64,000 nt of DNA from Chryseobacterium oryzae (GTDB lineage: Bacteria > Bacteroidota > Bacteroidia > Flavobacteriales > Weeksellaceae), in the NCBI RefSeq assembly GCF_022811665.1, contig NZ_CP094529.1, positions 806,001-870,000 on the forward strand. Reading direction: 5' to 3'. A program made the translations under genes and the position numbers. The notes below the pieces were generated by a model. The model was not told the origin of the DNA, did no database searches, and worked only from the letters and a program-made list of their open reading frames with translations. Shown here one piece after another: positions 1-64,000 of the stretch (the stretch's first letter is position 1; each line of letters begins with the position of its first letter).

Positions 1-1866
1 TACAGAATTTATAACAGAAAAGATGCATCATCCACAATTCCTTTCGAATGTCTTTTTAAAGGAGACAGCGATATGAATGACGTTGCATCTGTTGCTCAGA
101 AAACCGTAATAGATGGCTTAAAGAGAAAGTACAGATTGTCTATTTCTACCACAGTAGAATATACTGCTTATATTGCAGGACAGGCTGGAGTAGGATCTGG
201 TACTGTTGCTCAGAAAAAAGCGGCTGTTTTAGCAGCAGTCAATTTGGCAGTTGCCAGACTTAATGAGGTGTATGAGAGAGATATGTCTATCAGATTACAG
301 CTTATTGCTAATACCGATGCATTATTTTTTATCAGCAGCGATACTTTTGATCAGTTCGATGCATCACAGATGCTGAATGAAAACGTTACAGTTACAAACT
401 CTGTAATTGGTGCGGCTAACTACGATATAGGTCACCTGTTTTTCAAAGTAGATAATGCAAACGATAATAATGGTTTAGCAGCAACACCTTCTGTTTGTGG
501 TACTTATAAGGCTGGTGGTGTAACCGGATGTGTAGTTCCTGTTGGAGATCCTTTCGTAATCGATTTTGTAGCTCATGAAATGGGGCATCAGTTTGGAGCG
601 ATGCACACTCAGAATAATGCTTGTAACAGAAATGTTCCTACTACGGTAGAGCCGGGAAGTGCAAGTACGATAATGGGATATGCAGGTATCTGTCCGCCCA
701 ATGTTCAGCAGAATAGTGATGCGTATTTTCATTCGGTAAGTATTAATCAAATGTATAATGCTTTCACTTCTGGAGGAACTTCTCAGTGTGCTGACAAAAC
801 TCCAATTGCTAATTCAGAACCAATTGTAAATGCGGGTTTAGACAGAAGTATTCCGAAAAGTACACCTTTCATGCTTACTGCAACGGCTACGGATGCAGAC
901 AATGATCCACTTACTTATGATTGGGAGCAAATAGATGCAGGAGTTGCACCTATGCCTCCGGTGGGTACGAGTACTGTGGGACCTCTTTTCAGATCTCTTA
1001 TGCCTACCTCATCACCATCAAGATATTTTCCGAAATTGGCAACAATTGTAAATCCTGCTAATGCTTCAATTTGGGAGGTACTTCCGTCAGCAGCGAGAAA
1101 TCTTAATTTTTCTGTTTTGGTGAGAGATAATAATCCTTTGGGAGGACAAACGGGTAGAGATGATATTAAACTTACTGTGGTAAGTTCTGCAGGACCTTTT
1201 ACGGTAACTTCTCAAAACACTCCTGGAGTAGTTTGGAATGAAGGACAATCCCAAACTGTTACCTGGGATGTTGCCAATACTACTGCGGCACCTGTTAGTA
1301 CACCAAATGTTTCAATTTTATTGTCTACAGATGGTGGAGTTACCTTCCCTTTTGTATTGGTTGCCAGTACACCAAACGACGGAACTCATACTTTTACAGT
1401 ACCCGGAAATTTGGGAACAAGTTCTAATTCAAGAATCATGGTGAAAGCAGTAGATAATGTTTTCTTAAATGTTAACTCACAAAACTTTACTGTAAATTCT
1501 TCAGCAGTAGTAATTCCACCAGTAAATCCAGGAAACCCAAGTAATCCAGGAACTCCAGGAAATCCTGGGACAACACCATCTGTGTTCTTCGAAGGTATGA
1601 TGATTTATCCTGTACCATCTTACGATGGATATGTGTATATCAAATTAGATTTCCCAAGATTAAACCCACTTCGCCCTTATGCATTTAATTATACAATTTA
1701 TGCAATGGATGGTAAATTGGTAATTCCAAAAAGATCAAGATTATTCTTTTCAGATCATTTGGAAAAAATAGATTTAAGACATCTTCCAACGGAGACTTAC
1801 ATGATAGAAGTTGAACTAGAAGGAAATAAGATTGTTAAAAAGCTTGTAATGTTCAATAATAAATAA
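1..1866 (+). CDS. Secreted reprolysin-like zinc metalloprotease, 5' end outside window
   Basis: Endopeptidase of the M12B/reprolysin-like group. The frame is open from base 1 (24 codons before the first ATG at 73 with no stop), so the true start, signal peptide and propeptide lie upstream. The zinc site HEMGHQFGAMH starts at about window residue 192 (base 574), and a Met-turn-like segment STIMGYAG follows about 35 residues later. After the catalytic domain come Ig/PKD-like segments rich in N, T and P, then a Pro/Gly/Asn linker of NPGNP-type repeats near 1510-1575. The last 90 residues (YPVPSYDGYVYIKL... KKLVMFNNK) resemble a type IX secretion C-terminal sorting domain, so the protein is probably exported and cleaved or anchored at the cell surface. 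Catalytic assignment is firm; substrate is unknown. Confidence 0.88.
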   Translation, partial: YRIYNRKDASSTIPFECLFKGDSDMNDVASVAQKTVIDGLKRKYRLSISTTVEYTAYIAGQAGVGSGTVAQKKAAVLAAVNLAVARLNEVYERDMSIRLQLIANTDALFFISSDTFDQFDASQMLNENVTVTNSVIGAANYDIGHLFFKVDNANDNNGLAATPSVCGTYKAGGVTGCVVPVGDPFVIDFVAHEMGHQFGAMHTQNNACNRNVPTTVEPGSASTIMGYAGICPPNVQQNSDAYFHSVSINQMYNAFTSGGTSQCADKTPIANSEPIVNAGLDRSIPKSTPFMLTATATDADNDPLTYDWEQIDAGVAPMPPVGTSTVGPLFRSLMPTSSPSRYFPKLATIVNPANASIWEVLPSAARNLNFSVLVRDNNPLGGQTGRDDIKLTVVSSAGPFTVTSQNTPGVVWNEGQSQTVTWDVANTTAAPVSTPNVSILLSTDGGVTFPFVLVASTPNDGTHTFTVPGNLGTSSNSRIMVKAVDNVFLNVNSQNFTVNSSAVVIPPVNPGNPSNPGTPGNPGTTPSVFFEGMMIYPVPSYDGYVYIKLDFPRLNPLRPYAFNYTIYAMDGKLVIPKRSRLFFSDHLEKIDLRHLPTETYMIEVELEGNKIVKKLVMFNNK

Positions 1867-1891
1867 TATTTACATCAAGTTTATAATACGA

Positions 1892-1922
1892 AAAAGGCTA
1901 TCCAAACAGGGTAGCCTTTTTT
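1892..1922 (+). terminator. Terminator of the metalloprotease gene
   Basis: Inverted repeat ggctatcc (1896-1903) / gggtagcc (1909-1916), one G.T pair, followed by a run of T. It lies 30 bases after the protease stop codon. Confidence 0.75.
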
Positions 1923-1992
1923 ATGAATAATTCTAAACTTTTGTTCTCTACTGAATTATAAGATTCTTACGAAAGAGTATTGGTATTTGAAT

Positions 1993-2628
1993 TTAAAAAA
2001 AAGGATTATGCTGTTTTTCGAATCCAATACTGGTAGGATTTCCATGTCCTGAAAAAACCTGTGTTTCGCCATCGAGAACAAAAAGTTTCGCTTTAATTCC
2101 TTCGATAAGTTGTCCGTAATTCCCTTTATAAAGATCCGTTCTTCCTATACTTCCTTCAAAAAGAACGTCGCCAGAAATAATGAATTTCCCATTCTCATTA
2201 TGATATACAACACTTCCTGGAGAATGTCCCGGAACATGATAAATTTTGAATTTTTCTCCATCAAAATCTAGTTCGCTGTTTTCATCAATGTATTGTATTT
2301 CAGCTTTAATATGGTTTAATTGCATTCCGAATCTCATACCGCTGATTTGAAACATATCAAAAACTTCCTGGTCTTCTTTGTGCATCAAAACGGGAACTTT
2401 ATAAGTGTCGACAGCCCATTGAAGTCCTAAAATATGATCAATATGAGCATGTGTTAAAAGAATTTTTTGAATTTTAAGTTGCTTTTCGGAAATAAATTTT
2501 TCTATCGCATCTGTTTCTTGTTGAGTAGAATTCCCGGGATCAATCAGCCAAGCATTTTTATTTTCATTATAGACAACATAAGTATTTTCACTGGCAAAAT
2601 TAAAAACGAAAGCTTGAATATTTAACAT
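1993..2628 (-). CDS. MBL-fold metallo-hydrolase (glyoxalase II-like)
   Basis: Metallo-beta-lactamase fold hydrolase of 211 residues, the usual size of the small cytosolic hydroxyacylglutathione-hydrolase-like group. The metal-binding motif THAHIDHILG is near residue 60. Further ligands are seen in HVPGHSPGSVVYH, SGDVLFEGSIGR and the late FSGHGNPT. The sequence YVVYNENKNAWLIDPGN near the N-terminus is the typical first strand of this family. It is transcribed alone, convergent with the protease gene. A thioesterase or glyoxalase II-like role is likely; the exact substrate cannot be read from the sequence. Confidence 0.85.
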   Translation of the reverse strand: MLNIQAFVFNFASENTYVVYNENKNAWLIDPGNSTQQETDAIEKFISEKQLKIQKILLTHAHIDHILGLQWAVDTYKVPVLMHKEDQEVFDMFQISGMRFGMQLNHIKAEIQYIDENSELDFDGEKFKIYHVPGHSPGSVVYHNENGKFIISGDVLFEGSIGRTDLYKGNYGQLIEGIKAKLFVLDGETQVFSGHGNPTSIGFEKQHNPFF

Positions 2629-2779
2629 AATTATATTTTTATTTCTGCAAAAATAAGAACTATAATGTTTTTTCTGAAAAAGTAACCAAAAAACTATAAA
2701 TTCATTTAGCCAAACTATTTTGAACTTAATAAAATTAACTTAGATAATGAGTGCGTTTTAGAAATCAGACATAGTTAAA

Positions 2780-3538
2780 TTACCATTTTTCTGTCAGATA
2801 TTTCCAATAACGTTTCGGAACGTGCTGTATGTGTAGTTTGGTGTTTTTCCTTTCCTTGATGTTGGTTTTGGTAAAATAACTTTGCCAGAGCGTTTGGTAT
2901 TTTTTCTCTTCATCGTGGAACTTTTCCTGATATTGGTTGAGATTCAGTTTTTCTTCGGGATAGAAGAATTCGCAGTTTTCTAAGTCATAGAACAATCCAT
3001 AATGTCTCCGCAAATCATAAATCATCCATTTTTGGTCGGCATAGCGGTCTTTGAAATGTTTCCAAATCAAAGGCAGAACATTGAAATCCGGATCAATTTT
3101 GGCGAAATAAATATCATCCTGCATTTTCTCGAATCTTACAAAAGCGGTCATTCTATGTCTTTCCCGACTTACAGATTTACATATTTTTGAAATTCTGAGA
3201 ATATCATCGTTGGCGAAATTTTTAAGGACATTTTCTTTAGGGTGTTTAATGGATTGTTTTACTGCGGATAAAATCAACTGTTCCAGTTCTGAATCTTCCG
3301 ATAGGTAAACTCTCAGCAAATCATTAATCCCAGATTTCCCGATGTTCGTTTCCAGTTTATTCAACACTCTTTCGGATTTTTCCTGTTGAGTCAACACCTC
3401 GTGAGTCTCGGCAAACATATTCTCCTGCTGAAATGTTTCTCTGTTTTTGATTTCCACATCTTTATACTTATATTCAAAAACCTCAAATATCGCAGTTAAA
3501 AGTCCGTCGAAAGTTCCGTCGTAGAGAAGGGTTGTCAT
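2780..3538 (-). CDS. TIGR03915/DUF4130-type putative DNA repair protein
   Basis: A 252-residue protein of the DUF4130 (TIGR03915) family, typically encoded beside a radical SAM DNA repair protein, as here. Visible family features are the start TTLLYDGTFDGLLTAIFEVFE, the central FVRFEKM stretch and the WMIYDLRRHYGLFYD block near residue 175, which resembles a uracil-DNA-glycosylase-superfamily core. The gene lies 168 bases downstream of the radical SAM gene on the same strand, so co-transcription is plausible. Function is inferred from family pairing; no enzymatic role is shown by the sequence alone. Confidence 0.82.
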   Translation of the reverse strand: MTTLLYDGTFDGLLTAIFEVFEYKYKDVEIKNRETFQQENMFAETHEVLTQQEKSERVLNKLETNIGKSGINDLLRVYLSEDSELEQLILSAVKQSIKHPKENVLKNFANDDILRISKICKSVSRERHRMTAFVRFEKMQDDIYFAKIDPDFNVLPLIWKHFKDRYADQKWMIYDLRRHYGLFYDLENCEFFYPEEKLNLNQYQEKFHDEEKKYQTLWQSYFTKTNIKERKNTKLHIQHVPKRYWKYLTEKW

Positions 3539-3706
3539 TTTTAGTTGGTGGGTTGGAGAGTTTGGGGGTGAATTACAATTTCAAATTAATATTTGTCTTT
3601 CCGTAGGAATTAATATTTATTTTTAAATAGTGTTGTCGAAATTCTTTCCAAATGACAAAAGTAATACTCTTAAATATCTCAGCCTTAGACTTAAATATTT
3701 TTCGAA

Positions 3707-4963
3707 TTAAAATAAAGTCAACTGTTGAGAAAACTGATTTTGAAATTTAGACTGACTTCCGCCAATAATCAATTTTCGGAGATTTAAATCTGTCAAATGT
3801 TTCAAAAATGGATTACCATACGTGAAATCAATAAAATATTTGGCTCGATTTACGGCTGCTCCAAGTTTCTTAAGATGGTCAATCGTTAAAACCTGAAACT
3901 GTCTCGCACTCACAATTTTCTGTGCTGTTTTTACGCCAATTCCGGGAATTCTGAGAATCATTTTGTAATCCGCTGTTTGCAAATTCACAGGAAACTGTTC
4001 CAAGTGTCGCAAAGCCCAGCTCAATTTTGGGTCCACTTCCAGATCCAGAAACGGCATATTGAAATCCAGAATTTCATCAGCTTTAAAACCATAAAAACGC
4101 ATCAGCCAATCTGATTGGTACAAGCGGTTTTCTCTTAAAACAGGAACTTCCGAAGTGATTGCAGGCAAACGATTATCCACTGTAACAGGAATGTAACCTG
4201 AATAATAAACCCGTTTCATTCCATAATTTTTATAAAAATGATCTGCTACTTTGATGATTTGCAAATCGTTTTCGTTGGTTGCTCCTACAATCATTTGGGT
4301 TGATTGTCCGGCTGGTGCAAATTTCGGGGCGCTTCGGATGATTTTTTTCTCGTCTTTGTATTGCTGAATGCCTTTCTGAACAATCCGCATTGGCTGTAGC
4401 ATATCTTCACGGTTTTTATCAGGCGCCAATAATTTGAGTCCTGATTCTGTCGGAATTTCAAGATTTACTGATAATCTATCAGCATAAAGAGCAGCTTTAT
4501 TCATCAAATCATCACTTGCTCCGGGAATTGATTTTAAGTGAATATAGCCGTTGAAATTGTGTTCTTGTCTTAATTTTTTCGCCACCCGAACCAGACGTTC
4601 CATGGTTGTGTCGGCATCTTTGAAGATTCCTGAACTTAGAAATAGACCTTCGATATAATTTCTTCTGTAAAAGCTAATCGTCAAATCAACAACTTCTTCT
4701 ACGGTAAAAGCCGCACGTTTGATGTCATTTGATTTTCTGGAAACACAATAGATACAATCATAAATACAATGATTGGTCAGAAGGATTTTGAGAAGCGAAA
4801 CACATCGTCCATCTTCGGTATAAGTATGACAAATTCCGCTTGCAGAGCTATCTCCCAAACCACCATTGTTTTTTCTTTTTCCGCCACTTGAAGAGCACGA
4901 AACATCATACTTAGCAGCGTCTGCAAGTATTTCGAGCTTTTCTTTGATACGGTCGAAATTCAT
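3707..4963 (-). CDS. Putative DNA modification/repair radical SAM protein (TIGR03916 type)
   Basis: Radical SAM protein of 418 residues, partner of the downstream DUF4130 gene. The cluster motif CIYDCIYC lies near residue 65, followed by the barrel and, near the C-terminus, a helix-hairpin-helix-like segment (LRIPGIGVKTAQKIVSARQ) consistent with DNA binding. I chose the ATG at 4963 because family-like sequence starts there (MNFDRIKEKLEILADAAKYD). An in-frame start at 5113 would add 50 unconserved residues and overlap the toxin gene. Early conserved cysteines are seen in YDVSCSSSGG. The exact DNA lesion or modification is unknown. Confidence 0.87.
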   Translation of the reverse strand: MNFDRIKEKLEILADAAKYDVSCSSSGGKRKNNGGLGDSSASGICHTYTEDGRCVSLLKILLTNHCIYDCIYCVSRKSNDIKRAAFTVEEVVDLTISFYRRNYIEGLFLSSGIFKDADTTMERLVRVAKKLRQEHNFNGYIHLKSIPGASDDLMNKAALYADRLSVNLEIPTESGLKLLAPDKNREDMLQPMRIVQKGIQQYKDEKKIIRSAPKFAPAGQSTQMIVGATNENDLQIIKVADHFYKNYGMKRVYYSGYIPVTVDNRLPAITSEVPVLRENRLYQSDWLMRFYGFKADEILDFNMPFLDLEVDPKLSWALRHLEQFPVNLQTADYKMILRIPGIGVKTAQKIVSARQFQVLTIDHLKKLGAAVNRAKYFIDFTYGNPFLKHLTDLNLRKLIIGGSQSKFQNQFSQQLTLF

Positions 4964-5078
4964 TTTTGAATGATTATTTTTTGAATGGGAATTGTTCCAA
5001 AATTGAGTGTCAAAAATAGTTCCGAAAATGCGAAAAGGCAAGGATTTTAAGATTTTGTTACTAACAGAAAATTTGTTG

Positions 5079-5378
5079 TCAAACTTTAAGTTGGCGCTCA
5101 TCGCGATTTCCATCCCAAACAGATAAAACTTTTAATTGCTTGTCATCAAATTTGTAAAATAGAAGATAATCCCGAACAATTTTGACACGAATATTTTCAT
5201 CAAAATCCGTTTTTCTTCCAATTGCAGGATTCTCAGCAGTCTTTTTTAAGATTTCAACAAAAAGTTTATTGAGTTTTATGCTATATCTTTTGGATTTATT
5301 TCGGTTTATCCAATATTGGAGAATTTCTTTTCTTTCGAAGTTAGCTTTTTCCGTCCAGTTTATTTTTCGTTTAGCCAT
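5079..5378 (-). CDS. RelE/ParE-family toxin
   Basis: A 99-residue protein with the compact RelE/ParE layout: basic N-terminal helices (INWTEKANFERKEILQYW), central NPAIGRKTD, then the strand pair VKIVRDYLLFYKF and LKVLSVWDGNRDERQL. Members usually inhibit translation or DNA gyrase; this sequence does not say which. Its start overlaps the end of the upstream antitoxin by 19 bases, the normal antitoxin-first coupling. It is followed on the same strand by the radical SAM gene after about 115 bases. Confidence 0.85.
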   Translation of the reverse strand: MAKRKINWTEKANFERKEILQYWINRNKSKRYSIKLNKLFVEILKKTAENPAIGRKTDFDENIRVKIVRDYLLFYKFDDKQLKVLSVWDGNRDERQLKV

Positions 5379-5584
5379 TTCTCAATATCATTGTTGGCTT
5401 GTTCTTCACTTAAAACATTGTCGAATTCAGCTTCAATCAGTCGTTGTTTTTGCGCACTACTTAATTGAAAGACACTATTATCTAATTCAAAATCAAGAAG
5501 TTGTTTTATCTCATCGATAATATAAGAATCCTTGAGATTTTGGATTCTGTTGATGATATCTGATTTTAATTCTGCTGTGCTCAT
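5360..5584 (-). CDS. Antitoxin partner of the RelE/ParE toxin
   Basis: A 74-residue acidic, helical protein (MSTAELKSDIINRIQNLKDSY...). It sits directly ahead of the toxin and overlaps it, which is the main evidence for its role. The C-terminal half is rich in E, Q and N (EAEFDNVLSEEQANNDIEKW), as expected for a toxin-wrapping tail. No ribbon-helix-helix motif is obvious. A palindrome over its promoter (5590-5605) suggests autoregulation by the pair. Confidence 0.78.
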   Translation of the reverse strand: MSTAELKSDIINRIQNLKDSYIIDEIKQLLDFELDNSVFQLSSAQKQRLIEAEFDNVLSEEQANNDIEKWLNEK

Positions 5585-5589
5585 TTGTT

Positions 5590-5609
5590 TTTGATTTGTA
5601 TCAAATTTA
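5590..5609 (-). promoter_or_regulatory. Promoter -7 box and palindromic operator of the toxin-antitoxin pair
   Basis: On the minus strand the -7 element TAAATTTG occupies 5602-5609. It overlaps a perfect inverted repeat tttgat-ttgt-atcaaa at 5590-5605. The overlap is what an autorepressed toxin-antitoxin operon would show. Binding is inferred. Confidence 0.6.
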
Positions 5610-5782
5610 CAAAAAAAAATTATTAATACTTTTTAGATTCTGATTCAAAAGCTATTTTTTTGAAGGGAATTAATGCAAAAATTAATGTCAAAAGTAATTC
5701 AATAAATGAGAAATGTCAATATATGTTAACTTACCAACAAAATCCTCCAAAATCTCTATCTTTACCAGCAGAAATTTTTATT

Positions 5783-7111
5783 ATGACTCATCAACCTGTA
5801 GAAGGCTTTTCAAAGCTCTCCAAACAAAGAAAAATCGATTGGCTTATTTCCGAATATTTAAGCAACGACAGAAGTTATGAGCAAATTTTGCAGCAATATT
5901 GGAACAACGACCACGATTTGCAAAAACTTCACGAAGAATTCTCGGAAAACACCATTTCCAATTTTTATATGCCTTACGGAATTGCCCCGAATTTCCTCAT
6001 TGACGGTAAACTTTTGGCACTTCCAATGGCTGTAGAAGAAAGTTCGGTAGTAGCAGCGGCTTCCAAAGCTGCAAAATTCTGGTTGGATAAAGGCGGATTC
6101 AAAACAACCATTATCAATACAGAAAAATTAGGTCATACCCATTTTATTCTGAATGTTGAACCTCATAAACTGCTTCATTTTTTCAATTTTAAATTAAAGA
6201 AAAAACTGCTTGAAGCAACCGAAGATATCACTGCCAATATGAGAAAAAGAGGTGGTGGGATTTTGGATATCAAACTGATTGATAAAACTGCCGAATTGGA
6301 AAATTATTTCCAATTGAAAGCGAGTTTTGATACGGTTGATTCGATGGGTGCTAATTTTATTAATTCCTGTCTGGAGCAATTTGGAAAGACTTTGAAAGAA
6401 GAAGTTGCCAACGAAGCAGAATTTTCTCAGGAAGAAAAAGAATCCCTGCAAATTGTAATGAATATTTTGTCAAATTTCACACCGGATTGTATTGTAAGAG
6501 CCGAAGTTTCCTGCAAAATCGAAGATTTGAAGGATGACAGTGGTATCTCGAATGAAGAATTTGCCTGGAAATTCAAACAAGCGGTTACCATTGCAGAAAT
6601 CGAACCTTACAGAGCTACGACACACAACAAAGGTATTATGAATGGTGTAGATGCTGTTGTTATTGCAACAGGAAACGATTTCCGTGCGACTGAAGCTTGT
6701 GCACACGCTTACGCATCACGAAACGGAAAATATTCTTCATTAACACATTGTACAACCGATAATGGGATTTTCCGTTTTTGGATTGATTTACCCATTTCTG
6801 TTGGCGTTGTCGGAGGCTTAACGAACCTGCATCCCTTGGTTAAATTTTCTTTGGCTTTATTAGGAAAACCTTCGGCTCAGGAACTGATGAGTATTTTAGC
6901 AGTTTCCGGACTGGCGCAAAATTTTGGTGCACTTCGGTCTTTGGTAACTACGGGAATCCAGAAAGGGCACATGAAAATGCATCTTTTCAATATTTTGAAT
7001 CAATTTGGAGCTACGGAAGAAGAGAAACAGCATTTTGTAACATATTTTAAAGATAAAACGGTAAGTCATCACGAAGTGATTTCGGAACTGGAAAAATTGA
7101 GGAATAAATAA
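5783..7111 (+). CDS. Hydroxymethylglutaryl-CoA reductase, class II-like
   Basis: Interconverts HMG-CoA and mevalonate; in flavobacteria this feeds isoprenoid synthesis through the mevalonate pathway. Catalytic motifs are all visible: Glu in VEESSVVAAASKAAKF, Lys in THNKGIMNGVDA, Asp in ATGNDFRATEA and His in GIQKGHMKMH. I place the start at ATG 5783 (442 residues, MTHQPVEGFSKLSKQRKIDW), the usual family N-terminus. Upstream in-frame starts at 5660 and 5722 add low-complexity, unconserved residues. The DUF423 gene follows after 13 bases and is probably co-transcribed. Database labels for this class often say degradative, but the cellular direction here is more likely biosynthetic. Confidence 0.92.
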   Translation: MTHQPVEGFSKLSKQRKIDWLISEYLSNDRSYEQILQQYWNNDHDLQKLHEEFSENTISNFYMPYGIAPNFLIDGKLLALPMAVEESSVVAAASKAAKFWLDKGGFKTTIINTEKLGHTHFILNVEPHKLLHFFNFKLKKKLLEATEDITANMRKRGGGILDIKLIDKTAELENYFQLKASFDTVDSMGANFINSCLEQFGKTLKEEVANEAEFSQEEKESLQIVMNILSNFTPDCIVRAEVSCKIEDLKDDSGISNEEFAWKFKQAVTIAEIEPYRATTHNKGIMNGVDAVVIATGNDFRATEACAHAYASRNGKYSSLTHCTTDNGIFRFWIDLPISVGVVGGLTNLHPLVKFSLALLGKPSAQELMSILAVSGLAQNFGALRSLVTTGIQKGHMKMHLFNILNQFGATEEEKQHFVTYFKDKTVSHHEVISELEKLRNK

Positions 7112-7124
7112 ATCAAAATATAAA

Positions 7125-7511
7125 ATGAAAACAATTACCTTAGTCTTCGGTGCTGCTTACGGAATGTTATCCGTTGTTTTAGGCGCGTTCGGAGCACATG
7201 CTTTAAAGAAAGTTTTGTCGATAGAAAGACTGGAAAGTTTTGAAACCGGTGTAAGATATCAAATGTATGCTGCTTTTTTCCTGCTTATAGTGGGGTATAT
7301 TTTAAAATTTGAGACTTCTTCAGAAAAATGGATTTCATGGATGATGATTGTAGGTACAATGCTTTTTTCATTCAGTATTTATGCTTTGAGTATGCAGGAT
7401 TATTGGGGAATGAATCTGAAATTTCTAGGACCGATTACGCCACTTGGAGGACTGCTGATGATTTTAAGCTGGGCATTTCTCATTTTTTATTTTGTGAAAG
7501 TAAAAAATTAA
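7125..7511 (+). CDS. DUF423 family small membrane protein
   Basis: A 128-residue integral membrane protein of the DUF423 (YgdD-like) family. The signature FGAAYGMLSVVLGAFGAHALKK starts at residue 8, followed by FETGVRYQMYAAFFLLIVGY. About four membrane segments can be drawn, and the ending PLGGLLMILSWAFLIFY is typical. Function is unknown. It follows the HMG-CoA reductase gene closely, which suggests one transcript, but no functional link is established. Confidence 0.88.
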   Translation: MKTITLVFGAAYGMLSVVLGAFGAHALKKVLSIERLESFETGVRYQMYAAFFLLIVGYILKFETSSEKWISWMMIVGTMLFSFSIYALSMQDYWGMNLKFLGPITPLGGLLMILSWAFLIFYFVKVKN

Positions 7512-7523
7512 AGTTAAGTTTTT

Positions 7524-7562
7524 TGATTGGTTAACTGTAGCTTGTTTTCAGTTAACCAATCA
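7524..7562. terminator. Long hairpin between convergent genes
   Basis: A perfect 14-base inverted repeat tgattggttaactg (7524-7537) / cagttaaccaatca (7549-7562) sits between the convergent DUF423 and alkyltransferase-like genes. No strong T-run follows on either strand, so a terminator or 3'-end stabiliser role is inferred from position. Confidence 0.5.
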
Positions 7563-7568
7563 TATCAA

Positions 7569-7865
7569 CTAAATTTCTTCCAAAGGATTCCAGAAAATAT
7601 TTTTAAAGTTCTTTATCCTCAAATTTTCTATTTCTACACCTTCATTTTCTAATTTTATCTGAAATTCAGGAACCGAAAGTATTCCGGATGAAGAAATAAC
7701 CCGATGTGCAGGAACATCTTCAGGACATCCTCCCATCGCTTTTCCAACATGACGAGAGTGATTGGGAAAACCAATAGCTTTTGCTATGGCTCCGTAGCTT
7801 GTCACTCTTCCTTTGGGAATCATTTTGGTAATTTCCCAAGTCTGTTTTTTGAATATTTCGTTCAT
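7569..7865 (-). CDS. Alkyltransferase-like (ATL) protein, MGMT family without catalytic Cys
   Basis: A 98-residue protein matching only the C-terminal DNA-binding domain of O6-alkylguanine-DNA alkyltransferase. The helix-turn-helix region carries VTSYGAIAKAIGFP with the nucleotide-flipping Tyr (Tyr24), and NHSRHVGKAM holds the arginine finger. The active-site PCHRV motif reads PAHRV at residues 52-56, so the acceptor cysteine is Ala53. Family knowledge: such ATL proteins bind O6-alkylguanine without repairing it and recruit nucleotide excision repair. Transcribed alone, convergent with the DUF423 gene. Confidence 0.88.
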   Translation of the reverse strand: MNEIFKKQTWEITKMIPKGRVTSYGAIAKAIGFPNHSRHVGKAMGGCPEDVPAHRVISSSGILSVPEFQIKLENEGVEIENLRIKNFKNIFWNPLEEI

Positions 7866-7955
7866 GTTTCGCAGTGAAATTTATTAATGAAATTGTTTAA
7901 AAATCATTAATTCATAAGATTTAATTTTGAATTTTATGAATAATGATAAGAAATT

Positions 7956-8906
7956 TTAGCCTGAGAAATCATCAAGCATATCTACACTTGGTATAAAAAA
8001 TAAAGTTCCGGTCTGTGCCGTACTGAAATCGAGAATTCGGTCATAATTACCCGGCGGATTTCCAATGAACATATTGGTAAGCATTTTTTCTACGGTACTA
8101 AAAGTGCTTGCGTAACAGATGAAATAAGTTCCCATTTCGTTGGTAGTTACATTTCCGAAAGGCATGTTATCTCTCACTACTTTAAAATCGTCCCCAACAT
8201 TTGCCAGAGCAATGTGAGAATTTTTTGGTTTTACATCATCTTCCATTTCAATATCAAGATCTTTTGATCTGCCGATTACTTTCTCCTGATCTTCTACCGA
8301 AAGTGCTTTCCAGCCATCAAGATTATGAACGTATTTTTGCACAAAAAGATAGCTGCCTCCTTCATATTGAACATCGGAATCGTCTACAACGGCAAAGCGT
8401 TCACGATCTTTACCATGTGGGTTTTCTGTACCGTCTACAAAACCTAAAATTGAACGGCTGTCCCAATAACGGAAACCTTGTACCTCTACTACGCAATCGG
8501 CTATTTCTTTAATATAATCTGAAATTACAGATGCCATATCATAGGCAAAACTCTTGACATCTGCACGAATATGAAAATGAAGATCTCCTCTTGTGCTTAC
8601 AGCAGTATGTTTGCTGCCTTTTATTTCCTGAAATTTTTTGAATTCCTTTGGAAGTGGTTGCGGCAGTTCCAGTTGTAACCATGCTTCATAGCCAATTCCC
8701 ATTACACAGCTCGCTTTAGAATCAGGAAATCGGTCTAATGCAGAATTATTAAGATTGATTACCAAAGCGCAAAGTCTTTGGAAAACCGATTTTATTTTAT
8801 CAGTTTCAACATTATTTTTAAAATTCCAAACCAAAAAATAGGTATTGTTGTTTGGGTAATCGGTAACATTCTGTGCGTTGTAATCGCTAGAGAAATTAGT
8901 GTTCAT
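7956..8906 (-). CDS. DyP-type heme peroxidase
   Basis: A 316-residue dye-decolourising peroxidase, short like the bacterial P/B-type forms and without a Tat signal. The distal-heme motif GFVDGTENPHG lies near residue 155, the proximal region reads YLFVQKYVHNLDGW, and a distal Arg is likely in the NMPFGN or neighbouring segment. Heme peroxidases of this type oxidise dyes or phenols with H2O2; the natural substrate is unknown. The C-terminus does not resemble an encapsulin targeting peptide and no encapsulin gene is nearby, so it probably acts free in the cytosol. Confidence 0.9.
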   Translation of the reverse strand: MNTNFSSDYNAQNVTDYPNNNTYFLVWNFKNNVETDKIKSVFQRLCALVINLNNSALDRFPDSKASCVMGIGYEAWLQLELPQPLPKEFKKFQEIKGSKHTAVSTRGDLHFHIRADVKSFAYDMASVISDYIKEIADCVVEVQGFRYWDSRSILGFVDGTENPHGKDRERFAVVDDSDVQYEGGSYLFVQKYVHNLDGWKALSVEDQEKVIGRSKDLDIEMEDDVKPKNSHIALANVGDDFKVVRDNMPFGNVTTNEMGTYFICYASTFSTVEKMLTNMFIGNPPGNYDRILDFSTAQTGTLFFIPSVDMLDDFSG

Positions 8907-8935
8907 GAATGAGGAAAATATCGTTTTTTATTTAT

Positions 8936-8943
8936 CAAATTTA
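8936..8943 (-). promoter_or_regulatory. -7 promoter element of the DyP gene
   Basis: TAAATTTG on the minus strand, 29 bases upstream of the DyP start. It matches the Bacteroidota TAnnTTTG consensus; no clear TTG -33 element was seen. Confidence 0.5.
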
Positions 8944-9090
8944 ATAAATACCTTTGGGATAATATTAGTGGTATCTTAAAAATAGGAAAATCATGATATT
9001 TCTCGTATAGAAATTATCTGAATTTTTTTTGTTCCCTGAATTTTCTTTTAAGGATGTTGTAAGAAAAAATATTTTAAATTTAGTTGAATA

Positions 9091-10008
9091 ATGATTATAA
9101 GAAAAAAAGAACATTGGTTTAGAATGCTTTTTGTGTGGCATGGCTCGGTTTTGCCTGCGTTGTTGCCACGTTTGGGTTTGCTTTTAATACTTTCTTTATT
9201 CGTATCGTATTTCCACGGAATGATTTTTTCGTTTAAAGTACCTTTAAATCCTGTACCATTAACTTTATTTGGTTTTGTTTTGGCATTATTTCTCGGATTC
9301 AGGAACAATGCAAGTTACGACAGATTTTGGGAAGGAAGAAAATTGTGGGGAGCATTACTGAATACTTCTCGTGCTCTTACACGTCAGGCAATGGCTCTTC
9401 ATAATCAGAGCAATGATAATGAATCTCTTCATTATTTTGTGCAGTTACTGAGTGCTTTTGTTTTTGCATTAAAACATCAGCTAAGAGAGACAGAAGCCTA
9501 TGAAGATTTAAAATTGAGACTTAATGAAGAACACCTGAAAATTGTTGCATCATCCAAATATAAACCTGCAGTTATCATGCGGCTTTTGGCAGAATGGGTA
9601 CAGAACTCCAAGGATAAAAACTGTTTAGATTCTATACAGCAATCGAGATTTGATGAGAATTTGGATAAACTTTCGGACATTTTGGGAGGATGCGAAAGAA
9701 TAATTTCAACACCTATCCCTTATAGTTACAGAGTTTTACTGCACAGAACCGTTTATATTTACTGTCTTTTGCTTCCATTTGGGCTTGTAGACTCACTAGG
9801 TTGGTTTACAACTCTTATTGTAGTGTTCATTGCCTATACATTTGTCGCTTTTGAAGCCATTGCAGACGAAATCGAAGAACCGTTCGGAACGGATGCAAAC
9901 GATTTGGCACTCAACAGTATGTGTGTGATGATTGACGAAACTATTCATGAAATGGCAGGAGAAAAAATAGCTGTAACTCCAAAAATAAAACAAAATATTA
10001 TAGATTGA
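9091..10008 (+). CDS. Bestrophin-family ion channel (UPF0187)
   Basis: A 305-residue membrane protein of the bacterial bestrophin family, which form pentameric ion channels. The family core is visible: FRNNASYDRFWEGRKLWGALLN near residue 70 and the late EIEEPFGTDANDLALNSMC. Hydrophobic segments near residues 20-45, 55-75, 210-235 and 240-260 fit the four-helix layout. Bacterial members studied so far conduct cations; selectivity here is not predictable. It is transcribed alone, and the adjacent LacI gene reads toward it. Confidence 0.88.
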   Translation: MIIRKKEHWFRMLFVWHGSVLPALLPRLGLLLILSLFVSYFHGMIFSFKVPLNPVPLTLFGFVLALFLGFRNNASYDRFWEGRKLWGALLNTSRALTRQAMALHNQSNDNESLHYFVQLLSAFVFALKHQLRETEAYEDLKLRLNEEHLKIVASSKYKPAVIMRLLAEWVQNSKDKNCLDSIQQSRFDENLDKLSDILGGCERIISTPIPYSYRVLLHRTVYIYCLLLPFGLVDSLGWFTTLIVVFIAYTFVAFEAIADEIEEPFGTDANDLALNSMCVMIDETIHEMAGEKIAVTPKIKQNIID

Positions 10009-10067
10009 TTTTTTTGAAATGAATCTAAAATTTCAGCAATAATTTTTCGAGCTTAAAATTACAATAG

Positions 10068-11024
10068 CTAAATGTAATAGCATTCAGTATTCGGCGATTC
10101 TCCTTTTATTGTGTTCATTAATTCATTTGCAGCAAAAACACCCATGGTAAAACCGTTATTAATAATGAATTCGTAGTTTTCATCCAGATGTTTAGGAAGG
10201 GTACCTTCGCTAATGGCAATCACTTTTTTACCAGAATTGTTTAAATTTTTCTTGATTAAGGAGCTGTGAAGCCCCATTAAAGTTTCATCACTCATTGCGA
10301 AAAAACCATCGAAGTTATGTTCTTTCAAAACCTCGTTAAGCTGTTGTTTTACGCTGTCTGTAGATTTGCAAAAAATGGTGTGGAGTTCAATGTTTTCGGC
10401 TTTTTTAATAGTGTTTTGAAATGCTGCGAGTCGGCTTTGGGTGATATCAAGATTTTCATCGCCAAATATGCCCAAAATAGTACGACAACCGTAATTAATC
10501 AGTTTTTCTGCACACAGTTCAGCATTTTTTACATTATCAAAAACTACAGAAGCAAATTGACGCTGCGGAATCGTTTTATCGAAAATAACAACCGGTATTT
10601 TCATCTCTTTTACTTTATTTAAATGGCTGCTGTCGGCTGTTTCATTAGTCATAGATAATAAAATCCCATCTACTCTCGAATTGATGCAGGTTTCAATATG
10701 CTCCTTTTCGGTTTCATAAGATTCGTTAGAAGATAATATAAAAAACCGATATCCTTCCTTATTAAGAACTGAAGAAATTCCATTGATAATGGACGGTATA
10801 AAAAACATAGAAATTTCCGGAACAATAAGACCTACAACTTTCGAGTGGTTCTTTCTGAAATTGATGGCAAAATCATTTGGAATGTAATTAAATGTTTCTG
10901 CGGCCTCTTTTACTTTAAGTTTTAAAGAACTGCTGATATCGGGATGATCTTTAAGGGCACGCGAAACCGTTGAAGCACTTATATTAAGCATTTGTGCCAA
11001 GTCTTTTATGGTTGTTCTTTTCAT
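10068..11024 (-). CDS. LacI-family transcriptional regulator
   Basis: A 318-residue repressor with the standard LacI layout. The N-terminal helix-turn-helix TIKDLAQMLNISASTVSRAL covers residues 4-23, the hinge helix follows near 50, and the periplasmic-binding-protein-like core begins at VVGLIVPEISMFFIP. It is divergent from the sugar operon (TonB receptor onward). Two LacI-type boxes lie in the gap, so it very probably controls that operon and perhaps itself. The effector sugar is unknown; the locus suggests a disaccharide such as sucrose or one of its breakdown products. Confidence 0.92.
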   Translation of the reverse strand: MKRTTIKDLAQMLNISASTVSRALKDHPDISSSLKLKVKEAAETFNYIPNDFAINFRKNHSKVVGLIVPEISMFFIPSIINGISSVLNKEGYRFFILSSNESYETEKEHIETCINSRVDGILLSMTNETADSSHLNKVKEMKIPVVIFDKTIPQRQFASVVFDNVKNAELCAEKLINYGCRTILGIFGDENLDITQSRLAAFQNTIKKAENIELHTIFCKSTDSVKQQLNEVLKEHNFDGFFAMSDETLMGLHSSLIKKNLNNSGKKVIAISEGTLPKHLDENYEFIINNGFTMGVFAANELMNTIKGESPNTECYYI

Positions 11025-11151
11025 TTGCTATTCTAGAGTCAATTCTTGGGAAAATTTAAGCAAAAATTTGCTTATATATTTTGTTAAAATATGTTAAATT
11101 ATAACGGTTATTTTGTTAAAGAAAAGTTAATTTAAAATAAAGTTATTCACC

Positions 11152-11175
11152 GCAAACGTTTGCACAAACGTTTGA
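11152..11175. promoter_or_regulatory. Two tandem LacI-family operator boxes
   Basis: Site 1 is the perfect 12-base palindrome gcaaacgtttgc (11152-11163), with the central CG typical of LacI/CcpA-type operators. Site 2, acaaacgtttga (11164-11175), repeats its 10-base core and abuts it, so the two centres are 12 bases apart. They lie 128 bases upstream of the lacI start and about 57 bases upstream of the -7 box of the sugar operon. Confidence 0.82.
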
Positions 11176-11231
11176 AATTAACATTCTGTTCATACCCAAT
11201 TCAAAATAGGTTATTGATTGGTCAAAAAAAA

Positions 11232-11239
11232 TACATTTG
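11232..11239 (+). promoter_or_regulatory. -7 promoter element of the sugar operon
   Basis: TACATTTG, matching TAnnTTTG, 27 bases ahead of the chosen ATG of the TonB receptor. TTG triplets occur 10 and 15 bases upstream, closer than the usual spacing of about 19, so the -33 element is uncertain. Confidence 0.55.
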
Positions 11240-11266
11240 GAAAAACAACAAAAACCTAAAAACTAT

Positions 11267-13684
11267 ATGGAACCTAAACTAGTAAAAAAGTTATTGATTT
11301 TCGGAACATTAAATGTTGCGGCATTCATGTTTTCTCAGACTGCAGTAAGCGATACACTTTCCAAAAAAGACAAGGTAATCGATGAAGTGGTAATTACGGG
11401 TAATTCCAATCCGAAATCTTCTGTTAAAACCAGTTTATCAATTTCAACTCTAAAACAGGCAGAAATTATAAATGCGGCTCCAAGAACAACGGCAGAAATT
11501 TTCAGAACTATTCCGGGTATTCGTGCCGAGTCTTCCGGAGGTGAAGGAAACTCGAATATTACCGTAAGAGGGGTTCCTGTTTCTGCGGGTGGATCTCGTT
11601 ATCTTTTAATTCAGGAAGATGGTTTGCCGGTAATGCAGTTCGGGGATATTGCCTTTGGAACTCAGGATCAGTTTACGAGATTCGATTCTTTTGTATCACG
11701 AGTTGAAGCATTAAGAGGAGGTTCTGCTTCTGTTTTTGCCTCAAATTCACCGGCGGGAATCATTAACTTCATCACAAAAACAGGTGAAAAAGCAGGTGGA
11801 AGTATTACACAGCAAGTAGGTTTGAATTATAAAAATTTCAGAACAGATATCGATTACGGAACTCCACTTGGTAAAGATTTTTATATTGGTATCGGTGGGT
11901 TTTACAGAGGAGGAGATGGTCCTAGAAAAACAGGCTATACTTCGAATAACGGCGGACAGTTCAGACTTTCATTACTAAAGAAATTTGAAAAAGGAAGCGT
12001 AAGAATTTACGGTAAATATTTAGATGATCGTACAGCGCCATATATGCCGATGCCAATTGCCGTTTCCGGTTCAGATTCTAACCCGGATTACACTTCTCTA
12101 AGTAATTATAATATTTTAACGGGAGCATTACAGTCTTCTAATTTTAGAAACGATCTTACTTTTGGCGGAAACGGACAAATTCTAAAAAGCGATATCAGAG
12201 ATGGAATGCATTCGGTTTCTAAAGCCGTAGGTATGGAATTCAACTACGATTTCGGTGCTGGTTGGAAGTTGGATGCAAAAGCTAGATATGCAGCAAATGA
12301 CGGTCAGTTTTTAGCACCTTTTCCTGCTTCAGTAGGAAGTAAATCCGAAATATTAGATACTGTTCCGGGTTACGGAAGTGCAGTTTATGCCGGTACAAAT
12401 ACCGCTGTAGACAATAATGCAAAATACATGAAAACTGTTTTATTCAATACCAAACTGAATAACCTGAATAATTTCTTCAGTGATGTGAACATCAGTAAAA
12501 AATGGGATAAAATAAAACTTAATGCGGGAGTTTACAACAGTTCGCAAAACATTAATCTTTCTTGGAACTGGAATACTTATCTTATGGAAGTTTCAGATAA
12601 AAATGCAAGATTGGTGGATGTTATCAGCAATACAGGAACCAAAATTACAGACAATGGACTTCTTCATTACGGCGTTCCGGAATGGGGTGGTCTTAACAGA
12701 AACTACGATACAAAATATTCGGTAATTGCACCTCACGCTCAGGTGGAAATCAATCCGACTGAAAAATTAACTTTAGATTTTGGAGCAAGATATGATTTCG
12801 GAAATGTATCTGGAAGTTTTTCAGGCGTAAAAAATACAACCCGTACAATAGATATAAACCAAAACGGAACTATCGAAACCCCTGAACTTGCGGTAGGAGT
12901 AGTAGACGGAACAGTTCCGGTAGATTATAAATACGGTATCTTCGGATATTCTGTGGGAGCAAACTATGCTTTCGATACTCATAATGCTGTTTTTGCAAGA
13001 GTAAGTCAGGGAGGAAGTGCTTCGGCAGACAGAATTCTTTTCGCAGGGTACAACTATACCAATAGCAACGATCCTGCTTTAGACGCTGTAAAAGTGAATA
13101 AACTGAATCAAATTGAAGTAGGTTACAAATTGAGAGGTTCAAAATATTTCCTAAATACTACTTTGTTCCAGGCAAGAACGATTGAGGCAAATTACGAAGC
13201 AACGACTCAGCTAAGAACTGAAAATAAGTATCAGTCTTTCGGAGTTGAATTCGATGGTTTCTACAAAGTCAATAAAAACTTTGACGTTAGAGCCGGGCTT
13301 ACTTATACGCATGCAGAAATTAAAAATGCAATCGATAATACGATTATTGGAAATATGCCGAGAAGAACTCCAAAATTCATGTATTCAGTTAACCCTAATG
13401 TGAATATTGAAAAATTAAGCTTTGGTTTCTTTGCAGTTGGATCAACAAAAGCTTATACTCAGGACAGCAATAAACTGATAATGCCGGGTTACGTTATTGT
13501 AAATCCTTATATTTCTTACAAATTAATGAAAAATCTTACGGTAAACGTAAACGCAAACAATGTGTTCAATGCATTGGCAATTACAGAAGCGGAAGAAGGT
13601 ACTTTGCAGGGAACAAATGGTATCGTTCGAGCAAGAACACTTACCGGAAGAACCTTTGGTGCAAGCGTAAAGTTTGATTTTTAA
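11267..13684 (+). CDS. TonB-dependent receptor of the sugar locus
   Basis: Outer-membrane active transporter of 805 residues. The signal-peptide-like start KKLLIFGTLNVAAFMFSQ is followed by a TonB-box-like stretch (VIDEVVITGN), the plug domain (TAEIFRTIPGIRAESSGGEGN, ITVRGVP) and a 22-strand barrel ending in the aromatic terminus ASVKFDF. I chose ATG 11267; an upstream TTG at 11237 lies inside the probable -7 box. There is no SusD partner, so this resembles MalA/SuxA-type receptors for small sugars. First gene of an operon with hydrolase, kinase-like protein and MFS transporter, under a LacI regulator. Confidence 0.9.
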   Translation: MEPKLVKKLLIFGTLNVAAFMFSQTAVSDTLSKKDKVIDEVVITGNSNPKSSVKTSLSISTLKQAEIINAAPRTTAEIFRTIPGIRAESSGGEGNSNITVRGVPVSAGGSRYLLIQEDGLPVMQFGDIAFGTQDQFTRFDSFVSRVEALRGGSASVFASNSPAGIINFITKTGEKAGGSITQQVGLNYKNFRTDIDYGTPLGKDFYIGIGGFYRGGDGPRKTGYTSNNGGQFRLSLLKKFEKGSVRIYGKYLDDRTAPYMPMPIAVSGSDSNPDYTSLSNYNILTGALQSSNFRNDLTFGGNGQILKSDIRDGMHSVSKAVGMEFNYDFGAGWKLDAKARYAANDGQFLAPFPASVGSKSEILDTVPGYGSAVYAGTNTAVDNNAKYMKTVLFNTKLNNLNNFFSDVNISKKWDKIKLNAGVYNSSQNINLSWNWNTYLMEVSDKNARLVDVISNTGTKITDNGLLHYGVPEWGGLNRNYDTKYSVIAPHAQVEINPTEKLTLDFGARYDFGNVSGSFSGVKNTTRTIDINQNGTIETPELAVGVVDGTVPVDYKYGIFGYSVGANYAFDTHNAVFARVSQGGSASADRILFAGYNYTNSNDPALDAVKVNKLNQIEVGYKLRGSKYFLNTTLFQARTIEANYEATTQLRTENKYQSFGVEFDGFYKVNKNFDVRAGLTYTHAEIKNAIDNTIIGNMPRRTPKFMYSVNPNVNIEKLSFGFFAVGSTKAYTQDSNKLIMPGYVIVNPYISYKLMKNLTVNVNANNVFNALAITEAEEGTLQGTNGIVRARTLTGRTFGASVKFDF

Positions 13685-13735
13685 TGAATTATCTGTACAT
13701 TTCTTACAGTTCAGTTAAAAATTCAATCATATAAA

Positions 13736-13764
13736 AAACTAACAGCATTTTTTGCTGTTAGTTT
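13736..13764 (+). other. Intra-operon hairpin
   Basis: A perfect 12-base inverted repeat aaactaacagca (13736-13747) / tgctgttagttt (13753-13764) with a 5-T loop lies between the TonB receptor and the GH100-like gene. The tail is only weakly T-rich. It could lower expression of the downstream genes relative to the receptor or protect the receptor mRNA 3' end. Confidence 0.6.
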
Positions 13765-13787
13765 AATTTAATCCTATTTAGAAATTT

Positions 13788-14909
13788 ATGTTTACACAAC
13801 AAGCTTTAGAGGTTATTCTACGTGCCATATCACCACAGGGGCTTCTCGCATCTTCCGAAAAAAAAGACAATTATGCGAGAGTATGGTCCAGAGATTCTAT
13901 GATGACGGGAATTACAGGAATTCTCATTGAAAACGAAAAAATTGTAGAAGGTTTAAAAAAATCTATTCTTACACTTGCAGAATACCAAGCGGAAAACGGA
14001 CAAATTCCCTCCAATGTCTACGGAGAAAAAGCAAGCTACGGAACACTTGTAGGGCGAACGGATGCAACAATTTGGTGGATTATCGGTACCTGCGAATATA
14101 TTGCTTATTCTAAAGATGAAACGCTGAAGGTAATTTTGAAAGATAAAATCTACAAAGCATTTTCTTGTTTGAAATCTTGGGAATTTAACCAGCGTGGTCT
14201 TTTATACAGTCCGTTGGGTGGAAATTGGGCAGACGAATATGTAACTTCTGGCTATGTTCTTTATGATAATGTGCTGCGGTATTGGGCTTTTAGACTTGCA
14301 GCAGAAATTTATCAGGATGAAAACCTAAATTCTTTAGCAGAAACAACTAAAAAGCTAATTGAAACGAATTTCAGGAAAAATAATTCCGGAGACGTCAAAT
14401 ATCATGAAACTGCCTATCAGAAAGCTCAAGAAAAACCTTATTTATGGGCTTCTTTAAATGCCAATGGATATGATGAACGTTTTGATCTCGCAGGAAATGC
14501 ACTGGCAATTCTCTTGGGTTTAGACTTAGATTTGGATGCTTTCACTCAGTTTTTAGAACAGCTGAATCAGGAATTTAATCATTGGATGCTTCCTGTTTTT
14601 TATCCCATAATCTTTCCAAAAGATCCAGATTGGAATTTGCTTGAAAATAATTTCAGTTATGATTTCAAAAACGAACCTTATCAGTTTCACAACGGAGGTT
14701 CATGGCCCATTTATCTTGGTTGGCTTTGCTTAGGTTTGAAGAAAAGAGGCTACACAGAAATCCCCGAAAAGATATTGAAGCAGTATGAAACTCTTCTTGC
14801 GGAAAAAGGCTCTTCGTTTCGGGAATATTATTCTACAGACGAGTTAATTCCTTCAGGTACCGACCAATTGTGCTTTTCAGCTTCCGGTTACCTTCTGATG
14901 AAGAAATAG
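13788..14909 (+). CDS. GH100-like (invertase-type) glycoside hydrolase
   Basis: A 373-residue alpha/alpha-barrel glycosidase. Motifs resemble the neutral/alkaline invertase family GH100: YARVWSRDSMMTG near residue 29, VGRTDATIWWIIGTCEY near 88, FHNGGSWPIYLGWLCLGL near 300 and the end TDQLCFSASGYLLM. There is no signal peptide, so it is probably cytosolic and cuts a sugar brought in by the MFS transporter. Similar bacterial proteins are often labelled amylo-alpha-1,6-glucosidase or glycogen debranching protein, so the substrate (sucrose or another disaccharide) is inference. Second gene of the LacI-linked operon. Confidence 0.72.
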   Translation: MFTQQALEVILRAISPQGLLASSEKKDNYARVWSRDSMMTGITGILIENEKIVEGLKKSILTLAEYQAENGQIPSNVYGEKASYGTLVGRTDATIWWIIGTCEYIAYSKDETLKVILKDKIYKAFSCLKSWEFNQRGLLYSPLGGNWADEYVTSGYVLYDNVLRYWAFRLAAEIYQDENLNSLAETTKKLIETNFRKNNSGDVKYHETAYQKAQEKPYLWASLNANGYDERFDLAGNALAILLGLDLDLDAFTQFLEQLNQEFNHWMLPVFYPIIFPKDPDWNLLENNFSYDFKNEPYQFHNGGSWPIYLGWLCLGLKKRGYTEIPEKILKQYETLLAEKGSSFREYYSTDELIPSGTDQLCFSASGYLLMKK

Positions 14910-14962
14910 TCCGGAAGATGAATCATTTAAAAGAAACTATTATTTAAAAAAAGATTTAAAAG

Positions 14963-15601
14963 ATGATTGGAGATGTTATAAATTTAGAACAAAGACATTT
15001 AGATACCGCTGAAAATATTTACAAAATTATTGCTCAAAGTAATAAACAAAACGGTAAATGGACAGTAGGAATCTGCGGTGAAAGCGGCAGTGGAAAATCG
15101 GTAACGGCATTTGCTCTTAAAAAAGTGCTGGAAGATCACGGGATTAAAAGTTTTGTCATTCAGATGGATGATTATTTTAAGCTTCCTCCCAAAACCAATC
15201 ACGAAAACCGGGAAAAAAGCCTTGAAAATGTGGGAATGCATGAAGTTCATTTGGATATCATCCAAGAAAACATACATGAGTTTAAGAAAGGAAATCCTTA
15301 TGTGAAAAAACCGCTTGTGCATTATCAGGAAAACTTAATTTCTGAAGAAACGGTATCAACAGATGATTTACAAGTGATGATCGTTGAAGGTACTTATATA
15401 TTGGATATTGATGATTTTGATTTTAGTATTTTCATCAACCGAAATTATAAAGATACCTACGATAACAGAATGAAACGAAATCGTGATGAACAAAGCGATT
15501 TTGTAGAAAAAGTACTCGAAATTGAGCATCAGATTATCCGTCAGCTCAAAGAAAAAGCAACTATTGTTCTTGAAAAAAATTATCAGATTGTAAAGCCGTA
15601 A
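14963..15601 (+). CDS. Uridine-kinase-like P-loop kinase
   Basis: A 212-residue P-loop protein of the uridine kinase/phosphoribulokinase fold. Walker A is GESGSGKS at residues 39-46. QMDDYFKLPP is the substrate-side Asp motif of this fold, VEGTYILDIDDFD is the Walker-B region, and RMKRNRDEQ is a lid-like arginine segment. It stands between a glycosidase and a sugar transporter, with only 3 bases to the latter, so a sugar or sugar-derived substrate is possible rather than uridine. The actual phosphate acceptor is unknown. Confidence 0.75.
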   Translation: MIGDVINLEQRHLDTAENIYKIIAQSNKQNGKWTVGICGESGSGKSVTAFALKKVLEDHGIKSFVIQMDDYFKLPPKTNHENREKSLENVGMHEVHLDIIQENIHEFKKGNPYVKKPLVHYQENLISEETVSTDDLQVMIVEGTYILDIDDFDFSIFINRNYKDTYDNRMKRNRDEQSDFVEKVLEIEHQIIRQLKEKATIVLEKNYQIVKP

Positions 15602-15604
15602 ACC

Positions 15605-17017
15605 ATGAATAAAAAAATAATTCCCAAGCTCAGTTTTTGGCAGATTTGGAACATGAATGTCGGTTTTTTCGGCATCCAGTACAGTTTTGGTCTTCAGCAG
15701 ACTGCGGTAAATCCTTTATATTCGTTTTTGGGTGCACATGCAGAGCAGCTTCCGATACTTAATTTGGCAGGACCTGTAACTGGATTGCTTATTCAGCCTT
15801 TAATCGGAGCAATTAGTGATAAAACCTGGAGTGTAAAATGGGGTCGCCGAAAACCATTCTTTTTATTGGGAGCTATTTTTTGCAGTCTTGCTCTTTTTGC
15901 TTTCCCGTTCAGTTCGTCTATTTGGATGGCAGTCGGTCTTCTGTGGATTTTAGATGCGGCAAATAATACTGCAATGGAACCTTACAGAGCCTTTATCGGT
16001 GATAAATTGCCGGAAGAACAGCAAACCTATGGCTTCCAAATGCAAAGTTTATTTGTAGGAGGAGGAATTACTCTTGCCAATCTTTCACTTTTTGTTTTTC
16101 AGAAATACTTTGGAGGAACTTCAGAGTCGGGTGGTATTCCAATTTGGGTATATTATTCGTTTTTCTTAGGATCTTTCTGTTCTATAGCTTCCGTGGTTTG
16201 GTCGGTTTATAAAACACCCGAAATTCCGCCAACAGAAGAAGAGCTCATAAAACTGAAAGCCGAAAAGGAAAATGATACCCTTTTTACCCCTTTTATTGAT
16301 ATTTTTAATGCTATTGTAAAAATGCCTAAAATATTATGGCAATTGGCATTGGTATATCTTTTTCAGTGGTATGCATTATTTTGTTACTGGCAGTTTGCTA
16401 CACCCATGATTAAGCAGACCATTTACCATGTTTCTGAAGCCGACGAAGAAAAAGCCAATCGACTGATACAGCTTTCACATAAAGGAATTTCTGTGGTACA
16501 AAGCGATCTTTCCTGGGCAAAAGATATTTTGAATCGTGTGGAATTGGCTGTGGGACAAACCGGTCTCATGAACGGGTTTTATAATTTTATTACCATGATT
16601 TCGGCTTTGTTGCTGATTCCTTTTGCAATTAAATATTCCTCAAAAAATGTATATACTTTTTGTTTGATGGGAACAGGAGTTTCCCTTTTATTACTTCCTT
16701 TAATTAATGATGAATTGATGATTCTTTTGCCAATGGTTCTTTTCGGAATTGGTTGGGCAGCTATGATGGGGCTTCCGTATTCGATGGTTTCGCCATCTAT
16801 ACCTTCAGAGAAAAGAGGAGTGTATATGGGAGTAATTAATATGATGATTGTAATACCAATGCTTATTCAAACTCTTACATTCGGATTTTTTTACAAACAT
16901 GTGCTTAGCAGCAATCCTTCGAACGCCATTACAACTGCAGGAGTTTTATTTCTTTTTGCTGCTGCTTCTGTTGCTCTTATCAAACAGAATAAAATTTCAG
17001 GGATTATTGTGAAATAA
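15605..17017 (+). CDS. SLC45-type MFS sugar transporter
   Basis: A 470-residue major facilitator protein with about 12 membrane helices. Sequence features point to the SLC45/glycoside-proton symporter group: MNVGFFGIQYSFGLQQTAVNPLY at the N-terminus, the loop GAISDKTWSVKWGRRKPF with the MFS RRKP motif, and the C-half PYSMVSPSIPSEKRGVYMG. An extended loop lies near residues 275-315. Members take up sucrose or maltose. It would carry the sugar across the inner membrane after the TonB receptor. Last gene of the operon; its stop lies inside a short tandem repeat. Confidence 0.87.
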   Translation: MNKKIIPKLSFWQIWNMNVGFFGIQYSFGLQQTAVNPLYSFLGAHAEQLPILNLAGPVTGLLIQPLIGAISDKTWSVKWGRRKPFFLLGAIFCSLALFAFPFSSSIWMAVGLLWILDAANNTAMEPYRAFIGDKLPEEQQTYGFQMQSLFVGGGITLANLSLFVFQKYFGGTSESGGIPIWVYYSFFLGSFCSIASVVWSVYKTPEIPPTEEELIKLKAEKENDTLFTPFIDIFNAIVKMPKILWQLALVYLFQWYALFCYWQFATPMIKQTIYHVSEADEEKANRLIQLSHKGISVVQSDLSWAKDILNRVELAVGQTGLMNGFYNFITMISALLLIPFAIKYSSKNVYTFCLMGTGVSLLLLPLINDELMILLPMVLFGIGWAAMMGLPYSMVSPSIPSEKRGVYMGVINMMIVIPMLIQTLTFGFFYKHVLSSNPSNAITTAGVLFLFAAASVALIKQNKISGIIVK

Positions 17018-17050
17018 TTCATCAAAACTAATTCATCAAAACTAATTCAT
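17015..17050 (+). repeat. Short tandem repeat at the transporter stop codon
   Basis: The 14-base unit taattcatcaaaac occurs at 17015-17028 and 17029-17042, with a partial third copy taattcat at 17043-17050. The first unit begins with the TAA stop of the MFS gene. It looks like a recent slippage duplication and supplies additional stop codons. Confidence 0.8.
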
Positions 17051-17081
17051 GCAATACAGTTGCGGGAATTATTATAAAATA

Positions 17082-17125
17082 AAAACCGACATGAGAAATT
17101 GAATATTTCAAATGTCGGTTTTCTT
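17082..17125. terminator. Bidirectional terminator between the sugar operon and ccoG
   Basis: Inverted repeat aaaaccgacat (17082-17092) / atgtcggtttt (17112-17122) with T-rich flanks on both strands, between convergent genes. The loop is long (19 bases) but contains a smaller inverted repeat. Confidence 0.7.
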
Positions 17126-17166
17126 TTAACCGATAGGTTTTAGGTTAATTAATGAAAGTTATTTTT

Positions 17167-18624
17167 CTAAGGTATTCTTAATTTAAAAGGTCCTTCAAAA
17201 TAAGTCTGATAAGAATCTACTAACTTGCCTTTCATGTCATATACTCCAATCGTAATATTTTGTTTTGAGAGACTCATTTCAGCTTCAGGAAAACTGATGT
17301 TAATGGTTCCTTTTGATATTTTATCGCGATCAACAGTAATTTTACTGGTAGAACTGTAACTAATTTCTCCATGGGCAGGTTCCAGGACTTTAATGGTTAC
17401 CACTTTTTTCTCATTGGTTTTATTTAGGAATGTATAATTGTAGGTATTGGTAATTTTACCATCTCTTACAAAAAATGTGCTTCCCATTGGCTTAATGAAT
17501 TTGGTTTCCATATCTCCTCTGTTGTACAGTAAGAATACTAAAAACCCAACCAGCAGAACCAATATAGCTGCAAAGCCTTTCATTCTTCCTGTAAACTTAA
17601 ACTTGGTCTGGTTTTCTATCTCGTTTTCAGTAGCATAGCGTATTAAACCTTTTGGTAATCCTACTTTTACCATAACTTCATCACAAGCGTCAATACACGC
17701 TGTACAGTTAATACATTCTAGCTGTTGCCCGTCTCTGATATCAATTCCTGTAGGACATACCACAACACATTGTTGGCAATCGATACAGTCTCCTTTACCA
17801 GCAGTTTTTCTATCTTCTCCGTTTCTCCATTTAGATCGGTTTTCACCTCTTTTAAAATCATAAAAAACGTTAACCGTATCTTTGTCGATTAAAACACCCT
17901 GCAATCTTCCGTAAGGACAAACCAATGTACATACCTGTTCTCTAAACCATGCAAATACAAAATAAAATGCAGAAGTGAAAAGAATCATCACAATAAAATT
18001 CGTAGGATTTGCAAACGGACCTGCTTCAATAATATTAAAAACTTCCTGATAGCCCACGATATACATGAACATAAAGTGCGTTATTACTAAAGAGATAATG
18101 GCATAAACAGTCCATTTTAAACATCTTTTCCAGATTTTTTCTGTGTTCCATTCCTGTCTGTCCAGTTTCATCTGTTTGTTTCGGTCACCTTCAATAAGAT
18201 ATTCTATTTTTCGGAAAACAGATTCCATGAAAATCGTTTGCGGACAAATCCATCCACAAAAAATTCTTCCGTAAGCAATAGTAAAAACAATTATGAATAT
18301 TAAAGATGTAATAGCCCCTAAAGTTAAAATGAAAAAATCCTGCGGATAAAAAGGCTGTCCGGCAATAAAGAATTCTCTGTCTATAATGTTAAACATGAAC
18401 AGAGGATTGCCGTTTATCTTTATAAATGGGATTGTAAAATAAACCAGAAGCAAAAAATAACTTACTAATTCTCTGTAATTAGTGTATTTACCTTTCGGTT
18501 TTCGGGGGAAAACCCACTTTCTTTTTCCCGATTGTTCCATGGTTCCTATAGAATCTCTATAAGTTTCGGGAACCATTACTTGTCCCTGTCCACCTTTTAC
18601 AGCTTCTTCATCTATTTTTGACAT
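17167..18624 (-). CDS. ccoG: Cytochrome c oxidase accessory protein CcoG
   Basis: A 485-residue membrane iron-sulfur protein of the CcoG/FixG/RdxA family, needed for copper delivery to cbb3-type oxidase. After a cytosolic N-terminus, membrane helices appear near residues 55-75, 95-120, 165-190 and 210-225. Cys motifs include IFCGWICPQTIFMESVFRKI and CTLVCPYGRLQG. The ferredoxin part reads CIDCQQCVVVCPTG and CINCTACIDACDEVM. A last helix near 325 precedes an Ig-like C-terminal domain. The ccoNOP genes are not next to it in this window. Confidence 0.94.
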   Translation of the reverse strand: MSKIDEEAVKGGQGQVMVPETYRDSIGTMEQSGKRKWVFPRKPKGKYTNYRELVSYFLLLVYFTIPFIKINGNPLFMFNIIDREFFIAGQPFYPQDFFILTLGAITSLIFIIVFTIAYGRIFCGWICPQTIFMESVFRKIEYLIEGDRNKQMKLDRQEWNTEKIWKRCLKWTVYAIISLVITHFMFMYIVGYQEVFNIIEAGPFANPTNFIVMILFTSAFYFVFAWFREQVCTLVCPYGRLQGVLIDKDTVNVFYDFKRGENRSKWRNGEDRKTAGKGDCIDCQQCVVVCPTGIDIRDGQQLECINCTACIDACDEVMVKVGLPKGLIRYATENEIENQTKFKFTGRMKGFAAILVLLVGFLVFLLYNRGDMETKFIKPMGSTFFVRDGKITNTYNYTFLNKTNEKKVVTIKVLEPAHGEISYSSTSKITVDRDKISKGTINISFPEAEMSLSKQNITIGVYDMKGKLVDSYQTYFEGPFKLRIP

Positions 18625-18967
18625 TAAGAGTATGTTTTAATAAATTATACTTTTTTTGATATTGAATAATACTGCATACAACTAATTCTACTTCCTCTAA
18701 AATTTCAAATGCCTGAAAAAGAGGAGCAGTACCAAAGAAATTTAATAGAATTCTTACTTTTAAGAGTATCAGAATTATGCATATATCATTGTAAATTAGC
18801 TTTCATATTTTAGAACTGTTTCCATCCAAATGCTTGAGTTAATGGGTGTTTTCAGACTTAATACTATTGAAAGTTTTAACACTTCAAAATTATATAATCG
18901 CAATATAGATTTTATGGTAGTTTTTACTGAAAAAATTGTTATTTTTATCAGAGAATACAGAAGTAGA
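18625..18967. other. Intergenic region between ccoG and the AraC gene
   Basis: 343 bases of AT-rich divergent upstream sequence. No TAnnTTTG element at a convincing distance was seen for either gene. The frame of the AraC gene stays open through 18830-18967, but that stretch does not look like protein of this family. Confidence 0.5.
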
Positions 18968-19858
18968 ATGAAAGATCTCTATCCCACATTTGACATAAAC
19001 AATCTCTCAACATGCAATTCTCTTAATGAAATTTTCAGTATAGATCAGTTTTCAGATTATTTAACGGGAAATCCTAATACAGCAAAAATTCACAGGCATT
19101 CATTTTATCATCTTACCTATTTCGTGAACGGAGGTGGAGATAATGTTATAGATTTTAAAATGTACGAAGTTTTGCCGCAAAGCATTTTTTTTATGAGACC
19201 GGGGCAGGTTCACAGTTGGGATTTACATTCGTCTGTTGAAGGATATGTTATAAATTTTGCACCTACATTTTTCGATCAGTTACAAATAAGTTCTTCCATT
19301 TTAGACGAATTTAGCTTCTTGAGTATTTTTCACGAAGACCAGAGGGTTGTTTTATCCGAAAACAAAAAAGATAAAATTAATAATTGTTTTCAGCAGATTT
19401 TGGCAGAATCTTCAAATGAAATCAACCGGAATTCTCAAATAATAATTGCTTCTGCAATTTTGCAAATCTGCGGTTGGGCAAATGAGGAGGTTCAAAATGG
19501 TTTACCAATTGTTGAAACAGGATATAATTCATTGATTTTTAAACAGTTTATAGAGCAAATAGAACTTAATTTTTTAGAACTGAAAATGCCGAAAGATTAT
19601 GCAGCACTTTTGCACATTACCCCCAGTCATTTAAATTTTATTTGTAAGCAGCAATCTAACTTATCTGCCGGAGAATTTATTAGAGACAGAATTATTCTGG
19701 AAGCTAAGAGAATGCTCGTAAATTTCAAACTTTCTGTTTCGGCAATTGCAGAAATGCTTAATTACTACGATTCTTCTTACTTTGTTAAATTTTTCAAGAA
19801 AAATACGGGTTTAACACCGGAAGCTTTCAGAAAGCAGTATTACAAAAAACAGCATTAA
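18968..19858 (+). CDS. AraC-family transcriptional regulator
   Basis: A 296-residue regulator. The N-terminal half has a cupin-like sensor region (KIHRHSFYHLTYFVNGGG, YEVLPQSIFFMRPGQVHSW). The C-terminal 100 residues hold the two helix-turn-helix motifs of the AraC domain: YAALLHITPSHLNFICKQ and SVSAIAEMLNYYDSSYFVKFFKKNTGLTP. I chose ATG 18968 (MKDLYPTFDINNLST) because the upstream frame to 18830 adds 46 residues with no AraC-like features. It is divergent from ccoG. Targets and ligand are unknown. Confidence 0.88.
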   Translation: MKDLYPTFDINNLSTCNSLNEIFSIDQFSDYLTGNPNTAKIHRHSFYHLTYFVNGGGDNVIDFKMYEVLPQSIFFMRPGQVHSWDLHSSVEGYVINFAPTFFDQLQISSSILDEFSFLSIFHEDQRVVLSENKKDKINNCFQQILAESSNEINRNSQIIIASAILQICGWANEEVQNGLPIVETGYNSLIFKQFIEQIELNFLELKMPKDYAALLHITPSHLNFICKQQSNLSAGEFIRDRIILEAKRMLVNFKLSVSAIAEMLNYYDSSYFVKFFKKNTGLTPEAFRKQYYKKQH

Positions 19859-19933
19859 AAAATAAGAACATATTTTTTTTTAAAATATTTGTTGCTGAAT
19901 TAATCGCTGAAATGGTTTTGTAAATTATACAAT

Positions 19934-19961
19934 AAAAACAGCGGTTGAAGTATCAACCGCC
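19934..19961 (-). terminator. Terminator of tyrS
   Basis: Minus-strand hairpin with 8-base arms gcggttga / tcaaccgc (plus 19941-19948 and 19953-19960), followed on the minus strand by TGTTTTTATT. It lies 31 bases after the tyrS stop. Confidence 0.75.
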
Positions 19962-19991
19962 ATTTAATGTAATAAAGTTACGTTAGCGCAT

Positions 19992-21197
19992 TTACACCAG
20001 TTCAAAAAAAACTCTTTTTCCGATTTTGATTTTTGTATGTTTTTTGAGTTCGATATTCTCGGCAGGTTCGGTAATTTTTTCATCATTAATCTGTACCGCT
20101 CCACTTTCTATAAGTCGTCTGATTGCCGATTTCGATTCCCCATTTTTTAACTGTATGCACAAATCCAACAGACTGATTGCGTTATTTTCTGCAACAATTT
20201 CGGAAATCAAAACAGGCTCAAATGCTTTTTCCTCAAAGTTTTTATTCTGAAACTGATTCACGAAAAATTCCTCCGCTTGTTCTGCTTCTTCCGGATTGTG
20301 GTATTGAGAAATGATATTTTTAGCGATAATTTTTTTAATATTCATTGGGTTTTCTCCGGCTTCTAATCGTTCATCAATCCATTTTTTCTCCTCGACAGAA
20401 AAATCGGTGGTGAGGTCCAAAAATTCAGAAATCAGGCTGTCTGGGATAGACATGGTTTTCCCGAACATTTCGTTAGGTTCATCTGTCAGGCCAATGATAT
20501 TGTTTAGGGATTTGCTCATTTTTTCTTTGCCATCCAAACCTCTTAGCAAAGGCATGCACATCACAATTTGCGGATTCATTTCAAAGGTTTCCTGCAGTTG
20601 TCGTCCCATGGTACAGTTAAAAAGCTGATCGGTACCGCCCATTTCGATATCGGCTTTTATTTTTACCGAATCATAACCTTGCAAAATTGGGTAAACCAAC
20701 TCGTGCATGGCGATGGGCGTGTTTTCCGTAAATCGTTTGTTAAAATCGTTTCGGTGCATCAGTTGCGCCACGGTCACTTTGGACAATAGCTGGATGACCT
20801 CAGAAAAAGAAAGCGCGTCTAGCCAATCCGAATTAAACACAATCTCTGCTTTTTCTACATCAATAATCTGAGACAATTGGTTGAGATAAGTTTCGGCGTT
20901 GTGTTGTACATCTGCTACAGAAAGTGGTTTTCTGCTTTTGTTTTTTCCTGTAGGATCTCCAATTCTTGCAGTAAAACTACCGACCAAAATCACGATCTGA
21001 TGTCCCATATCCTGAAATTGCTTTAGTTTTTTCAGTACTACGGCATGTCCCAAATGCAAATCTGGCGCAGTAGGATCAAAGCCTAATTTGATGATGAGTT
21101 TTCGGTTTTCTTGGTGTGCCTGTTTTAGTTTTTCTTCCAAGCCATTTTCTGGCAGAGTGATGGCAACGTTTTCTTTCAGTTTGCTAATGTTATCCAT
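19992..21197 (-). CDS. tyrS: Tyrosyl-tRNA synthetase
   Basis: Class I aminoacyl-tRNA synthetase of 401 residues that charges tRNA-Tyr. The HIGH-equivalent HLGH is at residues 48-51 (DPTAPDLHLGHAVVL), the KMSKS loop is in GKEKMSKSLNNIIG near residue 230, and the C-terminal 65 residues form an S4 RNA-binding domain (SAIRRLIESGAVQINDEKI). The sequence resembles the TyrZ-like branch. It is preceded by a tyrosine-rich leader peptide and a terminator hairpin, so expression is probably attenuated in response to tyrosine or charged tRNA-Tyr. It is transcribed alone with its own terminator. Confidence 0.95.
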   Translation of the reverse strand: MDNISKLKENVAITLPENGLEEKLKQAHQENRKLIIKLGFDPTAPDLHLGHAVVLKKLKQFQDMGHQIVILVGSFTARIGDPTGKNKSRKPLSVADVQHNAETYLNQLSQIIDVEKAEIVFNSDWLDALSFSEVIQLLSKVTVAQLMHRNDFNKRFTENTPIAMHELVYPILQGYDSVKIKADIEMGGTDQLFNCTMGRQLQETFEMNPQIVMCMPLLRGLDGKEKMSKSLNNIIGLTDEPNEMFGKTMSIPDSLISEFLDLTTDFSVEEKKWIDERLEAGENPMNIKKIIAKNIISQYHNPEEAEQAEEFFVNQFQNKNFEEKAFEPVLISEIVAENNAISLLDLCIQLKNGESKSAIRRLIESGAVQINDEKITEPAENIELKKHTKIKIGKRVFFELV

Positions 21198-21217
21198 TTT
21201 GTTTTAAAATTTTGAGA

Positions 21218-21248
21218 ATAAAAAAAGCCCGGGCATCGGCTCGGGCTT
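21218..21248 (-). terminator. Leader attenuator (terminator hairpin) of tyrS
   Basis: Hairpin with 10-base arms (plus 21225-21234 and 21239-21248, one G.T pair), loop of 4. In the minus-strand RNA it is followed directly by a run of U, and the tyrS ATG comes about 20 bases later. A terminator this close ahead of a gene and after a Tyr-rich leader ORF fits an attenuator. Confidence 0.82.
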
Positions 21249-21271
21249 ATAGGTTATGGTAAGATATTTTT

Positions 21272-21379
21272 CTAAATGTCAGTCAGTTCAGAATAAACAT
21301 ACCTCCTCCGAGCAGTTACTATTCTGTAATAATAAGTGCTGAAAAAAGGAAGACGTAATATACTGTTTAGGTGTTTCAT
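21272..21379 (-). CDS. Tyrosine-rich leader peptide of tyrS
   Basis: A 35-residue ORF between the tyrS promoter and its attenuator. It starts MKHLNSILRLPFF and has three consecutive Tyr codons (residues 16-18, plus 21326-21334), two more at residues 27 and 29, and ends ELTDI-stop. Its ATG lies 7 bases after the -7 box, so the mRNA begins almost at the start codon. Codons 23-24 (GCT CGG, plus 21308-21313) are complementary to CCGAGC in the 5' arm of the attenuator (plus 21239-21244). Stalling at the Tyr codons could therefore favour an antiterminator. The role is inferred by analogy with amino-acid operon leaders. Confidence 0.8.
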   Translation of the reverse strand: MKHLNSILRLPFFSTYYYRIVTARRRYVYSELTDI

Positions 21380-21386
21380 CCGGTTG

Positions 21387-21416
21387 CAAAGATAAATAAT
21401 CTATTGTAAGCATCAA
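21387..21416 (-). promoter_or_regulatory. Promoter of the tyrS leader
   Basis: Minus strand: -33 TTG (plus 21414-21416), a 19-base spacer, then -7 TATCTTTG (plus 21387-21394). This is a full match to the Bacteroidota promoter consensus. Confidence 0.82.
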
Positions 21417-21567
21417 TACTTTTGGCTTAATTTCCTTTTGGTTTGATAATCATTTTGCGGCTTTTTGATTCATCAGGTCAAAATCATTTAATATCTACTT
21501 TCTGCATTTTAGGTTCTAATTTTTGCACTTCGGTACGGTGTCTTTTATAATGATAAACGGCTTCGTC

Positions 21568-21575
21568 TAATTTTG
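21568..21575 (+). promoter_or_regulatory. -7 promoter element of the RND efflux genes
   Basis: TAATTTTG, 30 bases ahead of the adaptor ATG. No clear -33 TTG at the usual distance. Confidence 0.5.
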
Positions 21576-21605
21576 ATGTTTATAATGGTCAAAATACAAC
21601 AAATA

Positions 21606-22745
21606 ATGAAGCGTCTTATAAATACAAATGTCAAGCGGTCTGTTTTGCTTTTCGCAGTTCTAGTGATGGCAAGTGCCTGCAAAAACTCCGATAAAGAAAC
21701 CGAACAACCAACACCAAGTGTAGAGGCAGAGATTCTTACACTACAACCTACCGATGCGGTTATCGACCAGACTTTCCCCGCAAGTTTGCAAGGTAAAGAC
21801 AACGTGCAGCTTCGGCCACAAATCAGTGGTTATATCGATAAAATCTTTGTGGACGAAGGTGCTTTTGTACGTGCAGGTCAACCACTTTTTCGCATCAATG
21901 CCAGTGTTTATCGCGAGCAAAAAAATACGGCTTTGGCTTCTTTGGCAATGGCAAAATCACAGTTGGCATCGGCTAAGTTGGAGTTGGATAAATACAAAGT
22001 TCTTACGGATAATAAGGTGGTAGCAGATTTTCAGTTCAAAAAGGCAAAAACCAATTACGAAAATGCCAAAGCGGCGGTAACCCAACAACAGACATTGGTG
22101 GCTTCTGCTGATGTTAATTTGGGATTTTCGGTAGTTAAGGCACCGGTTAGCGGCTATATAGGGCGCATCCCAAACCGATTGGGCGCGTTGGTTGGTCCTA
22201 ATGATGCACAACCCCTTACCACCTTATCTCAGGTAAATGAAATCTATGCTTATTTCTCACTTCCCGAGAATGAAATCCTGAAAATTAATGTGACACGACC
22301 AGGCGCTAATCTGTTAGAGAAACTAAAAAGTTTCAGAGACATCACCTTGTTATTGGCGGATGGCAAGCCTTATAACCATTCCGGGAAAATCGATATGATG
22401 GATGGTCAGTTTGATGCCACAACGGGTTCGGTTACGCTTCGTGCTTCTTTTCCCAATCCCGAAAGTTTACTCAGAACCGGCAACACAGGGCGGATTGTGA
22501 TGCAATCTACAGAACAAAATGTATTCAAAATTCCTTTATTGGCAACTTATGAGATTCAGGATAAACTGTTTGTCGGTTTGCTCAACAGCAAGAATAAAAT
22601 GGAACGTGTCGCCCTCAAAAATTATATCAAATCAGGAGATTTTTACATCCTGAAATCTGGTTTTAAATCCGGAGACAGAATCATTGCCAATGAGCTTTCC
22701 AGCATTCCGGAAAATAGTATCATCCAGCCTAAAAAAGTACAATAA
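21606..22745 (+). CDS. RND efflux periplasmic adaptor subunit
   Basis: Membrane fusion protein of 379 residues linking the inner-membrane pump to the outer-membrane channel. The start ATG 21606 gives a lipoprotein signal with lipobox MASAC (Cys25). An earlier TTG at 21573 would spoil the signal length. Order of domains: barrel-sandwich half (QLRPQISGYIDKIFVDEGAFVRAGQPLFRI near residue 67), alpha-hairpin (residues 100-170), second lipoyl half (VVKAPVSGYIGRIPNRLGALVG), then beta-barrel and membrane-proximal domains. The permease starts 12 bases downstream. Confidence 0.93.
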   Translation: MKRLINTNVKRSVLLFAVLVMASACKNSDKETEQPTPSVEAEILTLQPTDAVIDQTFPASLQGKDNVQLRPQISGYIDKIFVDEGAFVRAGQPLFRINASVYREQKNTALASLAMAKSQLASAKLELDKYKVLTDNKVVADFQFKKAKTNYENAKAAVTQQQTLVASADVNLGFSVVKAPVSGYIGRIPNRLGALVGPNDAQPLTTLSQVNEIYAYFSLPENEILKINVTRPGANLLEKLKSFRDITLLLADGKPYNHSGKIDMMDGQFDATTGSVTLRASFPNPESLLRTGNTGRIVMQSTEQNVFKIPLLATYEIQDKLFVGLLNSKNKMERVALKNYIKSGDFYILKSGFKSGDRIIANELSSIPENSIIQPKKVQ

Positions 22746-22757
22746 AACTCAATAAAA

Positions 22758-25700
22758 ATGTTAAAAACAATCATAAAAAGACCGGTACTGGCTACCGTTA
22801 TTTCCATTATATTGGTTTTGTTGGGGATTTTGGGATTGTTACGAATCCCGATGACGCAGTTTCCGGAAATTGCGCCGCCTACCGTTTTTGTATCCGGAAC
22901 TTACCCGGGCGCAAATGCCGAAAGTGTAATTCGGTCTGTTGTTACACCTTTGGAACAAGCGATAAATGGGGTAGAAAATATGCAGTATATGACCTCTAAC
23001 GCATCTAATGACGGTAGTTTTTCTATTACCATTGTTTTTAAACAAGGTGTAGATCCGGATCAGGCTGCCGTAAATGTCCAGAACCGCGTGGCTCAGGCAA
23101 ATGCGCAATTGCCGTCGGAGGTGATACGTTTGGGATTAACCACCACCAAACAACAAACAAGCTATCTGATGATTGTCAATATCAATAGCGATAAACCCGA
23201 AAAATATGACGAGGCTTTTTTGCAGAATTATGCTAATATCAATCTGATTCCGGAGCTAAAACGTATCCCCGGTGTGGGAAATGTGAGTTTGTTTGGAGCG
23301 AAAGATTATTCGGTGAGGGTTTGGATCAATCCGACAAAACTCTCGTCCTACGGGCTTGTGCCCGCAGATGTGGAGAATGCAATACAACAGTACAGCTTCG
23401 AGGCTTCTCCCGGAAGTTTGGGGCAAGAAACCGATGCCTCTCTGCAATACGTTTTGCGCTACAAAGGGAAACTGAATAAGCCCGAAGAGTTTGAAAAAAT
23501 CATTCTTCGGTCTAAAAATGATGGCTCTATTCTCCGTTTGGGAGATGTGGCGCGCATCGAGTTTGGATTGTCTAATTACTCCAGCGATACGTTTACCGAT
23601 GGCAAACCATCTGTGGTTTTTGCCGTGTTGCAAGCCAGTGGTTCTAATGCCAATGACATCGCTATAGAAGTCGGAAAATCATTAGAGAGCTTCCAAAAAA
23701 GTGTGCCGGATGGAATCCATTTCGAGGTCATTCAGAGTATGAAGAATCGTCTGGATGCATCCATTGCCCAAATGAAATCAACTTTGATAGAAGCCTTTAT
23801 CTTAGTATTTATCGTCGTTTTGATATTCTTACAGGATTTCCGTTCTACGATTATCCCGGCAATTGCCGTTCCTGTTTCCATTATCGGGACATTCTTTTTT
23901 ATCTATCTGATTGGCTTTTCGGTAAATGTTTTAACGCTTTTTGCATTGGTCCTCGCAATCGGGATTGTGGTGGATGATGCTATTGTGGTGGTAGAGGCGG
24001 TGCACGCCAAGATGGAGGAGACAGGAGACGATGCCAAGACTGCAACGGTTTCTGCGATGAGCGAAATCAGCGGGGCAATTATTTCGATTACTTTGGTAAT
24101 GTCGGCGGTATTTCTCCCGGTTGGTTTTATGGAAGGTCCTGCGGGTATTTTTTACAAGCAGTTTTCTTATACCTTGGCGATTGCGATTCTAATTTCGGCA
24201 GTCAATGCACTGACTTTGAGTCCGGCTTTGTGCGCCTTGTTACTCAAAAATCATCAACATAACAATAATGGCAAACCGAAAAAATTTACCCAACGTTTTT
24301 CTGAGGCTTTTAATGCCAGTTTCGAACGTCTTACGGATAAATACATTGGTGCGGTACGCTTTTTAGGCAAAAAGAAAATAATGGCTTTGGGTGCGCTGAT
24401 TGTGGTTTCGTTAGGTGCTTTCCTTCTGATGAATTCTTCCCAAAAAGGCTTTGTGCCGGAGGAAGATGATAACAATTTAACCTTTGTGGTTAATCTTCAG
24501 GCGGGTGCCAATCTTCAGTTCATCACCAAAGAAATGGAAAAGGCGACCAAAATTGTTCAATCTTTACCCGAAGTAAAAAGTGTCAGTACGGTTTCGGGAT
24601 TCAGTTTGTTTAGTTCAGGATCTTCGCCCAATGCAGCAATGGGATTTATTACTCTAAAAAATCCAAAAGACAGAGGTGCCGTTTCGGATATTAATGATGT
24701 GATGCACAAAATCGAAAACCAAATGAAGGGAAAAATAAGAGGCGAGTTTTTGATTTTCAGAAATCCTGCGGTAGAAGGTTTTGGGAATGCCGGCGGTGTA
24801 GAATTTGTGCTGCAGGACAGAACTTCTGGTAATATCAACGATTTTGAAAACATCAGTAAAAAAGTTATCGAAGCCCTCAATAAAAAACCGGAAATCGGGA
24901 TGGCATTTACCACATTCCGAAGTGATTTCCCACAATACGAAGTGATTCTGAACGAGGATAAAGCGCAACAATTGGGCTTAACACCAAAAGAAGTAATGGA
25001 TGCCTTGCAGTTGTATCTTACCGGTTCGCAAACCACCGACTTTGTGCGTTTTGGGAGATTATACCGTGTGAATGTCCGTTCCGAAGCCGAATTTCGGAAG
25101 AACGAAGCATCGCTGGATAATATTATGATTCGCAACAATCAAAACGAGATGGTACCGATTTCTACTTTGGTTACCCTCAAAAAAGTGTTTGGTCCGCAAG
25201 GTATCAGCCGATATAATTTGTACAATAGCATCAGTATTAATGTGAATGCCGCTAATGGCGCAAGTACCGGAAAAGTAATGGCGGTTATTGATGAGGTTCT
25301 GAAAAAAGATTTGCCCAAAGGCTACAGCTACGAGTATAACGGGCTGAGTCTGCAAGAAAAGAAATCGGGCTCGCAGATGGTCTTTATTTTCGGGTTGAGT
25401 ATCTTGTTTGTGTACTTTTTACTATCTGCACAATACGAGAGTTATCTGTTGCCATTGGCAGTAATGTTGTCTTTACCTACGGGGATTTTGGGTGTGTTTC
25501 TCGCCACAGGATTTGCAGGGATAGATAATAATATTTATGTACAGATCGCCTTAATTATGCTGGTAGGCTTGCTCGCCAAAAACGCCATCCTGATTGTAGA
25601 ATTTGCTATCCAACAACGCAAATCCGGATTGTCGGTGTTTGAGGCTGGTCTTGCCGGTGCCAAAATGCGTTTGCGACCAATTTTGATGACGTCTTTTGCC

Positions 25701-25880
25701 TTTGTTGCGGGATTGGTACCGTTGATGTTCGCAACGGGCGGTACAGCAATTGGTAACAAATCTATTAGCATCAGTGCTGCCGGCGGAATGCTGAGTGGCG
25801 TGCTTTTAGGCGTTCTGATTATCCCGGTTTTGTATATGATTTTCCAAACTTTGCAAGATCGGATTTCGGGGGTGAAATAA
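22758..25880 (+). CDS. RND multidrug efflux permease (AcrB/MexB type, HAE1)
   Basis: Proton-driven inner-membrane pump of 1040 residues, the normal length of the AcrB family. The N-terminal membrane helix is followed by the porter domain start (RIPMTQFPEIAPPTVFVSGTYPGAN). The proton-relay Asp pair is in AIGIVVDDAIVVVEA at about residues 406-407. The duplicated C-half has VGLLAKNAILIVEFA near 935 and MRLRPILMTSFAFVAG. It should assemble with the adaptor upstream and the TolC-type lipoprotein encoded 1.1 kb downstream. Its DNA looks richer in G+C than genes such as tig. Substrates are not predictable. Confidence 0.95.
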   Translation: MLKTIIKRPVLATVISIILVLLGILGLLRIPMTQFPEIAPPTVFVSGTYPGANAESVIRSVVTPLEQAINGVENMQYMTSNASNDGSFSITIVFKQGVDPDQAAVNVQNRVAQANAQLPSEVIRLGLTTTKQQTSYLMIVNINSDKPEKYDEAFLQNYANINLIPELKRIPGVGNVSLFGAKDYSVRVWINPTKLSSYGLVPADVENAIQQYSFEASPGSLGQETDASLQYVLRYKGKLNKPEEFEKIILRSKNDGSILRLGDVARIEFGLSNYSSDTFTDGKPSVVFAVLQASGSNANDIAIEVGKSLESFQKSVPDGIHFEVIQSMKNRLDASIAQMKSTLIEAFILVFIVVLIFLQDFRSTIIPAIAVPVSIIGTFFFIYLIGFSVNVLTLFALVLAIGIVVDDAIVVVEAVHAKMEETGDDAKTATVSAMSEISGAIISITLVMSAVFLPVGFMEGPAGIFYKQFSYTLAIAILISAVNALTLSPALCALLLKNHQHNNNGKPKKFTQRFSEAFNASFERLTDKYIGAVRFLGKKKIMALGALIVVSLGAFLLMNSSQKGFVPEEDDNNLTFVVNLQAGANLQFITKEMEKATKIVQSLPEVKSVSTVSGFSLFSSGSSPNAAMGFITLKNPKDRGAVSDINDVMHKIENQMKGKIRGEFLIFRNPAVEGFGNAGGVEFVLQDRTSGNINDFENISKKVIEALNKKPEIGMAFTTFRSDFPQYEVILNEDKAQQLGLTPKEVMDALQLYLTGSQTTDFVRFGRLYRVNVRSEAEFRKNEASLDNIMIRNNQNEMVPISTLVTLKKVFGPQGISRYNLYNSISINVNAANGASTGKVMAVIDEVLKKDLPKGYSYEYNGLSLQEKKSGSQMVFIFGLSILFVYFLLSAQYESYLLPLAVMLSLPTGILGVFLATGFAGIDNNIYVQIALIMLVGLLAKNAILIVEFAIQQRKSGLSVFEAGLAGAKMRLRPILMTSFAFVAGLVPLMFATGGTAIGNKSISISAAGGMLSGVLLGVLIIPVLYMIFQTLQDRISGVK

Positions 25881-25895
25881 TTCATGTCATCAGCA

Positions 25896-25936
25896 AAATA
25901 GAGTAGCGGAGCAGTTTCGTTACTCTATTTTTTTTG
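25896..25936 (+). terminator. Terminator after the RND permease
   Basis: Inverted repeat aaatagagta (25896-25905) / tactctattt (25921-25930) followed by a run of T. It ends the adaptor-permease transcript before the metallophosphoesterase and TolC genes. Confidence 0.78.
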
Positions 25937-25969
25937 ATTAGAACCGATCTTTTTTAGTTTCTTTCTTCT

Positions 25970-25977
25970 TATTTTTG
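25970..25977 (+). promoter_or_regulatory. -7 promoter element of the metallophosphoesterase gene
   Basis: TATTTTTG, 77 bases ahead of the chosen ATG and just after the RND terminator. It suggests a separate transcription unit. Confidence 0.5.
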
Positions 25978-26054
25978 TAAAGCAATTTTATCAATACAGA
26001 AGCACATTAGCGGCCTGTTGCTGAATTTAAAAATACACTTGTACTGTGAAGATT

Positions 26055-26786
26055 ATGAAGAAGATAGCTATTATCAGCGATATACACGGCAACCTGCCGG
26101 CGTTGCAAAAAGTACTCGAAGATCTGGAATCCCGTAATATATCCGACATTTATTGTCTTGGAGATTTGGTAGATTTTGCACCGTGGGGCAATGAGGTTAT
26201 CAATCTCATGAAGGCAAAAAATATCCCTTGTCTTTTAGGAAATCATGACGAGCGGATTGCATACGATTTACCGATTATTCCATTAAGTCATCATAGCGAA
26301 AAGGAAACTGCCAATCGTTTTGTGGCAATCAATCACAGTAAAAAATACATTACAGACGAAAACAAGCAATGGCTCGGTTCATTACCGCTGAATTTAGAAC
26401 TTACCGTTCCTACCTCAAAAGTGAATCTGAATGTCCTTTTGGTTCACGCTTCATTAAACAGCAATGACGAGTACGTTTTTGAAAAAGATAATAAAGAACA
26501 AATGCTTCAGGAATTGAAAAACCGACAAATAAATATCGTTTGTATGGGACATACCCATTATTCTTATATCCAGAAAACAGAGGATATTTGGGTGATAAAT
26601 GTCGGTTCTGTGGGGCGTTCTAAAGAAGCCGACCGGAAGGCAACTTATGGAATCATCACCTTTCGGGATGAAGAAATTTTACCCGAAATTGTGAAAGTTG
26701 ATTATAACATCAATGCCGTTGCCGATGCTATCTATAAAAGCGAAATCCCTGATTTCTATGCCGATTTTCTTTTGAGTTTGGATTGA
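26055..26786 (+). CDS. Metallophosphoesterase (YfcE/calcineurin-like)
   Basis: A 243-residue calcineurin-like phosphoesterase. The dinuclear metal motifs are complete: SDIHGN at residues 8-13, GDLVD near 38, GNHDE near 63, VHAS near 134, and the late GHTHYSY near 165. I use ATG 26055; a GTG at 26046 is three codons earlier. It resembles small cytosolic phosphodiesterases, but no substrate can be named. It sits between the RND permease and its outer-membrane channel gene, separated from the former by a terminator and its own promoter. Confidence 0.87.
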   Translation: MKKIAIISDIHGNLPALQKVLEDLESRNISDIYCLGDLVDFAPWGNEVINLMKAKNIPCLLGNHDERIAYDLPIIPLSHHSEKETANRFVAINHSKKYITDENKQWLGSLPLNLELTVPTSKVNLNVLLVHASLNSNDEYVFEKDNKEQMLQELKNRQINIVCMGHTHYSYIQKTEDIWVINVGSVGRSKEADRKATYGIITFRDEEILPEIVKVDYNINAVADAIYKSEIPDFYADFLLSLD

Positions 26787-26971
26787 TTATTTAGTCGTGT
26801 TTACATTTCGAACTTCAATTTCATAAGAAGTTTTTTTTAGAAAAAAGAATTGAAATCGGTAGAATCTGTATTTCCTCATTTCAGTTTCCGATTTCATCAC
26901 TTCAAGCATCTTTATAATCTTCGAAGAAAATTACAGCTTAATTTTGAATTGAGAACTAAAGTTAATCTCAA

Positions 26972-28372
26972 ATGAAATTAATAAGTAAAAATAGTATAAA
27001 GATCGCAGTGGCTTCAGTACTTTTGCAATCCTGTAAAGTCACCAAAGATTACCAACGCCCCGAGCTAAATCTTCCGCAAAGTTATGAAAATAAAGCTGCT
27101 GCGGATGATGCTTCGATTTCGGAAACTCCCTCTTACAAACAATTTTTTACGGATGCTGCATTGGTGAAATTGATGGATGATGTAATGGCAAATAATCCTG
27201 ATCTTGGTACAGCTACAGAGCAGATTTTAGCCTCAGAAGCTATGCTGAAAAGCATCAAACTGAACTACTTGCCAGATATTAATTTGCAGGTGAATGCCGG
27301 TGTGCAAAGGCTTTCTAAAAACAGTATGATGGGATCGGTGGCCGGAGATAATGTTTTTGAGGAATACAATTTTGCAGTTCCGGTCTCTTGGGACATCGAT
27401 TTTTGGGGAAAACTGAAAAAACAAAGAGAAGAAGCCTTGTCCAACTATCTTAGCCTTGCCGAAAATCGCCGTGCTTTGCGGGTTCAGCTCATTGCGCAAA
27501 CTGCACAGGCTTATTATAATCTCCTGAGTCTGGATGAGCAGTTGCGTATCACACAAGAAGTGGAAAAAAGTATGCAACAAACTCTGGATATGCTCAAGAT
27601 ACAATACAGCGTAGGCGATGTTACGTCTTTGGCAATAAAACAATCGCAGGCACAGTTGGCAGAAACCAGAGCCTTAATTCCTGAAATAAAAGCGAGCATC
27701 AAAGCGCAGGAAAACGTTTTGCAAACGCTTGCCGGCCGCTATCCCGAGCCGGTAGAACGCACCCATACTTTTGGCAGAATGGCTTTTGGATCGGATATTA
27801 ATGCGGGCATCCCGGCAGATGTGCTCCAAAACCGTCCCGATGTAAAACAGCAGGAGTTGGTTTTGCAAGCGGCTTCTGCACGAGTGGGAATAGCCAAAAC
27901 CGACTTTTATCCGAGTCTTAAAATTAGCGGACAAGGTGGTCTCAATGCTGTGAAAGCCAGCCATTGGTTTTCGATTCCGGCATCATTGTTCGGAAATGCG
28001 GCGGCAGGTCTTACGCAACCTATTTTCAATAGAAGAACGATAAAATCTGCTTATGAACAGGCGGTGCATCAGCGGGAAGCTGCTGTGCATCAGTTCCGGA
28101 AATCGGTGCTGAATGCCGTAGAAGAGGTTAGTACATCATTGAGTAATATCAACCGGATCAAAGAACAACTGGTTGAGGTTAATAACCGGAAAACCGCCAT
28201 GGATAAAGCGATTAAAGATGCTCAAATCCTTTATAAATACGGAGAAGCCAATTATCTGGAAGTGCTTACCGTGCAGCAAAGTTATTTCCAAACCGAATTG
28301 GCTTATACCATGGCGATTCAGAAAGAAATAAATACGTATATTGCTTTATACAAATCTTTGGGCGGTAATTAA
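26972..28372 (+). CDS. TolC-family outer-membrane efflux lipoprotein (NodT/OprM type)
   Basis: Outer-membrane channel of 466 residues. A lipoprotein signal ends at LLQSC with Cys21. The mature part carries the two repeated coiled-coil and barrel halves of the OprM/NodT group (SYKQFFTDAALVKLMDDVMANNPDL; ADVLQNRPDVKQQELVLQAA; YLEVLTVQQSYFQTELAY). It should complete the RND pump encoded upstream. The histidine kinase gene begins at the very next base after its stop codon, so the two are translationally coupled or at least co-transcribed. Confidence 0.93.
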   Translation: MKLISKNSIKIAVASVLLQSCKVTKDYQRPELNLPQSYENKAAADDASISETPSYKQFFTDAALVKLMDDVMANNPDLGTATEQILASEAMLKSIKLNYLPDINLQVNAGVQRLSKNSMMGSVAGDNVFEEYNFAVPVSWDIDFWGKLKKQREEALSNYLSLAENRRALRVQLIAQTAQAYYNLLSLDEQLRITQEVEKSMQQTLDMLKIQYSVGDVTSLAIKQSQAQLAETRALIPEIKASIKAQENVLQTLAGRYPEPVERTHTFGRMAFGSDINAGIPADVLQNRPDVKQQELVLQAASARVGIAKTDFYPSLKISGQGGLNAVKASHWFSIPASLFGNAAAGLTQPIFNRRTIKSAYEQAVHQREAAVHQFRKSVLNAVEEVSTSLSNINRIKEQLVEVNNRKTAMDKAIKDAQILYKYGEANYLEVLTVQQSYFQTELAYTMAIQKEINTYIALYKSLGGN

Positions 28373-29476
28373 ATGAACAATCACGATACCATCTGGAAAA
28401 ACTCTTTTTGGAAATTTTTTTTCCACTGGAGTGGCGTGTTGGTTTCTTTGGCATTGGCAAACTTTATCCAGTTTCTTCTTAATCCGCAAAGCAGTTGGTG
28501 GGATTTTTACAAACAAGCAAAATGGACGGAGATTGGTGCCACCATTTTGGGCGGCATTGCAATGTATGGCATTTTGTTCTGGATTATCCGACTGCTTTCT
28601 GAAGGTGCCGAAAAATGGAAGCTGGTAAAAAACAATATGGTGATTCATTTTCTGATCACCACATTGGTGGTAATTGGCTGTATGTTCTTGTTACTGTATC
28701 TGGAAAATGTGGTGTACGAATGGATTTGGCCCGAGCCTTCTGAAACAAGTCAGGAAATTGAGTTGGGAATAAAACAATATTTGGTGGTGAACATTGTGGT
28801 AGCCGCGTTTGTAAACAGTTTTTATAATTCTTATTTCTTTTTCGAAAAATGGAAAGCCAAAGTAATCGAAAGTAATAAGCTGGAAATACACGCCCATCAG
28901 CTCAAAGAAAATGCCTTACAGTCGGAGTTGGAGATTCTCAAATTGCAGTTAGATCCGCATTTTCTCTTCAATAATTTCAGTATTTTAACGCAACTGATTG
29001 AGACCGATAAAGAAGCAGCTCATGCATTTTTGTCTAATCTTTCCCGTGTTTATCGCTATATTTTGACCACGGCAAAAAAGGATATGGTTTCTCTGGATGA
29101 AGAATTAAAGTTTGTAGAAATGTATTTTCATCTCATCAAAATTCGTCACAGAGAAAGTATCCATTTAGAGATAAATGTGAAAGATGGCGACAAGGGCAAA
29201 GGCATCCCGCCGGTTACTTTGCAACTGTTGATTGAGAATGCCATTAAGCATAATATCTCGACACTTAAGCAGCCACTCACGATTTTTATCGAAAGTGATG
29301 AAAATTGTGTCATCACGGTAAAAAATAATCTGCAACGTATCAATATCGATTATAAAAGTACCGGAATGGGACTCAAAAACATCCGGGAAAGATACCAATT
29401 GCTGCAAGGGAAAATGCCTGAAGTTATAACCAAATCTGACCAGTTTGAAGTTAAATTACCTTTATTAATGCTGTAA
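28373..29476 (+). CDS. LytS-type sensor histidine kinase
   Basis: A 367-residue membrane kinase of the His_kinase (LytS/YehU) family. About four hydrophobic segments lie in residues 15-160. A short coiled coil leads to the phosphoacceptor block LQLDPHFLFNNFSIL with His196. The ATPase part has LLIENAIKHNIS (N box) and STGMGLKNIRERYQLL (G box). There is no periplasmic sensor domain, so the signal is probably sensed in the membrane. It abuts the TolC-type gene and precedes the LytTR regulator by 8 bases, forming one unit. Confidence 0.93.
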   Translation: MNNHDTIWKNSFWKFFFHWSGVLVSLALANFIQFLLNPQSSWWDFYKQAKWTEIGATILGGIAMYGILFWIIRLLSEGAEKWKLVKNNMVIHFLITTLVVIGCMFLLLYLENVVYEWIWPEPSETSQEIELGIKQYLVVNIVVAAFVNSFYNSYFFFEKWKAKVIESNKLEIHAHQLKENALQSELEILKLQLDPHFLFNNFSILTQLIETDKEAAHAFLSNLSRVYRYILTTAKKDMVSLDEELKFVEMYFHLIKIRHRESIHLEINVKDGDKGKGIPPVTLQLLIENAIKHNISTLKQPLTIFIESDENCVITVKNNLQRINIDYKSTGMGLKNIRERYQLLQGKMPEVITKSDQFEVKLPLLML

Positions 29477-29484
29477 AAAATGCT

Positions 29485-30240
29485 ATGAAATATCTTATTG
29501 TAGAAGACGAATTGCATAACGCCGAATTGCTGAAAAGCAGTGTCGAAAAGTACGATGATACGGCAGAACTGCTCGCTGTTTTACCAAGTATCGAAGAAAG
29601 CGTGGAGTGGCTGAGCAGCCATTCTGCACCGGATGTTATCTTTATGGATGTCCGGTTGGCAGACGGTTTGTCGTTTGAGATTTTTAAGCAAACCAAAGTG
29701 CAGTCACCGGTGATTTTTACCACGGCTTATGACGAGTATGCCTTGCAGGCTTTTAAGGTGTACGGTTCTGCATATCTTCTAAAACCGATTGTTAAAGAAG
29801 AACTGGAAGAAGCAATGGAGAAAGTAACGCGCATAAAACCACAATTTTCCGAAGACGATTTGGGCGCATTGATGGAGATGTTCCGCACGCATCAAAAAAA
29901 ATACAAAAGCCGGTTTTTACTGCACTTTCGGGAGACTTACAAAATGGTGCAGGTAGAGGATATTGATTATGCTTATCTTGAGCATAAGAATGTCTATTTC
30001 CGATTGTTAGATGGCTCTTCAGTTGCCGTGCCGTATAATTTGGAAGAGCTGGAAGAACAGCTGGATCCGCAGTTTTTTTTCCGTGTCAATCGGCAGTATA
30101 TTCTGAGCATCAACAGTATCGATAGTATTCATAAATATTTTAATGAGAAATCAAAAATCATTCTGAAACGTGACCGCGAAGCAGAAGTAATCGTCAGCCG
30201 AATCAAAATGCCGCAATTCAAGTTGTGGTTAGATCGGTAA
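29485..30240 (+). CDS. LytTR-family response regulator
   Basis: A 251-residue regulator. The receiver domain has acidic residues near 7-9 (VEDE), the phosphoacceptor Asp55 in DVIFMDVRLADG, and the Lys in YLLKPI near 97. The LytTR DNA-binding domain occupies about residues 145-250 (FLLHFRETYKMVQVEDIDYAY, FFRVNRQYILSINSI). It pairs with the histidine kinase just upstream. Its targets may include the efflux genes, which would make the block self-regulated, but no repeated LytTR site was recognised by eye. Confidence 0.93.
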   Translation: MKYLIVEDELHNAELLKSSVEKYDDTAELLAVLPSIEESVEWLSSHSAPDVIFMDVRLADGLSFEIFKQTKVQSPVIFTTAYDEYALQAFKVYGSAYLLKPIVKEELEEAMEKVTRIKPQFSEDDLGALMEMFRTHQKKYKSRFLLHFRETYKMVQVEDIDYAYLEHKNVYFRLLDGSSVAVPYNLEELEEQLDPQFFFRVNRQYILSINSIDSIHKYFNEKSKIILKRDREAEVIVSRIKMPQFKLWLDR

Positions 30241-30265
30241 TCAATCAATTAAAATCAGAAAAAAA

Positions 30266-30802
30266 ATGGAATTTTTTAGAACAGAACGCTTAATCATTCG
30301 CCGATTCGAAAAAGAAGATGCACCCGATTTGTTTGATTATTTTGAAGAGCCGAGAGTCAATTGTTTTATGGACGAAAAGTTATCGGACCTCGGCGAAGCA
30401 CTTGCCGAAACCGAAAAAAAGAGTTGGGATTCCTCGCAATTTGCAGTTTGTTTAAAAGAAAACGGAAGTCTCATCGGAAACTTGTTTGCATACCCCGAAC
30501 GGGATAGCGATACTTATGGCGTAGGGTGGAATTTCAATTCCAAATTCGGAGGTCAGGGTTTTGCCAGCGAGGCTGCCAAAGGCTTATTCGATTATTTATT
30601 TGAGGAAAAAAATACCCGCAGAATCTATTGCTACGTAGAAGAGGATAATTTGCCTTCCCAAAAATTATGCAAACGCCTCGGCATGCGTCAGGAAGGGCTG
30701 TTTCTGGATTATGTTTCGTTCGTGAAAAATGATGATGGCAGTTTGCGGTACGAAAATACCATGCAATTGGCTATTTTGAAACGGGAATGGGAGAGGAAAT
30801 AG
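30266..30802 (+). CDS. GNAT-family N-acetyltransferase (RimJ/RimL-like)
   Basis: A 178-residue acetyltransferase. It has the family start FFRTERLIIRRFEKEDAPDLFDYF, the acetyl-CoA region YGVGWNFNSKFGGQGFASEAAKGLFDYLF near residue 77, and the closing strand NLPSQKLCKRLGMRQEGLF. The substrate could be a protein N-terminus or a small molecule. It is the last gene of the efflux block, 25 bases after the response regulator, and ends at a bidirectional terminator. Confidence 0.9.
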   Translation: MEFFRTERLIIRRFEKEDAPDLFDYFEEPRVNCFMDEKLSDLGEALAETEKKSWDSSQFAVCLKENGSLIGNLFAYPERDSDTYGVGWNFNSKFGGQGFASEAAKGLFDYLFEEKNTRRIYCYVEEDNLPSQKLCKRLGMRQEGLFLDYVSFVKNDDGSLRYENTMQLAILKREWERK

Positions 30803-30811
30803 TTTTAATAA

Positions 30812-30841
30812 AAGAGGCTCAGATAAAAATCTAAGCCTCTT
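30812..30841. terminator. Bidirectional terminator between GNAT and carboxylase genes
   Basis: Inverted repeat aagaggctcagat (30812-30824) / atctaagcctctt (30829-30841), one mismatch, with T-rich sequence on both strands, between convergent genes. Confidence 0.75.
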
Positions 30842-30863
30842 ATTTTATTAAGTTTTATTGAAT

Positions 30864-32492
30864 TTAAACCTGAATAACTCCTAAGTTAAATTTCTCTGTA
30901 ATTGGAGAATGATCGGCTGCTTCTATTCCCATAGAAATCCATTTTCTGGTGTCAATAGGATTAATGATGGCATCTGTCCACAGTCTTGCAGCAGCATAAG
31001 TAGCTTCTGTCTGTTTCTGGTATTTTTTTGAAATTGTATCTAGAATTTCTTTATGTTCTTCCGCGGAAATCTCTTTTCCTTGCTTCTTTAAAGTAGATTC
31101 TTGTATTTGTGCTAAAACTTTAGCAGCCTGTGCACCGCCCATTACCGCAAGATCTGCCCATGGCCAAGCTACAATTAATCTTGGATCGTAGGCTTTACCG
31201 CACATTGCGTAATTACCTGCTCCGTAAGAATTACCTGTAATAATAGTAAATTTTGGAACGACAGAATTAGAAACGGCATTTACCATTTTGGCTCCGTCCT
31301 TAATAATTCCGCCATGTTCGGATTTTGAACCCACCATAAAACCGGTAACATCCTGCAAAAATACCAAAGGGATTTTTCTCTGGTTACAATTGGCGATAAA
31401 TCGGGTTGCTTTATCTGCAGAATCGGAATATATTACACCACCGAACTGCATTTCTCCTTTTCCGCTTTTTACCAGTTTTCTTTGGTTGGCAACAATTCCT
31501 ACAGACCATCCATCAATTCTTGCTGTTGCACAAATAATGCTTTTTCCGTAGTCTGGTTTATATTCTTCAAATTCAGAATTGTCTACAAGACATTTAATAA
31601 TATCCGTAGTATCATATTGTTCTGCACGGGATACCGGCATGATTCCGAAAATATTTTCAGGTTTTTCTTTTGGCGGAAAACTTTCAATTCTGTCGAAACC
31701 TGCTTTTTCGTAAGTTCCAACAGATTTCATGATGTTTTTTATACGATCTAGAGCGTCTTTATCGTCTTTAGCTTTATAGTCTGTTACTCCTGAAATAGAG
31801 CAGTGGGTAGTGGCTCCTCCTAAGGTTTCATTATCAATAGATTCCCCGATTGCAGCTTTTACCAGATAACTTCCGGCTAGAAAAATAGAACCGGTTTTAT
31901 CTACAATCATGGCTTCGTCGCTCATAATTGGGAGATATGCTCCACCCGCAACACAGCTTCCCATTACTGCAGAAATCTGGATAATTCCTGCGGCACTCAT
32001 TTTTGCATTGTTTCTGAAAATTCTGCCGAACATTTCTTTATCAGGAAAAATTTCGTCCTGCATAGGAAGATAAACACCTGCAGAATCTACCAAATAGATA
32101 ATTGGGAGTCTGTTTTCCATCGCAATTTCCTGTGCTCTCAGGTTTTTTTTGCCGGTTATAGGAAACCAGGCTCCAGCTTTTACAGAAGCATCATTGGCAA
32201 CAACAATACATTGTCTTCCGGAAACATATCCCATCACCACCACCACACCACCACTTGGGCAGCCTCCATGTTCTTCATACATTTCGTATCCGGCAAAAGC
32301 TCCGATTTCTATAGAATCTGAATTTTTATCAAGAAGATAATCTATTCTTTCTCTTGCCGTCATTTTTCCTTCATCACGAAGTTTCTGAAGTCTTTTTTCG
32401 CCACCTCCTTTTTTAATTTCGTTGAAGAGACGGTTAATTTCAGAAAGTTTTAATTTATTCTGATCTTCCCTTTTATTAAATTCAATATCCAT
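30864..32492 (-). CDS. Acyl-CoA carboxylase beta subunit (carboxyltransferase)
   Basis: A 542-residue biotin-dependent carboxyltransferase of the propionyl/methylcrotonyl-CoA carboxylase beta family. The two crotonase-like halves are visible: GGACPSG-like region GGCPSGGVVVVMGYVSGRQC with VVANDASVKAGAWFP, and later FLQDVTGFMVGSKSEHGGIIKDGAKM with GNSYGAGNYAMCGKAYDPR. The biotin carboxylase partner is not in this window. The sequence (GAWFPITGKKNLRAQEIAMENRLP) looks closest to methylcrotonyl-CoA carboxylase, which serves leucine breakdown, but the choice of acyl-CoA is not certain. It is transcribed alone. Confidence 0.9.
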   Translation of the reverse strand: MDIEFNKREDQNKLKLSEINRLFNEIKKGGGEKRLQKLRDEGKMTARERIDYLLDKNSDSIEIGAFAGYEMYEEHGGCPSGGVVVVMGYVSGRQCIVVANDASVKAGAWFPITGKKNLRAQEIAMENRLPIIYLVDSAGVYLPMQDEIFPDKEMFGRIFRNNAKMSAAGIIQISAVMGSCVAGGAYLPIMSDEAMIVDKTGSIFLAGSYLVKAAIGESIDNETLGGATTHCSISGVTDYKAKDDKDALDRIKNIMKSVGTYEKAGFDRIESFPPKEKPENIFGIMPVSRAEQYDTTDIIKCLVDNSEFEEYKPDYGKSIICATARIDGWSVGIVANQRKLVKSGKGEMQFGGVIYSDSADKATRFIANCNQRKIPLVFLQDVTGFMVGSKSEHGGIIKDGAKMVNAVSNSVVPKFTIITGNSYGAGNYAMCGKAYDPRLIVAWPWADLAVMGGAQAAKVLAQIQESTLKKQGKEISAEEHKEILDTISKKYQKQTEATYAAARLWTDAIINPIDTRKWISMGIEAADHSPITEKFNLGVIQV

Positions 32493-32723
32493 GAAATCTA
32501 TTTTTTAAACTGCCTAAAGATACTATTTTTGGCAAAATAACAATAAAATGATAAGGAGTATATTTAAGTTTTTGGTTTTCAGAATTTTATGAAAAGTTTA
32601 ACAAAGTTAAGTTTTGTTATGTTCGTAATATTTTATAATTTTACCCAAGAGTATCAGAGTAAATACTTTGGTGAAATACTCTAAGTTCCTAGTTTATTTT
32701 TTTAATAGTTTATTATTTGAAGG

Positions 32724-32755
32724 CCCTGAAAGTTTCATAGACTTTCAGGGTTTTT
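32724..32755 (+). terminator. Terminator of the unit upstream of the DMT transporter
   Basis: Perfect 10-base inverted repeat ccctgaaagt (32724-32733) / actttcaggg (32741-32750) followed by TTTTT. No recognised plus-strand gene lies upstream of it. Confidence 0.8.
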
Positions 32756-32827
32756 GTTATAAAAACGATTTTTATTTAAAAATATTTCAGCTTTAATTAA
32801 TTCCTTCTCAATGTGAAAACAGATTAG

Positions 32828-32835
32828 TAGATTTG
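32828..32835 (+). promoter_or_regulatory. -7 promoter element of the DMT transporter
   Basis: TAGATTTG, 25 bases ahead of the ATG at 32861 and downstream of the preceding terminator. Confidence 0.6.
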
Positions 32836-32860
32836 CACTTGGGATATTTAGGAAGACATT

Positions 32861-33754
32861 ATGCAGAAATTAGCACTTTTCAGATTACATTTTATTGTTT
32901 TTTTGTGGGGTTTCACCGCAATTTTAGGTAAACTGATTACCGCTAATGCACCCATTCTTGTATTTTACCGTATGCTTTTTGCGTCTATTTTTCTGTATGT
33001 TTTTCTTAGGTTTTTTAAGAAAGAAAGTATTAAGGTTTCAAAAAAGCTTTTTTTTCAGTTGGCAGGAGTGGGCTTTTTTATGGCACTGCACTGGTACTGC
33101 TTTTTTTATTCTATAAAAGTTTCTAATGTTTCTATTGCATTAAGCTGTCTTTCTCTTTCTACGCTTTTTGCGTCGGTTCTGGAACCTTTGGTGTATAAAA
33201 GAAAAATAGATATTTCTGAAGTTATAATGGGAGTCGTTATTGTTTCGTGCATTCTCTTAATTTTTAAAACTGAATTTCAATATAAAGAAGGAATATTTTT
33301 CGGAATATTATGTGCTGTTTTTGGGACAATTTTTTCGGTATGTAACGGAAAACTTTTTGGTAAAACCAGCTCTGGGAATATTATTTTTTATGAAATATTT
33401 ACCGGCTGGTTCATATTAATGCTTTTTTATGTTGCTACAGGACAAATTGTTGAAATGAACGAAATAAACTATAGAGATTTGGCGTTAATAGGCTTATTGG
33501 CAAGTGTATTTACCGCTTATCCCATGTTTGAATCTATTAAGCTAATGAAATATATTTCGCCATTTACATTAATTTTAACAGTAAATTTGGAGCCGGTTTA
33601 CGGAATTATATTAGCTTTTTTTATCTTTGAAGAATCAGAAAATATGAGTCCGGTATTTTATATTGCCTCTTTGGTCATGATTTTAGCAATATTAGCTAAT
33701 GCTGTAATAAAAAACAGGAAACAGAAAAAACTTAATAAGCATCAATCTATATGA
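32861..33754 (+). CDS. DMT-superfamily (EamA) transporter
   Basis: A 297-residue inner-membrane protein with ten hydrophobic segments in two EamA repeats. The first repeat starts at LALFRLHFIVFLWGFTAILGK and the second at IFFGILCAVFGTIFSVCNGK. The motif TLILTVNLEPVYGIILAFFIFEE near the end is typical of RhaT/EamA drug-metabolite exporters. Substrate is unknown. Its stop overlaps the ATG of the PorV/PorQ-family gene (ATGA), so the two are coupled. Confidence 0.88.
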   Translation: MQKLALFRLHFIVFLWGFTAILGKLITANAPILVFYRMLFASIFLYVFLRFFKKESIKVSKKLFFQLAGVGFFMALHWYCFFYSIKVSNVSIALSCLSLSTLFASVLEPLVYKRKIDISEVIMGVVIVSCILLIFKTEFQYKEGIFFGILCAVFGTIFSVCNGKLFGKTSSGNIIFYEIFTGWFILMLFYVATGQIVEMNEINYRDLALIGLLASVFTAYPMFESIKLMKYISPFTLILTVNLEPVYGIILAFFIFEESENMSPVFYIASLVMILAILANAVIKNRKQKKLNKHQSI

Positions 33755-34833
33755 TGAAAAAATACTTTTTATTATTGCTAACAACGGTTTTTGCGACCTA
33801 CCAGTCACAGATTATCAGAAAATATTCCAACGAATTTTTAAATATCGGAGCTGGAGCAAGAGGAATAGGAATGGGTGGTGCAGTAATTACCAATCAGGAT
33901 GATGTATATTCTCCGATGTGGAATCCTGCAGGGTTAATGTCTATTCAGAAAGATTGGCAGGGAGCAGCAATGCACGCAGAGTATTTTGAATCTATTGCCA
34001 AATACGATTACCTTGCATACGCTAAAGTTTTAGAAACAGGTGTTTTCGGAGTTTCTGTGGTGAGATTGGGTGTTGATAATATTCTTAATACCACCCAACT
34101 TATAGATACAGAAGGAAATATTGATTATGATAAAATAACAAGATTTTCTCAGTCGGACTATGCCGGGATTATTTCTTATGCCTTTAATCCGGGAGGTAAT
34201 CCTAACTTAGATGTCGGGATTAATGCAAAAATTGTGTACAGAAATGTAGGGAAATTTGCCAATGGATATGGTTTTGGTTTTGATATCGGAGCCATCTATA
34301 AATTAGATAACGGCTGGAAAATAGGAGGTATGCTTCGCGATGCAACAACTACCGTCAACTTTTGGAACATCAACCAAAAAGAACTTTCTACGGTGGTAAA
34401 TGGTGAAGAGTTTAACCCCGCTCCGAAAGATAAAATGGAACTTACAATGCCGAAACTTAACGCCGGAGCCAGTAAATTGTTTGAAATTAACAGCAGTCTT
34501 TATGTTTTACCTGAAGCCGGCATTAATGTAGATTTTGCGAAAACAGCGGCACTGCTTTCTACAGATTTTGCAAGCATAACACCTTATGCAGGAGCAGAAC
34601 TGGGGTATCAGAAAATGATTTTTGTGAGATTGGGAGTTAACAGATTTCAGTCGATAACCGATATAGAAGATCTTAAAAGAAAAGTTTCTTTTCAGCCAAG
34701 TGCGGGTATTGGTATTAGATACAGAGGTCTTACTTTAGATTATGCTATCAGTAATTCAGGAATTGGAGGATCAAATTTTTATTCCAATTTCTTCTCTCTG
34801 AAACTGGATATGGGTGAATTTAGAAACGATTAA
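33751..34833 (+). CDS. PorV/PorQ-family outer-membrane protein
   Basis: A 360-residue beta-barrel with signal peptide (YFLLLLTTVFATYQSQ). The family start FLNIGAGARGIGMGGAVITNQDDVYSPMWNPAGL lies near residue 29, as in PorV/PorQ proteins of the type IX secretion system and their FadL-like relatives. PorV itself is usually longer, so this may be a paralogue rather than the secretion shuttle. It overlaps the DMT gene by 4 bases and is followed after 18 bases by a secreted protein of unknown function; the three look like one transcript. Confidence 0.85.
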   Translation: MMKKYFLLLLTTVFATYQSQIIRKYSNEFLNIGAGARGIGMGGAVITNQDDVYSPMWNPAGLMSIQKDWQGAAMHAEYFESIAKYDYLAYAKVLETGVFGVSVVRLGVDNILNTTQLIDTEGNIDYDKITRFSQSDYAGIISYAFNPGGNPNLDVGINAKIVYRNVGKFANGYGFGFDIGAIYKLDNGWKIGGMLRDATTTVNFWNINQKELSTVVNGEEFNPAPKDKMELTMPKLNAGASKLFEINSSLYVLPEAGINVDFAKTAALLSTDFASITPYAGAELGYQKMIFVRLGVNRFQSITDIEDLKRKVSFQPSAGIGIRYRGLTLDYAISNSGIGGSNFYSNFFSLKLDMGEFRND

Positions 34834-34851
34834 TGAATTTTTATTTTGAGC

Positions 34852-35610
34852 ATGAAAAAATTATATATATCCTTACTAATCTCTGTTTCTGCAATCTCTT
34901 TTGCTCAGAAAGTATCAGATTATCAATATATTTCAGTACCGGAAAATTTTAAGAGCTTTAAAAAACAAAATTACGGTTTAAGTAAGGTTATATCTCAAAA
35001 TCTGAAATTTAAAAAATATATAATCCTTTCTGAAAATCGCGGAGAATGGCCTTCAGAAGCCAATTCTAATCCATGTAATGTTTTGGATGTAGATGTGCTG
35101 AACGACAGTGGTTTTCTAAGAAATAAAGTTGTGGTAGAATTTAAAGATTGCAACAGTAAAGTTATTGCTTCACAAAAAGGAAGTTCTTCTATAAAAGAAT
35201 TTGAAGAAGGATTTCAGGATGCTTTAAAGCAGGCTTTGCTTACAATTCCGACAGCCAATCCTAAAGAAATCTTGAACCAAAACCCTGCAAAAGAGGAAAG
35301 TAAGCAAGTGTATCTAAAAGAGGCAACTATTCAGAAACCTGAAAATATCAGAGAAAATTCAGGGAAATATGGTAATGGGAAAATAGTTTTGCAGAAAATA
35401 CAGCTTGATGATCATCAGTTTATTTTGGTGGAAAATAACAGTTCTGTACCTTTTGCTACTTTTAAATCTACAACGAAAAAAGATAATTTTAAAGTAAAAT
35501 TAAAGTCTGGCGAAAATACCTTCGGATACTTTGAAAATGGAACTATCGTAATTGAAATTCCAAAAGGAAATGAAGAGTATTCTAAAGAAGTTTTTTCTGA
35601 AATAAAATAG
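34852..35610 (+). CDS. Secreted protein of unknown function
   Basis: I do not recognise this family. The 252-residue product has a clear signal peptide (MKKLYISLLISVSAISFAQ); ATG 34852 is preferred over a TTG two codons earlier. The mature part has a first domain to about residue 140 (one Cys pair, C76 and C100 approximately), then a Lys/Glu-rich linker and a C-terminal beta-rich segment ending FENGTIVIEIPKGNEE. The spacing to the PorV/PorQ gene suggests a periplasmic or surface partner of that barrel. Confidence 0.75.
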   Translation: MKKLYISLLISVSAISFAQKVSDYQYISVPENFKSFKKQNYGLSKVISQNLKFKKYIILSENRGEWPSEANSNPCNVLDVDVLNDSGFLRNKVVVEFKDCNSKVIASQKGSSSIKEFEEGFQDALKQALLTIPTANPKEILNQNPAKEESKQVYLKEATIQKPENIRENSGKYGNGKIVLQKIQLDDHQFILVENNSSVPFATFKSTTKKDNFKVKLKSGENTFGYFENGTIVIEIPKGNEEYSKEVFSEIK

Positions 35611-35716
35611 CATAAAATTGCTATAAAAACCTTTATTATTGAATTTTTATTGAAAAACAGTGAAATTTTGGCATTGAAGTTTCATTATTTAAACATAAAC
35701 CAATCATAAATATAAA

Positions 35717-35863
35717 ATGAGAAAGTCTGTTTTTAAAGTTTTAAATAAGATCAATAAGATGGTTTTACCGAAACTTAGCGATAAAGATCCCTCCAAGTTA
35801 ACAAAATTGCAGAAAGGTATTTTAGCATACCGTTATTTTGTACTGGTTAATTCGATGGAGTAA
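35717..35863 (+). CDS. Small conserved flavobacterial protein (48 aa)
   Basis: A 48-residue basic protein running MRKSVFKVLNKINKMVLPKL to YFVLVNSME, preceded by an A-rich ribosome binding region. Proteins of this length and pattern (NKINK.VLP, LTKLQK.I.AYRY) recur in flavobacteria and are sometimes labelled SsrA-binding protein. That label is doubtful, since SmpB is about 150 residues. No membrane segment is obvious. Function is unknown. Confidence 0.72.
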   Translation: MRKSVFKVLNKINKMVLPKLSDKDPSKLTKLQKGILAYRYFVLVNSME

Positions 35864-35908
35864 TTTTTTCTGAACCGCTTATCCTGAAATCTTGTAACGC
35901 AAAATCCG

Positions 35909-35916
35909 TATCTTTG
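35909..35916 (+). promoter_or_regulatory. -7 promoter element of the QueD-like gene, likely leaderless
   Basis: TATCTTTG ends 4 bases before the ATG at 35921, so the transcript would begin at or next to the start codon. Confidence 0.65.
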
Positions 35917-35920
35917 CAGA

Positions 35921-36364
35921 ATGATACGTATTACAAAAATTTTTACATTCGAAACCGCTCATGTTCTATACAATTACGATGGTAAGTGTAAAAATATGCA
36001 CGGACATTCCTATAAACTTTTCGTTACCGTAAAAGGAAAACCTATTAATGATATAAACCATCCCAAAAACGGAATGGTTGTAGATTTTGGAGATATAAAA
36101 ACAATTGTAAAGTCTGAAATTGTAGATGTTTGGGATCATGCAGTTTTAATTAATGGTCTTTCTCCTCATAAAGAACTGGGCGAAAGCCTAGAAGACCAAG
36201 GGCATAAAGTTATTTACTGTACCTTTCAGCCAACTTGCGAAAATATGCTATACGCTATTGCGGCAAAAATAAAGTCTAAACTTCCGGAAGGTATTTCACT
36301 TGCTTATCTTAAGTTGCACGAAACCGAAAATTCTTATGGAGAATGGTTTGCAGAGGATAATTAA
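35921..36364 (+). CDS. queD: 6-carboxytetrahydropterin synthase/PTPS-like protein
   Basis: A 147-residue T-fold enzyme. The catalytic Cys and zinc ligands are in YDGKCKNMHGHSYKLFVTV (CxxxHGH, near residue 24), with a third His in the first strand FETAHVLYN. PTCENMLYAIA and LHETENSYGEW supply the other family motifs. QueD converts dihydroneopterin triphosphate to 6-carboxytetrahydropterin for queuosine; the close relative PTPS makes pyruvoyltetrahydropterin. QueD is the more common role in bacteria, but this protein is longer than many QueD, so the symbol is tentative. The LpxH-like gene follows after 27 bases. Confidence 0.85.
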   Translation: MIRITKIFTFETAHVLYNYDGKCKNMHGHSYKLFVTVKGKPINDINHPKNGMVVDFGDIKTIVKSEIVDVWDHAVLINGLSPHKELGESLEDQGHKVIYCTFQPTCENMLYAIAAKIKSKLPEGISLAYLKLHETENSYGEWFAEDN

Positions 36365-36391
36365 TTTTGTTTATAGATAAAAAAGTTAATA

Positions 36392-37180
36392 GTGCTTAAA
36401 ACTACCATTCATTTGGATCCGGGAAAGAAGGTTTATTTTGCTTCAGATCAGCATTTTGGATCTCCCAATCCTAAACAAAGTAAAATTCGCGAAGAAAAAT
36501 TTATCCGTTGGATGAACGAAATTAAGAAAGATGCTCAGGTAATTTTTCTGATGGGAGATTTGTTCGATTTTTGGCACGAATGGAACTATGTAGTTCCTAA
36601 AGGTTACGTTCGGGTTTTAGGGAAAATAGCAGAACTTAAAGACAGCGGAATTCACATTTATTTCTTTGTAGGAAATCACGATTTGTGGATGAAAGATTAT
36701 CTTGAAGAAGAAATTGGCTGCACCGTATTTTACCAAAAGCAATATTTTGAAATTGGAGGTAAACAGTTTTTACTCGCTCACGGAGACGGTTTAGGTCCCG
36801 GAGATAAAGGCTATAAAAGAATGAAAAAACTTTTTACCAATCCTGTTGCACAATGGTTTTTCAAGTGGCTTCATCCTGATATTGCCATGAAACTAGCGTT
36901 GTATATGTCTCAAAAAAATAAGATGATTTCTGGCGACGAAGACAAAGAATTTTTAGGAGAAGACAAAGAATTTCTCATTATCTATTCTAAAAAGAAGCTG
37001 GAAAAAGAAAATATAGATTATTTTGTCTACGGACACCGTCATTTACCATTGGTTTTAGATTTGAATAACCATTCTAAATACATCAATTTAGGAGATTGGA
37101 TTTCCTATTTCACTTATGGAGTTTTTGAAAAAGATTTCGAATTAAAAACTTTTGAAGCAGAACCTAAAATATCCTCATAG
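36392..37180 (+). CDS. UDP-2,3-diacylglucosamine diphosphatase (LpxH-like)
   Basis: Metallophosphoesterase of 262 residues, likely the lipid A step that releases lipid X. Motifs run in order: ASDQHFG near 16, MGDLFDFWHEW near 52, GNHDLW near 90, AHGDGLG near 127, and YGHRHLP near 215. The FDFWHEW element is characteristic of LpxH-type enzymes. Translation starts at GTG 36392; no better ATG exists before the first motif. It lies in a run of plus-strand genes (QueD-like, this gene, LuxE-like). Confidence 0.88.
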   Translation: MLKTTIHLDPGKKVYFASDQHFGSPNPKQSKIREEKFIRWMNEIKKDAQVIFLMGDLFDFWHEWNYVVPKGYVRVLGKIAELKDSGIHIYFFVGNHDLWMKDYLEEEIGCTVFYQKQYFEIGGKQFLLAHGDGLGPGDKGYKRMKKLFTNPVAQWFFKWLHPDIAMKLALYMSQKNKMISGDEDKEFLGEDKEFLIIYSKKKLEKENIDYFVYGHRHLPLVLDLNNHSKYINLGDWISYFTYGVFEKDFELKTFEAEPKISS

Positions 37181-37240
37181 AAACGGATGATTTTTATTCT
37201 TAATAACTTTCTATTAAAAGAATTATAAAATTTAAAATCG

Positions 37241-38221
37241 TTGAAAAATATATTCGCCATCGACACCGAAGCAGAGTTTTTTGAAGCTTGCCTAGATGTT
37301 TTTAAATTTCAATACGAAAATATTGAAGTGTACAGAAAATTTGTTGATTATCTTAATATTCGCCCTGAAAATGTAACATCTTTAGCAGAAATACCGTTTC
37401 TACCAATAGAAATATTTAAAAATCATACCGTTTTAGATAAAAATAAAATTACAGATTTTTACTTTCAAAGTTCGGGAACAACGCAGATGAATCTTTCTAA
37501 ACATTTTATTGCAGACGAAAAACTTTATCAGGAAAGTATTGAAAAAAGCTTTGAGAAATTTATAGGAAAACCTGAAGATTTTATTTTTCTGGGTTTATTA
37601 CCCAATTATCTCGAAAGACAGAATTCTTCACTGGTGTATATGGTAGATTATTTAATAAAGAAATCCGGAAAGCCTGAAAATGGTTATTTTCTTTACAATC
37701 ATACCGATTTGTTTGATCTTTTATCGAGTATTAAAGATAAAAAAGTCATTCTTTTCGGGGTTTCTTTTGCACTTCTCGATTTCTTGGATACTTTAGAGTC
37801 GCAGCAACTTTCTCTTGCAGAATCTCAAAATCTTACGGTGATAGAGACGGGCGGAATGAAAGGAAGGAAAGAGGAAATGACCAAAGATGAATTGCTGAAA
37901 ATACTTCAAAAAGGTTTTAAAACTTCAAAAATTTATTCTGAATATTCTATGACAGAATTGCTTTCGCAGGCATATTCTTTGGGAAATAATGAATATGAAT
38001 TTCCCAATTGGATGAGAATTTTAATTAGAAATACAGAAGATCCTTTCAGTTACGAAAAAGACGGCAGAACCGGTGCTATTAATATTATAGATTTGGCAAA
38101 TATTCATTCTTGTTCTTTTATTGCTACTCAGGATTTAGGGAAAATCAATCAAAATAAATTTCAGGTTTTAGGCAGGATAGATCATTCGGATATTCGTGGT
38201 TGCAGCCTTTTGGTGAGTTAG
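37241..38221 (+). CDS. LuxE/PaaK-like acyl transferase
   Basis: A 326-residue protein of the LuxE acyl-protein synthetase group within the adenylate-forming superfamily. Matches are the N-terminal IPFLPIEIFKNHTV, the nucleotide-binding loop FYFQSSGTTQMNLSKHF near residue 72, the central VIETGGMKGRKEEM and the YSEYSMTELLSQAYS motif near residue 233. There is no luxC or luxD gene beside it, so it is not a luminescence gene. Flavobacteria carry such genes widely, and a role in surface polymer or lipid synthesis is possible. Translation starts at TTG 37241. Confidence 0.82.
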   Translation: MKNIFAIDTEAEFFEACLDVFKFQYENIEVYRKFVDYLNIRPENVTSLAEIPFLPIEIFKNHTVLDKNKITDFYFQSSGTTQMNLSKHFIADEKLYQESIEKSFEKFIGKPEDFIFLGLLPNYLERQNSSLVYMVDYLIKKSGKPENGYFLYNHTDLFDLLSSIKDKKVILFGVSFALLDFLDTLESQQLSLAESQNLTVIETGGMKGRKEEMTKDELLKILQKGFKTSKIYSEYSMTELLSQAYSLGNNEYEFPNWMRILIRNTEDPFSYEKDGRTGAINIIDLANIHSCSFIATQDLGKINQNKFQVLGRIDHSDIRGCSLLVS

Positions 38222-38271
38222 TTATAATTTATCTCTTGAGAATTTAGAAATATTTTCATTTAATCTGAACA

Positions 38272-38817
38272 GTGTTAAAAATTGAAGAACTTGTACATGC
38301 ATATATTCATTCTCAATGCGATTTTGAGAAAGAAATTGTGCTTACAAATCATTTTCAGGCAGATTGGGAGGCAGATATTTTGGTCATCAATTCCGAAGGT
38401 TTCAGTCATGAAATAGAAATTAAACTGTCTAAAAGTGATTTTAAAAACGATTTTAAAAAGTCATACATCAATACTTCAACCGGAGAAAAATTTCTGAAAC
38501 ACGATAAAATTGGTTGCGGAGATTATATTTGTAATACTTTCAGTTTCTTGCTTCCAATGGGAATGATAGATCACCAACAAATTCCTGAACATTGTGGAAT
38601 TATTGAATTCTATCACAACGTAGATTCTTGGGAAACGGAATTTTATATCATCAGAAAACCTAAAAAAGTTCATGAAGATTCTTATTGGAAACTAGCCGAT
38701 AAAGATTTGTTTATCCGTAAAATGGCTCTCAATCTTCTCTATCGCAAAATGGAAATTAAAGGAAAACATGAAGAACTTATTTTTAAAAATCCGTTCGACA
38801 TTAAAAAGAAAAAATAA
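38272..38817 (+). CDS. Protein of unknown function, possible PD-(D/E)XK fold
   Basis: I do not recognise a named family. The 181-residue product has a segment DWEADILVINSEGFSHEIEIKL near residues 29-50: an acidic strand followed by ExEIK, as in PD-(D/E)XK nucleases. LPMGMIDHQQIPEHCGIIEF follows in the second half, and the tail is basic (NPFDIKKKK). The start is GTG 38272. If the nuclease reading is right it would act on DNA, but this rests on one short motif. Confidence 0.6.
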   Translation: MLKIEELVHAYIHSQCDFEKEIVLTNHFQADWEADILVINSEGFSHEIEIKLSKSDFKNDFKKSYINTSTGEKFLKHDKIGCGDYICNTFSFLLPMGMIDHQQIPEHCGIIEFYHNVDSWETEFYIIRKPKKVHEDSYWKLADKDLFIRKMALNLLYRKMEIKGKHEELIFKNPFDIKKKK

Positions 38818-38846
38818 ATCCCGCCTTGTATAAAGAAAGCGGGATC
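38818..38846. terminator. Hairpin terminator between convergent genes (unknown ORF and aqpZ)
   Basis: Inverted repeat atcccgc (38818-38824) / gcgggat (38839-38845). The minus strand continues TTATTTTTTC, so it best serves aqpZ. Confidence 0.6.
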
Positions 38847-38874
38847 TATTATAAATAATGAAAATTAATAATTG

Positions 38875-39588
38875 CTATATTTTTTCTGGCTTCTCAATCA
38901 TTAAATTATAAGTGAAAGCTGCGGCTATACCACCCAAAACCGGTGCTGCAATAAACAGCCAAAGCTGAGAAAGTGCCTCTCCTCCTGCAAATATTGCCGG
39001 TCCTATACTTCTTGCAGGGTTTACGGAAACTCCTGTTATTTTTATACCAACAATGTGAATGAGTACCAAAGAAAAGCCTATTGCTAAACCTGCGAATCCG
39101 CCGTTGATGTTTTTGGTAGATGTAGATCCCAAAATAACCATAAGGAAAATAAAGGTGAACACAAATTCGGCTACAAAAGCTGCGGTAGTATTATAAGCGT
39201 CCAAATATCCTGTTCCCCAACCATTGGATCCAAGTGCCCAAGGTTTCATCTCTGCGCCGGGATGATTGGTGAAAATTACATACAGAATTCCGGCTCCGAT
39301 AATAGCTCCGAGAATTTGTGCAATGACGTAACGAACAGCTTCGTCCATCTTCATTCTTCCTGCGGCAACCATTGCGATAGAAATAGCCGGATTAATGTGG
39401 CATCCGGAAATATGTCCTATTGCGTACGCCATGGCAACAACACTCAGTCCGAATGCAAAAGAAATTCCTAATAGTCCAACCCCGGTTGTGCCATCTGCTC
39501 CGGCAATTACTGCACTTCCGCAACCCATAAGAACAAGTACCATTGTGCCGAACATTTCGGCAATAAATTTTGAAGTTTTTGAAATCAT
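38875..39588 (-). CDS. aqpZ: Aquaporin Z
   Basis: Water channel of 237 residues with six membrane helices and two re-entrant NPA loops: HINPAISIA (Asn66) and VSVNPARSIGPA (Asn190). The selectivity filter looks like that of water-specific aquaporins (Phe in GISFAFG, His178 in LVLIHIVGI, Arg193 after the second NPA), not a glycerol facilitator. It is transcribed alone, away from the DUF5715 gene. Confidence 0.95.
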   Translation of the reverse strand: MISKTSKFIAEMFGTMVLVLMGCGSAVIAGADGTTGVGLLGISFAFGLSVVAMAYAIGHISGCHINPAISIAMVAAGRMKMDEAVRYVIAQILGAIIGAGILYVIFTNHPGAEMKPWALGSNGWGTGYLDAYNTTAAFVAEFVFTFIFLMVILGSTSTKNINGGFAGLAIGFSLVLIHIVGIKITGVSVNPARSIGPAIFAGGEALSQLWLFIAAPVLGGIAAAFTYNLMIEKPEKI

Positions 39589-39908
39589 TTTGATGTTTTT
39601 AATTGATTGCTAATGTACAAAAATTAAATATTCAATGATTAACCTTTTTATATAGGAAAAATATATTTTATTTGATTCTGTTTTGTCTTTTTTGTTGTGA
39701 ATAGTATTAATTTTATGAAATATTTATAATGTAATTTTGCTTTTTAGAAGGATTTTAAAACAATAAATGATTATTAGTAAAGAGAAATATTGTTTGGATT
39801 TTAAATAATTCACTTTTCAATAAGAATTTAAGCGTTCCGGTTTTTAAGTAAAATCCCTATATTTGAAAACTTTACAGAAAAAAAGAAGTTCAAGATAAAA
39901 ATACCTTA
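39589..39908. other. Divergent intergenic region aqpZ / DUF5715
   Basis: 320 bases, very AT-rich. The plus side has a -7 element TATATTTG at 39858-39865. No other feature was found. Confidence 0.5.
39858..39865 (+). promoter_or_regulatory. -7 promoter element of the DUF5715 gene
   Basis: TATATTTG, 43 bases ahead of the ATG at 39909. Confidence 0.55.
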
Positions 39909-40526
39909 ATGAAGAAGCTGCTGTACTTATTTTTGTTATTATTTCATCAGTTTTTTTATGCACAGTCGGCAAAGAAAAATATTCCTTGTTATGACTTAAA
40001 TACGGTTCTGAAAGTTCAGCCAACCATACTTTATCTTCCACACTTGGAAGCTTCGAGGAGTTTTAAAGTAAAATTACTGGAGAATGCTTCTCATGTTCAG
40101 AAATACATCAATAAAGGTAAATTTCATACCGTAAAAAAGAAAGGTAAAGGGTATTGTGTTCAGAAGTTAGATTACAGCAGAGCTTATCTTGTTTCCAAAG
40201 CTAAAACAACCTTAGAAAATATAGGAACAAAATTCAGTAAAGAAACAAAAGGTCAGTTATTTACGGTTTCTTCTCTTACAAGAACTCTTGAAGACCAATG
40301 CAGACTGAGGAGAGTAAACAGTAATGCATCTTTAGGAATCAGCTCTCACAATTATGGAAATTCTTTCGATATTTCTTATGTGAGATTCAATAATGTTCTT
40401 AAAAATAATCCAAAACTTGAAGCCTCTCTGGAAAAAGTTTTAAAGCATTATGCCGATTTAGGTCGTATTTATTACATCAAAGAAAGACAGCAAAGTTGCT
40501 TTCATGTTACGGTAAGAAATTACTGA
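39909..40526 (+). CDS. DUF5715 family exported protein
   Basis: A 205-residue protein with signal peptide (KKLLYLFLLLFHQFFYAQ). The conserved block FTVSSLTRTLEDQCRLRRVN, SSHNYGNSFDISYVRF and the late SCFHVTVRNY place it in DUF5715. SSHNYGNSFDIS has the His-x(n)-Asp layout of M15-type D-Ala-D-Ala peptidases, with a final His in CFHVTV, so a cell-wall hydrolase role is possible but unproven. It lies 79 bases ahead of the ABC-F gene, which has its own promoter. Confidence 0.8.
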   Translation: MKKLLYLFLLLFHQFFYAQSAKKNIPCYDLNTVLKVQPTILYLPHLEASRSFKVKLLENASHVQKYINKGKFHTVKKKGKGYCVQKLDYSRAYLVSKAKTTLENIGTKFSKETKGQLFTVSSLTRTLEDQCRLRRVNSNASLGISSHNYGNSFDISYVRFNNVLKNNPKLEASLEKVLKHYADLGRIYYIKERQQSCFHVTVRNY

Positions 40527-40548
40527 TATACAATTCTTTTATTTTCCT

Positions 40549-40556
40549 TACTTTTG
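40549..40556 (+). promoter_or_regulatory. -7 promoter element of the ABC-F gene
   Basis: TACTTTTG, 49 bases ahead of the ATG at 40606. Confidence 0.6.
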
Positions 40557-40605
40557 CACCCGAAAAACATTCGCAGTCAATATTCATCAATAATTATATA
40601 TAAAG

Positions 40606-42540
40606 ATGCTTTCGGTTCAGGGTTTAGGATTACATCATTCGGGAAATTATTTGTTTCAAAATGTCAATTTTACCATCAAAAAAGATGATAAAGTAGGCTT
40701 GGTCGGTAAAAATGGAGCCGGAAAATCTACATTATTGAAAATGCTTTCAGGAGAAATTTCTTTCTACGAAGGAAATGTGGTTCCCGAAGGAAATGTTACC
40801 ATTGGTTTTTTGAAGCAGGATCTTGATTTTGTGAAAGGGAGAACTGTCTGGAACGAAACAATGCAGGCTTTTGAGCAGATTAATGCCTGGAAAGAAGAAC
40901 TGGAAGAGGTTAATCACCAAATGACTGTAAGAACCGACTACGAAAGCGACTCCTATTCGGATTTAATTAACAGAATGACCGAATTGAATGATCTTCTTCT
41001 GAATCATGATGCCTATAATCTGGAAGGCGATATGGAAAAAGTTCTTTTCGGTCTGGGCTTTAAAGCAGATGATTTTCAGAAAATTACCGACGAGTTTTCA
41101 GGAGGTTGGAGAATGAGAATTGAACTCGCAAAACTCCTTCTTCAAAAGAACGATATTATGCTTCTCGATGAGCCTACCAACCACTTGGATATGGAATCTA
41201 TTATCTGGCTCGAGAACTTCTTAAAAGATTATCCGGGAGCGATTGTTTTGGTGAGTCACGATAAACAGTTTATGACTGCTGTGTGTAACCGAACTTTCGA
41301 TATCAACAATAAAAAAGTAGACGATTATAAAGCCAATTATTCCAAATATCTGGTGATGCGTGAAGACCGCCGAGAAAAACTGATTCAGGCTAAGAAGAAT
41401 CAGGATGCGGAAATCAAGCAGATGGAAGACAATATCAATAAATTCCGAGCAAGTGCTACCAAAGCATCTTTTGCACAGTCTTTAATAAAGAAGTTAGATA
41501 AAATCGAGCGTATAGAGGTTGATAATGAAGATGTTTCTAAATTTAATATTCGTTTTGTGCAATCTCAAGTTCCGGGAAAAATCATTTTTGAAGCCGAAAA
41601 CTTAGGGAAAGCGTATGGCGAAAAACAGATATTTGATGATGTAGATTTCATCGTACAAAGAGGAGACAGAATTGCTCTTTTGGGACAGAACGGACAGGGA
41701 AAAACGACTTTGGCTAAAATTTTGGCAGGTGATATTAAAGATTATTCCGGAAGCTGGAATTTAGGACATAATGTGAACATTGGATACTTTGCTCAAAATC
41801 AGGAAGAAGTTTTAACGCCGAATAAAACCGTTCAGGAAGAAGCCGAAGATGCTGCAACCGAAGAAACCAGACCCAGAGTAAGAGATTTACTGGGTTCTTT
41901 CCTTTTTCAGGGTGAAGCTGTGAATAAAAAAACTAAAGTGCTTTCCGGAGGAGAAAGAAACCGTCTTGCACTTTGTAAACTGTTGTTGCGTCCGTTCAAT
42001 ACGCTTATTATGGACGAACCTACCAATCACTTAGATATTCAGTCGAAAGAAATTATTAAACTCGCTTTACAGAAGTTTGAAGGTACTTTAATTGTAATTT
42101 CTCACGACAGAGAATTTTTACAAGGACTTTGCGATAAAATTTATGAATTCCGTGACGGTAAAATGAAAGAATTCTTAGGCGATATCAACGAATATTTAGA
42201 ATTCAGACAAAAAGAATCCATCCGTGAAATTTCTGCAGAAAAAGCAAAACTGCACAGCGATGATGCAAAAAAGGCTGAAACTAAAAAAGTGGAAGAAAAA
42301 CCTGCCGCCAATAATACTCAGTCTTCCTCCATTGTTACTAAAGAGCAGAAAAATATTCAGAACAAACTGAAAAAAGTAGAAGAGCAGATTACTGAACTCG
42401 AAACGAAGATAGAAAATTTTGAAACTTTATTTACTAAAGAAAATCCTTCTGAGGAAACGTTGGAAAAATACAACAAAACCAAAGAAGAGCTCGATCTTGC
42501 CCTTCAGGAATGGGAATATTTGGGAACTCAGCTTAATTAA
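40606..42540 (+). CDS. ABC-F family ATP-binding protein
   Basis: A soluble 644-residue protein with two ABC ATPase domains and no membrane part. Walker A motifs are GKNGAGKST (34-42) and GQNGQGKTT near 360. Signatures are FSGGWRMR and LSGGERNR, and Walker B regions end in LLDEPTNHLD and IMDEPTNHLD. A linker with charged coiled coil lies near 230-310 and a C-terminal coiled coil covers about 580-644. The layout fits Uup-like ABC-F proteins, which act on ribosomes; resistance to a drug is not indicated by context. Confidence 0.93.
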   Translation: MLSVQGLGLHHSGNYLFQNVNFTIKKDDKVGLVGKNGAGKSTLLKMLSGEISFYEGNVVPEGNVTIGFLKQDLDFVKGRTVWNETMQAFEQINAWKEELEEVNHQMTVRTDYESDSYSDLINRMTELNDLLLNHDAYNLEGDMEKVLFGLGFKADDFQKITDEFSGGWRMRIELAKLLLQKNDIMLLDEPTNHLDMESIIWLENFLKDYPGAIVLVSHDKQFMTAVCNRTFDINNKKVDDYKANYSKYLVMREDRREKLIQAKKNQDAEIKQMEDNINKFRASATKASFAQSLIKKLDKIERIEVDNEDVSKFNIRFVQSQVPGKIIFEAENLGKAYGEKQIFDDVDFIVQRGDRIALLGQNGQGKTTLAKILAGDIKDYSGSWNLGHNVNIGYFAQNQEEVLTPNKTVQEEAEDAATEETRPRVRDLLGSFLFQGEAVNKKTKVLSGGERNRLALCKLLLRPFNTLIMDEPTNHLDIQSKEIIKLALQKFEGTLIVISHDREFLQGLCDKIYEFRDGKMKEFLGDINEYLEFRQKESIREISAEKAKLHSDDAKKAETKKVEEKPAANNTQSSSIVTKEQKNIQNKLKKVEEQITELETKIENFETLFTKENPSEETLEKYNKTKEELDLALQEWEYLGTQLN

Positions 42541-42556
42541 TTTTCAGAAAATATAA

Positions 42557-42587
42557 AAAGATGAACTTGTTTGAGTTCATCTTTTTT
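42557..42587 (+). terminator. Terminator of the ABC-F gene
   Basis: Perfect inverted repeat aaagatgaact (42557-42567) / agttcatcttt (42574-42584) followed by T residues, 16 bases after the stop. Confidence 0.85.
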
Positions 42588-42650
42588 GTTGAAAAAAATA
42601 TTAATGCTTAAATTATAAAGTCTATTACTTAATTTTAAATCATAATCTTA

Positions 42651-42679
42651 TTGTCTTCCGTTTATTTTTTATAATTTTG
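42651..42679 (+). promoter_or_regulatory. Promoter of the Cys/His small protein gene, likely leaderless
   Basis: -33 TTG (42651-42653), an 18-base spacer, -7 TAATTTTG (42672-42679), then only 4 bases to the ATG at 42684. Confidence 0.7.
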
Positions 42680-42683
42680 TATC

Positions 42684-43040
42684 ATGATTTGTAAGAAAAG
42701 CAGAGCTATAAAGAGTTTTATCTCCAAACTGATGTTTGGGATTTACTTTTTTGCGTTATTTTCTCAGACATTTCATGACCACGATTTTTCTGATACATTG
42801 AAAACTTTCAATCTTAAAAAATCAGAAAATACCATTACGAAATCCGATGCTAAAGAATCTAAAGGCGACTGTTTAGCCTGTCATTTTATTTCTACGGGAA
42901 ATACGCTTCTTCCTGAAGAATTTGTTTTTCAGGCAATTCAGCATTCAGAAGAAACGCATCAGATTTTTACTTTACAAGAAAAAATTTGGGCACAATCCAA
43001 ATATTCTTTTCAGCTTCGCGGTCCACCCGCCATTTCTTAA
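42684..43040 (+). CDS. Small exported Cys/His protein of unknown function
   Basis: A 118-residue protein with one N-terminal hydrophobic segment (SKLMFGIYFFALFSQ). Possible metal ligands follow: HDHD near residue 31, a CLACH motif near 63 and His pairs later. The pattern recalls short DUF2946-like proteins placed next to metal-linked TonB receptors, but I cannot assign a family with confidence. The next plus-strand gene is a TonB-dependent receptor. Confidence 0.65.
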   Translation: MICKKSRAIKSFISKLMFGIYFFALFSQTFHDHDFSDTLKTFNLKKSENTITKSDAKESKGDCLACHFISTGNTLLPEEFVFQAIQHSEETHQIFTLQEKIWAQSKYSFQLRGPPAIS

Positions 43041-43404
43041 TTTTTTTAATTCTTTTTTTTGGTGTTGAACGAAGTCTGATTTCAGATTGTTTCTGCTGTT
43101 AATCTATTTTATCATTAAAATATAATTGAAGGTATTCAATAATCATAACTTCTGAAATATTTTATTCAAACTAATTGAGTGATGATTTTTATTTCAATTT
43201 TAAAAACGAAATAAATGACTCTCTTTATTGCGGATGTTTTAGATTATTTGTAGAATATATTTCGTAATCCGGCTTAAAAGTTCTGAATTTTTCAATTCGA
43301 CCTACCAAAAATTTAAACCTTTTTTTTAACGAAAATGAATTTGATGTGTTGAAATACGCTAATGTTTTCAATATTTCAGATCATATCATTCAATTGATTT
43401 AACT
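43041..43404 (+). other. Long region upstream of the second TonB receptor
   Basis: 364 AT-rich bases. No clear TAnnTTTG promoter, terminator with T-run, or riboswitch pattern could be identified by eye. It may hold the receptor's 5' leader and a regulator site. Confidence 0.4.
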
Positions 43405-45798
43405 ATGAAATTGATCGTAAGTTTTTTGCTGATCCTTACAGGATTAGTCAATATTAATGCGCAAAAATCTTTTACTGTAAAAGGTGTCGTACAGGATTTT
43501 CATGACAAAACCAAGCTGGGAAATGCAGAAGTTTACATAGGAGAGTATTCTGCCAAAACCGATAAAAACGGGCAGTTTTCTTTTGAGAAAATTCCAGCCG
43601 GAAATTATAAACTCATTGCTAAGCATCCCGATTGTAACGATTATACTGAAAATATAGGAGTTACAAAGGATATATATATTACCATTACTTTAGAACATCA
43701 TGTTCAGGACATTGAAATGGTAACAATACACGGAAGCCATAAGAATAATGGGAGTATGATCGTAAAAACAATAGACCAATCTACAATTTCCAGAAATGTA
43801 ACCGAAAATTTAGGAAATCTTTTAACCAATATTTCGGGTGTAAATGTTCTTAAAACAGGAAATAACATTAGCAAACCGATTATCCACGGCTTGTACGGAA
43901 GTAGAGTTTCAATCCTTAATGATGGTGTAAAACTTGCCGAACAGGAATGGGGTGTAGAACATGCACCGAATGTAGATGTTAATAATTTTGAGCATGTGGA
44001 TGTGGTAAAAGGAGCGTCTGCTCTAAAATACGGCAGTGGAGCAGTAGGCGGAGTTGTAGTTTTACAGCCGCAGATTCTTCCTAAAAAAGATACCATTATG
44101 GGAAATGTTTCCCTTTCGGGCATCTCTAACGGAAAAGGAGTTAATCTCAGTGTGAAACTTGCGAAAACTTGGGAAAACGGATGGGCAGTAAAAACCAACG
44201 GAAGCTACAAAAAACTTGGCGATCTGGAAGCTCCGGAATATGGTCTTATGAATACAGGTGCAGAAACTTCAGGATTTAATTTTGGGGTTCAGAAAATGAA
44301 TTTTAATCAGGGTTTTTCTTTCGATTATTATCTTACCAAAAGTTCTATAGGAATTCTTAGAAGCTCCCATGTGGGTAATTCTGAAGATTTACTGAGAGCA
44401 CTTACAGCACCGGAGCCTTTTTATCAGAGAGATTTCAGCTATGAAGTGGGAAATCCAAGACAGGAAATTGAACACCATATAGCAAAAGTTTCCGGATATA
44501 AAAGATTCGAAAACTTTGGGAAAATTACTGCAACGTACAGTTTACAATATAACCACAGAAAGGAATACGATATAAGACGTACCGAAGAGCTCAGTAAAAA
44601 GGCTGCACTGGATTTGGAACTGGTAACCAACGATTTTAATGTTAATCATTTAATTGAAAGAGGAAAATGGAATCTTGAATCTGGAATTAACGCAGGATAT
44701 CAAAATAATTATTCCAATACCAATACCGAAGCCAGAAGATTAGTTCCGAATTACGACCGTTTTTACGGCGGAGTATATTCTGTATTGAAATATAAAGTTG
44801 CTCCGGAATTAGACTTAGAAGCAGGAGGTAGATACGATTATGATCGTTATGAAGTAACGAAATGGTACGATTTAAGCGACTGGAATAAGTTGTATGCTTC
44901 AGATTTCAGTGATTTTGTAACGAGAATCAATAAAAACAGAATTCTTACAAAACCGGTTTTAAATTACCATAATATTTCTGCCAATGCGGGTATTGTATAT
45001 CATCCATCGGCATATTTCGATTTAAAACTGAATTATGCCAGAGTTTCCAGATCGCCAAATATTGCAGAATTATTTGCAGATGGGCTGCATCATTCTGCAG
45101 CGATTATTGAAAGAGGAAACATGAGAATGAAAAATGAAACCGGAAATCAGTTCAATCTTGTTGCGAATATGAAAGCGAATGTTTTAGGCGGATTAAATGT
45201 TTCTGTAAATCCGTATCTTTTTTACACCAAAAATTTTATTAATCAAATTCCTACAGGTTATCAAAATACACAATGGGGTGGTGCATTTGTCGTATATAAT
45301 TACGAACAGGTTAATGCTAAAATGTATGGTGTAGATGTAGATGTTCAGTTGAAAATATCAGATAATCTTCTCTATAAAGGAAGTGGTTCTTATGTGTATG
45401 GACAAGACCTTACGAACGATGTTCCTCTAATTATGATGATGCCTCCGAATTTTAACAATTCATTGGAATTCAGCAAAAAAGAGTGGAAGAACTTTTATTT
45501 CAACGTTAGCAATAATACGTATCTTAAACAGACGAGATTTCCGGTATATAACGTTCCTATCAGATTGTTCGATTCAGATGGAAACCCTTACAACCAGATG
45601 GTGGATATTTCTACGCCGCCAAATGGTTACTCACTTTGGAATCTTCAGACCGGACTGAATTTTTCTAAAAATTTCGGGATGGATTTTTCTGTCCGAAATG
45701 TATTCAACAAATCTTACAGAGATTATCTCAACAGACTTCGTTTCTTTTCTAATGAAATGGGAAGAAACTTTATTTTAACTCTAAAATATCAATTTTAA
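43405..45798 (+). CDS. TonB-dependent receptor with N-terminal carboxypeptidase-like domain
   Basis: Outer-membrane receptor of 797 residues. Order: signal peptide (LLILTGLVNINA), a CarboxypepD_reg-like domain (FTVKGVVQDFHDKTKLGNAEVYIGEY, residues 23-95), the plug (LGNLLTNISGVNVLKTGNNI, PIIHGLYGSRVSILNDGVK) and the barrel ending in FILTLKYQF. The plug sequence GLYGSRVSILNDG with EQEWGVEHAP resembles ZnuD-type metal receptors. It is flanked by a Cys/His small protein and a small lipoprotein, which supports a metal or small-cofactor cargo. Cargo identity is inference. Confidence 0.88.
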   Translation: MKLIVSFLLILTGLVNINAQKSFTVKGVVQDFHDKTKLGNAEVYIGEYSAKTDKNGQFSFEKIPAGNYKLIAKHPDCNDYTENIGVTKDIYITITLEHHVQDIEMVTIHGSHKNNGSMIVKTIDQSTISRNVTENLGNLLTNISGVNVLKTGNNISKPIIHGLYGSRVSILNDGVKLAEQEWGVEHAPNVDVNNFEHVDVVKGASALKYGSGAVGGVVVLQPQILPKKDTIMGNVSLSGISNGKGVNLSVKLAKTWENGWAVKTNGSYKKLGDLEAPEYGLMNTGAETSGFNFGVQKMNFNQGFSFDYYLTKSSIGILRSSHVGNSEDLLRALTAPEPFYQRDFSYEVGNPRQEIEHHIAKVSGYKRFENFGKITATYSLQYNHRKEYDIRRTEELSKKAALDLELVTNDFNVNHLIERGKWNLESGINAGYQNNYSNTNTEARRLVPNYDRFYGGVYSVLKYKVAPELDLEAGGRYDYDRYEVTKWYDLSDWNKLYASDFSDFVTRINKNRILTKPVLNYHNISANAGIVYHPSAYFDLKLNYARVSRSPNIAELFADGLHHSAAIIERGNMRMKNETGNQFNLVANMKANVLGGLNVSVNPYLFYTKNFINQIPTGYQNTQWGGAFVVYNYEQVNAKMYGVDVDVQLKISDNLLYKGSGSYVYGQDLTNDVPLIMMMPPNFNNSLEFSKKEWKNFYFNVSNNTYLKQTRFPVYNVPIRLFDSDGNPYNQMVDISTPPNGYSLWNLQTGLNFSKNFGMDFSVRNVFNKSYRDYLNRLRFFSNEMGRNFILTLKYQF

Positions 45799-45819
45799 CA
45801 ACTTTAAAACTTTAAAAAA

Positions 45820-46410
45820 ATGAAAAATACTTTCAAAAATACCAAACTTATTATAGGTCTTTTTTTCTTAGCTTTATCTCTAAGTTTATCTTCATGCAGA
45901 CATAATGATGATAACGAAAAAGACGATCTTCCTCAGGAAGAATTATCAGATGTGCTTTTAAAAGTTACCGATCAGGCAACTGGTGTTCCCGTTACTTATG
46001 ATTATCAGGTGAACAGCACTTCTAATCCGAATATAAAACTAATAGACGGGCATACTTACAATGTAGAAGTAATGTTTAAAAATGGTGCTGAAGATGCTAC
46101 ACAGGAAATAAAAGAAGCTGTAAATGAACACTTTTTAGTGTATAATTTCCCTAATTCGGATATTACACTTACCCGTACCGATTCTTCCGATTTTACAAGA
46201 GCCGATGGGAACAGAGTGGGGATAAAAACAAAATGGGTAGTGAATACTGCCGTTAAAAATACAGCCGCTCCAGCACAGTTGGTTCTTACATTATTTCATG
46301 AGCCGGTAACAGTATCAGAAGCTTCATCGGTAAGTGGTAATGGTGTAATTTACGGAACTCATACTGGTGGAGAGACCGATGCACAGGCAAATTATAATAT
46401 TACGTATTAA
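45820..46410 (+). CDS. Small lipoprotein linked to the TonB receptor
   Basis: A 196-residue lipoprotein; the lipobox is LSSC followed by RHNDD, placing it on a membrane surface. The mature part is beta-rich with a first domain (LLKVTDQATGVPVTYDYQV) and a C-terminal part running TRADGNRVGIKTKWVVNTA to HTGGETDAQANYNITY. Flavobacterial proteins with this ending are sometimes labelled type 1 periplasmic binding fold, which is doubtful at this size. It begins 21 bases after the receptor gene and ends at a strong terminator, so it is very probably co-transcribed with and works alongside the receptor. Confidence 0.78.
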   Translation: MKNTFKNTKLIIGLFFLALSLSLSSCRHNDDNEKDDLPQEELSDVLLKVTDQATGVPVTYDYQVNSTSNPNIKLIDGHTYNVEVMFKNGAEDATQEIKEAVNEHFLVYNFPNSDITLTRTDSSDFTRADGNRVGIKTKWVVNTAVKNTAAPAQLVLTLFHEPVTVSEASSVSGNGVIYGTHTGGETDAQANYNITY

Positions 46411-46433
46411 AATATTTTTTAATCTTGTAAGCA

Positions 46434-46467
46434 AAAACCATCGAATTTTTTCGATGGTTTTGTTTTT
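46434..46467 (+). terminator. Terminator of the TonB receptor-lipoprotein unit
   Basis: Perfect 12-base inverted repeat aaaaccatcgaa (46434-46445) / ttcgatggtttt (46450-46461), loop tttt, then GTTTTT. Confidence 0.87.
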
Positions 46468-46523
46468 AACAACATTTTGCTTTTTTTAGTTGATTTAAAT
46501 GAATGATTTTCATAAAAATTTCC

Positions 46524-46531
46524 TATTTTTG
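46524..46531 (+). promoter_or_regulatory. -7 promoter element of tig
   Basis: TATTTTTG, 22 bases ahead of the tig ATG. Confidence 0.6.
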
Positions 46532-46553
46532 CAACCTAAAATTTTAATCGATA

Positions 46554-47888
46554 ATGAACGTTACAGCTCAAAATCATGATGATGTAAGTGCATTGCTTAC
46601 AGTTACATTAGAAAAATCTGACTACAAAGATAAAGTAGAAAAACAGTTGATTAACTATGCCAAAAATGCGCAGGTTCCTGGTTTCAGAAAAGGAAAAGTG
46701 CCTTTGAGTATGGTAAGAAAACAATATGAAGCGGGTATTGCATTCGAAGAAATCAATAAGCAGGTTTCTGATGCTTTAAACAATTATATCAACGAAAATA
46801 AGCTAAGATTAGTAGGTCAGCCGGTTCCTCAACCTGTTAATGACTTCAATCATAATGCTGAAAAGCTTGAAGTGGCTTTCGAAGTTGGTTACGAGCCAGA
46901 ATTCTCTATCGACCTTTCTAAATATGAGGCTCCTCACTACAAAGTGTCTGCTTCAGAAAAAGAAATCAGCAAGAGCATCGAGAATATGCAGAAGCGTTTT
47001 GCAGAACAAGTTCCGCAAGATAAAATTACAAAAGATTCTTATGTTGCTTTAGAAATTACTCAGGTAGTTGAAGAAAATGCAGAAGGAGAACACCACCACC
47101 ATCCAAAGAACGTTACCATTACAGCAGAAAACAAGGCTACTTTCAAATTGGTGAAGTCTTTAAAAATGGATGAGTCTGTAAAAGTATCTAAAGAAACTTT
47201 AGTGTCTGATGAAGATTTGGCTAAAGATTTAGGATTCTCTAAAGAAGAGGCAGAAAGCTTACACCACGCTGAGGTTGAAGTAAAAGTAAAAGATTTTTAT
47301 TCTTTGAATCTTGCTGAGCTTAACCAGGAACTTTTTGATAAAGTATACGGTGAAGGAAACATTAAAACTGAAGAAGAGCTTAAAGAAAAAGTAAAATCTG
47401 AATTGGATGAATACTTCCAGCAAAATGCAGATGTTCACTTCGTGAATAAAGTATTGGAGCAGGTTTCTGAAAAAGAAGAAGTAAAACTTCCTGAAGAATT
47501 CTTAGTAAAATGGTTGATGTTCTCTAACCAGAATATCCACACCGAAGAGCAGGCAAAAGAAATCTTTGAAGCAGAAAAAAATCAGTTGAAATATCAGATC
47601 ATTGAAGGGAAACTGATGAGCGAAAACGAAATTCAGTTAGACTACGCAGACATCTTGTCTCAGGCAGAACAGTTGGTGAAAAACCAGTTGGCAATCTACG
47701 GAATACACCATTTAGGTGACGAAGAAATTCAGAAATATGCTGTTGAAATGCTAAAAGATCAGGAGCAGGTAAGACAAATTTCTTCTGAAGTTGCAATGAC
47801 TAAACTGAAAGATGTTATTTTAGAAAAAGCTACAAAAAAAGAAACTGAAATCTCTCATGACGAGTTTTTAGAAGAACTTAAAAAGTAA
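46554..47888 (+). CDS. tig: Trigger factor
   Basis: Ribosome-bound chaperone of 444 residues. The N-terminal domain carries the ribosome-docking signature GFRKGKVP near residue 43. The middle region, at the FKBP domain position, is divergent: it starts DSYVALEITQVVEENAEGE and contains a four-His run (EHHHHPKN) near residue 180. The helical C-terminal domain covers about 245-430. The degenerate FKBP part suggests weak or absent prolyl isomerase activity, as often in Bacteroidota. It is transcribed alone with promoter and terminator. Confidence 0.93.
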   Translation: MNVTAQNHDDVSALLTVTLEKSDYKDKVEKQLINYAKNAQVPGFRKGKVPLSMVRKQYEAGIAFEEINKQVSDALNNYINENKLRLVGQPVPQPVNDFNHNAEKLEVAFEVGYEPEFSIDLSKYEAPHYKVSASEKEISKSIENMQKRFAEQVPQDKITKDSYVALEITQVVEENAEGEHHHHPKNVTITAENKATFKLVKSLKMDESVKVSKETLVSDEDLAKDLGFSKEEAESLHHAEVEVKVKDFYSLNLAELNQELFDKVYGEGNIKTEEELKEKVKSELDEYFQQNADVHFVNKVLEQVSEKEEVKLPEEFLVKWLMFSNQNIHTEEQAKEIFEAEKNQLKYQIIEGKLMSENEIQLDYADILSQAEQLVKNQLAIYGIHHLGDEEIQKYAVEMLKDQEQVRQISSEVAMTKLKDVILEKATKKETEISHDEFLEELKK

Positions 47889-47908
47889 TTTTTTATAATA
47901 TATTGAAG

Positions 47909-47937
47909 TGCCTCCAAAATTTTTGGAGGCATTTTAG
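47909..47937 (+). terminator. Terminator of tig
   Basis: Inverted repeat tgcctccaa / ttggaggca within 47909-47931, followed by TTTTAGTTTTC. Confidence 0.8.
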
Positions 47938-47998
47938 TTTTCTGTTTTCAAATTAAACTCGTCTTTTTTATTTTGTATCTTTACGTATAAAAAATTAT

Positions 47999-48679
47999 AT
48001 GAAAAAAATAATAATTCCAATATTCAGTGCGCTGTTATTTTCAACTTCTATGGATGCAAAAGTTTCTGCCATAGTCATTGAGAAAGAAATTATCAATACC
48101 AATGTAACTCCGCAAGTTGTTATAGAAAAATACATTGATGCACTTGGAGGAAGATCGAAATTAAGTGCCGTAAAATCTACGGTAAGTGAAGATGTTATCT
48201 ATGCTCAAGGAATCGAGATTACTTCGGTAACCAAGAAGATGGGCAATAAATTCAGATCCGTTCAGAATGTTATGGGTAAAGAAATTATGAGTGTGTTCGA
48301 TGGAGAAAAAGGATATTCTACGCAAACCGGACAAAGAGTAGATTTTACTTCAGAAAAAATTGCAGAACTGAAAAAGGGTAAAACGATTGATGCTTTGGGA
48401 TTTGATGCTTCCAAATATACTTCTGCTGTAGAAACTTTAGAAGGTAAGGAGTATAATGTTTTAATTTCTAACGGTACTAAGCTCTATTTTGATGTTTCTA
48501 CAGGATTGCTTTACAAAACAGTTAATGCACAAAGTAGTGCTTTAATTAAAAGCTACATCACAGTTGACGGAATGAAATTTCCCGAAGTTATTGAAGCTGA
48601 AGGTGGAGGACAAAAAGTTGTAATTAAAACTTCAAAAGTTACCCTGAATACTGATATCAGCGATAATGATTTTAAATAA
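47999..48679 (+). CDS. Exported protein of unknown function (LolA/outer-membrane lipoprotein-sorting-like)
   Basis: A 226-residue exported protein: N-terminal signal (KKIIIPIFSALLFSTSMDA), then VIEKYIDALGGRSKLSAVKSTVSED, typical of a flavobacterial family with a LolA-like beta fold. Short strands continue to the end (YITVDGMKFPEVIEAEGG). No enzyme motif is seen. The gene lies between tig and the M16 protease gene; a -7-like TATCTTTA stands about 20 bases ahead of the ATG. Confidence 0.72.
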   Translation: MKKIIIPIFSALLFSTSMDAKVSAIVIEKEIINTNVTPQVVIEKYIDALGGRSKLSAVKSTVSEDVIYAQGIEITSVTKKMGNKFRSVQNVMGKEIMSVFDGEKGYSTQTGQRVDFTSEKIAELKKGKTIDALGFDASKYTSAVETLEGKEYNVLISNGTKLYFDVSTGLLYKTVNAQSSALIKSYITVDGMKFPEVIEAEGGGQKVVIKTSKVTLNTDISDNDFK

Positions 48680-48701
48680 AATTATTTATTTAACATAATA
48701 T

Positions 48702-48726
48702 AACCGGATTTATTCCGGTTTTTTTA
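48702..48726 (+). terminator. Terminator of the LolA-like gene
   Basis: Inverted repeat aaccgga (48702-48708) / tccggtt (48714-48720) followed by TTTTTTT. Confidence 0.82.
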
Positions 48727-48877
48727 TTTCTGAAAGTATTTTAACTAATGTTTAACTAAAAAACATACGTTTTGTTGTTTGGGTATATTTATTTTTACCG
48801 TCAGATAAAATATAATTACTATTTCTTCGTTAGGTGAATAGTTATATTATAAACTATAAATTAATAATCAAACAATT

Positions 48878-51727
48878 ATGAAAAAAAAGTTTTCGTCGTT
48901 TGCAGCAATTTTCCTTTTGTCTGCAACTGCTTTTGCACAGAATATCCCCGTAGATCCGTCTGTAAGGATTGGTACTCTTCCCAATGGGATGAAATACTAC
49001 ATCAAGAAAAACACTTTACCGGAGAAAAAAGTAGATTTCAGGCTGGCTATTAACGCCGGATCTATTCTGGAAGATGAAAATCAGAGAGGTCTTGCCCATT
49101 TCATGGAACACATGAACTTTAATGGAACCAAAAATTTTCCAGACAATAAATTGGTAGATTTTCTACAGTCGATTGGCGTGAAATTCGGACAACATTTAAA
49201 TGCTTATACAAGCTTCGACGAAACTGTTTACATGCTTCCTGTTCCGCTAGATAAGCCAGGGAACTTAGATTCCGGACTTAAGGTGATGGAAGATTGGGCT
49301 TTTAATGCTACTCTTACAGATACTCAAATTAATAAGGAAAGAGGTGTTGTTTTGGAGGAACTTAGATTAGGTTTGGGTGCCGATAAAAGAATGTCTGATA
49401 AATATCTTCCGAAGTTGCTTTATAAATCTCAGTATGCAGAAAGACTTCCTATTGGTAAGAAAGAAGTTTTGGAGAACTTTAAGCCAGAAGTTATCAGACA
49501 GTTTCATAAAGACTGGTACAGACCAGACCTTATGGCACTTGTAGTGGTAGGAGATATTAATGTAGATGAGGTAGAAAAGAAAATTAAAGATAACTTCAGC
49601 AAGTATAAAAATCCTTCTAAACCTAGAGAAAGAAAAGTTTTTGAACTTCCAAACCATCAGGAAACGCTGGTTGCAATAGAGACAGATCCTGATGCTACCA
49701 ATTCTATGGTTCAGTTTATCATGAAAGATAAGGAAGCGTATAAACCCGATGTTACAGTAGAGCAATATAACCAGAGCTTAATCGAAAGTCTGGCTACAAC
49801 TATGCTAAACAACAGGTTGAGAGAATTGGTAAATTCTAACAATCCTCCTTTTACATTCGGATCGGTTTATCATGGCGGAACATATGCAAGAACTAAGGAA
49901 GCTTTCCAGGGTTTTGCAATGGTAAAAGAAGGAAATCAGGTAAATGCCTTGAAGGTTCTTCTGGAAGAAACCGAAAGAGCAAAAAGATTCGGTTTTACTC
50001 AGGGAGAATTAGACAGAGCAAAGTCTCAGACAATGTCTAATATGGAAAGATCTTACAATAACCGTGACAAAACAGAAAGCGATATGCTTGTTAACGAATA
50101 TGTAAGAAATTTCCTGGAGCAGGAGCCTATGCCGGGAATTGCTTGGGAATATGAAGATGTTAAAACTTTCTTACCAACGGTTACTTTGGCTCAGACCAAT
50201 GATGTGATTAAAAAAATGGTGAAAGATGACAGTAGAGTTATTGTTATTACAGGTCCTAAAAAAGACAATGTAACAATGCCAACAGAAGCTTTAGTTTTGA
50301 AAACTTTTGATGATGTGAAAATGGCAGATCTTAAGCCTTATGAAGAGAAAGCTGCTATCAAGAATTTGGTAAAACCTTTTAAATCTGAAGGTAAGATTGC
50401 TAAATCAGAAACCGATGCCAAATTAGGAACAACTACATGGACGCTTAGCAACGGTGCAAAAGTTACTTTTAAAAAGACAGACTTCAAAGACGATGAAATT
50501 GTATTCACGGCAAGAAGTATGGGAGGAAACTCTTTGTTGAATGATGCAGATTACAATAAAACGCAGTTCGCTTATCAGGCATTGTCTGAAGCGGGAGTAA
50601 ATGGCTATTCTAAAGCAGATTTAACCAATTATCTTGCCGGTAAACAGGTAAGTGTAAGTCCGTTCATTAGTGGTATTGTAGAAGGAATTTCAGGAAGAAC
50701 AAACCAAAAAGATTTAAGTTCTGCAATGGAGTTAATGTATTCTTACTTTACAGGTCTTAATTACAGTCCGGAAGCATTTAATGCTTATAAAATGAAGCAG
50801 TCTGCAATGCTGGATAATATGCTTTCTAATCCTCAAACTTATTTCGCCAGTGAGCATGCTAAATTTACCAATCAGAAAAACCCGAGATTTATAGGAATTC
50901 TTCCTTTAGAAAAAGATTGGGCAGCAACAGATTATAAAAAAGCGTATGATGTTTACAAAGAAAAATTTGCCAATGCAGGAAACTTCCACTTTTACTTTGT
51001 AGGAAATATCGATGAGGCAAAATTCAAAAATGAGGTTTTACAATACATAGCAAGTTTACCTACAACAGGTAAAGCAACCAACTTTAGAGATACAGGTTAT
51101 AGATCGATTACCGGAGATTATAATAAAGTCTACAAAAAAGGAAAAGATCCTAAAAGTATGGTTCAGATTGTATATTCTGGTGAAGCACCTTACAACGAAA
51201 AAGAAGCTATGGCACTTTCTGCTTTGGGAGAAGTGGCTACGATTAAAGTAATCGAAAAATTAAGAGAAGACGAAAGCGGAATTTATGGTGGTGGTGCAAG
51301 AGGTTACATGGGAAAAGTTCCTTATGGTAGCTACAGCTTCAGTGTAAGTTTCCCTTGCGGACCAGAAAATGCAGATAAATTAACGAAGAGTGCTATTGCC
51401 GAAGTTCAAAAATTAATTGACAAAGGTCCTGAACAAAAAGACCTCAACAAGTACAAAGAAGGTGAGATGAATGACTATAAAACAGACATTAAAGATAATT
51501 CTTACTGGATGAGTGCTATTGCTAAAAATCAACTGGATGGAAGCGATAAATATGATATTCTGAATTACGAACAGAAAGTAAAAGCTTTAACCGTAAAAGA
51601 TTTGCAGGATGTTGCTAAAAAATATCTTACAAAAAACAGAATTATTGCTACATTAATGCCTGAAGACGGATGGGAAAAATCTGTAAAAAAGGAAGGTACT
51701 GAAGTGAAAGCTACAGTGAAAAAATAA
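48878..51727 (+). CDS. M16-family zinc metallopeptidase, two-domain, exported
   Basis: A 949-residue peptidase with signal peptide (FAAIFLLSATAFAQ). The inverted zinc motif HxxEH is HFMEH (His74, Glu77, His78), with the third ligand probably in the EELRLGLGADKRM segment about 75 residues later. The second M16 half begins near residue 520 (TTTWTLSNGAKVTFKKTDF) and lacks the zinc motif, the usual active/inactive pairing. It probably degrades peptides in the periplasm. It is transcribed alone and ends at a bidirectional terminator. Confidence 0.93.
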   Translation: MKKKFSSFAAIFLLSATAFAQNIPVDPSVRIGTLPNGMKYYIKKNTLPEKKVDFRLAINAGSILEDENQRGLAHFMEHMNFNGTKNFPDNKLVDFLQSIGVKFGQHLNAYTSFDETVYMLPVPLDKPGNLDSGLKVMEDWAFNATLTDTQINKERGVVLEELRLGLGADKRMSDKYLPKLLYKSQYAERLPIGKKEVLENFKPEVIRQFHKDWYRPDLMALVVVGDINVDEVEKKIKDNFSKYKNPSKPRERKVFELPNHQETLVAIETDPDATNSMVQFIMKDKEAYKPDVTVEQYNQSLIESLATTMLNNRLRELVNSNNPPFTFGSVYHGGTYARTKEAFQGFAMVKEGNQVNALKVLLEETERAKRFGFTQGELDRAKSQTMSNMERSYNNRDKTESDMLVNEYVRNFLEQEPMPGIAWEYEDVKTFLPTVTLAQTNDVIKKMVKDDSRVIVITGPKKDNVTMPTEALVLKTFDDVKMADLKPYEEKAAIKNLVKPFKSEGKIAKSETDAKLGTTTWTLSNGAKVTFKKTDFKDDEIVFTARSMGGNSLLNDADYNKTQFAYQALSEAGVNGYSKADLTNYLAGKQVSVSPFISGIVEGISGRTNQKDLSSAMELMYSYFTGLNYSPEAFNAYKMKQSAMLDNMLSNPQTYFASEHAKFTNQKNPRFIGILPLEKDWAATDYKKAYDVYKEKFANAGNFHFYFVGNIDEAKFKNEVLQYIASLPTTGKATNFRDTGYRSITGDYNKVYKKGKDPKSMVQIVYSGEAPYNEKEAMALSALGEVATIKVIEKLREDESGIYGGGARGYMGKVPYGSYSFSVSFPCGPENADKLTKSAIAEVQKLIDKGPEQKDLNKYKEGEMNDYKTDIKDNSYWMSAIAKNQLDGSDKYDILNYEQKVKALTVKDLQDVAKKYLTKNRIIATLMPEDGWEKSVKKEGTEVKATVKK

Positions 51728-51758
51728 ATTTAATAGCACTGTTTTAAAGTGTAACATA

Positions 51759-51791
51759 AAAAATGCTCAGAGGTATAATCTGAGCATTTTT
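51759..51791. terminator. Bidirectional terminator between M16 and NUDIX genes
   Basis: Perfect inverted repeat aaaaatgctcaga / tctgagcattttt (51759-51791) with T-rich tails on both strands, between convergent genes. Confidence 0.85.
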
Positions 51792-51824
51792 AATTTTAAT
51801 AGTTTGAATTTAATTAATTGTAGA

Positions 51825-52430
51825 TTAATTTTTGAAATATAATTCATTAATAATCAATTGGATATTTTTGAAAGTGTTGGGGAAAACTTCATTTTCTATC
51901 TGATTTCTATTTTTCCATGCAACTTCGGTAATACCTTCTTCAATTTGTGGTTTAGAAGTGTCTTTTCCATCGAAATACATTTCAAACCAATGCGTGTACT
52001 TCAAAACCTTGTCACCGTTTCTTTCGGTGTAGATATGATAAGTTGTATTGATGAAATCTTTAAGCTTTACCTCTCTCAGACCGGTTTCTTCCTCTATTTC
52101 TCTTACAGCAGACTCTTCCCGAGATTCTCCTTTTTCCATCTTACCTTTAGGAAGATCCCATTTGCCGAGCCTTTTAATAAATAAAATATCACCGTTGGGT
52201 TTGCTTACCAATCCTCCGGCAGCTTCAATAATTCGGAAGAGTTTTTTAAATTCTTTCCAGATTTCATCGATATTTTCACCATACACGTTCAGTTCCGAGG
52301 TGGAGGTATTCTCAAGAAGATCCAATGCAATTTCTAAAGTTGTGAAACTTTCGAAGCTAATAGATTTCTCTAAGTTTTCCTGGTTCTTAGATATCAATAA
52401 TTTTTTTTCGTTCACAAAAACTTTATACAT
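51825..52430 (-). CDS. NUDIX hydrolase
   Basis: A 201-residue NUDIX protein. The NUDIX box GX5EX7REUXEEXGU is complete at residues 96-118 (GKMEKGE... REIEEETGL). The first 65 residues form an unknown extension, and the rest of the fold follows (FEMYFDGKDTSKPQIEEGITEVAWK). It hydrolyses a nucleoside diphosphate linked to some other group; the substrate is not predictable. It is divergent from the SRPBCC gene, and its ATG lies inside the opposing promoter. Confidence 0.92.
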   Translation of the reverse strand: MYKVFVNEKKLLISKNQENLEKSISFESFTTLEIALDLLENTSTSELNVYGENIDEIWKEFKKLFRIIEAAGGLVSKPNGDILFIKRLGKWDLPKGKMEKGESREESAVREIEEETGLREVKLKDFINTTYHIYTERNGDKVLKYTHWFEMYFDGKDTSKPQIEEGITEVAWKNRNQIENEVFPNTFKNIQLIINELYFKN

Positions 52431-52433
52431 TTG
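52426..52433 (+). promoter_or_regulatory. -7 promoter element of the SRPBCC gene
   Basis: TACATTTG, overlapping the NUDIX start codon (52428-52430) and 26 bases ahead of the SRPBCC ATG. Confidence 0.55.
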
Positions 52434-52447
52434 TAAGAATTTAAATA

Positions 52448-52455
52448 CAAAAATA
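52448..52455 (-). promoter_or_regulatory. -7 promoter element of the NUDIX gene
   Basis: TATTTTTG on the minus strand, 17 bases ahead of the NUDIX ATG. It lies inside the SRPBCC 5' leader. Confidence 0.55.
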
Positions 52456-52459
52456 AAAA

Positions 52460-52849
52460 ATGAATTTAGAAGGACGAAAAATTATTGTCAATAAATCATC
52501 TAAAGATTTGTCTGAACTGCTAAAATCTCCTGAAAACTACAAAGCATTTATGCCGGATGGGCTTCAGAAGTTTGAAACAAGGGAAGACGGCTTCAAATTC
52601 GGACTTCAGGGAATGCCGGAAATTGCTTTGAAAATTGACGAAGTAAACGACGATAAAGCCGTACTGAAATCGGCTAGTTCAAGCTTAGATTTTGCATTAA
52701 CAGCTACATTGAAACCGCTGAACGAAAACCAAACAGAAGTTCAGATGCTTTTTGAAGGGAAATTTAACCCATTCATTAAAATGATGGTTGAAAAACCGCT
52801 TCAAAATTTTATCAATACGCTTACAGATAAGATCGAAGCTTATAAATAG
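52460..52849 (+). CDS. SRPBCC-fold protein
   Basis: A 129-residue protein matching the SRPBCC/polyketide-cyclase fold: N-terminal strand MNLEGRKIIVNKSSKDLSELL, lid PENYKAFMPDGLQKFE, a beta-rich middle, and the C-terminal helix KMMVEKPLQNFINTLTDKIEAY. It may bind a small hydrophobic ligand. In many flavobacteria a protein of this sort sits near pyrE, but that gene is not adjacent here. Confidence 0.85.
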   Translation: MNLEGRKIIVNKSSKDLSELLKSPENYKAFMPDGLQKFETREDGFKFGLQGMPEIALKIDEVNDDKAVLKSASSSLDFALTATLKPLNENQTEVQMLFEGKFNPFIKMMVEKPLQNFINTLTDKIEAYK

Positions 52850-52855
52850 AAACAG

Positions 52856-52880
52856 AACCTTCAGTAATGAAGGTTTTTTT
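52856..52880 (+). terminator. Terminator of the SRPBCC gene
   Basis: Inverted repeat aaccttca (52856-52863) / tgaaggtt (52868-52875) followed by TTTTT. It reaches into the 3' end of anmK on the other strand. Confidence 0.75.
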
Positions 52881-53922
52881 ATGCAATGATGCCGGAACAG
52901 TGGTCTTTGTAGCTTCCGGTTGCCGAAGAAAGTACATTAATCTCATTATTCAGTCTTAAAACTCCCATAAATGCAAAGATGAGGGCTTCTTTAAAATCAA
53001 TAATATCTTTTTCAGGAATCACCAGTTCTGCTTTGGTTTTATTTTGCAGTTTCTCTATAAGAAAAGTATTGTAAGTTCCGCCACCGGTTAAAAGGACTTT
53101 TTTAAGCTGAAATTGGTTGATAACTTCTGAAATCTGACAGGCAATATGCTCTGTGAAAGTTGCCAAGAGATCGTTTGGATCTTCATCTTCGAACAACGGA
53201 AAAATATGTGTATTGCACCATTCTATCCCTAAAGATTTCGGGAAATTTTGAGAATAAAAATCTAAACTGTTGAGCTTTTTTAAAAGCAAGTCATCTATTT
53301 TTCCTTTGCGGGCAAAATCTCCGTTCTCATCAAATTTTTGGGACAGGTTTCTCGAAAGTTTATTTAAAATAATATTTACCGGACATACATCAAAAGCGAT
53401 ACGCTTATTTTCAGATGTAAAAGAAATATTAGAAAAACCTCCGAGATTAATGCAGGCATTGTAATCAGGGAAAAGATACTCATCACCAATAGGAACTAAT
53501 GGAGCTCCGTTTCCACCCATCAAAACATCCTGAGAACGAAAATCGTAAACTACAGGAAGTCCAGTTGTAAGTTTTATGGCTCTTCCGTCTCCAATTTGCA
53601 AGGTGAATTTTCTTTTAGGCTGATGAAAAACGGTATGTCCGTGTGAAGCTACAAGGTTTACCTGTGGCAAATTATTTTCGGAGATAAATTCTTTTACTTT
53701 TTCACCGAGATAAAAACCGTAACTTGAATTCAGAGCTAATAATTCTTGTGAAGATAAATGGATAGAATCTCGCAGTTGGTTTTCTAAAGAGTCTGGATAA
53801 GCAATTGTTTCTGCCTTTATAATCTTGAATTTCCAGCAGAAATTGTCTTTCCAGAACTGGGCAAGACAGATATCAAGACCATCCAGGCTTGTACCAGACA
53901 TCAGACCAATTGCGGCAATCAT
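52879..53922 (-). CDS. anmK: Anhydro-N-acetylmuramic acid kinase
   Basis: Peptidoglycan-recycling kinase of 347 residues that cleaves and phosphorylates anhydro-MurNAc. Family motifs: IGLMSGTSLDGLDICLAQF at the N-terminus, LVASHGHTVFHQPKR near 100, FDVCPVNIILNKLS near 175 and VLLTGGGTYNTFLIE near 277. It is a little shorter than the E. coli enzyme. It begins 3 bases after the lptC stop, so anmK, lptC and the outer-membrane protein gene form one minus-strand run. Confidence 0.93.
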   Translation of the reverse strand: MIAAIGLMSGTSLDGLDICLAQFWKDNFCWKFKIIKAETIAYPDSLENQLRDSIHLSSQELLALNSSYGFYLGEKVKEFISENNLPQVNLVASHGHTVFHQPKRKFTLQIGDGRAIKLTTGLPVVYDFRSQDVLMGGNGAPLVPIGDEYLFPDYNACINLGGFSNISFTSENKRIAFDVCPVNIILNKLSRNLSQKFDENGDFARKGKIDDLLLKKLNSLDFYSQNFPKSLGIEWCNTHIFPLFEDEDPNDLLATFTEHIACQISEVINQFQLKKVLLTGGGTYNTFLIEKLQNKTKAELVIPEKDIIDFKEALIFAFMGVLRLNNEINVLSSATGSYKDHCSGIIA

Positions 53923-53925
53923 AAT

Positions 53926-54522
53926 TTATGGCTTTGGTTGTGCAAATTTAGCATTGTTAATGCTCACGTCACCAGAATTCTTGTAGAAAGTATATTCAGA
54001 AAAATCATCTTTTGCCGTCATTCCTTTAGCGTGTACAAGGGTAGAGCCGTCTTTCATGGTTGCATAAACGGTATCGTTGGTGTAAATTCTTTTCTTTTTC
54101 TGATCCCAATAGACACTTTGTGTAGCAAATCTCTGCCCGTCATTAGTAAGGATTTTTACATCGCCCTTTGCTTCATAAAACTGTTTATACTCATAAATTT
54201 TTGCGTATTTGGCAGTAATATTTCCTGGGTTATTTGGTTTTTTCTTGTCGAAAAAATCGATTCTCATTCCCTTTTTTGCTACAGTATAAGGGCTGTCTAT
54301 TAACTGATATTTCTCAATGATAGGAGCGGTTGCCCTCAATTTTACAAAACCGGAATCTCTTTGAATAATTTTAGCATTATAGATAATCTGAGAAGGGAAA
54401 TTTTTATTATCGTTACCGTTAATTTTGGTAAGATCCTCTTCACAAGACGTTAATATAAAAAATATAGCACAACTAAAAAGGTATGCTATATATTTATTTT
54501 TGTTATGGGAAATAACTTTCAT
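53926..54522 (-). CDS. lptC: LPS export protein LptC-like lipoprotein
   Basis: A 198-residue protein of the LptC/YrbK family that links the inner-membrane LPS exporter to LptA. It has a hydrophobic N-terminus and lipobox LTSC near residue 27. The OstA-like beta core is seen in IIYNAKIIQRDSGFVKLRATAPIIEKY, YKQFYEAKGDVKILTNDGQRF and ATMKDGSTLVHAKGM. E. coli LptC is a membrane-anchored protein rather than a lipoprotein, but the Bacteroidota form often has this Cys. It lies between anmK and the barrel protein gene with 2-3 base gaps. Confidence 0.87.
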   Translation of the reverse strand: MKVISHNKNKYIAYLFSCAIFFILTSCEEDLTKINGNDNKNFPSQIIYNAKIIQRDSGFVKLRATAPIIEKYQLIDSPYTVAKKGMRIDFFDKKKPNNPGNITAKYAKIYEYKQFYEAKGDVKILTNDGQRFATQSVYWDQKKKRIYTNDTVYATMKDGSTLVHAKGMTAKDDFSEYTFYKNSGDVSINNAKFAQPKP

Positions 54523-54524
54523 TA

Positions 54525-55802
54525 TTAGTTATAAAGAGATTTTCTGAACCATTTGTCGGCAAAGTTGAAACCAATTTTTAAGTTGACAAAATTCTGGTTA
54601 ATGAGGTTGTTCTTAAGAGTTCCTCTTTTGCCAAGTTCTACAGCAATTTCCAAACCGCTCATTCTTGTAATGTTACTATTTTTGAAAGGAAGCATAACTC
54701 CGGCAGAAATACCAAACTTATTAATGCTGTTTCCGTAAAGTTCTATTCCTCCTTTTTCGTAGAAAGCTCCGTAACGGTATACCACTCTGGAGAAGTAATT
54801 TCTAAAGTTGTTATAGTTTGGCAAATACCAACCTCCGGCAGAAATTCTGTAAGAATCTTTGAAAGCGAAAGTGTTTCCGAAATAGCTTATAGTTTCTCCT
54901 TTTTTATAATCAATCTGTCCGGAAAGAAACCATTCGTTTTCGCTACCATATCCAACTCCTACGGAAGCCTGAAGAGGCAAAAGGTTGTTAGAAGTTGTAT
55001 TTTTCTGGTCTATAATAGTTTCGCCTGCTTTTACATCGACACCAGAATAATAATAAGTACTGTTTATGTACTCATTAGTCATATTACTGGTATTTCCAAA
55101 TGTAGCAGTTGCTCCTAAGGTAAACTTTTTATCGGTTCTTGTATTGAGTTTCTGATAGCTGGTTCCTAAAGTGAAATTAAAATTCTTGATGCTGTTTTTA
55201 GTCTCGTAACCATTGATTAATTCGGCGGTAGAAGAAGTAAACTCATTCAGATCATATAAACTTCCAAAGTAATAATTTGCACGGGCTCCTACAGAAAATT
55301 CAGAATTAATTTTATAAGAAACGGCAGCCTGTGCTGTATTTAAAGTTCCGTTACCTTTAAATCTGTTTCCATAAATAGTTCCGTCACCCAATGTTTCTGT
55401 ATGAATGATGTCATAACTTTTTGAACTGTAAGGCTGGTAAAGAAAACCCATTTTCACTTTAGATGAAATAGGGAATGCTATAGCAATATTAGATAAATAT
55501 GTAGAATGTTTTGTAGATTTGGTATTGTTATAATTAGTTTTGAAGTAATTATTTTCATTGGTTGCTTCAAGTCTGATACTGGTAAGTTCAAAATTGTTGT
55601 TGTTTGCAGGGTTACCAAAGTTGAAATTACTCGTAAAATCACTAATATAAGCAGTAGAAATTCCTCCCATTGAAGAAGTTTCAATCGTATTATCATATTT
55701 TACATCTCCAATTCCATAAGTTGCATAAGGAGAGTTGCTTAAACTCTGCGCGTTAAGGAAATACCCCACCGAAATGAATGATAGTACAAAAATTTTTTTC
55801 AT
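54525..55802 (-). CDS. Outer-membrane beta-barrel protein of unknown function
   Basis: A 425-residue barrel protein with signal peptide (KKIFVLSFISVGYFLNAQ). The start LSNSPYATYGIGDVKYDNTIETSSMGG resembles flavobacterial FadL-like/putative PorV-related barrels. The body is rich in N, T, G and Y with alternating hydrophobic strands, and the C-terminus reads FADKWFRKSLYN. It is first in a run with lptC and anmK, so a role in the outer membrane or envelope biogenesis is likely; cargo unknown. Confidence 0.8.
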   Translation of the reverse strand: MKKIFVLSFISVGYFLNAQSLSNSPYATYGIGDVKYDNTIETSSMGGISTAYISDFTSNFNFGNPANNNNFELTSIRLEATNENNYFKTNYNNTKSTKHSTYLSNIAIAFPISSKVKMGFLYQPYSSKSYDIIHTETLGDGTIYGNRFKGNGTLNTAQAAVSYKINSEFSVGARANYYFGSLYDLNEFTSSTAELINGYETKNSIKNFNFTLGTSYQKLNTRTDKKFTLGATATFGNTSNMTNEYINSTYYYSGVDVKAGETIIDQKNTTSNNLLPLQASVGVGYGSENEWFLSGQIDYKKGETISYFGNTFAFKDSYRISAGGWYLPNYNNFRNYFSRVVYRYGAFYEKGGIELYGNSINKFGISAGVMLPFKNSNITRMSGLEIAVELGKRGTLKNNLINQNFVNLKIGFNFADKWFRKSLYN

Positions 55803-55992
55803 TCTAGATTTTTAAAATAATGCGCAAATATCTTAAATATTAATGAATTGTAAAAATTTACTGAGGTTAAAGTTTGTTAAGGGGATTGATATGGTAATTC
55901 ATTAAGTAATTTTAATTCATCAGACATTTTTGAATCAAGACGGAACAGTATAAAATTCGCTGTCTGGTTTTTAGCTCTTCCTCAAATTTATT

Positions 55993-56000
55993 TATCTTTG
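55993..56000 (+). promoter_or_regulatory. -7 promoter element of the delta' gene, likely leaderless
   Basis: TATCTTTG ends 4 bases before the ATG at 56005. Confidence 0.65.
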
Positions 56001-56004
56001 ATGC

Positions 56005-57123
56005 ATGAATTGGGAAAACATTGCCGGACAGGAAAATCTTAAAAAACTCCTGAAAGATAGTATTTCGAAAAACAGAGTAAGCCACGCCCAGCTTTTTATA
56101 GGCAAAGAAGGATATGGTACATTGCCTTTGGTTTTGGCGTATGCGAAAGAAATTCTGCAAGGTGAAAACGAACATGCAGCATCAAAAGTGGAGCATCTTA
56201 ATCACTTAGATCTGCATTTCAGTTTTCCGGTATTTACTGAGGGCAAAAATGCTGTTAGCAAAAACAGGTTTGATGATTTTAGGGATATGATTCTTCAGTC
56301 TCCGTATGCAAGTTATGATGACTGGACTGCACTTTTGGAATCCGAAAACAAACAACTTTTTATCTCTGCCGACGAAGTAGATGAACAAAACCAAAAGTTT
56401 GCTCTAAAAAGCTTTGAAGGGGGGACAAAAATTTTAATTGTCTGGAGAGCCGATAAAATGAATATTGCTGCATCCAATAAATTTCTTAAATTTTTGGAAG
56501 AGCCTCCTGCAAAAACCCTTATTTTTCTTACTGCAGATTCAACCGATGATATTCTCCCTACAATTCTGTCGCGTACTCAGATTATTGAAGTTCCAAGAAT
56601 TTCAGATGAAGACATTCATAATTATCTGAAAAAGAATCTGGATTTGTCTGAAGATAAAATTCAGGAAGTTGCTCATCAGGCACAGGGAAACTTGAACGAT
56701 GCACTTCGGTTTTTGAAATCTGAAACAAAAAATCCTGAGTTTGAAAAACTATTTGTGCAATGGGTTCGTGATGCTTTTATGGTGAAAAAGAAACCCGAAT
56801 TTCTTAAAAATATTATCCTTTGGGCAAGAGAAATTGCAGGCTGGAACAGAGAAAAACAAAAGAATTTTCTGGATTACGCTGCCGAAATTTTCAGATTGGC
56901 ATTATTGCAGAACTACCAGTCTCCAAATCTTGTTTATAAAAAGATTGATGCTAATGGTTTTAATTGGGAAGGGTTCTCAAGATTTATTAGTGGAGCGAAT
57001 ATTGTGAATATTTTAGAAGAAATAAGCACGGCAGATCATCATTTAACCCGAAATGGTAATCCCAAAATAGTGTGGACAGATTTGGGAATTAAACTTTCGA
57101 GATATATTCATAAAAATACATAA
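56005..57123 (+). CDS. DNA polymerase III subunit delta' (clamp-loader)
   Basis: Clamp-loader subunit of 372 residues. The family start WENIAGQENLKKLLKDSISKNRVSHAQLFIGKEGYG is clear, but the Walker A Lys is missing (GKEGYGTLPL), as expected for a delta' that does not hydrolyse ATP. The sensor-1 region is FLKFLEEPPAKTLIFLTADSTDDILPTILSRTQ near 155, and the C-terminal helical collar covers about 235-365. It probably starts on a leaderless mRNA and has its own terminator. Confidence 0.92.
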   Translation: MNWENIAGQENLKKLLKDSISKNRVSHAQLFIGKEGYGTLPLVLAYAKEILQGENEHAASKVEHLNHLDLHFSFPVFTEGKNAVSKNRFDDFRDMILQSPYASYDDWTALLESENKQLFISADEVDEQNQKFALKSFEGGTKILIVWRADKMNIAASNKFLKFLEEPPAKTLIFLTADSTDDILPTILSRTQIIEVPRISDEDIHNYLKKNLDLSEDKIQEVAHQAQGNLNDALRFLKSETKNPEFEKLFVQWVRDAFMVKKKPEFLKNIILWAREIAGWNREKQKNFLDYAAEIFRLALLQNYQSPNLVYKKIDANGFNWEGFSRFISGANIVNILEEISTADHHLTRNGNPKIVWTDLGIKLSRYIHKNT

Positions 57124-57152
57124 GGCTATTGAATTTATTCAATAGCCTTTTT
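57122..57152 (+). terminator. Terminator of the delta' gene
   Basis: Perfect inverted repeat aaggctattgaa (57122-57133) / ttcaatagcctt (57138-57149) followed by TTTT. The left arm begins within the TAA stop codon. Confidence 0.87.
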
Positions 57153-57442
57153 AATACAAATAAAACTTTGATTCTTAATTGTTTTATATGTATTAAAAAT
57201 ATAAAATTATTCATAGCTATTTTAAAATATTGATTGTGCCTATAGAAAATGTATTTATGATAATGATAAAAGTTGTTGCTAGAGTTACTTGATGTTGAAG
57301 AATAATTCTTTGGAAGTAATAAGAAGAAACTGAAATCAAATATAGGTAACCTTAATTAAATTGTACATTAATTAATCCCCTTCTTTTTAAGATAATCGTT
57401 TGGAATTTAGATAGTTGTATTTTTCTATTTAAAAATAAAAAA
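57153..57442. other. AT-rich intergenic stretch without recognised gene
   Basis: 290 bases (within the 57124-57479 gap) that are AT-rich and hold no ORF of note, no tRNA and no strong promoter. Bounded by the delta' terminator and the tRNA terminator. Confidence 0.5.
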
Positions 57443-57467
57443 AAACACTCTGATTTTCAGAGTGTTT
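57443..57467 (-). terminator. Terminator of tRNA-Gln
   Basis: Perfect 11-base inverted repeat aaacactctga (57443-57453) / tcagagtgttt (57457-57467), loop of 3. On the minus strand it is followed by a long T-run. Confidence 0.87.
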
Positions 57468-57479
57468 ATAACTAATAAG

Positions 57480-57550
57480 TAGACCCACAGGGATTCGAAC
57501 CCCAGATGACTGAACCAAAATCAGTAGTGTTACCGCTACACCATGGGTCT
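57480..57550 (-). tRNA. tRNA-Gln (anticodon TTG)
   Basis: A 71-base cloverleaf on the minus strand. The acceptor stem is AGACCCA / TGGGTCT with discriminator A, the D arm is GTGT-AGCGGTA-ACAC, and the anticodon arm is ACTGA-TTTTGGT-TCAGT giving anticodon TTG. The T arm contains TTCGAAT. CCA is not encoded. It is flanked by its own full promoter and terminator. Confidence 0.96.
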
Positions 57551-57567
57551 CTGTTTGTTTTGTGGTG

Positions 57568-57597
57568 CAAATATACAGCGTTTTTGTTTATTTGCAA
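57568..57597 (-). promoter_or_regulatory. Promoter of tRNA-Gln
   Basis: Minus strand: -33 TTG (plus 57595-57597), a 19-base spacer, -7 TATATTTG (plus 57568-57575), 17 bases ahead of the tRNA. Confidence 0.82.
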
Positions 57598-57649
57598 ATA
57601 GTTTTGAAACTTTTTTTTAAATTTACTTCGAATTCATAAGGCTTACAAC

Positions 57650-58693
57650 ATGAAAATAGACTTCAATAATCTCAAAATTAATCAATTAAATGCCGGAAGT
57701 ATTTTCGAAAAAAAAATCATTTTTTTTTTAGAAGAATGGGTTTCGGACTCAAAAACTGTTAAAATTCAGACATCGGGTTCTACCGGAACACCAAAAATTT
57801 TTGAAGTCGAAAAAAACAGAATGCTTAATTCTGCAAAAATGACCTGCAATTTTCTTGGTTTGAAATTAGGAAACTCTGCATTGCTCTGTCTTCCGATAGA
57901 ATATATTTCAGGGAAAATGATGATTGCCCGGGCTTTTGAGAGGAAACTCAAGCTTATTGTGGAAGAGCCATCTCTTACTCCACTGAAGAAAATTAATGAA
58001 AAAATAGATTTTTGTGCGATGACTCCGCTTCAGGTTGAAAATTCTTTAGATAAAATTCATTTAATTAAAAATTTAATCATAGGTGGAGCAGCAGTTTCAG
58101 AAAACCTTAAAAATAAGATTGATGAAATTTTGAAGGCTTCCCCAACAGAAAATAGAATTTTCGAAACTTACGGAATGTCTGAAACTCTTTCGCATATTGC
58201 CCTGAAACAGATATTTCCACAGAAAGAAGAGTTTTTTACCGTACTTGAAGACGTAGAAATTTCTCTGGATGACAGAAACTGTCTTGCTATTTTTGCCCCA
58301 AAACTAAATCCTGAGAGGTTGCAAACTAATGATATTGTAGAATTCGGATATTCGGAGTCTGATCAATCCAATAAAAATAGATTTAAATTTTTAGGAAGAT
58401 ACGATTATGTGATAAATTCAGGAGGTGTTAAGATTTTTCCTGAAAAAATTGAAAACTTACTTAAAAAAACAATTGATAAAGAGTTGATATTTGCAGGTAA
58501 ACCAGATGAAATGTTAGGAGAAAAATTGGTTTTGGTTATTGAAGGGAAAGAGTCAGACGAAATTAATCAACAGCTTTCAAAAATTAATTATGAAAACAAA
58601 TTTCATGTTCCGAAGAAAATTATTTATTTGGAAAAATTTCCAAGATCTGATAATGGTAAAGTGCTTAGAAAAGAAGTTGTTAAGTTAATCTGA
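57650..58693 (+). CDS. menE: AMP-binding o-succinylbenzoate-CoA ligase-like protein (MenE)
   Basis: Adenylate-forming ligase of 347 residues, probably the menaquinone step that joins o-succinylbenzoate to CoA. It shows the phosphate loop QTSGSTGTPKIFEVEK near residue 39, the TYGMSETLSHIALK motif near 175, and the C-terminal hinge YDYVINSGGVKIFPEKIE with catalytic Lys region PRSDNGKVLRKEV. It is shorter than most MenE proteins, mainly in the N-terminal half, which is usual in flavobacteria. Other men genes are not in this window. The arfB gene follows after about 30 bases. Confidence 0.85.
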   Translation: MKIDFNNLKINQLNAGSIFEKKIIFFLEEWVSDSKTVKIQTSGSTGTPKIFEVEKNRMLNSAKMTCNFLGLKLGNSALLCLPIEYISGKMMIARAFERKLKLIVEEPSLTPLKKINEKIDFCAMTPLQVENSLDKIHLIKNLIIGGAAVSENLKNKIDEILKASPTENRIFETYGMSETLSHIALKQIFPQKEEFFTVLEDVEISLDDRNCLAIFAPKLNPERLQTNDIVEFGYSESDQSNKNRFKFLGRYDYVINSGGVKIFPEKIENLLKKTIDKELIFAGKPDEMLGEKLVLVIEGKESDEINQQLSKINYENKFHVPKKIIYLEKFPRSDNGKVLRKEVVKLI

Positions 58694-58725
58694 AAATACA
58701 GAATGCAATTAAACTCGAATTATAT

Positions 58726-59118
58726 ATGAAAAATTTCGATCATGAACTTTCCTATAAAACTTCCAGAAGCAGCGGAAGTGGCGGACAGAACGTAAATAAA
58801 GTGGAAACTTCTGTAACCGTAATGTGGAAGGTGGAAGAATCTGTAGTTTTTACAGATGTGGAGAAGGAAAGAATTTTTTTAAAACTCAAAAACAGAATTA
58901 ATGCTGAAGGTATTTTGCAGATGACGGTTTCGGAAAGTAGAACTCAGCTTCAGAATAAAAAAATTGCAGCAGAAAAAATTCAGGAAATGGTGAATCAGGC
59001 ATTAATTATTCCCAAAAAAAGGATTGCGACAAAACCCAGTAAAGCCAAAATTGAAAAAAGGCTTGAGAGTAAAAAGAAAATTTCAGAAAAAAAGGAAAAC
59101 AGAAAGTTTAGATATTAA
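58726..59118 (+). CDS. arfB: Alternative ribosome-rescue factor ArfB (peptidyl-tRNA hydrolase)
   Basis: A 130-residue release-factor-like protein. The catalytic GGQ motif is residues 19-21 within SRSSGSGGQNVNKVET. The C-terminal tail is strongly basic (RIATKPSKAKIEKRLESKKK...ENRKFRY), the part that reaches into the empty mRNA channel of stalled ribosomes. Length and layout match ArfB/YaeJ. It is probably co-transcribed with the menE-like gene upstream. Confidence 0.93.
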   Translation: MKNFDHELSYKTSRSSGSGGQNVNKVETSVTVMWKVEESVVFTDVEKERIFLKLKNRINAEGILQMTVSESRTQLQNKKIAAEKIQEMVNQALIIPKKRIATKPSKAKIEKRLESKKKISEKKENRKFRY

Positions 59119-59164
59119 TTCTCACTCTTTAGAAAAAAACATTATTTTCGCAAAAAAAATAATT

Positions 59165-59836
59165 ATGTTTAAAAAACTCATCATTGCAGGAGTTGCTTTT
59201 GCTCCGTTTCTTTTTTCTGCACAAGAAGTACAGGTAAGTAAAAGTGAGCCGAAATTTGCCGTTATTCCGTACGTTGGATATGCTTGGCGTCTTGCAAAAA
59301 TGCCTTCTGGAATTTCCAATGAAACAAGAAATTATCTTAAAGGTTTAAAACATGGTGTAGATACAGGTGTTTCTGCATATTACCTTATTAAAGGAAACAG
59401 TGGTGTCGGCTTAAAATATTCAGGGTACTTTGCATCAAGCAATGGGAAAATAGCCGTTCAGAATATGTATGGTCAAAATACCGTTGCGACAGTAAGTACC
59501 AAAGATCAGATTCATTTTGTGGGTGCATCTTATATGTTCTCCAATTTTAAAGAAGATACTAAACATAAATTGTTTTATGATGTTGCTTTAGGAGTAATTA
59601 CCTATACAACTAAAACAGGGAATGTATTAGGAAAGGGATCTACTCTGGGTGCAGAATTTAATTTTGGCTACCAATATGCGGTAACTAATAATATTTTTAT
59701 AGGTCCTACAGTAGGTTTAACGGGTGGTACTTTAAATAAAATGACCTATAACGGAACTACTGTAAATTTTGCAGACAACGAAAAAGAAGGTCTTACAAGA
59801 CTTTCTTTAAGTGCAGCGGCCACTTTCAGTTTTTAA
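59165..59836 (+). CDS. Outer-membrane beta-barrel protein
   Basis: A 223-residue small barrel protein with signal peptide (KKLIIAGVAFAPFLFSAQ). ATG 59165 is chosen because it places this signal at the N-terminus; the frame is open upstream inside arfB. The body shows eight or so amphipathic strands (GVGLKYSGYFASSNGK, LFYDVALGVITYT, IFIGPTVGLTGG) and ends AATFSF, a barrel-type C-terminal Phe. Function is unknown. Confidence 0.82.
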   Translation: MFKKLIIAGVAFAPFLFSAQEVQVSKSEPKFAVIPYVGYAWRLAKMPSGISNETRNYLKGLKHGVDTGVSAYYLIKGNSGVGLKYSGYFASSNGKIAVQNMYGQNTVATVSTKDQIHFVGASYMFSNFKEDTKHKLFYDVALGVITYTTKTGNVLGKGSTLGAEFNFGYQYAVTNNIFIGPTVGLTGGTLNKMTYNGTTVNFADNEKEGLTRLSLSAAATFSF

Positions 59837-59841
59837 ATTTT

Positions 59842-59849
59842 TATCTTTG
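59842..59849 (+). promoter_or_regulatory. -7 promoter element of the DHS-like gene
   Basis: TATCTTTG, 17 bases ahead of the ATG at 59867 and a few bases after the preceding stop codon. Confidence 0.6.
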
Positions 59850-59866
59850 CAAAAAAATAAAAAATA

Positions 59867-60841
59867 ATGAGCAAGCCAATTACGGAGTTTATTGAGAAAT
59901 ATTATCTGCACTTTAATTCTGCAGCGTTAGTAGATGCATCCAAAGGATACGTAGCACACCTGAAAGATGGTGGTAAAATGATGATTACTTTGGCGGGAGC
60001 AATGTCTACTGCAGAATTAGGAAAGATTTTAGCTGAAATGATCCGTCAGGATAAAGTTGATTTCATTTCTTGTACAGGTGCTAACTTAGAAGAAGATTTA
60101 ATGAATCTTGTAGCACATTCTCATTACGAAAGAGTTCCTCACTACAGAGATTTAACACCTCAGGAAGAATGGGATCTTTTGGAAAGAGGCTTAAACAGAG
60201 TTACAGATACATGTATTCCAGAAGAAGAAGCATTCAGAAGATTGCAGAAACATATCGTTGAAATCTGGAAAGATGCGGAAGCGAAAGGTGAAAGGTATTT
60301 CCCACACGAATTTATGTATAAAATGATTCTTTCCGGAGTTTTGGAGCAATATCACGAAATTCCTAGAGAAAACTCGTGGATGATTGCTGCTGCAGAGAAA
60401 AACCTGCCAATTGTAGTTCCTGGATGGGAAGATTCTACAATGGGGAATATTTTTGCATCGTATTGCATTAAAGGAGAGCTTAAAGCAACCACAATGAAAT
60501 CTGGGATCGAATATATGGCTTATCTTGCCGATTGGTACACAAAAAATTCAGGTGGAAAAGGAGTAGGTTTCTTCCAGATTGGTGGAGGTATTGCCGGAGA
60601 TTTCCCAATTTGTGTAGTTCCTATGCTGTATCAGGATATGGAAATGCATGATATTCCTTTCTGGTCATATTTCTGTCAGATTTCAGATTCTACCACATCT
60701 TATGGTTCTTATTCTGGAGCGGTTCCGAATGAAAAAATTACTTGGGGGAAATTAGACATCACGACTCCGAAATTTATTGTAGAAAGTGACGCCACAATTT
60801 GTGCTCCGTTAATGTTCTCTTATATTTTAGAAAACTCATAA
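59867..60841 (+). CDS. Deoxyhypusine-synthase-like protein
   Basis: A 324-residue member of the deoxyhypusine synthase fold. NAD-binding and active-site regions seen are ISCTGANLEEDLMNLV near 68, YCIKGELKATTMKSG and GGGIAGDFPICVVPML. The catalytic Lys equivalent is Lys295 in EKITWGKLDI, as in the eukaryotic WGKI motif. Bacteria lack eIF5A, so in this group the enzyme more likely acts on free polyamines (homospermidine-synthase-like) or another amine; this is inference from family knowledge. It has its own promoter and terminator. Confidence 0.87.
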   Translation: MSKPITEFIEKYYLHFNSAALVDASKGYVAHLKDGGKMMITLAGAMSTAELGKILAEMIRQDKVDFISCTGANLEEDLMNLVAHSHYERVPHYRDLTPQEEWDLLERGLNRVTDTCIPEEEAFRRLQKHIVEIWKDAEAKGERYFPHEFMYKMILSGVLEQYHEIPRENSWMIAAAEKNLPIVVPGWEDSTMGNIFASYCIKGELKATTMKSGIEYMAYLADWYTKNSGGKGVGFFQIGGGIAGDFPICVVPMLYQDMEMHDIPFWSYFCQISDSTTSYGSYSGAVPNEKITWGKLDITTPKFIVESDATICAPLMFSYILENS

Positions 60842-60874
60842 AAGGTTTCGGTAATTTATTTTACAGAAAAATTT

Positions 60875-60911
60875 AAAATGACCACCGAAATTCTCGGCGG
60901 TCATTTTTTTT
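60875..60911 (+). terminator. Terminator of the DHS-like gene
   Basis: Inverted repeat aaatgaccaccga / tcggcggtcattt (one mismatch) followed by T residues, about 35 bases after the stop. Confidence 0.82.
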
Positions 60912-60971
60912 GATACTTATTCGGAATGATTTAATGGAAATTTGGTATTTTTAATATTTAAAAACACACTA

Positions 60972-61625
60972 ATGATACTGGATATTTTATTTCCCAACCG
61001 CTGTATAGAGTGCAGTTCTATTATAGAAAGTGATTTAATTGTTTGTGGTAATTGCATGGACCAGGTTCATTTTACCCATCAAGATTATTTCGCAGATAAT
61101 TTTGTAAAACAAAAATGCAGACTTCTTTTTCCTGTTGAAAATGCTTTTGCTCTGATGAAATTTGAAAAGCAAGATGTCAGCAGAAAAATCATTCATGAAT
61201 TGAAATACAGAAGCCGAGAAATTATCGGAAAAAATTTAGCAGAATGGACAATCAATTCACTTGATTTTAAAAATGAAAGACCTGATCTTTTTGTTACTGT
61301 TCCGCTTCATCCTAAAAAATTAAGTGAGCGTGGATATAATCAGTTGCATCTTTTTACGCGTGTTCTTTCAGATTTTTATAATATTCCTTACGATAACGAA
61401 TTACTCAGGAGAAATCATTATTCTAAAGCACAGGCACTCAAAAATAAGCGAAACCGCCTGAATACAGAGCATACATTTTCGGTTACAAAAGATGTTTCTG
61501 AAAAACATATTCTGCTGATTGACGACGTTTTTACCACAGGAAATACATTGGCAACCATTGCATGGGAAATTCTCAGAAAAGGGAATAATAAACTGAGTAT
61601 TTTGGTAATGGCAATGGATGAATAG
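60972..61625 (+). CDS. ComF-family protein with phosphoribosyltransferase domain
   Basis: A 217-residue protein from ATG 60972 (MILDILFPNRCIECSSII). An upstream in-frame start at 60942 adds ten unconserved residues. The N-terminus has a zinc-ribbon-like set of Cys (CIEC near residue 11, CGNC near 26). The C-terminal part is a PRTase-type domain with ERGYNQLHLFTRVL and the PRPP loop ILLIDDVFTTGNTLA near 183. ComF proteins assist DNA uptake in competent bacteria; other members have unknown roles. It is transcribed alone. Confidence 0.9.
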   Translation: MILDILFPNRCIECSSIIESDLIVCGNCMDQVHFTHQDYFADNFVKQKCRLLFPVENAFALMKFEKQDVSRKIIHELKYRSREIIGKNLAEWTINSLDFKNERPDLFVTVPLHPKKLSERGYNQLHLFTRVLSDFYNIPYDNELLRRNHYSKAQALKNKRNRLNTEHTFSVTKDVSEKHILLIDDVFTTGNTLATIAWEILRKGNNKLSILVMAMDE

Positions 61626-61659
61626 AGTGTATTTTCAAAATTGATATTTGAAGATTATT

Positions 61660-62313
61660 TTACCGTTGTAGTTTTTCTCCGTAGCTTAGATCTCCCGCAT
61701 CACCCAATCCCGGACTGATGTAACCTTTTGAAGTTAAATTTTCATCAATGGCACCCACCCAAATTTTTGCGTCAGGGTAAGCTTTTTCTATAGTTTCAAC
61801 ACCTTGTCTGGATGCAATTGCTGCCACAATGTGAAGACTTGTTGGTTTTCCGTGGGTTAATAAATCTTTAATCGCTTCTATAAGAGACGCTCCTGTTGCC
61901 AACATGGGATCTGCAACAATTAAAGGCCTGTCTTGTATATTAGGGCACGTTAAATAATCCTGTTTTATGGAAAAATAATCGTTTGCATCGTGTTTTCTGT
62001 ATGCCGCCACAAATCCGCAGTCTGCTTTATCAAGATAATTTAAAATTCCTTCAAATAAAGGAACTCCGGCTCTCAAAATTGTTGTAATAACGGGCTGAAC
62101 AGCGATTTCTTTAACTGCAATCTTATCAAGTGGAGTAGTTATCTGAATTTCTTTATGCTGCAATGTTTTACTGATTTCAAATGCGGCAATCTCACCAATT
62201 CTTTCCATATTTCTTCGGAATCTCATGCGGTCATGCTGAATTTCTACATTTCTGAGTTCATTAATCCATGAATTAACTAACGAAAATTGTTCTGATAAAA
62301 CGATTGTGTTCAT
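61660..62313 (-). CDS. upp: Uracil phosphoribosyltransferase
   Basis: Pyrimidine-salvage enzyme of 217 residues that makes UMP from uracil and PRPP. The PRPP motif is LIVADPMLATGASLIEAI near residue 129, the flexible loop region is TTILRAGVPLFEGIL near 77, and the uracil-binding end reads YISPGLGDAGDLSYG, all characteristic of Upp. It is transcribed alone, convergent with the comF gene. Confidence 0.95.
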   Translation of the reverse strand: MNTIVLSEQFSLVNSWINELRNVEIQHDRMRFRRNMERIGEIAAFEISKTLQHKEIQITTPLDKIAVKEIAVQPVITTILRAGVPLFEGILNYLDKADCGFVAAYRKHDANDYFSIKQDYLTCPNIQDRPLIVADPMLATGASLIEAIKDLLTHGKPTSLHIVAAIASRQGVETIEKAYPDAKIWVGAIDENLTSKGYISPGLGDAGDLSYGEKLQR

Positions 62314-62420
62314 TATTTTGAAATACCTTTTTAAGTTGAGTTTTACTGTTGATTATTGTTTGATTGAAGAAAATTACACAACCATTTTTCAACTATTTAA
62401 ATCTATTGATTTTTAAGAAT

Positions 62421-62450
62421 AAAATCCCTCTTAGAAAAATCTAAAAGGGA
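62421..62450 (-). terminator. Terminator of der
   Basis: Minus-strand hairpin with arms (plus tccctcttaga 62425-62435 / tctaaaaggga 62440-62450, one mismatch), followed on the minus strand by TTTTATTC. Confidence 0.72.
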
Positions 62451-62457
62451 CTGTTAT

Positions 62458-63768
62458 TTATTTTTGTCTGAAATATACTTCGATAGGAACTCCGGTAAAT
62501 CCGAATTCTTTTCTTAATTGGTTTTCTGTAAATCTTTTGTAAGGTTCTTTTACATACTGAGGCAAATTGCAAAAGAAAACAAACTGTGGAGATGGTGTAG
62601 GAAGTTGTACACAGTATTTAATTTTAATATACTTTCCTTTATTTGCCGGTGGAGGAGTAGCTTCAAAAATAGGAAGCATAATTTCATTCAGCTTAGAAGT
62701 TTTAATTTTCTTTTTGCGGTCTTCATAAACCGTCATCGCTGTTTCTACCACTTTTAAGATTCTCTGCTTCGTTAAAGCCGAGACAAACAAAATAGGAATA
62801 TCGCTAAACTGACCAATTTTGTCGCGGATTGCTTTTTCAAAATCTCTGATGGTATTGGTTTGTTTATCTTCAATTAAATCCCATTTATTCACTACAATAA
62901 CAATTCCTTTTCTGTTTTTCTGAGCTAAACCGAAAATGTTCATGTCCTGAGATTCCCATCCTAAAGTAGCATCTACCATGATAATTACTACATCAGAATA
63001 CTCAATAGAACGAATAGAACGCATTACAGAATAAAATTCCAAATCTTCAGAAACCTTAGACTTTCTTCTCATTCCGGCAGTATCTACCAAAACAAACTCA
63101 TGCCCAAACTTATTGTACAAAGTCTGGATACTGTCTCTTGTGGTACCTGCAACATCGGTTACAATGTTTCTGTCTTTATCGAGTAAAGCATTGGTTAAGG
63201 TAGATTTTCCAACATTAGGACGACCTGCAATGGTAATTTTTGGCAATCCTTCGAAAGGATCTTTATATTCTGTAGTTGGAAAATCTCCTACGATATCGTC
63301 CAATAAATCTCCTGTTCCGGAACCTGTTGCCGAAGATAAAGTATAGTATTTATCAATTCCCAACTGATAAAATTCTGTGGCATCCAATTCTTCTCTTGCC
63401 GAATCTACTTTGTTTACTACAATATAAACTGGCTTATTGGATCTTCTGAGCATTTCATAGATTTCATAATCCGTATCGGTAAGACCTTCTTCCACATTCA
63501 GCATGAAAATAATAGAAGTAGCTTCATCTACCGCAAGCTGTACCTGTTTAGAAATTTCTCCCTGAAATACATCGTCATTATTTACATCATAACCTCCGGT
63601 ATCAATTACAGTGAAATCTACACCATTCCAGTCAGACTTACCGTAATGACGGTCTCTGGTTACTCCAGCTGTAGAATCTACAATGGCTTCTCTTCTTTCT
63701 AATAAACGGTTAAATAATGTGGATTTTCCTACATTGGGACGCCCAACGATTGCAACAATATTGCTCAT
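62458..63768 (-). CDS. der: Ribosome biogenesis GTPase Der (EngA)
   Basis: Essential double GTPase of 436 residues for 50S assembly. The first G domain has GRPNVGKST at 9-17 with DTGGYD and NKVD. The second has GRPNVGKST near 182 with [10 protein letters not shown] and NKWDL near 295. A KH-like C-terminal domain follows ([22 protein letters not shown]). No other gene is coupled; the start is read from ATG at 63768. Confidence 0.96.
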
Positions 63769-63897
63769 AAAATTTGTTTCTTTTCTTTAAAAACCGGAGA
63801 TTGATGCATTCATCATTTCTGAAACTATTTTCGTAATACCGAAATAGTGATTCAAAATTAATCTCCTGATGATTAAATTCTGATTAAGAATGGGTTA

Positions 63898-63933
63898 CTT
63901 CGACTTTCGAAGCCCAAAATTTTTGCAAAGATA
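63898..63933 (-). promoter_or_regulatory. Promoter and leader hairpin of der
   Basis: Minus-strand -7 TATCTTTG (plus 63926-63933), no clear TTG. The leader of about 150 bases begins with a perfect hairpin cttcga-ctt-tcgaag (plus 63898-63912) flanked by ggg/ccc. A plus-strand TATCTTTG also occurs at 63964-63971, pointing out of the window. Confidence 0.5.
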
Positions 63934-64000
63934 AGTGTTTATTATCTAATTTTACCCTTTACGTATCTTTGAAATGCTTTAAAAGATTTACTTTAAGAAT

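Follow-up and report, generated by a model that had tools for sequence, protein, structure and literature searches.

Upstream of an auxiliary tyrosyl-tRNA synthetase (TyrRS) gene in Chryseobacterium oryzae, we found a short coding leader that, judged from its sequence and that of its relatives, is very probably a ribosome-mediated transcription attenuator controlling an enzyme that has probably spread horizontally. Most likely, the spare TyrRS is switched on when charged tyrosine tRNA is scarce, a response to tyrosine that we infer from the leader's parts and their conservation. All of these parts lie on the minus strand of the window, which is the whole stretch of 64,000 nucleotides that we analysed (contig NZ_CP094529.1, positions 806,001 to 870,000).

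An auxiliary TyrRS gene and its leader

In the direction of transcription, the region opens with a TTG promoter element of the -33 type (21414..21416), a weak motif read in the sequence. After a gap of 19 nt it is followed by the Bacteroidota -7 element TATCTTTG (21387..21394), 7 nt 5' of the leader ATG at 21379, and both elements stand where the initial annotation had placed them. The leader open reading frame (ORF) (21272..21379; MKHLNSILRLPFFSTYYYRIVTARRRYVYSELTDI) encodes 35 aa with Tyr at positions 16, 17, 18, 27 and 29, so that the 35 codons, the three successive Tyr and the two further Tyr that had been described are all present. Tyr codons 16–18 (21326..21334) read TAT TAT TAC. Codons 23–24 supply GCTCGG (21308..21313), the 5' strand of an antiterminator whose 3' strand, CCGAGC (21239..21244), is part of the 5' arm of the terminator; this complementarity had also been pointed out, and the pairing recurs in 140/140 anchored leaders. 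The intrinsic terminator and its T-run occupy 21220..21248, with the hairpin AAGCCCGAGC-CGAT-GCCCGGGCTT (loop CGAT) at 21248–21225. Although hairpin and T-run exist as annotated, an A·C mismatch leaves 9 of the supposed 10 pairs, a single mismatch found only in the window and in L058, the other 85 of 87 leaders pairing fully. The T-run ends at 21220, 22 nt ahead of the tyrS ATG at 21197. An AGGAGG at 21302–21307 (codons 25–26) resembles a Shine–Dalgarno sequence and occurs at that site in 0/19 other aligned sequences.

The downstream gene (19992..21197) encodes 401 aa, and its translation contains the motifs HLGH and KMSKS. Its product matches TIGR00234 (tyrS) with an E value of 2.8e-105, and the nearest solved chains are 6bqy, 6byq and 1h3e. 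The name tyrS was therefore apt for a TyrRS gene but not for the cell's only one, as a second TyrRS of about 430 aa is encoded in the same genome (C1:2680260-2681369(-), open frame 435 aa, 30% identical). In a family sample of 296 genomes, 292 had TyrRS matches at E up to 0.001; 114 carried a window-type gene (E<1e-180) and one, G222, a truncated copy, and each genome with a window-type or truncated gene showed two TyrRS matches. Given this pairing and the second TyrRS in the window's own genome, the window gene is, by sequence comparison, an auxiliary TyrRS beside a housekeeping one, with its specificity assigned by family. Two of the 114 genes are not plainly whole: that of G199 has one internal TAA, and in G176 the match stops at residue 366 of 401. 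In a phylum sample of 395 genomes, the window's TyrRS clade (E<1e-200) occurred only in G000 (the window's genome), G060 and G072, and other TyrRS matches at E up to 1e-60 had 41–47% identity among the matches listed.

The housekeeping TyrRS gene has a TATCTTTG box 26 nt 5' of its ATG, and inspection by eye upstream of this gene revealed no terminator and no comparable leader; a TTG-started 25-aa frame with a Tyr pair overlaps into the gene and was taken for chance. By analogy, candidate purposes of the spare enzyme are protection from D-Tyr, as considered for TyrZ of B. subtilis (PMC9437257), and resistance to a TyrRS inhibitor, as with the indolmycin-resistant TrpRS1 (PMC9437257).

The leader is consistently linked to the auxiliary gene. 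In the family sample, it lies ahead of 114/114 auxiliary TyrRS genes with E<1e-180 and of the truncated one (L254), the 114 comprising 30 among loci L001–L110, 83 from further upstream stretches and G072 (leader L112). A homologous leader is present in 110/110 of loci L001–L110, including 80/80 named loci, which are the best 80 of 228 tblastn relatives; many of L081–L110 are repeat strains of L001–L080. It is also present in 84/84 additional family-sample stretches, truncated G222 included, which were fetched upstream of every remaining auxiliary gene except that of G072, already covered as L112. Leaders were detected by a peptide motif that 0 loci failed, so none was dropped. The pooled set holds 141 leader ORFs distinct in DNA sequence; these sequences are related, and counts over them are not counts of independent events. 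As the initial annotation had suggested, we looked for relatives in which the ORF, its Tyr codons or the terminator was missing and found none, with the leader at 114/114 genes and both terminator and antiterminator in 141/141 leaders.

Beyond this gene, the leader seems not to be reused. In the phylum sample, a leader search gave scores of E<1e-13 only in G000, G060 and G072, the three genomes with this TyrRS clade, and the next-best score was 5.3e-4, at a different place. Reuse before other genes was examined in the 26/395 genomes with matches at E up to 0.05 and rejected, as the three below 1e-13 all stand before this TyrRS. No other convincing leader was found in 26 of 31 loci inspected, to which weak places in G000 were added; L130, L131, L132, L134 and L139 (weak) were left out. 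Leaders with runs of Thr or His codons were absent from the window's genome in a search with two patterns. At G222:C3:248720-250700 (L254), the truncated auxiliary TyrRS (match residues 4–89, frame 93 aa) retains a conserved-peptide leader, and at G199:C2:78413-79597 the match with the internal TAA retains leader L250; gene decay is possible there.

A TyrRS tree of 29 clade members and three outgroups, in which both support thresholds were reached by only 10/29 inner branches, has a grouping at odds with taxonomy. Sphingobacterium groups with Vaginella, Gelidibacter and Arenibacter are each split, and the window, C. tagetis and MAG 39-10 fall outside the well-supported main Chryseobacterium group. 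This grouping suggests that the auxiliary TyrRS spread by horizontal transfer, and the spare enzyme and its own sensor seem to travel together as one cassette. Carriage of the clade on plasmids was considered and rejected, the 12 plasmid records matching at E up to 1e-80 each having <60% identity. Conserved neighbour genes were likewise discounted: among frames of at least 120 aa, only TyrRS is common to 17/17 neighbourhoods, and others occur in at most 5. In the window, an efflux operon of the RND type (21573–25880), with adaptor and transporter ORFs that were named from sequence by eye, runs divergently and starts about 0.3–0.4 kb from the tyrS start, and its genes are found in <3 of the 17 neighbourhoods.

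Promoter and alternative RNA structures

The position of the -7 element predicts a very short 5' untranslated region. Among the 87 of 141 distinct leaders covered by the promoter test, an exact TAnnTTTG lies 4–9 nt before the leader ATG in 54, with one further at 15 nt, and at least 5 of the 6 -7-box bases occur within 3–10 nt of the ATG in 81/87, compared with 16/87 in a control range 30–37 nt away. In F. johnsoniae, many transcription start sites lie 4 or 5 nt 3' of the -7 box (PMC6847099), which would give the window a 5' untranslated region of about 2–3 nt. With the box at 4–9 nt in 54/87 leaders, the mRNA is probably nearly leaderless from its predicted start site. For F. johnsoniae, the same source gives 87% of predicted leaders as >10 nt and the -33 motif as much less evident, and it describes Bacteroidota as naturally without Shine–Dalgarno sequences (PMC6847099); 5.5% of mRNAs are leaderless in F. 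psychrophilum (PMC9723704). A leaderless start alone is not new, because it is known from attenuators of Streptomyces lividans (PMC8079986) and from the trpL transcript of Sinorhizobium meliloti, which begins at its own ATG (PMC7298713).

The distal end of the promoter in many Chryseobacterium loci (for example L017 and L103) also bears a box of 20 bp, CTTAATGGTTTAAATATTGG, 50–56 nt 5' of the leader ATG. At least 17 of its 20 bases are found in 67/141 distinct leaders. When CTTAATGGTTTAAATATTGG was searched as a regulon site in three genomes, each contained a single exact copy, located ahead of the leader; the box is possibly a dedicated activator or repressor site.

A terminator is present in all 141 distinct leaders, 140 detected by script (at least 9 pairs) and one, that of L229, by eye, with an interrupted T-run. 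The antiterminator core consists of six pairs with the terminator 5' arm, all of which form in 140/140 anchored leaders; for L229, unanchored by the script, we identified TTGTTCGGG and CCCGGAC by eye. Antiterminator and terminator share this arm and are mutually exclusive. Their geometry relative to the reading frame is nearly fixed, with the CGG of the 5' strand at nt 67–71 from the ATG, that is, 21–25 nt past the first base of Tyr codon 16, irrespective of the intervening residues (140 leaders); the leader frame measures 75–114 nt (87 leaders).

Comparison with shuffled sequences supported the pairing. Codons 19 to the end paired with the terminator 5' arm with a mean score of 12.2, against 5.7 in mononucleotide shuffles, and the observed score was reached by a mean of 2% of shuffles (87 leaders, 60 shuffles each). 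Sliding the partner strand reduced pairing from 100% to at most 57% in two classes of 20 and 24 sequences. The co-variation that the initial annotation had proposed to look for was seen between classes, where both sides of antiterminator column -2 change (TA 98, CG 41, TG 1), but not within them: the helix is nearly invariant in each class, with no two-sided change and 500/500 shuffles equal to the observed value (20 and 24 sequences). An extended antiterminator helix was unconvincing (mean shuffle fraction 0.20).

Folding predictions point to a further hairpin that would hide the antiterminator strand. In the window class (20 sequences), RNAalifold predicted a hairpin that holds the Tyr codons, pairs TATTATT with AATAATA and closes over GCTCGG. 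In the window, this putative anti-antiterminator (21307..21343; arms at leader nt 37–52 and 57–73) includes the Tyr codons and would sequester GCTCGG, and the free fold also shows it. For the Chryseobacterium RSG class (24 sequences), the prediction was a CCCG/CGGG hairpin immediately upstream. In partition-function calculations, the strand was sequestered upstream in 127/140 leaders before segment 3 was made, and with a ribosome mask on Tyr16 (nt 28–60) it paired with segment 3 in 140/140, the mask removing the competitor by construction. The hiding hairpin scored 0.72 in 29 leaders and 0.55 in codon-resampled controls, a modest excess, and in L014, L031, L041, L063 and L076, among others, it was no better than those controls. 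Because the mask removes the competitor by construction and the controls already reach 0.55, the folding of the hiding hairpin supports the model without settling it. Once segment 3 was made, equilibrium favoured the antiterminator in 56/140 leaders without a ribosome and in 37/140 with a ribosome at the stop codon; according to the model, kinetics must decide in leaders of this kind.

Selection on the leader peptide

Codon 16 is TAT in 141/141 leaders. Codon 17 encodes Tyr in 140/141 (TAT 82, TAC 58, CTT 1) and codon 18 in 48/141. In the TyrRS genes at the 80 named loci, TAC is used more often (198, versus 112 TAT), and TAT at codon 16 may be held by the hairpin in the window class. The run of three Tyr codons on which the initial annotation had relied is thus real in the window but is no general feature, as most relatives have two Tyr codons and L179 has one at the site. 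In L179 (G049), the stall site reads FFSEYLL and another Tyr codon occurs only near the end; this leader also precedes an auxiliary TyrRS and provides a natural test case for the number of Tyr codons required.

Ahead of the Tyr codons, we observed a conserved peptide, LN[SN]ILRLPFFS, within a segment that in the window spans codons 4–17 (LNSILRLPFFSTYY; 21329..21370). Over the 141 leaders, L8 and P11 are conserved in 141, R9 and F13 in 140, L10 and F12 in 137 and S14 in 122, followed by Y16 in 141 and Y17 in 140. The ratio pN/pS was 0.21 for codons 2–15 and 0.98 for codons 19–28 in 29 diverse leaders, and 0.29 and 0.96, respectively, in the 14 of these that belong to the window class. In the RSG class (50 leaders), it was 0.08 before the Tyr codons and 1.08 for codons 18–28; the TyrRS gene, for comparison, gave 0.12 (180 codons, 28 loci). 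A frame control over codons 2–16 of 44 diverse leaders yielded 0.20 in frame, as opposed to 1.24 and 1.83 out of frame. In the same 44 leaders, diversity at the three codon positions was 0.15, 0.13 and 0.41 for codons 2–17 and a flat 0.58, 0.56 and 0.54 for codons 19–28.

These values indicate that the leader peptide is under protein-level selection, which ceases at the Tyr codons, and they argue indirectly that the leader ORF is translated. An RNA-level cause of the conservation fits poorly, because synonymous change is plentiful in the conserved segment; Leu4, for example, is encoded by all six Leu codons across 80 leaders. Selection on the peptide stops at the predicted stall site of the ribosome, which is most simply read as a contribution of the chain inside the tunnel to the pause; the nascent chain may help to stall the ribosome.

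Proposed switch, rival explanations and known systems

In the switch that we propose, RNA polymerase would start about 2–3 nt 5' of the leader AUG, so that ribosomes would load on a nearly leaderless mRNA. With ample Tyr-tRNA, the ribosome would pass codons 16–17 without waiting. In the window class, the hairpin round the Tyr codons would then re-form and hide GCUCGG, and in the Chryseobacterium RSG class the CCCG/CGGG hairpin just past the Tyr codons would do the hiding; with GCUCGG hidden, the terminator would form and the TyrRS gene would stay untranscribed. When Tyr-tRNA is scarce, through tyrosine shortage or because the housekeeping TyrRS is inhibited or overloaded, the ribosome would wait at Tyr16/17, cover the upstream arm and free GCUCGG for CCGAGC. 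This pairing would block the terminator, and the spare TyrRS would be made. Because the nascent chain LN[SN]ILRLPFFS would probably make the pause longer or sharper, as few as one or two Tyr codons could be enough. The scheme assumes transcription–translation coupling in Bacteroidota. The analogy with trp/his-type attenuation drawn at the outset is upheld by the anatomy and the comparative genomics, but the conserved peptide goes beyond the plain type. We put forward more tentatively that this is a hybrid attenuator, a mobile spare-TyrRS cassette in which an arrest-like peptide and an invariant UAU on a nearly leaderless mRNA would form a sharp Tyr-tRNA sensor, combining the principles of codon starvation and nascent-chain arrest in one switch.

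Alternatively, the leader could be mainly a nascent-peptide arrest sensor of the TnaC, SpeFL or Erm-leader type. Its conserved peptide would then be stalled by a small molecule, for instance tyrosine, one of its analogues or an antibiotic directed at the ribosome or at TyrRS, and the Tyr codons would do no more than indicate where the stall occurs. Such a sensor would account for the conservation of residues 4–17 up to the Tyr codons, the stretch that would occupy the upper exit tunnel, and for the presence of just one to three Tyr codons at the site, with a single one in L179. We know of no ligand, and Tyr16 in 141/141 leaders, Tyr17 in 140/141 and a TyrRS as the gene served are best fitted by a sensor of charged tRNA, which leaves the arrest sensor unlikely. 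It is less likely still that the peptide acts mainly in trans after its release, like peTrpL of Sinorhizobium meliloti (PMC7298713), a precedent that the conserved N-terminal half and drifting C-terminal half would suit: the conserved part stops at the cis-acting codons, no neighbour gene is common to all 17 neighbourhoods, and the 395 genomes contain no convincing leader copy apart from this TyrRS.

Two further readings we regard as scarcely credible. One is that a constitutive terminator adjoins an unrelated chance ORF. In-frame purifying selection with its frame control, obligate linkage and conservation of both alternative pairing and spacing all argue against chance, and this reading was rejected as contradicted by the leader at 84/84 further stretches, the pairing counts and the frame-specific selection. 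The other, that the gene is regulated by an RNA that binds tRNA or a metabolite, such as a T-box, has a precedent in B. subtilis tyrZ, which is reportedly under a T box and a MarR factor, but our leader is a coding frame of 75–114 nt. It was set aside in that the only Rfam match in the window at gathering scores is a tRNA at 57480–57550, 36 kb away.

We thus favour the ribosome-mediated attenuator. That the peptide is selected at the protein level as far as its regulatory codons suggests a role for the ribosome tunnel, and the leader offers a direct test of transcription–translation coupling in Bacteroidota, a phylum in which coupling and leaderless attenuation have been little studied. The apparent spread of a spare TyrRS together with its own sensor raises the possibility that it is selected by TyrRS inhibitors of natural origin or by tyrosine analogues that are toxic.

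Like the enteric trp, his and phe attenuators, the Tyr leader combines a leader ORF, cognate codons, mutually exclusive antiterminator and terminator and a gene for the same amino acid. It differs from them in having one to three cognate codons, a selected peptide, a nearly leaderless start and a stop codon located 3' of the antiterminator strand (immediately 3' in L046). To our knowledge, plain trp/his-type leaders need no conserved peptide, and amino-acid attenuator leaders are generally held to act through their codons alone. The arrest peptides TnaC, SpeFL and the Erm leaders sense ligands; they share with the Tyr leader conserved nascent-chain residues directly before the stall codon, whereas the TyrRS target and the invariant Tyr codon of the latter indicate charged tRNA. 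Williams-Wagner and colleagues reportedly described, in 2015, tyrZ of Bacillus subtilis as being under a MarR factor and a T box, in place of which the Tyr system has a leader peptide. As in our genomes, TyrZ is a second TyrRS accompanying a housekeeping one (PMC9437257).

The leuS, trpS and thrS attenuators of Streptomyces lividans also have leaderless leader ORFs ahead of aminoacyl-tRNA synthetase genes (PMC8079986). By contrast, they are from Actinobacteria and mostly have shorter peptides (12 to 29 aa), and the eight leaders named in the passages cited include no Tyr case (PMC8079986). Nearer in phylogeny, the F. psychrophilum transcriptome yielded strong indications of attenuation by leader peptides ahead of operons for amino-acid biosynthesis, so that peptide attenuation has been proposed in flavobacteria; that account differs in assigning structured 5' untranslated regions to aminoacyl-tRNA synthetase genes, and its relevant passages do not mention tyrosine (PMC9723704). 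Among open-licence papers, we found no report of this Tyr leader. Lopatovskaya and colleagues are said to have treated attenuation of amino-acid and aminoacyl-tRNA synthetase operons in 2010, and their work may contain related predictions. The nearest functional analogue is trpRS1 of Streptomyces, an auxiliary, indolmycin-resistant TrpRS that Vecchione and Sello reportedly found in 2010 to be under ribosome-mediated transcriptional attenuation. Both systems thus pair an auxiliary aminoacyl-tRNA synthetase with a ribosome-mediated attenuator, although they differ in amino acid, phylum and enzyme, and the Tyr leader has in addition a peptide conserved across genera and an apparently mobile cassette.
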